Position numbers and translations under genes: made by a program
Shown: in pieces, positions 1-43,062 of the stretch
How the letters are laid out: every line of letters begins with the position of its first letter
Position numbering within the stretch: position 1 is the stretch's first letter
Notes under the pieces: generated by a model
Databases searched by the model: none
What the model was told of the DNA's origin: nothing
What the model saw: only the letters and a program-made list of their open reading frames with translations
NCBI GenBank assembly: GCA_005884125.1
Contig: VAXP01000115.1
Span: forward strand, 1 to 43,062
Direction: 5' to 3'
DNA from: Actinomycetota bacterium
Lineage (GTDB): Bacteria; Actinomycetota; Acidimicrobiia; Acidimicrobiales; AC-35
DNA length: 43,062 nt

Positions 1-296
1 CTCCAGCGAACGAGTTCAACGTCGCCGTTCGGCCCGTAATTGACAAAGGTGAACTCACGGTCCGGCTCGGCGGCGACCACCTTGCAGTGGGTGTCCCAAG
101 TGAACTCCCCGACGGCGTTGTGGCCGGTGAACCAGGCGCCTTCCTTGCCTGCCTGGGCGGCGTCATCCCACGCGCCGGACTGGCATACCGCGCTGAGCTC
201 CCCGATGCGGGTCACGTCGCTGACGATCGAGTACAGCTCAGTAGGCGGTCGGTTGACGGTGATCAAATCGGAATGGTTGTAGCCGGAGACGTCCAT
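1..296 (-). CDS. SRPBCC-family protein (partial, runs off the left edge)
   Basis: Reverse-strand reading from ATG at 296 gives MDVSGYNHSDLITVNRPPTELYSIVSDVTRIGELSAVCQSGAWDDAAQAGKEGAWFTGHNAVGEFTWDTHCKVVAAEPDREFTFVNYGPNGDVELVRW with no stop; SRPBCC-like pattern. Not in the ORF track because it is truncated. Confidence 0.75.
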   Translation of the reverse strand, partial: MDVSGYNHSDLITVNRPPTELYSIVSDVTRIGELSAVCQSGAWDDAAQAGKEGAWFTGHNAVGEFTWDTHCKVVAAEPDREFTFVNYGPNGDVELVRW

Positions 297-303
297 AGCC
301 CGG

Positions 304-309
304 ACCTTA
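304..309 (-). promoter_or_regulatory. -10-like hexamer TAAGGT, 7 nt upstream of ATG (leaderless candidate)
   Basis: Minus strand TAAGGT-ccgggct-ATG(296). Confidence 0.4.
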
Positions 310-585
310 TCTACCGATCGAGCGCCTTCGCGATCCACAGCTCTTCGCCGGGCGGGCACTCGCCTTCCTTACACCTGCCACAGGCCAGGGCATGGAGCGC
401 TCCGCCGGCCACACCCACCGACGCCTCGTGGACGCTCGCGTGCCGTTCGGGCCCCCGGCCCTGTTCCGGTTGGACAATCGGGGCGGCTATAGGTGTGGGC
501 CGGATGGAGGGCGGTACCGTCGCTCCGGCTCGGCTCCCGCTGACCGCTCGATGATGATGGAACCAGGCTGATCCGGAGGGCTCAG

Positions 586-993
586 GTGGTCGACAACAAG
601 AAGACCGTAGGGACCCCGTTTCAGCAGTCGCTGGGCTTCAGGTGGAGCGGTGTCGAGGGGGATCCCACCTCGGTTGTGGTCGAGATGCAGATGAGGGACG
701 ACCTGCGAGGTCCGGCAGGCTCTCTCGAAGGCGGTGTTGTATCAACCTTGGCCGACGTCGCAGGTGCTTCGGCAGCTGCCCGCGCTGTCGGTACCGCGCT
801 CGTCGCCACCGAACAGATCTCGATCTCCCTCCTTGCTCCAGGACGCGAGGGGCCGATTCGGGCCACAGGTGTGACCCTTCGGGTCGGGCGCCACGACGCG
901 GTTGCAGAGGTCCGCATCGTCGATAGGGGCAACGACAACCGGTTGATGGCAGTTGCCCTCGTCACGGTCAGGGTGCTTGCCGACCGAAACTGA
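586..993 (+). CDS. PaaI-like hotdog thioesterase
   Basis: 135 aa; GSLEGGVVSTLADVAGASAA helix and hotdog-like strands; GTG start. Confidence 0.75.
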   Translation: MVDNKKTVGTPFQQSLGFRWSGVEGDPTSVVVEMQMRDDLRGPAGSLEGGVVSTLADVAGASAAARAVGTALVATEQISISLLAPGREGPIRATGVTLRVGRHDAVAEVRIVDRGNDNRLMAVALVTVRVLADRN

Positions 994-1270
994 GGCTCAG
1001 TGCCCTCCCGACCCTCTTCCGAATCGTCGACGTCGCACTCGAGAAGCCGTTCGGTCTCCCCTTGTGGCCCGGCGCGACCGTGAGACGGGCACCGGCGAGT
1101 TCAGAGAGCTCTACCTCGACTGTGACGAGCCTCCGAGCTGGGTCGAGGTGCTGATGGCGCTGTCATGAGCAGCCGGTCCCGGCGGAGCGTCGGAGTGACG
1201 CGGGTGCTCGCGCCGGGGAACGGTGTCTCCGTACGCCGGCGCCAGGCGACGTCGCCTGCTCGCCCCCCCA

Positions 1271-2206
1271 TCAGTTGTCTTGGGGATGGGCCGGCCCGCG
1301 CCGGCAGAACAGCTGAGCCCCTCCCGACGCGGCTAGACGCCCGTGGGTGGTCCATACACATACCTCGGTACCAATCAGTCCGTCAGCTGCCACCGGCGCG
1401 CGAGCATCGACGAGGAGCCACTCGCTTTCCGAGGCATCGGCATGGAACCGTGCGGTCACGTCGAGGTTCGGGGCAAGGAAGCGTCCGCGCTCGGTGGCAG
1501 GGACGCCGTTGGCCGCTGCGGGCCATGCCCAGGTGTCAAGCAGGATGAGCGATCGGCACGCGTCCACCCATGGATCCGCGAATGTGGCCGTGGGGACGAA
1601 TCGCATCCACGCCCGCGCCTTGTGAGCGCCACCCGGGAACGCCGCCAGCTCTTCCTGGGAGCGCCACTCGAGCGGCTTCTGTTGCAGGTTGCGCGCGAAC
1701 GCGAACGGGGACCGGGGAGCCTCCGGCTCGTGCGCCAGTCTCTCCTCCACCGACGGGACCTCGGCTGGACTGGCGACGTCGGGGGCGGACGACTCGTCCC
1801 ACTCGTAGCCCTCGAGGCCGCTCGCGATGGCCCACACGGTGGCGTCGGCGATCGGAACGGCATCCTGGGACATGTGCACCCGCACCGCGGCCGTACGCCG
1901 GGTCGATCGCAGCACGGTGACGTCCAGATCGACGTGGTCGAACCGGCCGACGGAGAGGTAGTGACAAGCGACGGTGACGGGTCGCGCCAGACCAACCGCA
2001 GCCCCGGCGGCCCGGAGGCACACGGAAGCGACGTAGCCACCGTTCGGCCCCCAGATGTCCCACTCGTCCGATAGACGAGCGCCCCAGCGGTCCTCGCTGG
2101 CCTGCGTGACCGAGGTGTCCTCGGCGAGATCTCCCATCACATCGCATCCTGGCACAGGGACCACGAGGTCGAGTCGGAGATCGTGACGCCGAGCGCATCT
2201 CGTCAA
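1271..2206 (-). CDS. TesB-like acyl-CoA thioesterase family protein
   Basis: WDIWGPNGGYVASVCLRAAGAA ... double-hotdog style thioesterase; the true start may be the internal MGDLAEDTS. Confidence 0.7.
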   Translation of the reverse strand: MTRCARRHDLRLDLVVPVPGCDVMGDLAEDTSVTQASEDRWGARLSDEWDIWGPNGGYVASVCLRAAGAAVGLARPVTVACHYLSVGRFDHVDLDVTVLRSTRRTAAVRVHMSQDAVPIADATVWAIASGLEGYEWDESSAPDVASPAEVPSVEERLAHEPEAPRSPFAFARNLQQKPLEWRSQEELAAFPGGAHKARAWMRFVPTATFADPWVDACRSLILLDTWAWPAAANGVPATERGRFLAPNLDVTARFHADASESEWLLVDARAPVAADGLIGTEVCVWTTHGRLAASGGAQLFCRRGPAHPQDN

Positions 2207-2420
2207 TCAGCACTCGAGACGTAGCCGCGTTTAACGAAGGTACGACATCGGATGGCGAAGTCAGCGGTGCCTATCGCAGAACATCGACGTGCGACGGCGG
2301 GATCGCCTCGCCCAGATCGCCGGCTCGGAGACAGCGCCGGACTTCAATCCGCGCTTGGTTGTCATGTCCGTTCTTGTGAGCTCGCCCGGCGGCCCTTCGC
2401 ACCGGCCCCGAACCCGTCGA

Positions 2421-3449
2421 TCAGGGAACTTCGCCTTGACCGCTTGGTCCCTCAGCCGAGAGTCGCTCCGGCCTCCCGCCAGGGTCGCCGACGCTCGAGC
2501 TCGCGGACGAGAACTGCGCGGCCTCTCGCGAGCGGATCCGGGCTGGCCTTAGCCGAAGGAGGGCTTTGACCTGTCCCGCCGCCTGGCGTCCGTCGGCAAC
2601 TCCCGCCTCGGCGGCCTTGGCGCGCAGGGCGGGGTTCATGAGGTCCATGCCGATGCCGGCCACCACCTCCCCGCCGGTGACCATGACCACCGGCATGCCC
2701 TTGTCTGCCAGCTCCTCCAGCTCGACCTGACGGACCAGTTGGGGTGGCATGGCCGCGTTCGGGCCGACGAAGAGGATCCCGTCCAGGGCCTTCTCTCCGG
2801 CGAGGCCGGCCATGTACCCGCCCCTGGGTCCATCCACGTAGTGCTTCCCGCGGAAGCTCACGGGCGGGAAGAAACAGGGAATGGCGCACGAGGAGGCGAC
2901 GGCGCGGACAAGACCGATCCCGTCGTCGCGGCTCCACAGGACGCTGCGACCGGTCTCGGCCTCGGCCGTCGTCACCCGCAGGTCCACCCCGGGCCACCCG
3001 TCGGCACCGAGGAAGGACCGGAAGGACTCCACATAGGCGTCCTCCTCCATGGGGACGTCGGCCTCCAAAGCCATCTGGCCGATCTTGGCCGCCCGCTCCT
3101 CGATCGAGCCTGTGGATGACATCATGGCTTCGAGGATCTCCGGAGGGACTGACCGCGCCTGGCCGGCAGTGCCAGCTCGGTCACCGTCCGGCGCGGTCCT
3201 GCTCGCCGCGGTTGCTGCCTCCGTCGGCCCGCTCGCGCTCGAAGCGGTACGGAGCTGGCTCTCCACCAGATCGACCAGGTCGCGTCCCAGCGCCGCCTGG
3301 GCGCCAGCTACGGACCCAGCCGAGCTGCCCACAATGACGGCGGCGGATGTGGGGTCCAGGCCCGCCGCCTCCTGCAGGCCGGCGAGTACCCCCAGCTCCC
3401 AGGCGATGCCCACCAGCCCGCCTCCGCCCATCACCAGACCGAGGTTCAC
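2421..3449 (-). CDS. patatin-like phospholipase family protein
   Basis: MGGGGLVGIAWELGVLAGL (oxyanion loop), VGSSAGSVAGA (GxSxG), YVDGPRGGY (catalytic Asp). Confidence 0.85.
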   Translation of the reverse strand: MNLGLVMGGGGLVGIAWELGVLAGLQEAAGLDPTSAAVIVGSSAGSVAGAQAALGRDLVDLVESQLRTASSASGPTEAATAASRTAPDGDRAGTAGQARSVPPEILEAMMSSTGSIEERAAKIGQMALEADVPMEEDAYVESFRSFLGADGWPGVDLRVTTAEAETGRSVLWSRDDGIGLVRAVASSCAIPCFFPPVSFRGKHYVDGPRGGYMAGLAGEKALDGILFVGPNAAMPPQLVRQVELEELADKGMPVVMVTGGEVVAGIGMDLMNPALRAKAAEAGVADGRQAAGQVKALLRLRPARIRSREAAQFSSASSSVGDPGGRPERLSAEGPSGQGEVP

Positions 3450-3685
3450 TCCGATCCCCCTGCGGCTCGACGCGATGAGACGCAGAGGTTAGCCCTCTTC
3501 CGCGGCCGCAGCCCTGGCTGGTCGCGGCCGATTCGGAATGCCCGGGACGAAGATGACCCTGTCAGAACGCTGCCATTGTCACCGCGGTCGCCATCCCGCG
3601 CACATCCGCCCACGGTGCGGCTTCCGACGTAGGCAAGACGTCCCGTGCGGCGATGAGTTCGGGCCCGGCGAACCGTCTCACTGGT

Positions 3686-4159
3686 ATGGAAACCGAGCGC
3701 GTTACCGCGTCCACGACGATCGAGGCCGCCCCGGAGGCGGTGTTCGCGGTGCTGGCCGACCCGTCGGCCCACGCCGACATCGACGGCACCGGATGGGTGC
3801 GCGAGGCCCTGGACGTCGACCGCATTACCGCCGCTGGCCAGGTGTTCCGGATGGCGATGTACCACCCGAACCACCCGGACAAGGACTACAAGATCGCCAA
3901 CCTGGTCGAGGTGTTCGACGAGCCGCGGGCCATCGCGTGGAAGCCCGGGACGGAGTCGCCCGAGACGGTAGAACTCAGCTTCGGCGGCTGGATCTGGCGA
4001 TACGACCTCGAGGCGACGGACCCGTCGCGGACCACGGTGACACTGACCTACGACTGGTCAGCGGTCCCCGCCCAGGTGCGCGAGTACCTCGAGTTCCCGC
4101 CGTTCGGACAGGACCACCTCGACAACTCACTGCAGCACCTGTCCGACCTCGTCGCCTAG
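3686..4159 (+). CDS. SRPBCC-family protein
   Basis: METERVTASTTIEAAPEAVFAVLADPSAHADIDGTGWVREAL ... typical START/SRPBCC pattern; ORF extends to 3653. Confidence 0.8.
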   Translation: METERVTASTTIEAAPEAVFAVLADPSAHADIDGTGWVREALDVDRITAAGQVFRMAMYHPNHPDKDYKIANLVEVFDEPRAIAWKPGTESPETVELSFGGWIWRYDLEATDPSRTTVTLTYDWSAVPAQVREYLEFPPFGQDHLDNSLQHLSDLVA

Positions 4160-4379
4160 GTGTGGCCGCCTGAAAACGGTCGCCCGTCCCGGGCACTGGT
4201 AGGTGACGATCAGGGGAATGGCCGCGCGCCCCTGCGGCGCTGTCTCTCCGAGAGCTGCAAGACATCGACGGATACGGGCGCGCAACCACGGACGAGGTGG
4301 GTGTCCCGAATGTCCGCACGAGTTGAGCGCCTTCCCGCCAGACGGTCCCTTTGGGAGGCACACCGGCTGTCGCCGCTCG

Positions 4380-5276
4380 TCAACGGTAGGGCGTCAGGTC
4401 AGCCCGGGGGTAGCGCGCTTGGGTGTCGGCCAAGGTCTGCTCGTCCCAGTACGGATCGCCCGGAGCGGGGAACCCGAACACCGTCCGCTCGCGGGGAGTG
4501 GCCCGCTCGATGAGCTCGCCCCAGTCCGGACTGAGCGAGTGCGTGGCCCAGCCGACCCGGCCCGTCCAGCGCGGTCCCCACACGTCGTAGTTCGCGAGCA
4601 GGGAAAACCGGGCCGAGCGGTCGCCGGTCATGCGCGACCCACGGTGCACGATGTCGGGCCGGAAGCAGAACAGCGTCCCCGCCGGACCAGTCACCGAGAC
4701 CTCCTCTTCGGCGAAGGCGCCGGCCGGGAGGTAGTTCGTGACGTACTCATTCGCCGATCCGTCGAGCGCGTCCGGCCAGTAGGGGACGCTCTCTCCGACG
4801 CGCAGGGGGACGACCTTCGTTGGGCCGTCCTCTTCACTCACGTCTGAGAGGAGGATCCAGCTCGTCATCTGCGCGGCCGGGTCGGATCGCTTGGGGACGA
4901 CGAGGCTGTGGTTGCCGAAGTCGCGGTGCTGGCGCTGGTCGTAGTCGACGGCCCCGGCGTACTTGGCCCACAGCTCCGCCTCGTAGAGACGCAGGTCGGC
5001 CGAGCCCAGGAAACGCTCGGCCAGGTCGAGGAGGTCAGGATGAAAGACCAGCCGGTTCAGGTCCCACGATCGCCACGGGGCCCTGATGAGGCCATCCCAT
5101 TGGCTCGTCGCCAGCCAGGCGTGAGCAGCCGGGTTCGCGAAGTACTCCTCGGGCCGGGGGTAGTGGAGCCATAGGGCTTCCTGGGCTGCCGCCAGTTCGT
5201 CGGCCCCAAGGAAGCTCTCGAACACCAGATAGCCCCGCTCCCGCAACTCCGCCAAACAACGGTCCGGCGCCCTCAT
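4380..5276 (-). CDS. phytanoyl-CoA dioxygenase (PhyH)-like protein
   Basis: QHRDFGNHS (HxD) and VHRGSRMTGDRSARFSL (distal His/Arg) motifs. Confidence 0.8.
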   Translation of the reverse strand: MRAPDRCLAELRERGYLVFESFLGADELAAAQEALWLHYPRPEEYFANPAAHAWLATSQWDGLIRAPWRSWDLNRLVFHPDLLDLAERFLGSADLRLYEAELWAKYAGAVDYDQRQHRDFGNHSLVVPKRSDPAAQMTSWILLSDVSEEDGPTKVVPLRVGESVPYWPDALDGSANEYVTNYLPAGAFAEEEVSVTGPAGTLFCFRPDIVHRGSRMTGDRSARFSLLANYDVWGPRWTGRVGWATHSLSPDWGELIERATPRERTVFGFPAPGDPYWDEQTLADTQARYPRADLTPYR

Positions 5277-5285
5277 CGACGCCGA

Positions 5286-5291
5286 ACGCTA
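5286..5291 (-). promoter_or_regulatory. -10-like hexamer TAGCGT, 9 nt upstream of the PhyH-like ATG
   Basis: Minus strand TAGCGT-tcggcgtcg-ATG(5276). Confidence 0.5.
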
Positions 5292-5360
5292 CCCGGGGTA
5301 TGTATCCGACGCCGATCCCGCCATTCGTTCTTCGATCGAGGGGAGGCGCGGACGGCTCCC

Positions 5361-5366
5361 TAGAGT
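5361..5366 (+). promoter_or_regulatory. -10-like hexamer TAGAGT, 7 nt upstream of GTG 5374
   Basis: TAGAGT-gccggga-GTG. Confidence 0.5.
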
Positions 5367-5373
5367 GCCGGGA

Positions 5374-6237
5374 GTGGACGCATCGGAGCTTCCGCGAGCG
5401 GTGGCCGCGTGCAGGGCGGCAGCCGCCGCATGCGGTCTGCGCGTCGATGACGCGGTCGTGCTGAACGATTCGAACCGGCTTGCGGTGCATCTTCAGCCGT
5501 GTGACGTACTCGCTCGTGTCGCGCCTCGCGCCCGGCAGAACGGCGCCGAGTTCGAGGTCGAGGTCGCTCAGCGACTAGTCGAGACCGGCGCACCGCTGGC
5601 GACGCTCGATCCTCGGGTCGAGCCGCGCGTCTACGAGCAGGACGACTTCGCCGTCACGCTGTGGACCCACTACGACACTGTGCCGCCGCACGACATCGCG
5701 CCGGACGAGTACGCGAGCGCGCTCGAGCGGTTGCACGCCGGGATGCGGCAGGCGGAGCTGACCGGCGACTGGCTGCCGCACTTCATGGATCGAGTCGACG
5801 ACGCGCAGCGCCTGGTCGACGACCCCACCAACAACCCTGAAATCGCCGGCGCCGATCGCGAGCTGCTCGGCACGACGTTGAGAACAATGAGGCTCGCGAT
5901 CATCGACCGAGGTGCGTCCGAGCAGCTGCTGCACGGCGAGCCGCACCCCGGCAACGTGCTCAGGACGAGCGGCGGGCTGCTGTTCGTCGACCTCGAGACG
6001 TGCTGCCGCGGGCCCATCGAGTTCGACATCGCTCATGCGACCATTAACGCCAGCGGGCCGCCGATCGAGGTCGGCGCGCTCTATGCCGGTGCCGATCAAT
6101 CGCTGGTCCGCGAGTGCTGGATCCTCATGCTGGCGATGGTCACTGCGTGGCGCTGCGAGCCGGGTGACGATCTCCCGAACGGCCGCGCCTTGGCGATGGG
6201 CTGGATCCGTGAGCTGCGCGCCGCGCTCGAGCCATGA
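5374..6237 (+). CDS. APH-like phosphotransferase family protein
   Basis: LLHGEPHPGNVL and LLFVDLETCCRGPIEFDIAH motifs. In-frame GTG at 5374 lies 7 nt after a TAGAGT -10-like element; the ORF track starts at 5365. Confidence 0.75.
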   Translation: MDASELPRAVAACRAAAAACGLRVDDAVVLNDSNRLAVHLQPCDVLARVAPRARQNGAEFEVEVAQRLVETGAPLATLDPRVEPRVYEQDDFAVTLWTHYDTVPPHDIAPDEYASALERLHAGMRQAELTGDWLPHFMDRVDDAQRLVDDPTNNPEIAGADRELLGTTLRTMRLAIIDRGASEQLLHGEPHPGNVLRTSGGLLFVDLETCCRGPIEFDIAHATINASGPPIEVGALYAGADQSLVRECWILMLAMVTAWRCEPGDDLPNGRALAMGWIRELRAALEP

Positions 6238-6403
6238 GCGTGCTCACGTCGGGAACCGGAACATGAGGCGCCTCCTGCCGAGGGGAGAGCCGCCGGTGCG
6301 CGCACCTCCGCTCCGGCTGAGCGATCCGGCCATGCTCGCTCCCTGGAGCGGTCGGGTTTGGCAGGCTCTTCTGCGTGCTGCGCGCCGAGACCGAAGGGGT
6401 GGC

Positions 6404-7330
6404 GTGGTGAAGACGTTCGTCCTCGGCGGAACGGGAGCAATCGGACGCCCGGCCGTCGACAGCCTCGTCGCTGCTGGGCACGACGTGAGCGCTCTGGTCC
6501 GAAGCCGAGAGCGAGCGTTCGAGCTGCAGGCGCGGGGGGCGCGACCAGTCGAGGTGTCGATGTTCGACGTACCCGGGCTCTCACTGGCCTTCGCCGGTCA
6601 CGATGCCGTGGTGAACCTGGCCTCGGCGATGCCGTCCACCCTCCAGTTCGTACGGCTCAGGGCGTGGCGTGCCACCCAGCGGATCCGCACAGAAGGATCG
6701 GCCAACGTCGTCGACGCCGCCCTGGCCGCGGAGGTCGGCATCCTCGTCCAGGAATCGGTGGCGATGCTCTATGCCGACCACGGCAATGGGTGGGTCGATG
6801 AGCAGGCCCCTGTCGACCACTATCCGATGGCACGCGGCAATCACGCCGCTGAGGCGAGCGCCAATCGGTTCACCGCCACCGGTCGTACCGGGATCATCCT
6901 TCGCTTCGGCTTGTTCTACGGCCCCGGAGCACGGCACAGCGAGCAGTTCGTCGCTATGGCACGGATTGGCGTCGTGCCCGTGCTCGGCCACCCGGACGGC
7001 TATCTGTCCTCGATCCACGTCACCGACGGCGGCCGAGCCGTGGCTGCGCTGCTGGCGGCGGCTGCCGGCGTATACAACGTCGTGGATGACGAACCGCTCA
7101 CCAAGCGCGATTACGCCACCGCCCTGGCCCGCGCCGCTGGGCATCGCCCATGGCTCAAGGCCCCGGGGCGCCTGGCGCTGCTCCTCGGGCACCGCACGAC
7201 GTCACTCACCCGATCGATCCGCGCCACCAACGACAAGCTCACATCCGCGACGGGGTGGACGCCCGCCTTCACGAGCGCTCGGGAGGGCTGGGCGGCCACC
7301 GCCGAGGCTCTGGCACGCCGAGAACGCTGA
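6404..7330 (+). CDS. NAD(P)-dependent epimerase/dehydratase family protein
   Basis: VVKTFVLGGTGAIGRPAVDSLVAAGHDVSALVRS Rossmann N-terminus; the tracked ORF (5912) is an artificial 5' extension through the APH gene. Confidence 0.85.
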   Translation: MVKTFVLGGTGAIGRPAVDSLVAAGHDVSALVRSRERAFELQARGARPVEVSMFDVPGLSLAFAGHDAVVNLASAMPSTLQFVRLRAWRATQRIRTEGSANVVDAALAAEVGILVQESVAMLYADHGNGWVDEQAPVDHYPMARGNHAAEASANRFTATGRTGIILRFGLFYGPGARHSEQFVAMARIGVVPVLGHPDGYLSSIHVTDGGRAVAALLAAAAGVYNVVDDEPLTKRDYATALARAAGHRPWLKAPGRLALLLGHRTTSLTRSIRATNDKLTSATGWTPAFTSAREGWAATAEALARRER

Positions 7331-7374
7331 GGCAACAGGGCCAGGCGGAACGCTCGCGATGCGCCGAGAAGCTG

Positions 7375-7680
7375 ATGCGGTTCTGGCGGGAGGCCCTCGG
7401 CTACCGCGTGCACCATTCAGAGCCGTCCTTGGCCGTCCTTGTCCATGACGTGAATGCTTCCCCGCTCATTCTCCAGCAGGTACCCGAGCCCAAGGTCGGG
7501 AAGAACCGGATGCATGTGGACATCGTCACCGAGAATGTCGGGGTCGAGGTCACGCGGTTGGAGGCGCTCGGCGCACGGCGACTCCACGATGGCGTCCGGA
7601 GCTTCGGACAGGTGCGCTGGGTCACGATGGCAGATCCTGAGAACAACGAGCTCTGTGTATCCACCGGCGTCGAGTGGTGA
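7375..7680 (+). CDS. VOC/glyoxalase-like protein, apparently 5'-truncated
   Basis: MRFWREALGYRVHHSEPSLAVLVHD...MHVDIVTENVGVEVTRLEALGARR...VTMADPENNELCV; the first beta strand expected in this family is missing. Confidence 0.6.
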   Translation: MRFWREALGYRVHHSEPSLAVLVHDVNASPLILQQVPEPKVGKNRMHVDIVTENVGVEVTRLEALGARRLHDGVRSFGQVRWVTMADPENNELCVSTGVEW

Positions 7681-7953
7681 GCCATGCCTTGCACCCGCGT
7701 GTGGACGGTTCGGACGTACTCGGCACGGCCGGTCCGTGAGTACAGAACGACGGTCGACTTCGGCTCGGCGACGCCCACCTACCCGGGCTCGGCGAGCTTC
7801 CAACCCAAGGCGAGCGGGCACCAGGGCTACGAGACGGCGATGCGTCCGTTCACGGCGAAGGGCGGATTCACCCGCAGAACCTTGACGTCTTGGGGCTGGG
7901 GGGGCTCTGAGGGCCCGAGCAGGAGCGCTCCGACGGCGGGATCATGACTTCAA

Positions 7954-8733
7954 CTACGTGGCGCGATCCGACCGACGGGTGTGAACGACGCAGGTCGTGA
8001 AGTCGACCATCACCTTCCCGTCCTCGTCCGTCGGCTCCAATCCGGAGCGTGGAGCGGCACCTTGAAGCTCGTCGCGGAGTAACCGCAGCACCTCTTGGCT
8101 ATCTGACTGGTCCGTTATCGCGACGTCGACTGGTAGACGGAAGCTGAAGGTGTCTGCGTACGTCAGACCATCGAGGCCACCCGGAAGGAGGTCGGCCAGC
8201 TCGCACTCGAGGAAGCTTCGGACGTGCGACGGGTCGAGCAACCGATGCAGATAGTCGAAGTGGTCGCGCACAGCAGGATCCGGCGGGACGATGTCGAGGA
8301 GCACGACTCGACCGTCGTGGCGGCACACCCGCACCATTTCCGAGACAGCCTGGTGGGGGTCGGCGAAGTGGTGCAGCGAACTTCGACAGAAAGCCAGGTC
8401 GAACGACTCGTCGAGGAATGGCATGCGTTCGGCGTTGCCTTCCAGCAACAAGACATTCCCGATGCCGTTGTCGCGGACGCGATCAGCGCCGAGCTTGAGC
8501 AGCGCAGTGGTGAGGTCGATGCCGACGACATGTCGAACACTCGGCGCCACCTGCTCGGCTGCATGGCCCGCTCCACAGGCGACGTCAAGGACGATCATTC
8601 CTGGCTCTAGGGGTTCGATCCACGTCAGCGGACCTGTGGCGCGGCGGGCGAAGGGTGCATCCGGGCCAGAGAACAACTGCACCTGACGCTCGAACGACCG
8701 CCTCACCACGGCTTCGTGCTCCGCGCTACTCAC
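7954..8733 (-). CDS. class I SAM-dependent methyltransferase
   Basis: IVLDVACGAGHAAEQVAPSVRHVVGIDLT motif I; LAFCRSSLHHFADPHQAVSEMVRVCRHDG motifs. Confidence 0.85.
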   Translation of the reverse strand: MSSAEHEAVVRRSFERQVQLFSGPDAPFARRATGPLTWIEPLEPGMIVLDVACGAGHAAEQVAPSVRHVVGIDLTTALLKLGADRVRDNGIGNVLLLEGNAERMPFLDESFDLAFCRSSLHHFADPHQAVSEMVRVCRHDGRVVLLDIVPPDPAVRDHFDYLHRLLDPSHVRSFLECELADLLPGGLDGLTYADTFSFRLPVDVAITDQSDSQEVLRLLRDELQGAAPRSGLEPTDEDGKVMVDFTTCVVHTRRSDRAT

Positions 8734-8818
8734 CGCTCACCTCGGTCCCCGTCTCGAACAGCCGAGCCGACACCAGAAGGCGGCGGGCCGTGTCGATTCA
8801 ACGCGCGAGTCATCTCTA

Positions 8819-9061
8819 CTACCTCATCACGGTGGCGACGATGAGACCGACGATGATCACGGCAAGCCCCGAAGCGCGGCAGTACCTGGTTGCCTCGGCG
8901 CTCTCGCTATACGGCACGAACCTTAGGGCGTTCGCGACACGGGCTGCGGCCAGAGGGGCGATAGCAAGCGAGAGACCTGCGAGCACGAGGACCAGACCGA
9001 TGACCACCGACGTCAGGGTAAGCCCATTACTCGAGACGTGCCTCGATGGTCGTGGTCGCAC
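8819..9061 (-). CDS. small membrane protein (two predicted TM segments)
   Basis: TLTSVVIGLVLVLAGLSLAIAPLAAARVANAL ... ASGLAVIIVGLIVATVM hydrophobic segments. Confidence 0.45.
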   Translation of the reverse strand: MRPRPSRHVSSNGLTLTSVVIGLVLVLAGLSLAIAPLAAARVANALRFVPYSESAEATRYCRASGLAVIIVGLIVATVMR

Positions 9062-9283
9062 CGGAACCGACCGGGGCTCCTAGGCCTGGTACCGATCGAG
9101 GACGCGCTCGGCGCGGTCGAGCTGGCGGGCACGTCGTCGGTGTGGTGGTGGATCTGCCAGGACGTGCACCGCAGCGCGTGGTGGGCGACGTACGCCCGAA
9201 GCATGCGCGGCTCGATGCCGGTGGCCTCGACGACGTCCCGGAGCCGAGCCTTCGGCTACAAGCGCGGAGCACCTGCGGCGATG

Positions 9284-9356
9284 TGGGCCGCCCGGGGCTC
9301 GAACCCGGTGCCTTGGGATTAAAAGTCCCCTGCTCTACCAGTTGAGCTAGCGGCCC
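9284..9356 (-). tRNA. tRNA-Lys (anticodon TTT)
   Basis: Reverse complement GGGCCGCTAGCTCAACTGGTAGAGCAGGGGACTTTTAATCCCAAGGCACCGGGTTCGAGCCCCGGGCGGCCCA; 7-bp acceptor, D arm, CTTTTAA anticodon loop, T arm. Confidence 0.95.
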
Positions 9357-9359
9357 GCC

Positions 9360-11093
9360 TCACAAGCTATGTGGTCTCCAACCGCGACCCTTGCCGTCAT
9401 CCCTCACCACCGCTCCGGCGCGGGCTCGCCGGGACAACTCGGCCTCCCGGAACCAGGGCCGGAGGCGCAGGTGGACAGGAGGCAGGTGGCCGTAGACGAG
9501 CACGGCCTCGCCCGGCGGGATACGGCGGAGGGCGTCGGCCGGTGCCAACCGCCGGAGGGACGGCGACTCCGTCGTCGAGCGCGCCCCGGCCGCGTCGACG
9601 GTGGTTGAGGCGCTGAACAGCTCCTCTTCGCCGAGCAAGCGACTGACGTGCTCGAGCGTGGCGGGATCGGAGACACCGGAGAGGACGACCTTGGCCCTGT
9701 GGTTGTTGACGACGGTGGCGGCCCGGGATCCGTAGCGGGCCTCGAGTTGGGCCAGGTCCTGCCAGACGCTCACGAGCTGGATCCCGTGACCGGCGGCTGT
9801 GGCGGCAAGGCCGTCGAGGTCGGCGAGGGGCGCCACGTGGGCGGCCTCGTCGAGCACGACGAGCAGGGGCGGCTCCAGCGGGCCGGCCCCGGCCGAGGCC
9901 AACTCGAAGGCGGTGGTGACGACCTGGCGGACCACGGTCGCGAACAGGGGCTGCAGCCGTTCCTGCTCGTGGCTCGGGGCGCACAGGTAGAGGGTGTGAC
10001 GCCCACCGTCGAGGAGCTGGGCGGGATCGATCTCCGGACGCGCGGTCAGCGCGGCCACCCGGGGATCGGCGAAGGCGGCCAGGGCCATCTCGGCCGTGGT
10101 GTACACGGAGCTGCGCTGGCGGGGCTCCCGCCCCCAGCTCGCCTCGGCCGCCAGCGCCGCCTCCTCGATGCCCGCGGCCTCGAGGGCCAGGGCGGGCTCC
10201 CGCTCCTCCTGGGCATCCAGCCAGCGCACGACGTCGGCCATGGTGCGTCCGGACGTGGCCGCGGCCAGGAACAGCGGAGCCAGCAGCTTGGCCGCGGTCG
10301 CATACCAGAACTCGCCGTCGGTCAAGCCGTCGCGGCGGACCGCCCCGCCGCAGAGCCAGCTGGCCATGCGCTGAGCCCCCACCCACGTCCGGCATGACGC
10401 CAGCGGCGACCACCCGGAGCCGGGAAGGCCGGTGCTGGCCGTCGGGTCCAGGACCCACACCCGCCCGGTGGACTCGCGCCAGGCGATCGTGTCGCGCAGC
10501 AGATCGGTCTTCACGCTCGTCGCCAGCACGGGCCCCTCCCACTCGAGCAGGGCGGGCACGGCGAAGCCGGTGGTCTTCTGGGTCTGCGTCGGGCCCACCA
10601 CCAGCACCGACTGCCGGGGCTCGGCGGCCAGCAGGGCCCGCCCGCACCGGCCCAGGGTCAAGCGGGCCGCCACCGGGCGGTCGACGACCAGCGCGGCCAC
10701 GTCGGCCCGGCCGCCCCACCCGGCCGCCGCCGGCGGCTCCGGGGTCCACCGCCGCCACGACCGGGCACCGCCCCCCCGTCGCCGGGTCAGGGCCAGGGCC
10801 TCGGACGCCCTGTGCAGCACGGTCCTGGCTCCGAGCACCAGGGCGGCTGCGGCCAGGGCCATGGTGGCCGCCGTGGCGTAGAGGGCCACGGCGCCGGGGA
10901 CGAGCGGGCGCGCCCCAGCCGGCCAAGCGGAACCGGGCCGGGACGGACGGCCGAGCACGGCCAGGGCCAGGCCCGGGGCCCGGCCGGGGTCGAGCCCCGG
11001 CCACCTGCCCCGCACCAGGCGGCCGGCCGCCTCGCCCGCGGCCCACAGCCACAGCCCCAGGCCGACCCAACCGGCGGCGGCCAGGGCGGCCAT
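9360..11093 (-). CDS. VirD4/TraG-like type IV coupling ATPase (TraM-recognition domain)
   Basis: SVLVVGPTQTQKTTGFAVPALLEWEGPVLATSVKTDLLRDT and LLVVLDEAAHVAPLADLDGLAATAAGHGIQLVSVWQDLAQLEARYG; start MAALAAAGWVGLGL at 11093. Confidence 0.85.
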   Translation of the reverse strand: MAALAAAGWVGLGLWLWAAGEAAGRLVRGRWPGLDPGRAPGLALAVLGRPSRPGSAWPAGARPLVPGAVALYATAATMALAAAALVLGARTVLHRASEALALTRRRGGGARSWRRWTPEPPAAAGWGGRADVAALVVDRPVAARLTLGRCGRALLAAEPRQSVLVVGPTQTQKTTGFAVPALLEWEGPVLATSVKTDLLRDTIAWRESTGRVWVLDPTASTGLPGSGWSPLASCRTWVGAQRMASWLCGGAVRRDGLTDGEFWYATAAKLLAPLFLAAATSGRTMADVVRWLDAQEEREPALALEAAGIEEAALAAEASWGREPRQRSSVYTTAEMALAAFADPRVAALTARPEIDPAQLLDGGRHTLYLCAPSHEQERLQPLFATVVRQVVTTAFELASAGAGPLEPPLLVVLDEAAHVAPLADLDGLAATAAGHGIQLVSVWQDLAQLEARYGSRAATVVNNHRAKVVLSGVSDPATLEHVSRLLGEEELFSASTTVDAAGARSTTESPSLRRLAPADALRRIPPGEAVLVYGHLPPVHLRLRPWFREAELSRRARAGAVVRDDGKGRGWRPHSL

Positions 11094-11176
11094 GCGCTCC
11101 GCCGAGCAGTCAGCCGCGGGGCGACCTCGCCCCCTCAGCGAAGCCCTGCGACCTTGACCCCGCCGACGCGAGGTCG

Positions 11177-12424
11177 TCACTCCTGCACCATCCGGGAGTC
11201 GGTGTCGACGAGGGTCCTCTCCCCGGGAGCCAGCCGGTGCTCGACGAGGAACGAGCGCTGTCCGACCTTCCAGAGGGCGATCGCCCTCCCCAGGCGAGGG
11301 AGGAGCGACACCTCGGTCGAGCTCAGCCCCAGGGCGTCGGCCGTGCCCGCCAGCTCGCCCGGCGGCTGGGCGTAGACGACGCGCGTCTCCGAGTCGGCCA
11401 GCAGGCCTTGAGCGAGGGCCAGGGTCTCGGACCCCTCGGCGCCCGCGCTGCGCAGATCGGAGACGCGGTGGAGCACGGCGACGTGGGCCACGCCCAGGGC
11501 CCGGGCCAGCTTCCACGACGACCGGAGCCAGCGGGCGATGCCGAGGTGCGTGAGGATGGCCCACGCCTCGTCCACCACCACGATGCGAGGACCGCTTCGC
11601 TCCCCGACCAGGGCCGCCTGCAGCCACGCCGCCGCGCAGGTCATGAGGATGCCCAGCGCCCCGGAGTCGTAGACGGCCGACAGGTCGAGCACCACGATCC
11701 GGGCTCCCATGTCGATGCGCGGCGTTGTGGGGCCGTCGAACATGCCCCGCAGGTCGCCGTGGACCAGCCGGCGCAGCTCGAGGGCGACCTCGCGGCCGTC
11801 GGCCGCCAGCTCCTCCTTCGTCGTCCGCACGCTGCGCGCCGCCTCCGGCGCCGGGTCGAGCATGGCGGTCACGGCGCGGGGCACGGTCGGGACGCCGCCG
11901 GCGACGGCCACGTCCTCCACGGCCAGCTCCAGGGCGGTGCGCTCGGCCGGCCGCAGACTCCGGCCAAGGGAGGCCTCCGACAGGGAAGCGAGAAGCTGGG
12001 CCCCGCGCCGGGACCCCTCCCCCTCCACCTGCCGGCCCGAAGCGGCAACGAGGTCGAGGGGATTGAGGCGGACGCCGCCTCCCGGGCTCAGCTTCACCGG
12101 CGCCACCCCGTGCAGGCGGCCTAGGACGCCGTACTCCCCCTTGGGATCGACGATCCACGCCCCGCGGCCGAAGGCGGCCTGGCGCCAGAGATAGCTCTTG
12201 ACCAGAGCGCTCTTGCCCCGGCCGATCTGGCCCATGACGACCATGTTCGGGTTGGTGAGGGCGCCGCTGGCGTAGAGGGCGAAGGGGTCGTAGCTGAAGG
12301 CCCCGCCCAGCAGGTCCCGTCCCACGTACACACCCGGCGTCCCCAGCCCGCCCTCGGCGACAAAGGGGTAGGCGGCGCCCAGGTGGGCGGTGGTCAGGCG
12401 GTGGGCCGGCGGCGGCCTGCTCAC
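11177..12424 (-). CDS. VirB4-like T4SS ATPase
   Basis: VVMGQIGRGKSALVKSYLWRQ (Walker A), WIVDPKGEYGVLG, RIVVVDEAWAIL (Walker B); GTG start overlapping the TGA of the upstream gene (GTGA, 12421-12424). Confidence 0.85.
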   Translation of the reverse strand: MSRPPPAHRLTTAHLGAAYPFVAEGGLGTPGVYVGRDLLGGAFSYDPFALYASGALTNPNMVVMGQIGRGKSALVKSYLWRQAAFGRGAWIVDPKGEYGVLGRLHGVAPVKLSPGGGVRLNPLDLVAASGRQVEGEGSRRGAQLLASLSEASLGRSLRPAERTALELAVEDVAVAGGVPTVPRAVTAMLDPAPEAARSVRTTKEELAADGREVALELRRLVHGDLRGMFDGPTTPRIDMGARIVVLDLSAVYDSGALGILMTCAAAWLQAALVGERSGPRIVVVDEAWAILTHLGIARWLRSSWKLARALGVAHVAVLHRVSDLRSAGAEGSETLALAQGLLADSETRVVYAQPPGELAGTADALGLSSTEVSLLPRLGRAIALWKVGQRSFLVEHRLAPGERTLVDTDSRMVQE

Positions 12425-13899
12425 GCCAGGCCCCGGGCCAGGGGCAGCGTCCAGGAGAAGGCCTCCGCCTGCTGGCCGTACAGCCGGCGCAGGTCGAGGT
12501 GGGCCCGGGCGGCCGCCACCTCCAGCTCGCTGCAGGCGGCGGCCAACTCCTCCGATGATCGGGCCGAGGCGGTGGCGTAGCCGGAGTACCGGTACAGGGC
12601 GTGACCGTCGGCCAGCTCGGTCTCGCGGATGAGCACCTCCTCCTGTTCCCTCCGCCGCCGCGCGCTGGTGATGAAGCCGCCACGACGGCGGAGCTCGTCG
12701 TCGGCCATGTGCGCGGTGCGGGCCGCTTCCGCTTCTCGGGCTGCCCGCCTGGCCGGGACGGGCTCGAGCACCAGGGACACGGTGCGCCGGTGCTGCGCGC
12801 CCAGGAGCAGGGGCGTGAGGAACTCGGGCCCCACGTCGACGCGAGGCCACTCCGCGATCCAGTAGCTGGCGTGGTACCCGCCGTCGCAGCGGTACATGGA
12901 CCACCCGCCGTCGCCGGCCATGGGCACGCCGCCCAAGGCGCCGACCTGGCCCCTGCCTCTCGTCCCGGCCCTCGCCAGCGCGGGGTCGGCCATCTCCCGC
13001 AGGAGGCGCCGAAGGGCTCCGGCACCCAGCGGCCCTTCGCTCTCGATGTCGGTCGGCGCCAGCGCCGCCTCCAGCGCCCGCAGCTCGCGGGCAACGACCT
13101 CGGGTGCCCCGCCCGCTTCCCCCCTGGAGCGGACTCGCCGCCGGTGGACGGCGAGGGCCAGGAAAGCTTCGTGCCGCCGCGCGGCCGGCCCCGCGCCCTC
13201 GACGAGCTCGCGGTACGACGCCGTAGCGTCCGCCGGCGCGCCGGGCGACCCCGCCGCCTCCAGATGGCGCAGAAGGTCGTCGGCGTCACCGGGTACGACG
13301 CGCAGGACCCACTGGGCCCGATGCACGAGGGTGCCCTCGCGGGCCAGGCCGGAGAGCACCGCGGCCCACGCGTCCAGCCTTCTCCTCTGCTCCTCCCCTC
13401 CCACCAGGGCGAAGCCCGAGGCCCGCACGGCGAGGACGCCCACGAAGGTGCCGCACTGGCGGTCCTGCACGATGGCCATGCGCCTGCCGCCCAGGCCAAC
13501 GGGCGGGACCAACACCTCGCAGCCCGCCAGGGGTCCCCGGCCGGCGGAGGCGTCGGTCGTGCCACCCCCGGGCCCAGGCGGGGGCGAGCCAACCAGGCAG
13601 GCCCGGTCCACGTGCCGGTGTCGCCCGGCGAGACGCGCTCGGGCCCAAGACCATCCGACCGGGGCCCATTCCTCGGTCGTGCGTCCCTTCACCGGCAACC
13701 AGGCGACGGCCGCACCCCCCGCAGCCAGGGAGGCGGCCAGCACGGCGCCGAGGAGGGGACTCCGCGCAGCACGCAGGGCCGCGACGCCAGCCACCAGGCC
13801 CGTGGTCGCGGCCACGAGCTGGCCGGCCCTCACACCGGCGATGACGCCCCTCCGTTCCAGAGGGGCGAACCGGTAGCGGCGGCCCTCGGCGGTCGTCAC
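12421..13899 (-). CDS. SCO6880-like type IV secretion-associated protein
   Basis: VTTAEGRRYRFAPLERRGVIAGVRAGQLVAATTGLVAGVAALR (two N-terminal TM segments), GWSMYRCDGGYHASYWIAEWPRVDV, upstream of the VirB4-like ATPase. Confidence 0.7.
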   Translation of the reverse strand: MTTAEGRRYRFAPLERRGVIAGVRAGQLVAATTGLVAGVAALRAARSPLLGAVLAASLAAGGAAVAWLPVKGRTTEEWAPVGWSWARARLAGRHRHVDRACLVGSPPPGPGGGTTDASAGRGPLAGCEVLVPPVGLGGRRMAIVQDRQCGTFVGVLAVRASGFALVGGEEQRRRLDAWAAVLSGLAREGTLVHRAQWVLRVVPGDADDLLRHLEAAGSPGAPADATASYRELVEGAGPAARRHEAFLALAVHRRRVRSRGEAGGAPEVVARELRALEAALAPTDIESEGPLGAGALRRLLREMADPALARAGTRGRGQVGALGGVPMAGDGGWSMYRCDGGYHASYWIAEWPRVDVGPEFLTPLLLGAQHRRTVSLVLEPVPARRAAREAEAARTAHMADDELRRRGGFITSARRRREQEEVLIRETELADGHALYRYSGYATASARSSEELAAACSELEVAAARAHLDLRRLYGQQAEAFSWTLPLARGLA

Positions 13900-13909
13900 C
13901 GCGCCGCCG

Positions 13910-15415
13910 TCAACTGCGGCCGTCGTCCGGGGACGGGTCCTCGCCCGGGACGGGCCCGACGTCGAGCCCTCCCAACTGCTCCAGCGCGACCCGGAACGAC
14001 GGGCGCCCCGGGAAGTGGATGTCGGGTTCGGCGGCACCGGACGAGTCGCCCGGCGCCGGTGGCCCGGCCGGCTCGGAGGGCGGTGGAGGGTGCTCGGGGC
14101 CCGCCGGCGTGGGTGCTTCGGAGGCATGGCCGGTGGAGGCGGGCACGATCGCAGGCGGGACGCCGACGGCGGGCTCGACCCCCGCCGCGGCCGGCGCCGG
14201 CTCGGGGCCCTCTCGCACCGCAGCCGCCCGGGCATGGCCCAGGGCCGACGACGCCGTCCGCCCCGTCATCCCCACCGCCCGGCGGGACACGCCCTCCATG
14301 TGGGCCAGGGCGCCGGCCTCGGCCAGCGGGACGAGGCGCAGCAGGACGTAGGGAGCGAAGGCGGCGAGGAGAAGGAGGGACGCCCCGGGCACGAGCCCAC
14401 CCCCGACCGACTGACCCAGCGCACCCGACTGGAAGGCATAGAAGCCCAGGGCCAGGACGGCGACCACGACGAACTTGGAGAGCACCAGCGCGGCCAGCGT
14501 CTCGGCCAGACGCCGCGACCAGTGCGCGGTGACCGGCCATATGAACGCGGCCAGGGCCAGGGGCAGGAAGAGGACGGCCACGTAGATGGCCGCGGCGCGC
14601 AGCACGAGCTCGACCCACAACAGGAGGCCGGCGAGAACAACCACGCCGCCCATCACCAGCCCGACGAACAGGGGGGCGCCCGGGCCATCGGCCAGTGATC
14701 CCCGGGCGACGATCTCGGCGACGGCCGTGAGCGCCTTGTGGGCGTCGGTGGACGCGCCCCCGGCGGCGACGGTGCTGAGCGCGTCGGTCAGCTCCACGCC
14801 CACGGCGACGACCTTGACGGCGACGAAGGCGAGCAGCAGCGCCAGCGGCAGGTGCACGAAGGTTGCTCGCACCACGGCACCGACGTCCTGGCGCACGATG
14901 GCGTGCACGAGCGCGACCAGAAGGATGGGGGTCACCGCCACCGCGGCCAGCCTCGCCATCACGTCGTATCTGGCGTCGAACCACCGCGATCGCAGCTGGG
15001 GACGGGTGGGACCGGACCGGTCGTCGAGCAGGTCACCCAGGCCGTGGAGCAGCCAGGACGCGGAGTCCGCCACCCAACCCGTCACCACCCGCAGGGCGAT
15101 GCCGGTGCCCGCCTCCATCAGGGGCCTGAAGGCCGCGCCCACCGCCCCGGCCACGGGACTGGCCAGGGTGGCGGACCCGTTGCCGCCCAGGCACGAGGCG
15201 AGCTGACCGGCGGGAAGCAGGGGGCAACCGGGAGGAGAGGCGGGCCCGGCCGCGACCGCCGTCGTGGTCGTCGCCGCGGGAGCCGCGTCCGCTCCGGCCC
15301 GGGAACATAGGACGAGGACGGCGACGCTCGCGGCGGCAGCGGCCCCCAGGCCGAGCACGGCGCCACCCACGAGGCGCCGCCGGCCCGCGCCGTCAGGGTC
15401 GCGGCGCCGCAGCAT
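13910..15415 (-). CDS. TrbL/VirB6-like polytopic membrane protein of the T4SS cluster
   Basis: Multiple TM segments (LAAVAVTPILLVALVHAIVRQDVGAVVRATFVHLPLALLLAFVAVKVVAV ...) and a long Pro-rich C-terminal tail; position in cluster. Confidence 0.7.
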   Translation of the reverse strand: MLRRRDPDGAGRRRLVGGAVLGLGAAAAASVAVLVLCSRAGADAAPAATTTTAVAAGPASPPGCPLLPAGQLASCLGGNGSATLASPVAGAVGAAFRPLMEAGTGIALRVVTGWVADSASWLLHGLGDLLDDRSGPTRPQLRSRWFDARYDVMARLAAVAVTPILLVALVHAIVRQDVGAVVRATFVHLPLALLLAFVAVKVVAVGVELTDALSTVAAGGASTDAHKALTAVAEIVARGSLADGPGAPLFVGLVMGGVVVLAGLLLWVELVLRAAAIYVAVLFLPLALAAFIWPVTAHWSRRLAETLAALVLSKFVVVAVLALGFYAFQSGALGQSVGGGLVPGASLLLLAAFAPYVLLRLVPLAEAGALAHMEGVSRRAVGMTGRTASSALGHARAAAVREGPEPAPAAAGVEPAVGVPPAIVPASTGHASEAPTPAGPEHPPPPSEPAGPPAPGDSSGAAEPDIHFPGRPSFRVALEQLGGLDVGPVPGEDPSPDDGRS

Positions 15416-16052
15416 CTCGCCGAGGGCCGGTGGCGGCCCATGCGTACAGATCGGCCGGCGGGGCCGGGGGAGTCAACGCCTCGGTCGGCCCGGGTCCGTC
15501 GGTCGTGAAGACCGACGCCAGCCACCACCGCCCCTGGGCCCATCGCAGCTCCATGGCCGTCGTTCCCCAGGCCTCGGCCACCGGGCCGCTTCGGGCGGAT
15601 CCCACCACCGAGGCCATCCACACCTCGACCTTCGCGGTGGCACCGTCGTAGGCGACCACCCGGGAGCCGAACACGGCCGAGCGCATCAGCACCGGTATCC
15701 CGGCGGCCAGGTCCGCGCCCCACCCCGTCTTGCCCTCGAGCTGGGCCATGGCCGCGTCGTAGCCGGCTTCCATGGCAGGCCTGGCTTCGGGGGCGATCAC
15801 GGGATAGAGGACGGCCCGCCGCCGCCCCGGGTCGAGCATGGCCTCGCTCCCCATGACCTCGGCGATGTCATCGGCCGCCGTGGTGGCCCCCTCGGGCGTG
15901 GGCCCCGGGCCGCCAGGTGTCACCGACGGCGACGCGGGAAGGGAGATCCCCCGGACCCCCCTTCCCGGCTGGGTGTGGGCCCGCGCCATCCACCACAGCC
16001 CGGTGACGAGAGGCGGGAGCGCGCCCACCGCCAACCACGCCCGCCCCTTCAC
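15393..16052 (-). CDS. T4SS-cluster conserved hypothetical protein (single N-terminal TM, soluble domain)
   Basis: VKGRAWLAVGALPPLVTGLWWMARAHTQ...AEAWGTTAMELRWAQGRWWLASVFTTDGPGP; GTGA overlap with the upstream gene. Confidence 0.65.
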   Translation of the reverse strand: MKGRAWLAVGALPPLVTGLWWMARAHTQPGRGVRGISLPASPSVTPGGPGPTPEGATTAADDIAEVMGSEAMLDPGRRRAVLYPVIAPEARPAMEAGYDAAMAQLEGKTGWGADLAAGIPVLMRSAVFGSRVVAYDGATAKVEVWMASVVGSARSGPVAEAWGTTAMELRWAQGRWWLASVFTTDGPGPTEALTPPAPPADLYAWAATGPRRDAAAPRP

Positions 16053-16339
16053 TGCTTGATCTTCTGGCCGACGCCGAAGAAGAAGTCGACGATCGTGGGA
16101 GCGGCCCCGATGACCAGCGCGGCAAGCCCCGACACGAGAACCGCTCTCCTTCCGGAGAAGGACTGGTGGTAGTTCTGCGAGTGCGAGCCCAGGGCCCAGG
16201 CCGCCGCGCCGATGACGACACCGAGGACGGCGAGCATCAGGGCGACGCCGCCGATCTGATCGGCCAGGTGCTTGACCGCGTCCCATCCCGGCAGCCCCTC
16301 GACAGTGGGTTCGATGCGCGTCCCCGTGATCATCAGCAT
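16049..16339 (-). CDS. DUF6112-like small membrane protein (T4SS cluster)
   Basis: MLMITGTRIEPTVEGLPGWDAVKHLADQIGGVALMLAVLGVVIGAAAWALGSHSQNYHQSFSGRRAVLVSGLAALVIGAAPTIVDFFF; purine-rich SD (gaggaggagaag) upstream. Confidence 0.65.
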   Translation of the reverse strand: MLMITGTRIEPTVEGLPGWDAVKHLADQIGGVALMLAVLGVVIGAAAWALGSHSQNYHQSFSGRRAVLVSGLAALVIGAAPTIVDFFFGVGQKIKQ

Positions 16340-16426
16340 CAGGACTTCTCCTCCTCGCTCCGTGTCTCGCTCGGTCGGTGCGGGGGCCAGCATGACGGCG
16401 CCAGGGTGTACCTTTCAAGTAGTTTC

Positions 16427-17101
16427 ATGTATTTTCCGTTTGTGGCACGACCGCAGCGCCGGCGCCCCGGTCTGGTGCTCGCCGGAGCCGGCGGCGCGGC
16501 CCTGCTGGCCACGATCGCCGTGCCCGTGGCCGCCGCCCTCCTCCCGGCCGCGGTGCTCTCGAAGGCGCTCGGGGGGTCCCCGTTAGAGACGGCAGCGGCA
16601 CCGGTCGGCGCCGCTGCCGGTCGAGGCCGACCCTCCCCTGCGCCAGGGCCCCAGGGCGGGGTCCGCTGGCCCGCCGACCCCGCCGCGAGCGCGGCCCTGC
16701 TGACCGACACCCGTGTCCGTCTCAGCCCCTGGGCGCGCGCCGACCTGGCTGCGGGCACCGTGGACGGTCGGGTCCTCGCCGTGCTCGCCTATCTGGCCCG
16801 GGCCCACACCCTGGAGGTGAGCGTGCTCCGGACGGGCCACGCCGAGTTCGTGGCCGGGACGGCCCGGGTGTCCAATCACTTCTACGGCCGAGCCGCAGAC
16901 ATCGTGGCCGTGGACGGGGAGGCGGTGTCGGCCACGAGCTCCACCGCCCGGCTGGCTGTGCTCGAGCTCTTGGCCGGCCCCGCGCCCTTCAGGCCCGACG
17001 AGCTGGGCTCACCCTTCGCGTTCCATGCCCCCGGTGCCTTCAGCGACGCGGCCCACCGCGATCACCTGCACGTCGGCTTCGGGCCTCCGCCGTCCCCGTG
17101 A
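16427..17101 (+). CDS. M15-like (D-Ala-D-Ala carboxypeptidase-type) zinc peptidase domain protein, membrane anchored
   Basis: N-terminal TM; RTGHAEFVAGTARVSNHFYGRAADIVAVDG ... AHRDHLHVGF, resembling H..GRA.DI and DHLHVGF zinc motifs. Confidence 0.65.
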   Translation: MYFPFVARPQRRRPGLVLAGAGGAALLATIAVPVAAALLPAAVLSKALGGSPLETAAAPVGAAAGRGRPSPAPGPQGGVRWPADPAASAALLTDTRVRLSPWARADLAAGTVDGRVLAVLAYLARAHTLEVSVLRTGHAEFVAGTARVSNHFYGRAADIVAVDGEAVSATSSTARLAVLELLAGPAPFRPDELGSPFAFHAPGAFSDAAHRDHLHVGFGPPPSP

Positions 17102-18411
17102 GCGGCCGCGGGCGTCCCGGAGGCGCCTGGGAACGGACATCCGCGTCTGGCGCCTCCGACTGCGCGACGCTCGATGGCGCGATGAGCCCCTCCGTCACCG
17201 CGCTCGCCGTGGTGTCGGGCGTGGTGCTGCTTGCCTGCAGCATGGTCGTCCGCACCCTCCTGGCCCGGCGCGCCATCCGGCGCCGGCTCGAGTCCCTGGC
17301 CGTACGGTTGGGCGCGGGCCAGTCCCTGCCTGGGAGGGGCGGCCTCGAGGTGGCGCTGGCCCACCTCGAACGGGCCGCCGGACACGCCCAGGAGACGGTG
17401 ACGGGGGCGCTGACGTCGGGCGCCCTGCTGGCCCGGGCCCTGGACGCCGTCTCCCAGGGCGTGCTGGTGTGCGACGAGCAGGGACAGGTCGTCTACCGCA
17501 ACAGCCACCTGTGCCGCCTGATCGGGAAGCCTGGGTCCGGGCCGCTGGTGGCTGGGATCGTGGAGGAGATGACCGCGGCTACAGGCCACGATCAGGTCCT
17601 GTCGCGTCGCCTCGAGCTCCCAGGGCCCCCACAGGGGACTCTGCGGGTCGATGCCACCCCCGTCGACGACGGCCAGCGGACCGTCGGCGTCGTCGCCGTC
17701 GTGCGCGACATGTCCTCGGACCGCGAGGCTCTCGACACACGCCGGGACTTCCTGGCCGATGCCCGCGACGAGCTGTCGCTGCCGGCGTCGAACATCCGGA
17801 CGCTGGCCGAGGTCCTGGTGGACCAGGAGCCCGGCCCCGTCACCCGCCAGCTGGCGGGCCGCATCCACACCCAGGCCGCGGCCCTGGCCCAGGTGGTCGA
17901 GGACCTGATCCTCCTCCACCGGGCCGAGGTGGAGCCGCCCAGCGCCACCAGGCCCGTCCCCGTCGGCGTGGTCGTCGACCAGGCCCTGGCCCGGGTGCGG
18001 GCCGAGGCCGACCAGCGCGAGGTCTCGGTGGAGATCGCCTCGGGGCCCGAGGGGCCGCCCGAGATGTCGGTGGCCGGCGACCGGGGCCAGCTCGTAGCCG
18101 CGCTGAGCCACCTGGTGCGGGCCGCCGTCCAGGGCTCGCCCGACGGGAGCCGCGTCCACGTGCGCCAGGCCCTGACCGACCGGTTCGCCGAGATCAGGGT
18201 CGGGGACAACGGGTCCGGGCCCGCGGCACGGGCGGGCATGGAGCTCGACCTCCCCTCGGGAGCGGGAGGAGCCGGGGTCGGCCTGAACATCGCCAAGAAG
18301 GTGGCGGAGAGCCACGGGGGCACGGTCGACGTGTGTTCGCCGGAGGACGGCGGACTGGCGCTCGTGCTGAGACTGCCGGTCATCACACCGGTCACCGTCG
18401 TCGAAGCCTGA
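17098..18411 (+). CDS. PAS/HK-type sensor protein lacking catalytic residues (probable pseudokinase)
   Basis: N-terminal TM, PAS-like segment (ALDAVSQGVLVCDEQGQVVYRNSHLCRLIG), degenerate H-box RRDFLADARDELSLPASNIRTLAEVL, HATPase_c-like GDRGQLVAALSHLVRAAVQGS...VGDNGSGPA...GAGVGLNIAKKVAESHGG. Start GTG 17098 (GTGA overlap) or ATG 17182. Confidence 0.8.
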   Translation: MSGRGRPGGAWERTSASGASDCATLDGAMSPSVTALAVVSGVVLLACSMVVRTLLARRAIRRRLESLAVRLGAGQSLPGRGGLEVALAHLERAAGHAQETVTGALTSGALLARALDAVSQGVLVCDEQGQVVYRNSHLCRLIGKPGSGPLVAGIVEEMTAATGHDQVLSRRLELPGPPQGTLRVDATPVDDGQRTVGVVAVVRDMSSDREALDTRRDFLADARDELSLPASNIRTLAEVLVDQEPGPVTRQLAGRIHTQAAALAQVVEDLILLHRAEVEPPSATRPVPVGVVVDQALARVRAEADQREVSVEIASGPEGPPEMSVAGDRGQLVAALSHLVRAAVQGSPDGSRVHVRQALTDRFAEIRVGDNGSGPAARAGMELDLPSGAGGAGVGLNIAKKVAESHGGTVDVCSPEDGGLALVLRLPVITPVTVVEA

Positions 18412-18426
18412 CCGGCGTCGCACGCC

Positions 18427-19203
18427 GTGACCGTGCTGATAGGCACCTCAGGATGGCAGTACCGGGATTGGAGGGGCGCCTTCTACCCGGCCGAGCTGCC
18501 CCAGCGGGCGTGGCTCGAGCACTACGCCGCCTGCTTCGCCACGGTGGAGGTCAACAACGCCTTCTACCGCCTCCCCGCGCCGGGCACGTTCGCCGACTGG
18601 GCCGCCCGTACCCCGGATGACTTCTGCACCGCGGTCAAGGCCAGCCGCTACCTGACCCACGTCAAGCGCCTGCGCGACCCGGCCGAGCCAGTGAAGCGCT
18701 TCCTCGACCATGCTCGCCACCTGGGACCCAAGCTGGGCCCGGTTCTTCTCCAGCTCCCCCCGACGCTGAAGGCCGACCTGGCCGCGCTGGGCGAGACGCT
18801 GCGCCGCTTTCCCCCAGAGGTGAGGGTGGCCGTCGAGCTCCGCCATCCCTCATGGTTCGAGGCCGGGACGCGTGAGGTGCTCGAGGAGCACGGGGCCGCC
18901 TTGTGCCTGGCCGACAGCCAGCAACGGCGCACGCCGCTGTGGCGCACGGCGGGGTGGGGCTACCTGCGCATGCACCAGGGCCGGGCCACCCCCGAGCCGT
19001 GCTACGGGCGTCGGGCCCTGGCCGGGTGGGCCCGCAGGCTGGCCGACACGTGGGGCGACGGAGAGGACGTCTACGTGTACTTCAACAACGACACCCGGGC
19101 CTGCGCCGTGCGGGACGCGGCCGTCATGGCCCACCAGTTGGAGCGGGTCGGCCTGTCCCCCACCCGCGTGCCACCACCCCGGACGGTGCGGGTGGGACGG
19201 TGA
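18427..19203 (+). CDS. DUF72 (YecE-like) protein
   Basis: VLIGTSGWQYRDWRGAFYPAELPQRAWLEHYAACFATVEVNNAFYRLP ... VYVYFNNDTRACAVRDA. Confidence 0.92.
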   Translation: MTVLIGTSGWQYRDWRGAFYPAELPQRAWLEHYAACFATVEVNNAFYRLPAPGTFADWAARTPDDFCTAVKASRYLTHVKRLRDPAEPVKRFLDHARHLGPKLGPVLLQLPPTLKADLAALGETLRRFPPEVRVAVELRHPSWFEAGTREVLEEHGAALCLADSQQRRTPLWRTAGWGYLRMHQGRATPEPCYGRRALAGWARRLADTWGDGEDVYVYFNNDTRACAVRDAAVMAHQLERVGLSPTRVPPPRTVRVGR

Positions 19204-19221
19204 TGGTCGCGGAGAGATCGC

Positions 19222-20514
19222 TCAGGCGATGAGCTCGGCGCCGGCGAACCACCCTCGGAGAGCCTCGGGGACGGCCACGTAGCCGTCGGGCCGCCGGTAG
19301 GCCTCCACGATGGCGGCCCACACCCGGGGCACGGCCAGCGCCGAACCGTTGAGGGTGTGACAGGGCTCGGCACCCGAGCCCTGGGCCGGGCGGTAGCGGA
19401 TGTTGGCCCGCCGGGCCTGGTAGTCGCTGAACCACGACACCGAGGAGACCTCGAGCCACTGGTCGCACCCCGGCGCGTAGACCTCGAGGTCGAAGGTGCG
19501 CGCCGAGGAGGGCCCGAGGTCCCCGGCGCAGAGGTCCACCACGCGATAGGTCAGGCCCAGGCCCTGCAGGGCGGCCTCGGCCCTGGCCAGGAGGTCGGCG
19601 TGGACGCCCGCCGCTTGGCCCTGGGTGGTGTAGGCCAGGATCTCGACCTTGTCGAACTCGTGCACACGCAGCAGGCCGCGGGTGTCGCGCCCCGCCGACC
19701 CGGCCTCGCGACGGAAGCACGAGGTGTAGGCCATCAGGCGCAGGGGAAGGTCGGCCTCGGGGAGGATCTCGTCGCGCGCCAACGACGTGAGGGGGACCTC
19801 GGCGGTGGGGATGGCCCAGAGGTCGTCCCGCTCGATGTGGTAGGCGTCGTCGGCGAACTTGGGAAGGTGCCCGGTCGAGGTCATGGTCTCCGTGCGCACC
19901 AGCGTCGGGGGGCGGATCTCCTCGAATGCGTCCCGGTTGAGCTCCAGGCCGAACTGGACCAGGGCCCGGGCCAGGGTGGCGCCGCCCCTGCGGAACATCG
20001 GGAACATGGAGCCCGACAGCTTCGCTCCCCGCTCGAGGTCGAGGATCCCCAGGTGCGAGCCGATCTCCCAGTGAGGCACCCGCTGGTGCTCGGCGTAGGC
20101 GTCGACGGAAGCCTGGCCCGCGGGCGACCAGGTGCGCAGGACGACGTTGTCGGCGGGCGAGTCCCCGTCGGGGCAGTCCTCGGCGGGGATGTTGGGCACG
20201 AGGAGCAGCCGGTCGCGCAGGCTCTGGGCCAGGCGGTCGACCAGGGCATCGGCCTCCCGCTCCTCGGCACCCAGGTCCCGGCTCTCCTGCTTTAGCTTCT
20301 CGGCCCGGTCCCGTTCTCCGCTCCGGTAGGCGGCTTCGACCTCCTTGGAGAGCTGGCGGACCCGCGCTCGCAGCTCGTCGCGGTGAGCCGTGGCCGCCCG
20401 CAGTCGCTCGTCCAGCGCCAGCACCTCGCCGACCTCGGTGGCCCGGACCCCGCGCCGGGCCAGGGCGGCCTTCACCGCCGCGGGATCGGCGCGCACCTGG
20501 CGTATGTCGATCAT
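19222..20514 (-). CDS. serS: serine--tRNA ligase
   Basis: MIDIRQVRADPAAVKAALARRGV...; class II motifs TSCFRREAGSAGRDTRGLLRVHEFDKVEI; NGSALAVPRVWAAIVE. Confidence 0.97.
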   Translation of the reverse strand: MIDIRQVRADPAAVKAALARRGVRATEVGEVLALDERLRAATAHRDELRARVRQLSKEVEAAYRSGERDRAEKLKQESRDLGAEEREADALVDRLAQSLRDRLLLVPNIPAEDCPDGDSPADNVVLRTWSPAGQASVDAYAEHQRVPHWEIGSHLGILDLERGAKLSGSMFPMFRRGGATLARALVQFGLELNRDAFEEIRPPTLVRTETMTSTGHLPKFADDAYHIERDDLWAIPTAEVPLTSLARDEILPEADLPLRLMAYTSCFRREAGSAGRDTRGLLRVHEFDKVEILAYTTQGQAAGVHADLLARAEAALQGLGLTYRVVDLCAGDLGPSSARTFDLEVYAPGCDQWLEVSSVSWFSDYQARRANIRYRPAQGSGAEPCHTLNGSALAVPRVWAAIVEAYRRPDGYVAVPEALRGWFAGAELIA

Positions 20515-20524
20515 CTGAACGGCC

Positions 20525-20534
20525 ACGGTAGCGT
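20525..20534. promoter_or_regulatory. Overlapping divergent -10 elements: TACCGT (minus, serS) and TAGCGT (plus, ABC ATPase) sharing the TA at 20529-20530
   Basis: ACGGTAGCGT; plus TAGCGT-N8-GTG(20543); minus TACCGT-N10-ATG(20514). Confidence 0.55.
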
Positions 20535-20542
20535 GCGCCGCC

Positions 20543-21460
20543 GTGGCCGCCATCGACGTTTCCGGCCTCGTCGTGCGCTACGGCGAGGTCACCGCGGTGG
20601 ACGGCCTCGACCTCTCGGCCGACGCGGGATCGGTCCTCGCGCTGCTGGGACCCAACGGCGCGGGGAAGACCACCACGGTGGAGACGCTGGAGGGCTACCG
20701 GAGGCCCACGGCAGGACGGGTGCGCGTCATGGGCCTGGATCCCGTCACCGATCGCAGGCGCCTGGCGCCGCTCATCGGGGTCATGCTCCAGCGCGGGGGC
20801 GTGTATCCCACGATGAGCGCACGCGACGCGCTGGGGCTCTTCGCCGCCTACTACGACGACCCCGTGAGCCCGGCCCAGCTCCTCGACCTCGTCGATCTCG
20901 CCGCCGTGGCCCGACGTCCGTGGCGGACGCTGTCGGGGGGCGAGCAGCAGCGGGTATCGCTGGCCCTGGCCCTCGTCGGGCGGCCCCGGGTGGCGTTCCT
21001 CGACGAGCCCACCGCCGGCATGGACCCCGCGGCCCGACAGCTGCTGTGGTCCGTCGTGCGCCGCCTGCGCGACGACGGGGTGTGCGTGCTCATGACCACG
21101 CACTACCTGGAGGAGGCGGAGCGGCTGGCGGACAGGGTGGTGATCATCGACGGCGGCCGGGCCGTGGCCGAGGGGACCCCGGCCGAGCTCGTCTCCGCCG
21201 GGGGCGGGCGGGAGATCCGCTTCGGCGCGCCCGCCGGCATCGACACCGCCGCCCTGGGGGCGGCGGTGGAGGCGGCCGTGGCCGAGGAGCGACCGGGGGA
21301 GTACCTCGTGGCCGGGGCGGCGACGCCGGCCCGGGTCGCATCGCTCACGGCCTGGCTGGCGGAGCGCCAGCTCCCCCTGGCCGACCTGCGGGCGGGAAGG
21401 CAGACGCTGGAGGACGTCTTCCTGCGCCTGACCGGGGAGAGGGCGGAGGCGGGTCGGTGA
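20543..21460 (+). CDS. ABC transporter ATP-binding protein (ABC-2 exporter type)
   Basis: LGPNGAGKTTTVETLEGYRRPTAG, TLSGGEQQRVSLALALVGRPRVAFLDEPTAGMDP. Confidence 0.93.
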   Translation: MAAIDVSGLVVRYGEVTAVDGLDLSADAGSVLALLGPNGAGKTTTVETLEGYRRPTAGRVRVMGLDPVTDRRRLAPLIGVMLQRGGVYPTMSARDALGLFAAYYDDPVSPAQLLDLVDLAAVARRPWRTLSGGEQQRVSLALALVGRPRVAFLDEPTAGMDPAARQLLWSVVRRLRDDGVCVLMTTHYLEEAERLADRVVIIDGGRAVAEGTPAELVSAGGGREIRFGAPAGIDTAALGAAVEAAVAEERPGEYLVAGAATPARVASLTAWLAERQLPLADLRAGRQTLEDVFLRLTGERAEAGR

Positions 21461-22182
21461 AGCCGCGGCCCGTCATCGCCCAGGCTCGCGCCGAGATCCT
21501 CATGACCTTGCGCCGGGGGGAGTCGCTGCTTTTGGCGCTGGGTATCCCCGTGCTGCTGCTCGTGTTCTTCTCCGAGGTCGACGTGCTCCCTGTGGGCACC
21601 CGTCACCCGGTCACCTTCCTGGCCCCGGGGGTCCTCGCCCTGGCGGTCATGTCCACCGCCATGGTCGGCCTGGGCATCGCCACCGGCTTCGAGCGCAGCT
21701 ACGGAGTGCTCAAGCGGCTGGGCACGACGCCTCTTGGCCGGCCCGCGCTGCTCACGGCCAAGACCGCGGCCATCCTCGTGGTCGAGGTCGTGCAGGTGGC
21801 CGTGCTCGTTCCCGTGGCCCTGGCGCTGGGGTGGGACCCTTCCGGCGGCGTGCTCGCGGCACTGGGCGCGGTGCTGGTGGCCACCGTCGCCTTCGCCGGA
21901 CTGGGGCTGCTCATGGCCGGCACCCTGCGAGCCGAGGTGACGCTGGCCGCGGCCAACGGCCTCTACCTTCTCCTGCTGCTGTTGGGCGGGATGGTGGTGC
22001 CCCTGGCCAAGCTTCCCGGAGGGCTGCGGGCCCTGGCTCGCCTGCTCCCGGCCGCCGCCCTCTCCGACGTCCTGCACGCCTCCCTGGGAGGCGACCCCAC
22101 GCCCGCTCGGGCGTGGGCCGTCCTGGCCGCGTGGGCCGTGGTCGCCCCCGCGCTGGCGGCCGCGGCCTTCCGTTGGGAGTGA
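21457..22182 (+). CDS. ABC-2 type transporter permease
   Basis: VKPRPVIAQARAEILMTLRRGESLLLALGIPVLLLVFF..., six TM-like segments; GTGA overlap with the ATPase gene. Confidence 0.9.
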   Translation: MKPRPVIAQARAEILMTLRRGESLLLALGIPVLLLVFFSEVDVLPVGTRHPVTFLAPGVLALAVMSTAMVGLGIATGFERSYGVLKRLGTTPLGRPALLTAKTAAILVVEVVQVAVLVPVALALGWDPSGGVLAALGAVLVATVAFAGLGLLMAGTLRAEVTLAAANGLYLLLLLLGGMVVPLAKLPGGLRALARLLPAAALSDVLHASLGGDPTPARAWAVLAAWAVVAPALAAAAFRWE

Positions 22183-22314
22183 AGGGGCGCTGAAAGCCCG
22201 ATTCGCGGTTTCGCTCCAGACCCGCGACCGACAGCGGCGGCTGTTTTCGTAGGGCGCGCCTTCTTCCTCCTCGCGGTGAGCGGTGTCACAATGACGCTCG
22301 GGGAGAGAAGGTGA

Positions 22315-23154
22315 GTGGGCGCAATGCGCCAGGCGGACACGATCGCGACAGGTGAGGGCACGACGCTTCTCGGCGTCACCGGGCTGGAGGTCGTCTACAG
22401 CGACGTCATCCTCGTCCTGAGGGGCGTCAGCCTGGCCGTGCCTCCCGGGTCCATCGTCGCCCTGTTGGGAGCCAACGGCGCGGGCAAGACCACCTTGCTG
22501 AGGGCGGTGACCGGGCTGCTCCCGCTGCACCGGGGACGGATCACCAAGGGCCACGTGACCCTGGACGGCCGGCCCGTTGCCGGCCGGGACCCGGCCGAGA
22601 TGGTGCGGGCGGGCCTGAGCCAGGTGATGGAGGGCCGCAGGATCTTCGCCGAGCTCACCGTGGAGGACAACCTGCGGGCCGGGGGCTACGTGGTCCGCTC
22701 CCGGGCCGGGCTGCGCGAAGCCTACGAGAGGGTCATGGGGCTGTTCCCCATCCTGGCCGAGCGCCGCGGTCAGGTCGCGGGCTACCTGTCGGGCGGAGAG
22801 CAGCAGATGCTGAGCATGGGCCGGGCACTGATGCCGTCGCCCCGGCTCCTGCTGCTCGACGAACCCTCTCTCGGGCTCGCTCCTATCATCGTCGAGCAGA
22901 TCGCCAAGATCATCAAGGAGATCAACGCCCAGGGCACGGCCATCCTGCTCGTGGAGCAGAACGCGACCATGGCCCTGTCCATCGCCGACTACGGCTACGT
23001 CCTCGAGCACGGCCGGGTGGTGAAGGACGCACCCGCGCCCGAGCTGCTCGCCGACCGGGACATCCAGGAGTTCTACCTTGGCGTGGGTGAGGCCGGTCGC
23101 AGGTCGTACCGGGACGTGAAGACCTACCGGCGGCGCAAGCGGTGGACGGCGTGA
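22315..23154 (+). CDS. livF: branched-chain amino acid-type ABC transporter ATP-binding protein (LivF-like)
   Basis: LLGANGAGKTTLLRAVTGLLPLHRG, YLSGGEQQMLSMGRALMPSPRLLLLDEPSLGLAPIIVEQI. Start may be ATG 22324. Confidence 0.9.
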   Translation: MGAMRQADTIATGEGTTLLGVTGLEVVYSDVILVLRGVSLAVPPGSIVALLGANGAGKTTLLRAVTGLLPLHRGRITKGHVTLDGRPVAGRDPAEMVRAGLSQVMEGRRIFAELTVEDNLRAGGYVVRSRAGLREAYERVMGLFPILAERRGQVAGYLSGGEQQMLSMGRALMPSPRLLLLDEPSLGLAPIIVEQIAKIIKEINAQGTAILLVEQNATMALSIADYGYVLEHGRVVKDAPAPELLADRDIQEFYLGVGEAGRRSYRDVKTYRRRKRWTA

Positions 23155-24005
23155 GCGACCTGCTCGAGTTCCGGGAGGTGAGCCTGCGCTTCGGCGGCGT
23201 GCAGGCCCTCTCCCACGTGAGCTTCATCGTCGCCAACGACGAGCTGCTGGCGGTGATCGGCCCCAACGGCGCGGGCAAGACATCCATCTTCAACTGCCTC
23301 AACGGCGTCTACCGGCCCCAGCAGGGCTCCATCCGCCTGGAGGGCACGGAGCTGATCGGGCGCCGGCCCGCCGCCATCGCCGCCCTGGGCGTGGCCCGCA
23401 CCTTTCAGAACCTGGCCCTGTTCACCAACCTCGACGTGGTCGACAACCTCATGCTCGGGCGTCACCACCTCATGCGCACCGGGTTCGTGAGCGGCGCCCT
23501 GTGGTGGGGCCGGGCCAAGTCCGAGGAGGTCAGCCACCGGCGCAGATGCGAGGAGATCATCGATCTGCTCGAGCTGCAGCCCTACCGCCACGCCCGGGTG
23601 GGAACGCTCCCCTACGGGATCAAGAAGCGCATCGAGCTGGCGCGGGCCCTGTGCATGGACCCCAAGCTCCTCCTGCTCGACGAACCGGTGGCGGGCATGA
23701 ACCTGGAGGAGACGGAGGACACGGCCCGCTACATCCTCGAGGTCCGGGAGCGCCTGGGCATCTCCGTCATCCTCGTCGAGCACGACATGCGCATGGTCAT
23801 GGACATAGCCGACCGGGTAGTGGTCCTCGACTTCGGCCTGGTGATCGCCACCGGGGCGCCGGCCGAGGTGCAGTCCGACCCGGCCGTGATCGCGGCCTAC
23901 CTCGGGACCCCGGCCGAGGCGGTGGCCGGGACCGGCGAGCACCCGGCCGCGGCCGGCGGCGGGGCCAAGGCCGCAGCCGCGGCCTCGTGGTGGGCCGACC
24001 GGTGA
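23151..24005 (+). CDS. livG: branched-chain amino acid-type ABC transporter ATP-binding protein (LivG-like)
   Basis: IGPNGAGKTSIFNCLNGVYRPQQG, ARTFQNLALFTNLDVVDNLMLGRH, LPYGIKKRIELARALCMDPKLLLLDEPVAGMN; GTGA overlap at 23151. Confidence 0.9.
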   Translation: MSDLLEFREVSLRFGGVQALSHVSFIVANDELLAVIGPNGAGKTSIFNCLNGVYRPQQGSIRLEGTELIGRRPAAIAALGVARTFQNLALFTNLDVVDNLMLGRHHLMRTGFVSGALWWGRAKSEEVSHRRRCEEIIDLLELQPYRHARVGTLPYGIKKRIELARALCMDPKLLLLDEPVAGMNLEETEDTARYILEVRERLGISVILVEHDMRMVMDIADRVVVLDFGLVIATGAPAEVQSDPAVIAAYLGTPAEAVAGTGEHPAAAGGGAKAAAAASWWADR

Positions 24006-25843
24006 TCACGACCGCCCCCGGCCCCGTGGCGTCGGGTGAGCAGGGTGACGACCCGGCCCCGTCGACCCTGCCCGGGCTGCTCCTGGCCCACGTCCGGGCC
24101 CGGCCTGCCGCGGTGGCGCTGCGCAAGAAGAACCTGGGCCGGTGGCGCGAGTACTCGTGGGAGGAGTACGGGACGAGGTCGGCCCGCACCGGCCTCGGCC
24201 TCCTCGAGCTCGGCGTCCAGGCCGGCGACCGCGTCGCCATCCACAGCGAGAACCGGCCTTCATGGCTCTTCGCCGACCTGGGCATCCAGGGCATCGGCGC
24301 CGTCACCGTGGGCATCTACCCGACGTCGCCCGCCACCGAGGTGGAGTACCTGCTCAGCCACTCCGGCTCGGTCGTGCTCTTCGCCGAGGACGAGGAGCAG
24401 CTGGACAAGGCCCTGTCCGTGCGGGGCCGGCTCGCCGACCTGCGCACCATCGTCGTCATCGACCCCCGGGGCGTGAAGCAGCTGGACGACCCGATGATCA
24501 TGACCTTGGCCGAGCTGGAAGGCCTGGGGGAGCGCAGGCAGCTGGAGGACTACGCCGAGCGGGTCGCGGCCCTGGACCCGTCGAGCATGGCCATCATCGT
24601 CTACACGTCGGGCACGACCGGCCCGCCCAAGGGGGCCATGCTCAGCCACGCCAACCTGCTCAGCGCGGGCTCCTCGCTGCGCCAGGCCTTCGGCACCCGT
24701 CCCGACGACGAGGTCCTCTCCTACCTACCCCTCTGCCACGTCGCCGAGCGCCTGGGCTCGACCGTGAACGCCCTCGCCGCCGGGTACGTCGTGAACTTCG
24801 GGGAGGGCGGGGAGTCGTTCCCCAACGACCTCTACGAGGTCCAGCCCACCGTGTTCCTGGGCGTGCCCCGGGTGTGGGAGAAGATGATGGCGTCCATCCA
24901 GATCCGCATGGCCGACGCCAGCCGGCTCAAGCGGCTCACCTACCGCTTCTCGCTGGCCCTGGGGCGAGGCCTGGCCCGGCGACGCATGGCCGGACGGCTC
25001 GGGCTCCGAGGTCGCATCGGCGCGGCCGTGGGCTCGGTCCTGGTGTTCCGGCCCCTCAGGGACAAGCTCGGCCTGGGCCGCGTCCGGGTCGCCATCTCGG
25101 GAGCGGCCCCGGTGGCCCCCCAGGTGCTCGAGTTCCTCTGGGCCCTGGGTGTCCCTGTGCGGGAGGGCTACGGCCAGACGGAGGGGAGTGCCCTGGCCAC
25201 CTTCACGCCCCTCCATGACGTGCGCATCGGCAAGGTGGGCACGGCCGAGCCGGGCGTGGAGCTCCGCATCGCCCCCGACGGCGAGATCCTGGTGCGTAGC
25301 CCCGGGGTGTTCCTGGGCTACTTCCGAGACCCCGAGGCCACGGCCCAGGCCATCGACGACCAGGGCTGGCTCAGCACCGGGGACGTGGGCGAGCTGGATG
25401 ACGCCGGCTTCCTCACCATCACCGACCGCAAGAAGGACATCATCATCACCTCCGGGGGAAAGAACATCTCCCCGTCGGAGATAGAGAACCGCCTCAAGGT
25501 GTCACCCTATGTGCGCGAGGCCGTCATCGTGGGCGACGGCCGCAAGTACCTCACCGCCCTCGTCGGGATCGAGGCGGACACCGTGGGCGACTGGGCCACC
25601 CGCCGGAACCTGTCCTTCACCACCTATAGGGACCTGTCGGCCAAGCCCGAGGTCACAGAGCTCATCGGCGTCTGGGTCGAGGAGGTCAACCGCGACCTGG
25701 CCCAGGTGGAGACGGTCAAGCGCTTCACGCTCCTTCCCAAGGAGCTCGACCACGAGGAGGGCGAGCTCACCGCCACCCAGAAGGTCAAGCGAGCCGCCAT
25801 CGCCCGCGAGTTCTCGGACCTCATCGAGGCGATGTACCGGTGA
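24002..25843 (+). CDS. AMP-dependent long-chain acyl-CoA synthetase/ligase
   Basis: IIVYTSGTTGPPKGAMLSHANLL, GYGQTEG, WLSTGDVGELDDAGFLTITDRKKDIIITSGGKNISPSEIE. Confidence 0.95.
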   Translation: MITTAPGPVASGEQGDDPAPSTLPGLLLAHVRARPAAVALRKKNLGRWREYSWEEYGTRSARTGLGLLELGVQAGDRVAIHSENRPSWLFADLGIQGIGAVTVGIYPTSPATEVEYLLSHSGSVVLFAEDEEQLDKALSVRGRLADLRTIVVIDPRGVKQLDDPMIMTLAELEGLGERRQLEDYAERVAALDPSSMAIIVYTSGTTGPPKGAMLSHANLLSAGSSLRQAFGTRPDDEVLSYLPLCHVAERLGSTVNALAAGYVVNFGEGGESFPNDLYEVQPTVFLGVPRVWEKMMASIQIRMADASRLKRLTYRFSLALGRGLARRRMAGRLGLRGRIGAAVGSVLVFRPLRDKLGLGRVRVAISGAAPVAPQVLEFLWALGVPVREGYGQTEGSALATFTPLHDVRIGKVGTAEPGVELRIAPDGEILVRSPGVFLGYFRDPEATAQAIDDQGWLSTGDVGELDDAGFLTITDRKKDIIITSGGKNISPSEIENRLKVSPYVREAVIVGDGRKYLTALVGIEADTVGDWATRRNLSFTTYRDLSAKPEVTELIGVWVEEVNRDLAQVETVKRFTLLPKELDHEEGELTATQKVKRAAIAREFSDLIEAMYR

Positions 25844-26748
25844 CCAACTTCCTGCAGCTCTGCTTCGCCGGTCTCGCCCTAGGGGCCCTCTACGCCCTGG
25901 TGGCCCTGGGCTTCGTCGTCATCTACAAGTCGACGGGCGTGATCAACTTCGCCCAGGGCGGCCTCGTCATCCTGGGCGCCTACCTGACCTACAACGCCCA
26001 CCACACATGGGGGCTCCCCTTCTACCTGGCTGTCCCCGTGGCCATGGCCATCTGCGCCCTGGTCGGCGCGGCCACCGAGCGGGTCGTCCTGCGCCGCATG
26101 GTGGGTCAGCCCCCCTTCGCGGTGATCATGGTGACGATCGGCCTGCTCTTCATCCTCGAGCAGGCGGTGACGTCGATCTGGGGCTTCAACCAGCTCGACC
26201 TGGGCGATCCGTGGGGCATCAAGAAGGTCACCGTGGGCGGCCTCAACCTGGCCCAGAAGGACCTGTGGACCATCGTTCTGGCCGCGGCCGCCCTGGCCGC
26301 CTTCTTCGTCTTCTTCCGCTACTCGCGCATGGGCGTGGCCATGAGGGCCACCGCCTTCGACCAGGAGGCGGCCGTGGCCCAGGGCATCAGCGCCCGGCGG
26401 GTCTTCGCCGTGTCCTGGGCCATCGCCGCGGCCGTGGCCACCATCGCCGGGGTCATGCTGGCCGCGGGCGGGGGAGGCCTGCACAGCGACCTCGACATCA
26501 TCGCCCTGCTCGCCTTCCCCGCCATCATCCTGGGGGGCCTGGATTCCCCCGGGGGCGCCATCGTCGGCGGGATCATCATCGGCATCACCCAGAACCTGAC
26601 GGCCGGCTACCAGGGAACGGGGGCCAACCACTACTTAGGCTTCCTGGGCGGCGGGTTCAGCAGCGTCATGCCCTACGTGGTGATGATCGTGATCCTCATG
26701 GTCCGCCCCTACGGCCTGTTCGGCACCAGGGAGGTGCGCAGAATCTGA
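25840..26748 (+). CDS. livH: branched-chain amino acid-type ABC permease (LivH-like)
   Basis: LCFAGLALGALYALVALGFVVIYKSTGVINFAQGGLVILGAYLTY. Confidence 0.93.
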   Translation: MTNFLQLCFAGLALGALYALVALGFVVIYKSTGVINFAQGGLVILGAYLTYNAHHTWGLPFYLAVPVAMAICALVGAATERVVLRRMVGQPPFAVIMVTIGLLFILEQAVTSIWGFNQLDLGDPWGIKKVTVGGLNLAQKDLWTIVLAAAALAAFFVFFRYSRMGVAMRATAFDQEAAVAQGISARRVFAVSWAIAAAVATIAGVMLAAGGGGLHSDLDIIALLAFPAIILGGLDSPGGAIVGGIIIGITQNLTAGYQGTGANHYLGFLGGGFSSVMPYVVMIVILMVRPYGLFGTREVRRI

Positions 26749-27854
26749 TGCCCCGCCTCCGCAACCTTCACATGACCCTGCGCTACCAGGACGACCTGCG
26801 CCTCTTCCGCTCCCGATATGCCAGAGCCGCCGTGCTCGCCCTGCTGGTCGGGGGTGTCCTCTTCCCCCTGTCGTTCAAGAGCGAGTTCTGGCTGTCAGTG
26901 CTCGACTATGCGGGCATCGCCGCAATCGGCGCCATCGGCCTCAACCTCCTGACCGGCTACACGGGGCAGGTGTCCCTCGGCCACGCCTTCTTCATCGGGG
27001 TAGGGGCGTACTGCGCTGTGTTCTTCGGCGGCCACCACCACGTCAACCTGCTGATCTGGCTGGGCGCGGCCGCGGTCATCGGCGGGCTGATAGGCGGGCT
27101 CGTCGGTCCCTTCGCCCTGCGCCTGCGAGGCAGCTACCTGGCCATCGTCTCCCTGGGGCTGGTCTTCCTGGGTCTCCACGTGTTCCGCAACTGGACGCAG
27201 CTGACCGGGGGACCGGGGGGGACGTCGGTGGCGCCCCCGCTCAAGCTCGGCCCCCTTGACTTCACCAAGCTGCAGATCGGCAACCAGGTCTACAGCCGCA
27301 ACCAGAGCTTCTTCCTGCTCATCTGGGCCATCGTCGGCCTCACCGCGCTGGTCAGCAAGAACATCGTGCGGTCCCGTCCCGGGCGGGCCATGCAGGCCAT
27401 ACGCGACAGGGACGTGGCCGCCGAGGTCGTGGGCGTCCGCCTGGCCCGCTACAAGATCGGCGCCTTCGTGGTCTCCAGCGCCCTGGCCGCGGTGGCGGGG
27501 GCCCTCTTCGGTGCCTACCAGCAGTTCGTGCAGCCGGACAACTGGAGCCTTTTCGTGTCCATCCAGTACATCGCCATCATCATCGTGGGCGGCATCGGCA
27601 GCATCTACGGGTCGGTCCTCGGTGCCCTCTTCGTCGGCGCCGTCCCCCAGCTGGTAGACCGCTACAGCAAGAGCATCCCCTTCGTGGCCAAGACGGCGGT
27701 GGGCAGCAGCGGCTTCCACCTTTCCGTCTTCCAGCTCAACCAGATCATCTTCGGTGCGCTGATCGTGCTCTTCCTGGTGCTAGAACCCCGGGGGCTGGCC
27801 GCAGTGTGGCAACGCCTCAAGACCTACCTGAGGGCCTGGCCCTTCTCCTACTGA
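26748..27854 (+). CDS. livM: branched-chain amino acid-type ABC permease (LivM-like)
   Basis: GLNLLTGYTGQVSLGHAFFIGVGAYCAVFFG, RDRDVAAEVVGVRLARYKIGAFVVSSALAAVAGALFGAY; TGATG overlap. Confidence 0.93.
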   Translation: MPRLRNLHMTLRYQDDLRLFRSRYARAAVLALLVGGVLFPLSFKSEFWLSVLDYAGIAAIGAIGLNLLTGYTGQVSLGHAFFIGVGAYCAVFFGGHHHVNLLIWLGAAAVIGGLIGGLVGPFALRLRGSYLAIVSLGLVFLGLHVFRNWTQLTGGPGGTSVAPPLKLGPLDFTKLQIGNQVYSRNQSFFLLIWAIVGLTALVSKNIVRSRPGRAMQAIRDRDVAAEVVGVRLARYKIGAFVVSSALAAVAGALFGAYQQFVQPDNWSLFVSIQYIAIIIVGGIGSIYGSVLGALFVGAVPQLVDRYSKSIPFVAKTAVGSSGFHLSVFQLNQIIFGALIVLFLVLEPRGLAAVWQRLKTYLRAWPFSY

Positions 27855-27859
27855 CAACC

Positions 27860-29155
27860 ATGACGACAAGGGAGACTTCGGTGCACACATCCGGAATGGG
27901 GAAACTGATCGCCGTCCTCGGCGCGGTGACGCTGGTCGCCGCCGCCTGCGGCGGCAGCAGCAAGACCAGCACGTCGGCCAAGAAGACCCTGGCCCCGGCT
28001 CCGGGATTCGATCCGGTGGCCAAGACCATCCACGTCGGCGTCATCACCCCCCTCACCGGGCCCGTCGCTGTCATAGGGAAGCCGCTCACGGCCGGCAACG
28101 AGGTGTGGTTCAAGTACCTGAACCAGGAGAAGGGCGGGATCGCGGGCAAGTACCAGGTGACCCTCGACGAGGAGGACAGCCAGTACGTGCCCCAGAACGC
28201 GGTGCAGGCCTACCAGAAGATCAAGGGCAACGAGGTCGCCATCGAACAGCTCCTGGGCACCCCGGTGACCAAGGCCGTCCTGCCCCTGCTCAAGCAGGAC
28301 AACGTCGTGGCCCAACCGGCGTCGCTCGACGCCGACTGGGTCCCCGAGCAGAACCTCATCCCCATCGGCGGCCCGTACCAGATCCAGATGATCAACGCGG
28401 CCGACTACATAGCCAAGGACGCGGGCCTGAAGTCCAAGAAGTGGTGCGACACCATCCAGGACGACGCCTACGGTCAGGCCGGCCAGGCCGGCCTCACCTA
28501 CGGCGCCCAGGCCCAGGGCGTCTCCATCGTCAGCACGGCCAAGTTTCCCGCCGGCAACGCCGACTTCACCCCCCAGGTGCAGCAGCTCAAGTCGGCCGGG
28601 TGCGAGGTCGTCTTCCTGACCTCCACCCCGTCGGACACGGCCAAGCTCATGGCCAAGGCGGCCCAGCTCCAGTTCGCCCCCCAGTGGATCGGGCAGTCCC
28701 CGAGCTACATCGGCGCCTTCGCGGCGTCGCCCCTCAAGGACTACCTGGCCGCCCACTTCCTGGTCGCGGGGGAGGGCACCGAGTGGGGCGACACCAGCGT
28801 GCCGGGCATGGCCGACATGATCAGCCGGCTGCAGAAGTACGACCCGGCCCAGGCCCCCGACTACTACTTCGGGTTCGGCTACAACGAGGCCCGGGCCGTG
28901 ACCGCGCTCCTCGAGAAGGCGGTGGCGCTGGGCGATCTCAGCCGGCAGGGGATCGTCAACGCCCTGAACAAGCTGGGGACAGTGAGCTTCGACGGCCTGA
29001 CCGGCGACTACACCTACGCCAGCCCGGCCCAGCGGGTGTTCCCCCGGGCCAGCACGATCTTCAAGGTCAACCCGGCCAAGCCCGTGGGGCTGGAGAAGGT
29101 GAAGTACAACTTCGAGTCCGACTCGGCCAAGACCTACAAGCTCCCCGGCACCTGA
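27860..29155 (+). CDS. branched-chain amino acid-type ABC substrate-binding lipoprotein (LivJ/K-like)
   Basis: Signal plus lipobox LVAAACGG; IHVGVITPLTGPVAVIGKPLTAGNEVWFKYLNQEKGGIAGKYQVTL. Confidence 0.92.
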   Translation: MTTRETSVHTSGMGKLIAVLGAVTLVAAACGGSSKTSTSAKKTLAPAPGFDPVAKTIHVGVITPLTGPVAVIGKPLTAGNEVWFKYLNQEKGGIAGKYQVTLDEEDSQYVPQNAVQAYQKIKGNEVAIEQLLGTPVTKAVLPLLKQDNVVAQPASLDADWVPEQNLIPIGGPYQIQMINAADYIAKDAGLKSKKWCDTIQDDAYGQAGQAGLTYGAQAQGVSIVSTAKFPAGNADFTPQVQQLKSAGCEVVFLTSTPSDTAKLMAKAAQLQFAPQWIGQSPSYIGAFAASPLKDYLAAHFLVAGEGTEWGDTSVPGMADMISRLQKYDPAQAPDYYFGFGYNEARAVTALLEKAVALGDLSRQGIVNALNKLGTVSFDGLTGDYTYASPAQRVFPRASTIFKVNPAKPVGLEKVKYNFESDSAKTYKLPGT

Positions 29156-29170
29156 TCGGGGTCACCCCGG

Positions 29171-29184
29171 GCGGCCCGGGCCGC
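29171..29184. terminator. Perfect 14-bp palindrome in the convergent livJ/ctaG gap; candidate bidirectional terminator hairpin
   Basis: GCGGCCCGGGCCGC; no U-tract. Confidence 0.3.
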
Positions 29185-29186
29185 GG

Positions 29187-30176
29187 TCAGCGGGCGGGCT
29201 CCGGAGGCGCGGAGCCTGCCTGCTGTAGGGCCCGCTCGACGTCGGCCCACGTGAGCACCTCGTCGCCTGCGGCCGGGGTCCCTTCGTGCGATGCCGCGGC
29301 GTGAGCCGCGGCCCGGGCCGCCGCCCTCTCGGCCCGCTCGGTCCGCTCCGACTCCGCCGTCCAGCGGAAGAAGATCACCACGATCACCGACCAGATGAAG
29401 GCGGCCTCGCCCACCTTCATGAGCGCGGCAGCCAGCTGCTGGTCCTCGACCACGTCGAAGCCCAGGGCGTGGGGGACCCGGGCGTAGAACGAGTAGACGG
29501 GCCCCTGGGCGAAGGTGAGGAAGGAAGCGGGCACGGTGGGCAGCACCGTCTGCAGGAACAGGTAGAGCATCCGCAGCGGGGCCGACATGGTCGGGAACTC
29601 GGGGAGACGGTTCACCACCGGGAACCACATGAGCAGCCCCGACGCGAACAGCAGCAGGTGGGCGAAGAAGTGGGAGGCGTCGTGCTCCAGGGTGAAGTTC
29701 ACCACCGCGGGCCAGTGGGACAGAGCGAAGACCACGTTGAACAAGATGCCCGCGCAGAAGGGCCGGGCCAGGGTGCGGACCGCGTCCCCCAGCCGGCGCG
29801 GCCTCAACATCCATCGGGTGAGCCATCCGGGCATGCCCACGAGGAGCAGGGGCGGGGCCACCAGGGTGATCACGATGTGCTGGAACATGTGGACCGAGTA
29901 GAGGTAGCGCTCGCCGATGTCGTGCACGGGCCAGTCGGCGACGGCCCACAAGAGGGCCACCCCGCCCAGGAAGCAGGCGACCTGACGCCTGGTCGCCACC
30001 GGCGTCCCCTCCGGCACCTGCCTGGGCCCCAGCCTGGCCAGGGCCAGCACGTACAGGGCCGCCGCCGCCGTGAAGATGGCCCAGACCTCGGGGTGGGCGT
30101 GGTAGCGCCAGGGGTTGACCCGCCCGGCCGGCCCCCCGGCCAGCGGGGCCAGGGCCGCCACCGGCGCCAGGCTCAC
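29187..30176 (-). CDS. ctaG: cytochrome c oxidase assembly protein CtaG (caa3-type)
   Basis: VHDIGERYLYSVHMFQHIVITLVAPPLLLVGMPGWLTRWML; HWPAVVNFTLEHDASHFFAHLLLFASGLLMWFPVVN. Confidence 0.85.
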   Translation of the reverse strand: MSLAPVAALAPLAGGPAGRVNPWRYHAHPEVWAIFTAAAALYVLALARLGPRQVPEGTPVATRRQVACFLGGVALLWAVADWPVHDIGERYLYSVHMFQHIVITLVAPPLLLVGMPGWLTRWMLRPRRLGDAVRTLARPFCAGILFNVVFALSHWPAVVNFTLEHDASHFFAHLLLFASGLLMWFPVVNRLPEFPTMSAPLRMLYLFLQTVLPTVPASFLTFAQGPVYSFYARVPHALGFDVVEDQQLAAALMKVGEAAFIWSVIVVIFFRWTAESERTERAERAAARAAAHAAASHEGTPAAGDEVLTWADVERALQQAGSAPPEPAR

Positions 30177-30183
30177 CGCCCGC

Positions 30184-30582
30184 TCACTTGACGAAGACCC
30201 CCAGGGTGGTCAGGTAGGCCATGTACACGAACACGGCGAGGATGAACCCCCCCAGGAACAGCCGGCGCAGTAGCCGGTTGTCGAACTTGAGGTGCATGAA
30301 GTAGAGGGCGACGAAGCTCCCCTTCACCAGGGCGAAGACGAGCAGGAGCGAGTTCGACGCGGTGCGCTGGAGCTTGAGGTAGTACAGGGCCACCTCCACG
30401 GCGGTGACCACGGCCAGGAAGACGGCGATGCGGATGTACTGGGCGTCGGTGGGGTGGGGGCCGTGCTCGTCCTCAGCCAGGTGGGGTGGGGGCTGGACCT
30501 GATGGAGCCCGGGCTCTGGCGTAGCCGTGGCCGCGCCCGAGCCGGGGTCGGTGGTGGTCGTGGACGACTCGGCGTCGCTCAT
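30184..30582 (-). CDS. cytochrome c oxidase subunit IV family protein
   Basis: YIRIAVFLAVVTAVEVALYYLKLQRTASNSLLLVFALVKGSFVALYFMHLKFDNRLLRRLF. Confidence 0.88.
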   Translation of the reverse strand: MSDAESSTTTTDPGSGAATATPEPGLHQVQPPPHLAEDEHGPHPTDAQYIRIAVFLAVVTAVEVALYYLKLQRTASNSLLLVFALVKGSFVALYFMHLKFDNRLLRRLFLGGFILAVFVYMAYLTTLGVFVK

Positions 30583-30598
30583 CGGACTCCTCCTCCAC

Positions 30599-31261
30599 TC
30601 ACGGGCCCGGCAGCGTGTGGAGCACGCCAGGGTGCGTGGGCGAGGGGATCAAGTAGATCACGGTGAAGATGACGATCCACACCAGGTCGACGAAGTGCCA
30701 GTAAAGCCCGGCGATCTCGACGACCTCGGACCGCTCCTTGGTGAGCCGGCCCCGGAGGGACAGGTTCCAGAGGGAGAGCAGCATCACGATGCCCAGGGTC
30801 ACGTGCACGCCGTGGAACCCGGTCAGCACGAAGAAGCTGCTGCCGAAGAGGTTGGTCTTGATGGTGAGGCCCTTGCGGATGAAGGAGGTGAACTCGTAGA
30901 CCTGCCCGGCGATGAAGCTGGAGCCCAGCAGGGCGGTGGCCAGCAGCCAGATGCGGAGGCGGCGGTAGTCGCCCCGCTGGATCGACGCCAGGGCCAGGAC
31001 CATGGTCAGCGAGCTCATGAGGAGCACGAACGAGCTGATCGACGTGTAGGGGATGTCGTAGATCTGTTTGGGGTTGGGGCCGGTGATGCTCCGCCCCCGG
31101 TAGAGGATGTAGGTCGAGATGAGGGCGCCGAAGAGGAGGCACTCCGAGCCCAGGAAGCACCACATGGCCAGCTTCTCGTTGGAGACGCCCGTGTTGGTGA
31201 TGACCACGTGAGAGTCGTCGTGGCCGGCCAGGGCAGGCCCGGTGATCGCCGCGTCGGTCAC
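30599..31261 (-). CDS. ctaE: cytochrome c oxidase subunit III (canonical)
   Basis: FLGSECLLFGALISTYILYRG, FVLTGFHGVHVTLGIVML, GLYWHFVDLVWIVIFTVIYLI; GTG start overlapping the ctaD stop. Confidence 0.93.
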   Translation of the reverse strand: MTDAAITGPALAGHDDSHVVITNTGVSNEKLAMWCFLGSECLLFGALISTYILYRGRSITGPNPKQIYDIPYTSISSFVLLMSSLTMVLALASIQRGDYRRLRIWLLATALLGSSFIAGQVYEFTSFIRKGLTIKTNLFGSSFFVLTGFHGVHVTLGIVMLLSLWNLSLRGRLTKERSEVVEIAGLYWHFVDLVWIVIFTVIYLIPSPTHPGVLHTLPGP

Positions 31262-33516
31262 GGTTGCGTCCCTCCTTCCGGCGCCGGCGGCGCCTCGGGT
31301 GGAGTTACTGATCCTCCGTCGCCGCCCGCGGCGCTCGGATCGCCGCCCGAGGGGGGTGCCTCCCCGCTGGCGGCACCTGCGGGCACCTGGCCCGAGCCCG
31401 ACGCCTCTCCGCTGGCGGCACCTGCGGGCGCCTCGCCCGAGGCCGACGCCTCTCCGCTGGCCGGAGCCTCTCCGCCGGCGGCCGGCTCGGCGCCCGCTTC
31501 CAGGGCCTGGGGCTCCGGGCCGGCGCCCACCAGGGCCGGCTCCCGGTGCTCGTCGGGGGCGTGGTCCAGGGCCTCCTCCTCGGGATCGGGGGGCTCGGTG
31601 GAGGGCTCCAGCCCCCACGCGTACAGGCCCGTGAACAGGACGATGACGCCCAGGAAGGCGATCACGTAGTTGGTCACGTCGTCCCGGCCGTAGATCATCC
31701 CGAAGCCGATGATGGGCAGACCCGTGGCCGCCACCAGGGGCCAATACGACGGCGAAGGCAGGTGGACGTGCTCGCCCCTGGCGTCCCCGTACTCGGTGGC
31801 TATCTGCTCGCCGGAGGCGCCCGGGCGGGGCATGAGCCGGCCGTCCTCGTCCTCGTCGTACTTGCGGTGCCAGAACTCGTCCAGGGAGTGGACCGTCGGG
31901 ATCTTGGCGAAGTTGTACGCCGGCGGGGGCGAGAGGGTCATCCACTCCAGGTTGCGGGCGTCCCACGGGTCAGTGGGCGACTTCTCGCCCCTCCTGGTCG
32001 TGATCCAGACGTTGTAGATGAACACCAGCGTGGCCAGGGCGATGACCATCGAGCCCATGGTGGCCACCGCGTTCCAGAACCCGAACCCGTTGGCCTTGTC
32101 GTAGGTGTAGATGCGCCGGGGCATGCCCTGGAGCCCGAGGAGGTGCATGGGCCCGAAGGTCAGGTTGAACCCGATGAAGGTGAGCCAGAAGTGCAGCTTG
32201 CCCAACCCCTCGTGCAGAACCCTGCCGAAGATCTTGGGCCACCAGAAGTAGAGGGCGCCGAAGAGGCCGAACATGGAGCCGCCGAAGAGCACGTAGTGGA
32301 AGTGGGCCACCACGTAGTAGGTGTCGGTCTGCTGCCGGTCGTGAGGGGATACGGCGTGCGTCACCCCCGACAGGCCGCCGATGGTGAACATGGCCACCAG
32401 CCCGATGGCGAACAGGCATGCCGTGCGGAACCGGATCGACCCCCCCCACATGGTGCCCAGCCAGTTGAAGATCTTCACCCCGGTGGGGACGGCGATGAAC
32501 ATGGTGGACAGCGAGAAGGCCGAGACGGCCACCGGCCCGAGTCCCACCGAGAACATGTGGTGCACCCACACGCCCCAGCCCATGAAGCCGATGGCGATGC
32601 CCGAGAACACCATCACCGGATAGCCGAACAGGGGCTTGCGGCAGAAGACGGGAAGGATCTCCGAGACGACCCCGAAGGCGGGAAGGATGAGGATGTAGAC
32701 CTCGGGATGGCCGAACAACCAGAAGAGGTGCTGCCAGAGGACCGGATCACCCCCCGCGGCGGGGTCGAAGAAGTGGGACCCGAAGTTGCGGTCGAACATG
32801 AGCAGGAACAGGGCGATGGTGATCACGGGCATGGCGAAGAGCAGGAGGAACTGGGAGACCAGCACCATCCAGGAGAAGATCGGCATGCGCATGAGCGTCA
32901 TGCCCGGCGCTCGCAGGTTGAGCATGGTGACGATGAGGTTCACCGCGCTCACGGTGGAGGCGATGCCGGTGATGAGCAGGCCGAAGACCCAGAAGTCGAT
33001 GTTGTGGCCCGGGTTGAAGGTCAGGCTGGTGTTGGGGGCATAGCCGAACCACCCGCCGTTGGGTGCCCCGCCCAGGAAGAAGCTTGAGTAGAGGAGGAGC
33101 CCTCCCATGAGGAAGGCCCAGTAGCTGAAGGCGTTCAATCGGGGAAAGGCCACGTCTCGAGCACCCAGCTGGAGGGGCATGATGAAGTTGGCGAAGGCGG
33201 CCGACAACGGCATGATGACCAGGAAGATCATGGTCGTGCCGTGCATGGTGAACAGCTGGTTGTAGGCGTCGGCCGACAGGACCTTGCCGTTGGGCTGGGC
33301 CAGCTGGATCCGAATGAGCAGGGCCTCGACCCCTCCGACGAGGAAAAACAGCAGAGCGGTGGCGCCGTAGAGGATCCCGATGCGCTTGTGGTCGATGGTC
33401 GTGAGCCATCCGACGAACCCCTTGGTCGTCCTGGGCCGCTTCAGCAGGGGCGGCTCCCGCGGCGCCTGGGGCGACTCGGGGGGGGCGGCGGCGACGGGCT
33501 CGAGCGTGGTGGTCAT
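31258..33516 (-). CDS. ctaD: cytochrome c oxidase subunit I (canonical, A-family) with extra TM region and Ala/Gly/Ser/Pro-rich C-terminal tail
   Basis: LFTMHGTTMIFLVIMP, WLFGHPEVYILILPAFG, VWVHHMFSVGL, VPTGVKIFNWLG, VAHFHYVLFGGSMFG: all heme/CuB ligands, Tyr and K-channel Lys present. Confidence 0.97.
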   Translation of the reverse strand: MTTTLEPVAAAPPESPQAPREPPLLKRPRTTKGFVGWLTTIDHKRIGILYGATALLFFLVGGVEALLIRIQLAQPNGKVLSADAYNQLFTMHGTTMIFLVIMPLSAAFANFIMPLQLGARDVAFPRLNAFSYWAFLMGGLLLYSSFFLGGAPNGGWFGYAPNTSLTFNPGHNIDFWVFGLLITGIASTVSAVNLIVTMLNLRAPGMTLMRMPIFSWMVLVSQFLLLFAMPVITIALFLLMFDRNFGSHFFDPAAGGDPVLWQHLFWLFGHPEVYILILPAFGVVSEILPVFCRKPLFGYPVMVFSGIAIGFMGWGVWVHHMFSVGLGPVAVSAFSLSTMFIAVPTGVKIFNWLGTMWGGSIRFRTACLFAIGLVAMFTIGGLSGVTHAVSPHDRQQTDTYYVVAHFHYVLFGGSMFGLFGALYFWWPKIFGRVLHEGLGKLHFWLTFIGFNLTFGPMHLLGLQGMPRRIYTYDKANGFGFWNAVATMGSMVIALATLVFIYNVWITTRRGEKSPTDPWDARNLEWMTLSPPPAYNFAKIPTVHSLDEFWHRKYDEDEDGRLMPRPGASGEQIATEYGDARGEHVHLPSPSYWPLVAATGLPIIGFGMIYGRDDVTNYVIAFLGVIVLFTGLYAWGLEPSTEPPDPEEEALDHAPDEHREPALVGAGPEPQALEAGAEPAAGGEAPASGEASASGEAPAGAASGEASGSGQVPAGAASGEAPPSGGDPSAAGGDGGSVTPPEAPPAPEGGTQP
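31361..31480 (-). repeat. 45-bp (15-codon) tandem repeat, two near-identical units plus a decaying third, in the ctaD tail
   Basis: Units 31361-31405 and 31406-31450 (tcyccgctggcggcacctgcgggc...gacgcc), partial from 31451. Confidence 0.8.
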
Positions 33517-33565
33517 CGGCACCCTCCGGCAGGTGTCGGCAGGCGGACGAGGGAGTGGACGGCGG

Positions 33566-34657
33566 TCATTGCAGCGTGTCCAGGAAGGCGACGAGCTTGG
33601 TTATCTCGTCCTCGCTCAGGTTCAGGTTGGGCATGTCGGCGCCCGGCTTCTCGGCGGGAGGGTCGCGCAGCCACCGCCGCAGGTTGTTGTCGTTCATGTC
33701 CAGGATCGACCCCGCGAACACACTGCGCTGGCGCAGGTGGGTGAGGTCGGGTCCGAGCGTGCCCGCGCTGTAGCCCTCGACCGAGTGACAGCCTGAGCAG
33801 CCCTTCTGCCTGAAGAGCGTGGCTCCGGCGGCGGCATCGGGGTTGGCCTCGGGGTCGGGAGTCACGAAGGTGGTGCCGTTGGTGGTGTTGGCCGCGACCC
33901 ATCTCTCGAAGTCGCCCCGGGCGTGGGCCACCACGCGGAGGCGCATGTTGGCGTGGGACAGGCCGCAGAACTCGGCGCACTGTCCGTAGTAGGTACCCGG
34001 GTGATCGGCCTGGATGGTCATGTGGTTGATCCGGTTGGGGATGGCGTAGATCTTTCCCGACAGCTTCGGGGGCCAGAAGTTGTGGATCACGTCGATCGAT
34101 GTGAGGGAGATGTCGATGGGCTGGTCCACCGGTATGTGGAGCTCGTTGGCGGTGACCACGTGCAGGCCCGGGTAGTCGTACTCCCACCACCAGCGATGGC
34201 CGGTGACGTTGACGTGCACGACCCCGGGACCGGTCGGGCGCCTGCTGACGTCGAAGATCGTCTTCACCGTGAACAGGCCCACCACGGCCAGCATGAGGGC
34301 GGGGAGGATCGTCCAGGTGGTCTCCAGGCGGGTGTTGCCGTGGACCTGGCGGGGCCGGTCCTCGTCCGACCGGGCCCGGAAGCGGATCACGGCCACGACG
34401 ATCAGCGCCTCGACCAGCACGAACACGAAGGCGGCCGCGCCGAACACGGGCGTGATCAGGTGGTGGAGCTTGCGGGCGACCGGCCCCTGCGGGTCGAGGG
34501 CATCCTGGCGCAGCTTGGTGTGGGAGCAGGACGCCAGAACGACGGTGGCGGCCAGGGCCATGACCGCGGTCAGCGGGCGGCGGCCCGACCTCGGGCGCCG
34601 AGGGCACCCGACCGGGGGCGTCCCGCTGGCCCGTCCGCTCGCGCTGGGATCGCTCAT
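33566..34657 (-). CDS. ctaC: cytochrome c oxidase subunit II fused to cytochrome c (caa3-type), lipoprotein
   Basis: Lipobox VVLASC; CuA site YYGQCAEFCGLSHANM; C-terminal heme motif GCSGCHSVEGYS with axial Met GADMPNL. Confidence 0.95.
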   Translation of the reverse strand: MSDPSASGRASGTPPVGCPRRPRSGRRPLTAVMALAATVVLASCSHTKLRQDALDPQGPVARKLHHLITPVFGAAAFVFVLVEALIVVAVIRFRARSDEDRPRQVHGNTRLETTWTILPALMLAVVGLFTVKTIFDVSRRPTGPGVVHVNVTGHRWWWEYDYPGLHVVTANELHIPVDQPIDISLTSIDVIHNFWPPKLSGKIYAIPNRINHMTIQADHPGTYYGQCAEFCGLSHANMRLRVVAHARGDFERWVAANTTNGTTFVTPDPEANPDAAAGATLFRQKGCSGCHSVEGYSAGTLGPDLTHLRQRSVFAGSILDMNDNNLRRWLRDPPAEKPGADMPNLNLSEDEITKLVAFLDTLQ

Positions 34658-34790
34658 GGGAATGGCCGTCGCATGTCTCGATCGGGCAGGCGCCGCCCCG
34701 CGGCCCCGCCCACCACGCTGGACGGGCCAGAGCATTCCCCACCCCGGCCGGGCGCGGCAAAAGGGGCCGGCCCCGCCGGGCGCAAGCCCG

Positions 34791-35381
34791 TCACCGGGCG
34801 CCCAGCCGGGCCAGCCAGCCGTTCAGCCTTCCGGTGCCGAGTCCCCCCATCACGGTGCCCAGCACCCGGCCGTCGGCGGCCACGAACACCGTCGAGGGCA
34901 TTCCCCGGAGCCCGAACCGGCCCGCCACCGACGCGTCGGGATCGGCCGCGGCCGGGTAGGCGACGCCGGCGTGGTCGAGCATGGCCAGGGCCCCGCTGCG
35001 GGAGTCGCGCACGGCCACGCCGAGGAAGGCGACCCGGCCCCCGGCGCCCCGCTCGGCAGCGGCCAGCACGGGCAGCTCCCGCCGGCAGGGGTCGCACCAG
35101 GAGGCGAAGAAGCTGACGACCGTGGGTCGCCCGGGCGGCACCAGCAGCCCGACGCGCCCGTCGGGCCGGCGCAGGTCGCCGGCCGAGAACGACGGAGCCA
35201 GGGTCGGGCCCGCGGCGCTGCGCCCGGCCGCGCTTCCGCCTGACGTCGCCGGGCTGCGCCCGAGGACCAGGGGCAGGGCCACGGCCGACAACCCCGCGAA
35301 GGCGACAGTCAGCGCCAGGCGGCGGGTCCTGGGCCCGCGGGAGCGAACGGCAAGGGCGTGGGGCGCGGCCACGTCAACCAC
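34791..35381 (-). CDS. TlpA-like membrane-anchored thioredoxin-family protein
   Basis: TVVSFFASWCDPCRRELPVLAAAE; N-terminal TM. Confidence 0.88.
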   Translation of the reverse strand: MVDVAAPHALAVRSRGPRTRRLALTVAFAGLSAVALPLVLGRSPATSGGSAAGRSAAGPTLAPSFSAGDLRRPDGRVGLLVPPGRPTVVSFFASWCDPCRRELPVLAAAERGAGGRVAFLGVAVRDSRSGALAMLDHAGVAYPAAADPDASVAGRFGLRGMPSTVFVAADGRVLGTVMGGLGTGRLNGWLARLGAR

Positions 35382-36387
35382 TGACGATCAGCGTCCCTCG
35401 CATGTTGGCGTGGAAGTCGCACGCGAACAGGTACGTGCCCGCGGGCGGAGGCGGGGGGTGATAGGTGATCTGGCCCCGGTCTATGGGCTGGCCGTTGAAC
35501 AGAGGCCGGCCCTGGCCTCCGTCCGGGGTCTGGGCGTAGAAGGCCACGTTGTGGAAGGTGCCCGTGTCACGATTGCGGAAGACGACCACCTCGCCCCGCG
35601 CCAGGGTCATCTCGGTGAGGTCGAACTTGATGTTGCGGGCCGTGATGCGAACGGTCCCGGGCCCACCGGGGACCTTCTCGATCCGGCGCTCGCCCCTGGT
35701 GGCACCGGCGATGCCGGCGCCCCCGACGGACAGCACGGCCATGACGACCAGGGCGGTCAGCGCCGAGCGGCCCAGCCCGGGCCTCGACGCCAGGACGAAG
35801 AAGGCCACCAGGAGGCTCACGGCCAGGACGAGGGCCACGCCCACGGCCGCCTTCTCGGGCACGGTGAGCAGGATGCGGGACACGCCGATGGCGATGGAGG
35901 CGGCCAGGGCGAGCATGGCGAAGGGGAGGGCGGACGGGACCAGGAGGCGGTAGCGGACCCGCTCCCGCACCCGGGGGGTCCAGCTCGGGTGCTCACGCCA
36001 GGACTGGCCGAACCACCCCGCGGCGCCGACCCCGGTCACGACCAGGGCCAGGATCATGATCACCGCGCCCGTGGCCGCGCCCACAGCGCCCAGCCCCAGC
36101 CCCATGGCGCACAAACCGGGGAACATGCTGCCCTGGGCCGGGACCCCCGGCGTCGACGCGCTGGCCGAGGGCGGCGGCGCGTCGGCCGGCACGGCCGGGG
36201 CCGCGTCCCGGCCCGCCAGAGCGGCCACGGCCACCGCCACGCCCGCAGCCACCAGACCCTGGGCGACCAGCAGCACCGTCCCCGAGCTCTCGCCCACGGC
36301 GATCTCGAAGCCGAGCCCGATGGCGATCCCCAGCCCGGCCACCACGGCGAAGACCTTTGTGGCGGGGTTCAGCAGCGTGCTCGGCAC
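35374..36387 (-). CDS. polytopic membrane protein with C-terminal type-1 copper cupredoxin domain
   Basis: Several hydrophobic segments, then VRITARNIKFDLTEMTLARGEVVVFRNRDTGTFHNVAFYAQT...GTYLFACDFHANMRGTLIV (His...Cys..His...Met). Confidence 0.82.
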   Translation of the reverse strand: MPSTLLNPATKVFAVVAGLGIAIGLGFEIAVGESSGTVLLVAQGLVAAGVAVAVAALAGRDAAPAVPADAPPPSASASTPGVPAQGSMFPGLCAMGLGLGAVGAATGAVIMILALVVTGVGAAGWFGQSWREHPSWTPRVRERVRYRLLVPSALPFAMLALAASIAIGVSRILLTVPEKAAVGVALVLAVSLLVAFFVLASRPGLGRSALTALVVMAVLSVGGAGIAGATRGERRIEKVPGGPGTVRITARNIKFDLTEMTLARGEVVVFRNRDTGTFHNVAFYAQTPDGGQGRPLFNGQPIDRGQITYHPPPPPAGTYLFACDFHANMRGTLIVSG

Positions 36388-36399
36388 CGCGCTCCCTCG

Positions 36400-36990
36400 C
36401 TACTTGACGATCGGGTAGAGCGTGAGGGCGACCAGGACCCACGCCACGACGACGAACTCCCAGTACCACCCCACCACCCGCACCGGCTCGGGCTCGGACC
36501 CGCTGGCCTGCCCGCCCAGGACGCGGAGCAGGGCGCCGAGCAGGAAGAGGATGCCGACGCCGGCGTTGATGCCGGCCAGGATCACCATGGCGTAGAAGAC
36601 CGTGCCATAGGGGGTGGCCACCCCGAAGCCGAGTCGCGACACCAGGTACCAGTCGAGGTCGACGAAGGCGATGCCCATGCCGATGGTCAGGCCCAGGGCG
36701 GCGATGGCCTGCCTGCGCTCGTCCCTGCGCACCGCGGACCAGGCCCACTCCACCAGGGGCGCGGACAGGACCAGGGTGAAGGTGGTCATCACGCCCAGGT
36801 AGTTGTCGAGCTTGACCCCCTTGGGGGGCAGCGACTGGTAGTGGGCCAGGGCGCGGTAGGCGGCGATGAGGGCGGCGAAGGCCATCATCCCGCCCAGGGC
36901 CAGGATGAGCACGGCCAGGGTGGCCACGTTGCGGGGCCGGCTGGGGGCGCCCGACGGCAGGGCCGGGGTCGCCGCAGTGGTCGCTGTCAC
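36400..36990 (-). CDS. degenerate heme-copper oxidase subunit III-like protein
   Basis: ILALGGMMAFAALIAAYRAL, FYAMVILAGINAGVGILFLLG, GWYWEFVVVAWVLVALTLYPI; aligns by eye to canonical subunit III but lacks its conserved Glu/His residues. Confidence 0.75.
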   Translation of the reverse strand: MTATTAATPALPSGAPSRPRNVATLAVLILALGGMMAFAALIAAYRALAHYQSLPPKGVKLDNYLGVMTTFTLVLSAPLVEWAWSAVRRDERRQAIAALGLTIGMGIAFVDLDWYLVSRLGFGVATPYGTVFYAMVILAGINAGVGILFLLGALLRVLGGQASGSEPEPVRVVGWYWEFVVVAWVLVALTLYPIVK

Positions 36991-38639
36991 GCCGCTCCTC
37001 CGGCCGGGCCGGCCTGGGCCGCCCGCAGGTCGGCCAGGGGCTGGGCGGAGCGGATCTCGGGCAGGGCGTCGAAGTTGGCCGGCGGGGGCGGGGAGGTGGT
37101 GGCCCACTCCAGGGTCATGCCCTGGTAGGGGTCGCCCGGCGCGTCGGACCGGCGCCAGGCCGCCGCCAGCGACGACAGGGCGAAGAGCAGCATCCCCAGC
37201 AGGACCATGCCCCCCCCGGCCGCGGCCAGGCCGTGCAGGGCGCGCAGGCTGTGCCTGGCATAGCTGTCCACGTGCCAGGGCATGTGCCGGTAGCCCAACA
37301 CGTACTCGGCCACGCCGACCACGGCGAAGCCGCCCAGCACCAGCAGGAGCTGGAGCACCCCCAGCGCCGTCGACAGCCGCCGGCCGAACAGCTTCGGGGC
37401 CCAGTGGTGCACCGCACCCAGGGCCAGGAGGGTGGGCGCCCCGAAGAGGACCACGTGGAGCTGACCCGTCGACCAGGCCGTGCCCGCCCGCACGCGCGCC
37501 GCGGGGGCGATGATGGCCGCACCCGCACCCAGGGCCAGCAGCAACACCGCACCGGCGAGTGGCCCCCCCCGCCCGCTCGCCAACCACAGCAGGACCGACA
37601 CGGCCACCGGTCCGGCCGTGAGCGCCGTCAGCCACGTGGAGGTGGGCAGCACCACCGCCGCGCTGGCGCGTCCCGGACCAGCGGCCCAGACGGCGAAGCT
37701 GAGTCCGGCGAAGGCGATCAGGGCGGCCCGGGCGGTGGTGAGGTCGACCAGAGGCCGCCGGAAGTGGGTGGAGACGATGTCGCCCGCCGCGCCCAGGCCC
37801 GGGAGGAGGAGGACGAAGGCCTCGGGGCGCCCGAACAGCCAGATGGTGTGCTGCCACACGGCCACCCCCGCCTTGTTCGAGGGCGAGAAGAAGGTGCCCC
37901 CGTAGCGCTGGTCGAGGTAGAGCAGGGTGAGGCCGCCCAGGAACACGGGCGTTGCCAGCACCACGACCGAGCTGGTGGCGAAGCTGGCCCAGCTGAACAG
38001 GGGCACCCGGGCCAGCGTCATGCCCGGGGCCCGGAGCTTGAGCATGGTCACGATCAGGTCGCCTGAGGCGAGGACGGAGGCCAGCCCCACCAGGAAGAGC
38101 CCGCCGATCCACAAGCTGGTCGCGGCCCGGTCGGCCCGGCTCAGGCCCTGCACGGCCGCCCAGGGCTGGCTCAGGGTTATGCCCCCGTGGGAGGGGGTTC
38201 CGGCCAGGTAGCTGGCCAGGAACACGACCCCGCCCACGACGTACAGCCAGGTGGCGAAGGCGTGGAGCCGGGGAAGGGCGAGCCGGGCCGTCCCGATCTG
38301 CAGGGGGAGGATGTAGGTGGCCAGCCCCAGCCAGAAGGGCCCCAGGAACAGGACGGCGGTGGCGGTGGCGTGGAGGGAGAGGAGCTCGCCGTAGCGGCTC
38401 CCGACCACGTTGGTGTCGGGGGCGGCCAGCTGGGCCTGCAGGAGCTCGCCCATGACGATCCCCAGGATCAGCAGGAGGGTGGAGGTCCCCAACAGCACCA
38501 GCCCCAGCCGCTTGTGGTCGGCGGTGCCGACGGAGCGCGGACCGGCGTCCGGGGCACCACGGACCCCGCCGGGCTGGGCGGCGGGCGCAGACGAGTCCAG
38601 GACCCCGGCCCCTCCCGGCCGGGTCTCGGTGACGGTCAC
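36987..38639 (-). CDS. degenerate CtaD (heme-copper oxidase subunit I) paralog lacking CuB and heme a3 ligands
   Basis: LLSLHATATAVLFLGPFWLGLATYILPLQIGTARLALPRLHAFATW; VWQHTIWLFGRPEAFVLLLPGLGAAGDI; FAVWAAGPGRASAAVV; TGQLHVVLFGAPTLLALGAVHHWAPKLFGR. GTG start at 38639 overlapping the ctaB stop. Confidence 0.9.
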   Translation of the reverse strand: MTVTETRPGGAGVLDSSAPAAQPGGVRGAPDAGPRSVGTADHKRLGLVLLGTSTLLLILGIVMGELLQAQLAAPDTNVVGSRYGELLSLHATATAVLFLGPFWLGLATYILPLQIGTARLALPRLHAFATWLYVVGGVVFLASYLAGTPSHGGITLSQPWAAVQGLSRADRAATSLWIGGLFLVGLASVLASGDLIVTMLKLRAPGMTLARVPLFSWASFATSSVVVLATPVFLGGLTLLYLDQRYGGTFFSPSNKAGVAVWQHTIWLFGRPEAFVLLLPGLGAAGDIVSTHFRRPLVDLTTARAALIAFAGLSFAVWAAGPGRASAAVVLPTSTWLTALTAGPVAVSVLLWLASGRGGPLAGAVLLLALGAGAAIIAPAARVRAGTAWSTGQLHVVLFGAPTLLALGAVHHWAPKLFGRRLSTALGVLQLLLVLGGFAVVGVAEYVLGYRHMPWHVDSYARHSLRALHGLAAAGGGMVLLGMLLFALSSLAAAWRRSDAPGDPYQGMTLEWATTSPPPPANFDALPEIRSAQPLADLRAAQAGPAGGAA

Positions 38640-39529
38640 CGATGCAGCACCAGCTGATCGAGGGCCATGGCCGAGAAGAGCAGCGTGACGTAGGAGATCG
38701 AGTACCCGAACAGCCGCATGGCTCGCTGCACCGTCGCCTCCCGCTGCAGCTGGAGGGCGTGGTGCAGGAACAGCGCACCCAGAACCAGAGCCGCGCCCAG
38801 GTAGATCAGGCCCATGCCCGCCACCGGCGCCAACACCAGCGAGCAGGCCCAAAGGGCGATGGTGTAGCCCACGATCCGGCGTGCGGTGCTGGCGAAGGAG
38901 GCGACCACGGGCAACATGGGGACCTCGGCCGCGGCGTAGTCGTCCCGGTAGCGCACGGCCAGGGCCCAGAAGTGGGGCGGGGTCCAGACGAAGATGATGG
39001 CGAAGAGCACCAGGGGGGCCAGGCCCAGGCTGCCCGTCACCGCCGCCCACCCGACGAGCACGGGCACGGCTCCGGCGGCGCCGCCTATGACGATGTTCTG
39101 GGTGGACGTGCGCTTCAGCCACAGGGTGTAGACGAACAGGTAGAAGAGGGTGGCCGCCACGGCCAGGGCCGCGCTCAGGGGGTTGACCAGGAGCCACAGC
39201 TCGACGAAGGCCAGGGCTTCCAGGACCACCCCGAAGGTCAGCGCGGCCCGGGCCGTGAGCACTCCGGTGACAAGCGGGCGACCCTGGGTACGGCGCATGA
39301 GCCGGTCGATGTCCCTGTCGGCCACCATGTTCAGGGCGTTGGCGCCTCCCGCGGCCAGCGAGCCCCCCACCAGGGTGGCCAGCACCAGCCATCCCGAAGG
39401 CAGGCCGCGCGCCGCCACCACCATCGTCGGGACGGTGGTGACGAGCAGCAGCTCGACGATCCGGGGCTTGGTCAGCGCCACGTAGGCACGGACCCGGCCC
39501 CCGATCGTCGTTGGGACCGCCGGGGCCAC
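38636..39529 (-). CDS. ctaB: protoheme IX farnesyltransferase (heme O synthase)
   Basis: VALTKPRIVELLLVTTVPTM, GGANALNMVADRDIDRLMRRTQGRPLVTG. GTG 39529 preferred (TAGTGT-N8-GTG); the ORF track starts at GTG 39541. Confidence 0.93.
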   Translation of the reverse strand: MAPAVPTTIGGRVRAYVALTKPRIVELLLVTTVPTMVVAARGLPSGWLVLATLVGGSLAAGGANALNMVADRDIDRLMRRTQGRPLVTGVLTARAALTFGVVLEALAFVELWLLVNPLSAALAVAATLFYLFVYTLWLKRTSTQNIVIGGAAGAVPVLVGWAAVTGSLGLAPLVLFAIIFVWTPPHFWALAVRYRDDYAAAEVPMLPVVASFASTARRIVGYTIALWACSLVLAPVAGMGLIYLGAALVLGALFLHHALQLQREATVQRAMRLFGYSISYVTLLFSAMALDQLVLHR

Positions 39530-39537
39530 GGCGCGTG

Positions 39538-39543
39538 ACACTA
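39538..39543 (-). promoter_or_regulatory. -10-like hexamer TAGTGT, 8 nt upstream of ctaB GTG 39529
   Basis: Minus strand TAGTGT-cacgcgcc-GTG. Confidence 0.45.
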
Positions 39544-39584
39544 CGTCCGCGCCTCGGGACGGACAAAGCCACCCGGTGGGACCG

Positions 39585-39590
39585 TAGGAT
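39585..39590 (+). promoter_or_regulatory. -10-like hexamer TAGGAT, 7 nt upstream of ctaA GTG 39598
   Basis: TAGGAT-cacggcc-GTG. Confidence 0.5.
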
Positions 39591-39597
39591 CACGGCC

Positions 39598-40554
39598 GTG
39601 CCCAGGGTGCGCCTGTCAGCCGCCGCCTACAGGCGCATCACCGCCCTGGCCGCCGTGGCCGTGGGGGTGATCATCGTCACCGGCGGGGCCGTGCGCGTCA
39701 CCGGTTCGGGCCTGGGATGCCCGGACTGGCCCACGTGCGCCCGCAACCGGGTGGTGGCGCCGTGGGAGTACCACGCCCTGGTCGAGTTCGGGAACCGGGC
39801 CGTCACCGGAGCGGTCTCCGTCCTGGTGATGGCGGCCGTCCTGGGCTCGCTCGTGCGCCGCCCCCGGCGGCGGGACCTGGTGGTGCTGTCGTGGGGCCTG
39901 GTCGCGGGCGTGATCGCCCAGATCGTCCTGGGCGGCCTCACCGTGCTCTTCAAGCTGGCGCCTCCGTTCGTGATGGGCCACTTCCTGCTGTCCATGGCGC
40001 TCCTGGCCGACGCCGTCGTGCTCCACCACCGGGCCGGGCTGCCCGACGGGGCGTGGGAGGCCCGGCCCCTGGTCGCGCCGGGCCAGGCCCGGCTGGCCCG
40101 CCTGGCCCTGGGCGCCACGGCCGTGGTCGTCGTCCTGGGGACGGTGGTGACCTCCTCCGGTCCCCACGGGGGCGACGTCCGGGCCAAGCGCCTCTCGTAC
40201 ACCGTGCACGACACCGCCCGCGTCCACGGCACCGCGGTGGTGGCGCTGCTCGTGCTCACGGTCGCGCTGGTGTGGTGGCTGCACCGCTCGGGGGCGGCGC
40301 CCGCGGTCCAGCGCCGCTCCAGGCTGTTCGTCGAGGTGCTGGCCGCACAGGCCGCGGTGGGCTACGTGCAGTACTTCACCCGCATCCCCGCCGCCCTGGT
40401 GGCCGTGCACATCGGAGGAGCCGCGGCCGCCTGGTCCGCGGCCCTGTGGCTGTGCTGCGGGCTGACCCGGGCCGTCCCGGCCGCAGACGGCGCCGGGGAC
40501 GCGGGCACCGCCGGGCCGGCCACGGCCCGGGCGGGCGTGCTCAGCCGGGTCTGA
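39598..40554 (+). CDS. ctaA: heme A synthase (COX15/CtaA)
   Basis: VRVTGSGLGCPDWPTC, VEFGNRAVTGAVSVLVM, SYTVHDTARVHGTAVVALL, VAVHIGGAAAAWSAAL; GTG start at 39598. Confidence 0.92.
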   Translation: MPRVRLSAAAYRRITALAAVAVGVIIVTGGAVRVTGSGLGCPDWPTCARNRVVAPWEYHALVEFGNRAVTGAVSVLVMAAVLGSLVRRPRRRDLVVLSWGLVAGVIAQIVLGGLTVLFKLAPPFVMGHFLLSMALLADAVVLHHRAGLPDGAWEARPLVAPGQARLARLALGATAVVVVLGTVVTSSGPHGGDVRAKRLSYTVHDTARVHGTAVVALLVLTVALVWWLHRSGAAPAVQRRSRLFVEVLAAQAAVGYVQYFTRIPAALVAVHIGGAAAAWSAALWLCCGLTRAVPAADGAGDAGTAGPATARAGVLSRV

Positions 40555-40584
40555 GGCCTTTCCCCGCGGTGGCAGAATCGAGGC

Positions 40585-40890
40585 GTGTCGACGTCGCCCC
40601 CCGACCTCGCGCCGGTCGGCGTCGAGGAGCCCGTCGATCAGGATGTGACCGAGCCCGACCGCCCGTGGCTCGTGATCGTGTGGAACGACCCCATCAATCT
40701 CATGTCCTACGTGACCTTCGTGTTCCAGAAGCTCTTCGGCTACAGCCGGGAGAAGGCGACCAAGCTCATGCTCGACGTGCACCACAAGGGCCGGGCCATC
40801 GTCTCCAGCGGCACGCGCGAACGGGCCGAGCTCGACGTGTTCCGTCTCCACGAGCACGGCCTGTGGGCGACCATGGAGCAGGCCACGTGA
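40585..40890 (+). CDS. clpS: ATP-dependent Clp protease adaptor ClpS
   Basis: [71 protein letters not shown]. Confidence 0.96.
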
Positions 40891-40924
40891 AGGCCGCGGG
40901 CGCGCCCGTCGCGGCCCACGGCTG

Positions 40925-41386
40925 ATGGCGGGCCGTCGCATCAGGCGGACGCGAAAGGGCGACTACCAGCTGCGCCTCTCGGCCGACGAGCGGGTGCTCC
41001 TCCGCTCACTTCCCGGAGAGCTGCGGGAGATCCTCGACGGCCAGGACCCGGCGCTGGGACGGCTTTTCCCTCCCGCCTACGCCGACGATCCCGTCCACGA
41101 CGCCGAGTATCAGATGCTGATGCACCAGGAGCTGAGAGAGCGCCACGAGGAGGCGCTGGCCGTGATGGAGCAGACGGTCGAGAACGAGCGACTGGACCAG
41201 GAGCAGCTCCACGCCTGGTCCCGCGCCCTCAACGAGCTGCGCCTGGTGCTGGGCACCAGGCTGGACGTGGCCGAGGACATGGTGGAGGTCGACCCCGAGG
41301 ACCCACGGGCCCCCGCCTTCGCCCTCTACGGCTACCTCAGCTGGCTGCAAGGCGAGATCGTGGAGGCGCTGTCCGCCGCCCTCTGA
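40925..41386 (+). CDS. DUF2017-like protein
   Basis: Immediately downstream of clpS; RRIRRTRKGDYQLRLSADERVLLRSLPGELREIL...LYGYLSWLQGEIVEAL. Confidence 0.85.
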   Translation: MAGRRIRRTRKGDYQLRLSADERVLLRSLPGELREILDGQDPALGRLFPPAYADDPVHDAEYQMLMHQELRERHEEALAVMEQTVENERLDQEQLHAWSRALNELRLVLGTRLDVAEDMVEVDPEDPRAPAFALYGYLSWLQGEIVEALSAAL

Positions 41387-41420
41387 CGGCGCGGGTGTCA
41401 CGGGGACGAGAACCCGGCGG

Positions 41421-41426
41421 TAGCGT
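41421..41426 (+). promoter_or_regulatory. -10-like hexamer TAGCGT, 9 nt upstream of GTG 41436
   Basis: TAGCGT-gcgcgggcc-GTG. Confidence 0.45.
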
Positions 41427-41435
41427 GCGCGGGCC

Positions 41436-42743
41436 GTGACGGTGCCGCGTCTGCTCGTGATCATGGGCTCGGGCGAGACGAGCCCCACGATGGTGAAGAC
41501 CCACCGCCGGCTGTTCGCCCGTCTGGGCCCGCCGCCCGTCCCGGCCGTCCTCCTCGACACGCCGTTCGGCTTCCAGGAGAACGCCTCGGAGATCGCGGGG
41601 CGGGCCGTGGAGTACTTCCGCCAGAGCGTGGGCCAGGACATCGAGGTGGCGAGCTACCGGTCGGCCGGGGCCGACGTGCTCGCCTACGAGACCATGCTGG
41701 CCCGCCTGCGGGAGGCCCGCTACGCCTTCTCCGGCCCCGGCAGCCCCACCTACGCCCTGAGGCAGTGGTCGTCGTCGTCGGTGCCCTCGCTCCTGGGCGA
41801 GAAGCTCAGGACCGGGGGCTGCGTCGTGTTCGCCAGCGCCGCCGCGGTGACCCTGGGTTCGGCCGCCCTCCCCGTCTACGAGATCTACAAGGTGGGCGAG
41901 GACCCCCGCTGGCTGCCCGGGCTCGACCTGCTGGGCCAGGCCGGGCTCCAGGCCGCCGTCATCCCCCACTACAACAACGCCGAGGGCGGCACCCACGACA
42001 CCCGCTACTGCTACCTGGGCGAGCGCCGGCTGCGGGCCATCGAGGGCGACCTCCCCGGCGACGCCTTCGTCCTGGGCGTGGACGAGCACACCGGCTGCGT
42101 GCTCGACCTCGACGCGGGCTCGGCCGAGGTCGTGGGCCTGGGGGTGGTGACGGTGCGGGCCCATGGCCGCAGCCGGGAGCTGGCCACGGGGACGACGGTT
42201 CCCATCGCCTCCCTGGGCGAGCTGGCCCAGGAGCTGGCCCAGGAGCCGGGTCGGGGCGCCCAGGACCAGGGCAACGCTGCCGCCGCGGTCGGGTTGGGCA
42301 CCGCGTCGGCCGGCTCGCCCGCCGCCGCGGGTGGGCCCGGGGTCCAGGGCGGGTCCTCCCCGCTCCTGGATGCCGTGGACCGCCAGCAGGCGGCCTTCGA
42401 CGGCGCGGTCGACGGCGGCGACGTCCCGGGGGCGGTCCGCGCCCTGCTCGAGCTGGACGAGGAGCTGGCGGGCTGGTCGTGGGACACCCTCCAGTCCGAC
42501 GAGCGCGATCGGGCCCGGTCGGCGCTGCGCTCCCTGGTCGTGCGCCTGGGAGAGATGGCCGAGGGCGGGGGGGACCCCCACGCCCTGGTCGCGCCCTTCG
42601 TCGAGGCCCTCCTCGACCTGCGGGCCCGGGCCCGCGCCCAGGAACGCTGGGACGAGGCCGACGCCGTCCGCCGGCACCTCGTCGCTCTCGGGATCGAGGT
42701 GCACGACACGCCCGGGGGGTCCACCTGGAAGCTCGCGGGATGA
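41436..42743 (+). CDS. two-domain protein: N-terminal S51/glutamine amidotransferase-like domain plus CysS-like C-terminal domain
   Basis: N-term RLLVIMGSGETSPTMVKTHRRLF...VLLDTPFGFQENASEIAGRAVEYFRQSVG...FSGPGSPTYALRQW; C-term LLDLRARARAQERWDEADAVRRHLVALGIEVHDTPGGSTWKL resembles the CysRS C-terminus. Confidence 0.65.
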   Translation: MTVPRLLVIMGSGETSPTMVKTHRRLFARLGPPPVPAVLLDTPFGFQENASEIAGRAVEYFRQSVGQDIEVASYRSAGADVLAYETMLARLREARYAFSGPGSPTYALRQWSSSSVPSLLGEKLRTGGCVVFASAAAVTLGSAALPVYEIYKVGEDPRWLPGLDLLGQAGLQAAVIPHYNNAEGGTHDTRYCYLGERRLRAIEGDLPGDAFVLGVDEHTGCVLDLDAGSAEVVGLGVVTVRAHGRSRELATGTTVPIASLGELAQELAQEPGRGAQDQGNAAAAVGLGTASAGSPAAAGGPGVQGGSSPLLDAVDRQQAAFDGAVDGGDVPGAVRALLELDEELAGWSWDTLQSDERDRARSALRSLVVRLGEMAEGGGDPHALVAPFVEALLDLRARARAQERWDEADAVRRHLVALGIEVHDTPGGSTWKLAG

Positions 42744-42804
42744 GTACGCAGGGCGGTCGCGCGAGGCCTCCCTGCTATCGTGACGCCGCCCCCGCGGAGG
42801 ACGA

Positions 42805-42877
42805 GCCCCCATCGTCTAGCGGCCCAGGACGCCGCCCTTTCAAGGCGGTAACACGGGTTCGAATCCCGTTGGGGGTG
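42805..42877 (+). tRNA. tRNA-Glu (anticodon TTC)
   Basis: GCCCCCATCGTCTAGCGGCCCAGGACGCCGCCCTTTCAAGGCGGTAACACGGGTTCGAATCCCGTTGGGGGTG cloverleaf. Confidence 0.96.
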
Positions 42878-42890
42878 CGCACCCCCCAGG

Positions 42891-42965
42891 GGACCTGTGG
42901 TGCAGTTTGGAGTGCACGCCGGCCTGTCAAGCCGGAGGTCGCGGGTTCAAATCCCGTCAGGTCCG
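42891..42965 (+). tRNA. tRNA-Asp (anticodon GTC)
   Basis: GGACCTGTGGTGCAGTTTGGAGTGCACGCCGGCCTGTCAAGCCGGAGGTCGCGGGTTCAAATCCCGTCAGGTCCG cloverleaf. Confidence 0.95.
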
Positions 42966-42969
42966 CCAG

Positions 42970-42989
42970 CCCCGCCACCACTGGCGGGG
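42970..42989. repeat. Inverted repeat, 8-bp perfect stem with 4-nt loop between tRNA-Asp and tRNA-Phe
   Basis: CCCCGCCA-ccac-TGGCGGGG. Confidence 0.75.
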
Positions 42990-42999
42990 TGGAGCAAGC

Positions 43000-43062
43000 G
43001 GTCGGGTAGCTCAGTTGGTAGAGCACGCGCCTGAAAAGCGCGGGGTCACCGGATCGACGCCG
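43000..43062 (+). tRNA. tRNA-Phe (anticodon GAA), truncated by the window edge
   Basis: GGTCGGGTAGCTCAGTTGGTAGAGCACGCGCCTGAAAAGCGCGGGGTCACCGGATCGACGCCG; D arm, CTGAAAA loop, start of T arm. Confidence 0.9.

Follow-up and report, generated by a model that had tools for sequence, protein, structure and literature searches.

Cytochrome bd oxidases offer a described case, CydB, of a cofactor-poor relative of a catalytic subunit that is encoded in one operon with the active enzyme. Across the heme-copper oxidase superfamily, by comparison, we know of no conserved catalytically dead subunit I, and no description of one was found in the open-access literature. Among the proteins that accompany heme-copper oxidases, the assembly factors, including Caa3_CtaG, have been reviewed (PMC9145763), and the passages of that review considered here make no mention of a conserved dead subunit I; membrane cupredoxins and TlpA have been reported in the oxidase systems of iron oxidizers (PMC8239418). 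Here we analyze a locus that encodes, beside a canonical caa3-type oxidase, a subunit I paralogue that has lost its catalytic residues, together with two divergent partner genes.

A subunit I paralogue within the caa3 operon

The window (the whole stretch of 43,062 nucleotides analyzed) carries on its minus strand ctaC (33566..34735), encoding a caa3-type subunit II with CuA and cytochrome c domains, a canonical ctaD in which all six histidines, the tyrosine, the lysine and the arginine pair are present (31258..33516), ctaE (30579..31241, start not fixed), ctaF (30184..30582, COX4_pro) and ctaG (29187..30176), for the Caa3_CtaG assembly factor. Upstream on the same strand lie the gene for the subunit I paralogue (36987..38639; GTG start, 550 aa and a stop), hereafter dead ctaD; dE (36400..36990), encoding a divergent CtaE-like protein or pseudo subunit III of 196 aa; cup (35374..36387), whose product of 337 aa joins a CtaF (subunit IV)-like transmembrane part to a further transmembrane domain and, at the C terminus, a type-1-like cupredoxin; and tlp (34791..35381), for a TlpA/ResA-like thioredoxin with a CxxC motif. 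The heme O synthase gene ctaB (38636..39541, minus strand) precedes dead ctaD, and ctaA, encoding heme A synthase, is divergent upstream on the plus strand (39511..40554, start codon not fixed).

A GTGA overlap joins the ctaB stop to the dead ctaD start, so that translational coupling is kept in the window, and the TGA stop of dead ctaD in turn overlaps the GTG start of dE. The reading frame contains no internal stops; the description in the earlier note of a full-length frame coupled to ctaB was thus confirmed on the minus strand. The protein matches the COX1 Pfam family (PF00115) with 215 bits, as compared to 531 bits for the intact CtaD of the window, and its AlphaFold2 model, built on a 14-sequence alignment, has the COX1 fold (pLDDT 77.2, pTM 0.82), with mycobacterial and corynebacterial CtaD in the top Foldseek ranks (TM 0.81, E 1e-20). 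Pfam, AlphaFold2 and Foldseek all point to the 12-TM COX1 fold, and dead CtaD is a genuine COX1-fold protein devoid of an O2 site. As the paralogue clears the Pfam cut-off for COX1, automated counts of terminal oxidases in Acidimicrobiales are inflated; an order-wide PF00115 scan did not separate the CtaD types.

Residues were called in an alignment of dead CtaD with 48 caa3 CtaDs, the canonical one encoded in the window among them. Both low-spin heme histidines are kept, namely H90 in helix II (codon 38370..38372, minus strand) and H395 in helix X (codon 37455..37457, minus strand). Conversely, the residues expected of a catalytic subunit I (CuB histidines, cross-linked tyrosine, heme a3 histidine, K-channel lysine and D-channel aspartate) are missing: the three CuB positions hold arginine, alanine and glycine, the first of them (R271, codon 37827..37829, minus strand) being lost in all homologues, the tyrosine position holds phenylalanine, and that of the heme a3 histidine holds glutamine (Q393, codon 37461..37463, minus strand). 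The propionate arginine pair is likewise absent, and the E286-type D-channel glutamate remains glutamate. The losses at CuB, the tyrosine, the K-channel lysine and the arginine pair, and the retention of both low-spin ligands, had all been claimed from the sequence beforehand, and every one of these residue claims holds in the alignment. Of the 178 positions invariant among the 48 caa3 CtaDs, the window protein retains 76 (43%), so two kept histidines in one sequence are, by themselves, weak evidence.

The genome to which the window belongs encodes two further CtaDs, each with all six histidines, and two cytochrome b-type genes. In a second intact CtaD of this genome (G000 C1 1019-6000; L001, L160), the K-channel lysine is replaced by glutamine, and a cytochrome b gene lies approximately 3 kb away. 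Within the window, a long open reading frame (9360-13592, minus strand) contains a type IV coupling protein (TraG/TraD-like) domain.

Distribution, selection and stepwise loss of the cofactor sites

Homologues were searched for across the order in 59 genomes, each representing one family, and their neighborhoods were fetched. A single-sequence collection scan gave zero matches; a profile scan recovered homologues. In a FastTree tree, 56 dead CtaDs form one clade with a support of 1.0, apart from all canonical CtaDs, as 36 had done in another tree; its named members are Acidimicrobiales/Actinomycetota MAGs, which makes an uncultured Acidimicrobiales bacterium the very probable source of the window. 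Full-length cup, used as the marker of the module formed by dead ctaD, dE and cup, was present in 88 of the 120 Acidimicrobiales genomes sampled (~73%). The sampled genomes of other orders of the class gave at most partial matches, and the three loci inspected there (L122-L124) each carry a single intact ctaD without a dead one.

The usual gene order is ctaB-deadD-dE-cup-(tlp)-ctaC-D-E-F-G, with tlp at the position after cup only in the branch of the window. In all 48 loci that could be checked on their contig stretch, an intact caa3 ctaD is found 1.2-7.7 kb downstream of dead ctaD on the same strand, and a caa3-type CtaD was detected in none of the 17 genomes, among the 59, that lack the module (best match 607 bits, versus ~880 or more), so that in the sampled Acidimicrobiales the module co-occurs with caa3. 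One genome (G024; L069 6800-10121), with 6% contamination, carries dead ctaD and dE followed by a cut cup and then unrelated genes, and lacks a caa3 CtaD as well as downstream caa3 structural genes, which possibly reflects decay of the module following loss of caa3. This case and the co-occurrence agree in fitting a module that is useful solely alongside caa3; block inheritance of one operon could, on the other hand, yield much the same co-occurrence and synteny.

Cofactor sites were scored in 60 dead CtaDs aligned with canonical CtaDs. A basal set of 17, the window included, was picked by the presence of the heme pair and of a cupredoxin-bearing cup, and holds all 13 near relatives of the window save L071. 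Both low-spin histidines are found in 17/17 basal members, the set being defined by having both, and these members retain on average 44% of the canonically invariant positions, with 16% fully kept. Among the 43 other members, the helix II histidine occurs in 23% and the helix X histidine in 12%; in the clade as a whole, the low-spin pair is missing from about two thirds of the proteins. The CuB site is absent throughout the 60 sequences, with no CuB histidine in any of the 17 basal members; in L038, L041 and L127, a lone histidine falls on a CuB column but is poorly aligned, belongs to no HH motif and was left uncounted. Neither the K-channel lysine nor the D-channel aspartate was found in any of the 60, and at one of the propionate arginine positions the basal set has histidine in 12/17 and arginine in 2/17, that is, a basic residue in 14/17.

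The heme a3 histidine is present in 10 of the 17 basal members (L054-L058, L060 and others) and in 0/43 others. Its replacement by glutamine, as reported in the earlier note, is therefore true of the window but atypical of its near relatives, most of which retain histidine. Read on the tree, these patterns put the loss of CuB first, with the low-spin pair and the a3 ligand disappearing later, the latter in a patchy manner; the one-heme pattern of the window is a snapshot of this stepwise series. The heme-less derived members have a distinct set of conserved residues of their own. Heme binding as a conserved function of the whole family was rejected, as the low-spin histidines are lost in most of the clade; the one-heme protein proposed earlier thus stands as regards the missing O2 site and the action of selection, but not as regards the low-spin site, which is not family-wide.

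Dead ctaD has dN/dS values of 0.05-0.24 in close pairs within the genera of its relatives (the species of the window has no close relative among the genomes compared), and canonical ctaD values of 0.08-0.13 in the two closest pairs measurable for both genes. In such pairs the value for dead ctaD is up to about 4 times that for canonical ctaD, the slower-evolving of the two, although dS estimates are rough because of high GC and saturation. Moreover, new motifs, QPQ[VI][YF] and FGAxAQ, are conserved among dead CtaDs. Retention rather than random decay, as had been proposed, is well supported, as homologues share the CuB loss and dN/dS lies well below 1; the comparison of homologues suggested at the time returned one clade of intact-frame relatives under purifying selection. 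One copy (L048 7228-8708, genome G025) is split over two frames, reflecting either a MAG error or a local pseudogene.

The partner genes dE and cup

The dE protein matches the COX3 Pfam family with 42.5 bits, CtaE models scoring far below the cut-off, and it is conserved at the same operon position across loci. In profile searches, the N-terminal part of the cup protein matches both CtaF proteins and the extension found at the C terminus of CtaD, and the short open reading frames matched by the same profile were CtaF-like on reading. Its cupredoxin domain (35383..35655, minus strand) carries an H..C-x2-H-x2-M pattern, and the set H279, C323, H326 and M329, invariant in the basal alignment, has the composition of type-1 (blue) copper ligands, indicating a putative copper site.

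The cupredoxin domain is confined to basal, mostly heme-keeping branches, including that of the window: it is present in 17 of the 19 members that have the heme pair, as against 2 of the 35 that lack it (table 17/2/2/33; Fisher 6e-10, uncorrected for the tree). By parsimony, heme pair and cupredoxin are both ancestral, with 5 and 2 changes, respectively. Strict co-loss of the two was rejected, given that L059 and L063 have the heme histidines without cupredoxin and L071 and L080 show the reverse, and these four exceptions indicate that the heme pair and the cupredoxin are separable.

In outgroup classes, ctaD occurs once, in intact form, and the C-terminal part of cup is placed after ctaG. From its gene content, the module looks like a duplicated ctaD-ctaE-ctaF-X block, which was missed when dead CtaD was treated as a lone protein in the earlier note: the module combines a subunit I-like, a subunit III-like and a subunit IV-like/cupredoxin component. 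In other actinobacterial classes (L109-L121), the gene after ctaG encodes a membrane protein that in some cases includes a cupredoxin, and a tlp-like gene sometimes comes next; the membrane protein represents an unnamed caa3-linked family related to the second transmembrane domain of cup.

Explanations for the module and comparison with known systems

The best explanation, to which we assign a probability of roughly 0.5, is that the module is a duplicated, dead set of oxidase subunits I, III and IV that has been kept to serve caa3 as a structural partner or in its assembly. In an ancestor of Acidimicrobiales, part of the caa3 operon would have been duplicated long ago, providing further genes for proteins like subunits I, III and IV, and the IV-like copy would have been fused to a cupredoxin-bearing membrane protein such as that found after ctaG in other actinobacterial classes. 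CuB would have been lost first from the copy, making O2 reduction impossible, and the pseudo-oxidase module would have been kept to work with the real caa3 encoded beside it, its most likely role being that of a structural partner or of a platform for assembly. Erosion would have continued with the heme a3 ligand, the cupredoxin and the low-spin heme in different lineages, while the basal branch of the window would combine a predicted bis-His heme site with a type-1-like copper site, where single-electron transfer may be possible. Any of the cofactor sites can disappear without loss of the gene, its place or its neighbors, so the function common to the family should not depend on chemistry, and a structural or assembly partnership is the simplest account of this persistence; whether a permanent subunit or a chaperone is involved cannot be told from operon position. 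In a tentative extension of this scheme, the duplicated core of subunits I, III and IV may have become the obligate non-catalytic half of a pseudo-symmetric complex, in which basal members retained a cupredoxin-to-heme wire.

That the module acts in the basal branch as a redox-active wire or sensor with one heme, whose copper-heme path would feed caa3, oxidize quinol or a periplasmic donor, or sense redox state, seems rather unlikely. It is in line with the heme histidines of the 17 basal members, the invariant H/C/H/M set of basal cup, the basic residue at the propionate arginine position and the association between heme pair and cupredoxin; nevertheless, most of the clade keeps the genes without heme ligands or cupredoxin, which would imply a lost function or a kept remnant in the derived branch, and the sites are separable, as seen in the four exceptions. 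Moreover, no electron acceptor site is known, and the genome already carries two cytochrome b-type genes.

We consider it doubtful that the module is a transient relay of heme A or Cu for caa3, acting beside CtaA/CtaB and the TlpA-like protein without being a subunit: the loss of heme and copper ligands in most members means that such a relay cannot be the family-wide function, even if dead ctaD is coupled to ctaB, adjoins ctaA and tlp and lies upstream of ctaC, and even if a cup relative follows the gene of the caa3 assembly factor CtaG in other classes (PMC9145763). A neofunctionalized membrane protein unrelated to respiration, placed in the operon by chance, would agree with the distinct conserved residues of the heme-less members, but is improbable with caa3 genes alongside in every testable locus and a damaged module in the sole genome without caa3 (G024). 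Finally, a pseudogene remnant or sequencing artefact, which the missing catalytic residues, the rapid evolution of dead ctaD and the frameshifted MAG copy might suggest, is extremely improbable and was rejected for the family on account of dozens of full-length intact copies, dN/dS well below 1, the new conserved motifs and the coupling kept in the window.

The proposed structural or assembly partnership with caa3 can be compared with several known systems. Dead CtaD shares with type A heme-copper oxidase subunit I (CtaD/COX1) its fold (TM 0.81), 28-31% identity, both low-spin histidines and many structural proline, glycine and arginine positions, its closest structures being CtaD of the mycobacterial and corynebacterial bc1-aa3. 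Unlike CtaD/COX1, it is without the CuB histidines, the a3 histidine, the K-channel lysine, the D-channel aspartate and the arginine pair, and consequently oxygen reduction by the window protein is excluded. Caa3_CtaG, TlpA/ResA and membrane cupredoxins are assembly-related genes in the same operon (PMC9145763, PMC8239418) but, unlike dead CtaD, none is a subunit I homologue. The actinobacterial CtaF family (PF12270, Cyt_c_ox_IV) is matched by the N-terminal part of cup at profile level, the single-sequence Pfam score not being significant, and cup differs from CtaF by its fusion to a second transmembrane domain and a cupredoxin. Because copies that bear heme and copper sites and copies free of cofactors form a series within one order, it would be possible to test directly which features of an oxidase serve structure or assembly and which serve chemistry. 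Although CydB belongs to another superfamily and is a proven stoichiometric subunit, whereas the partnership of the dead module is presumed, both are cofactor-poor structural relatives of a catalytic subunit kept in its operon.
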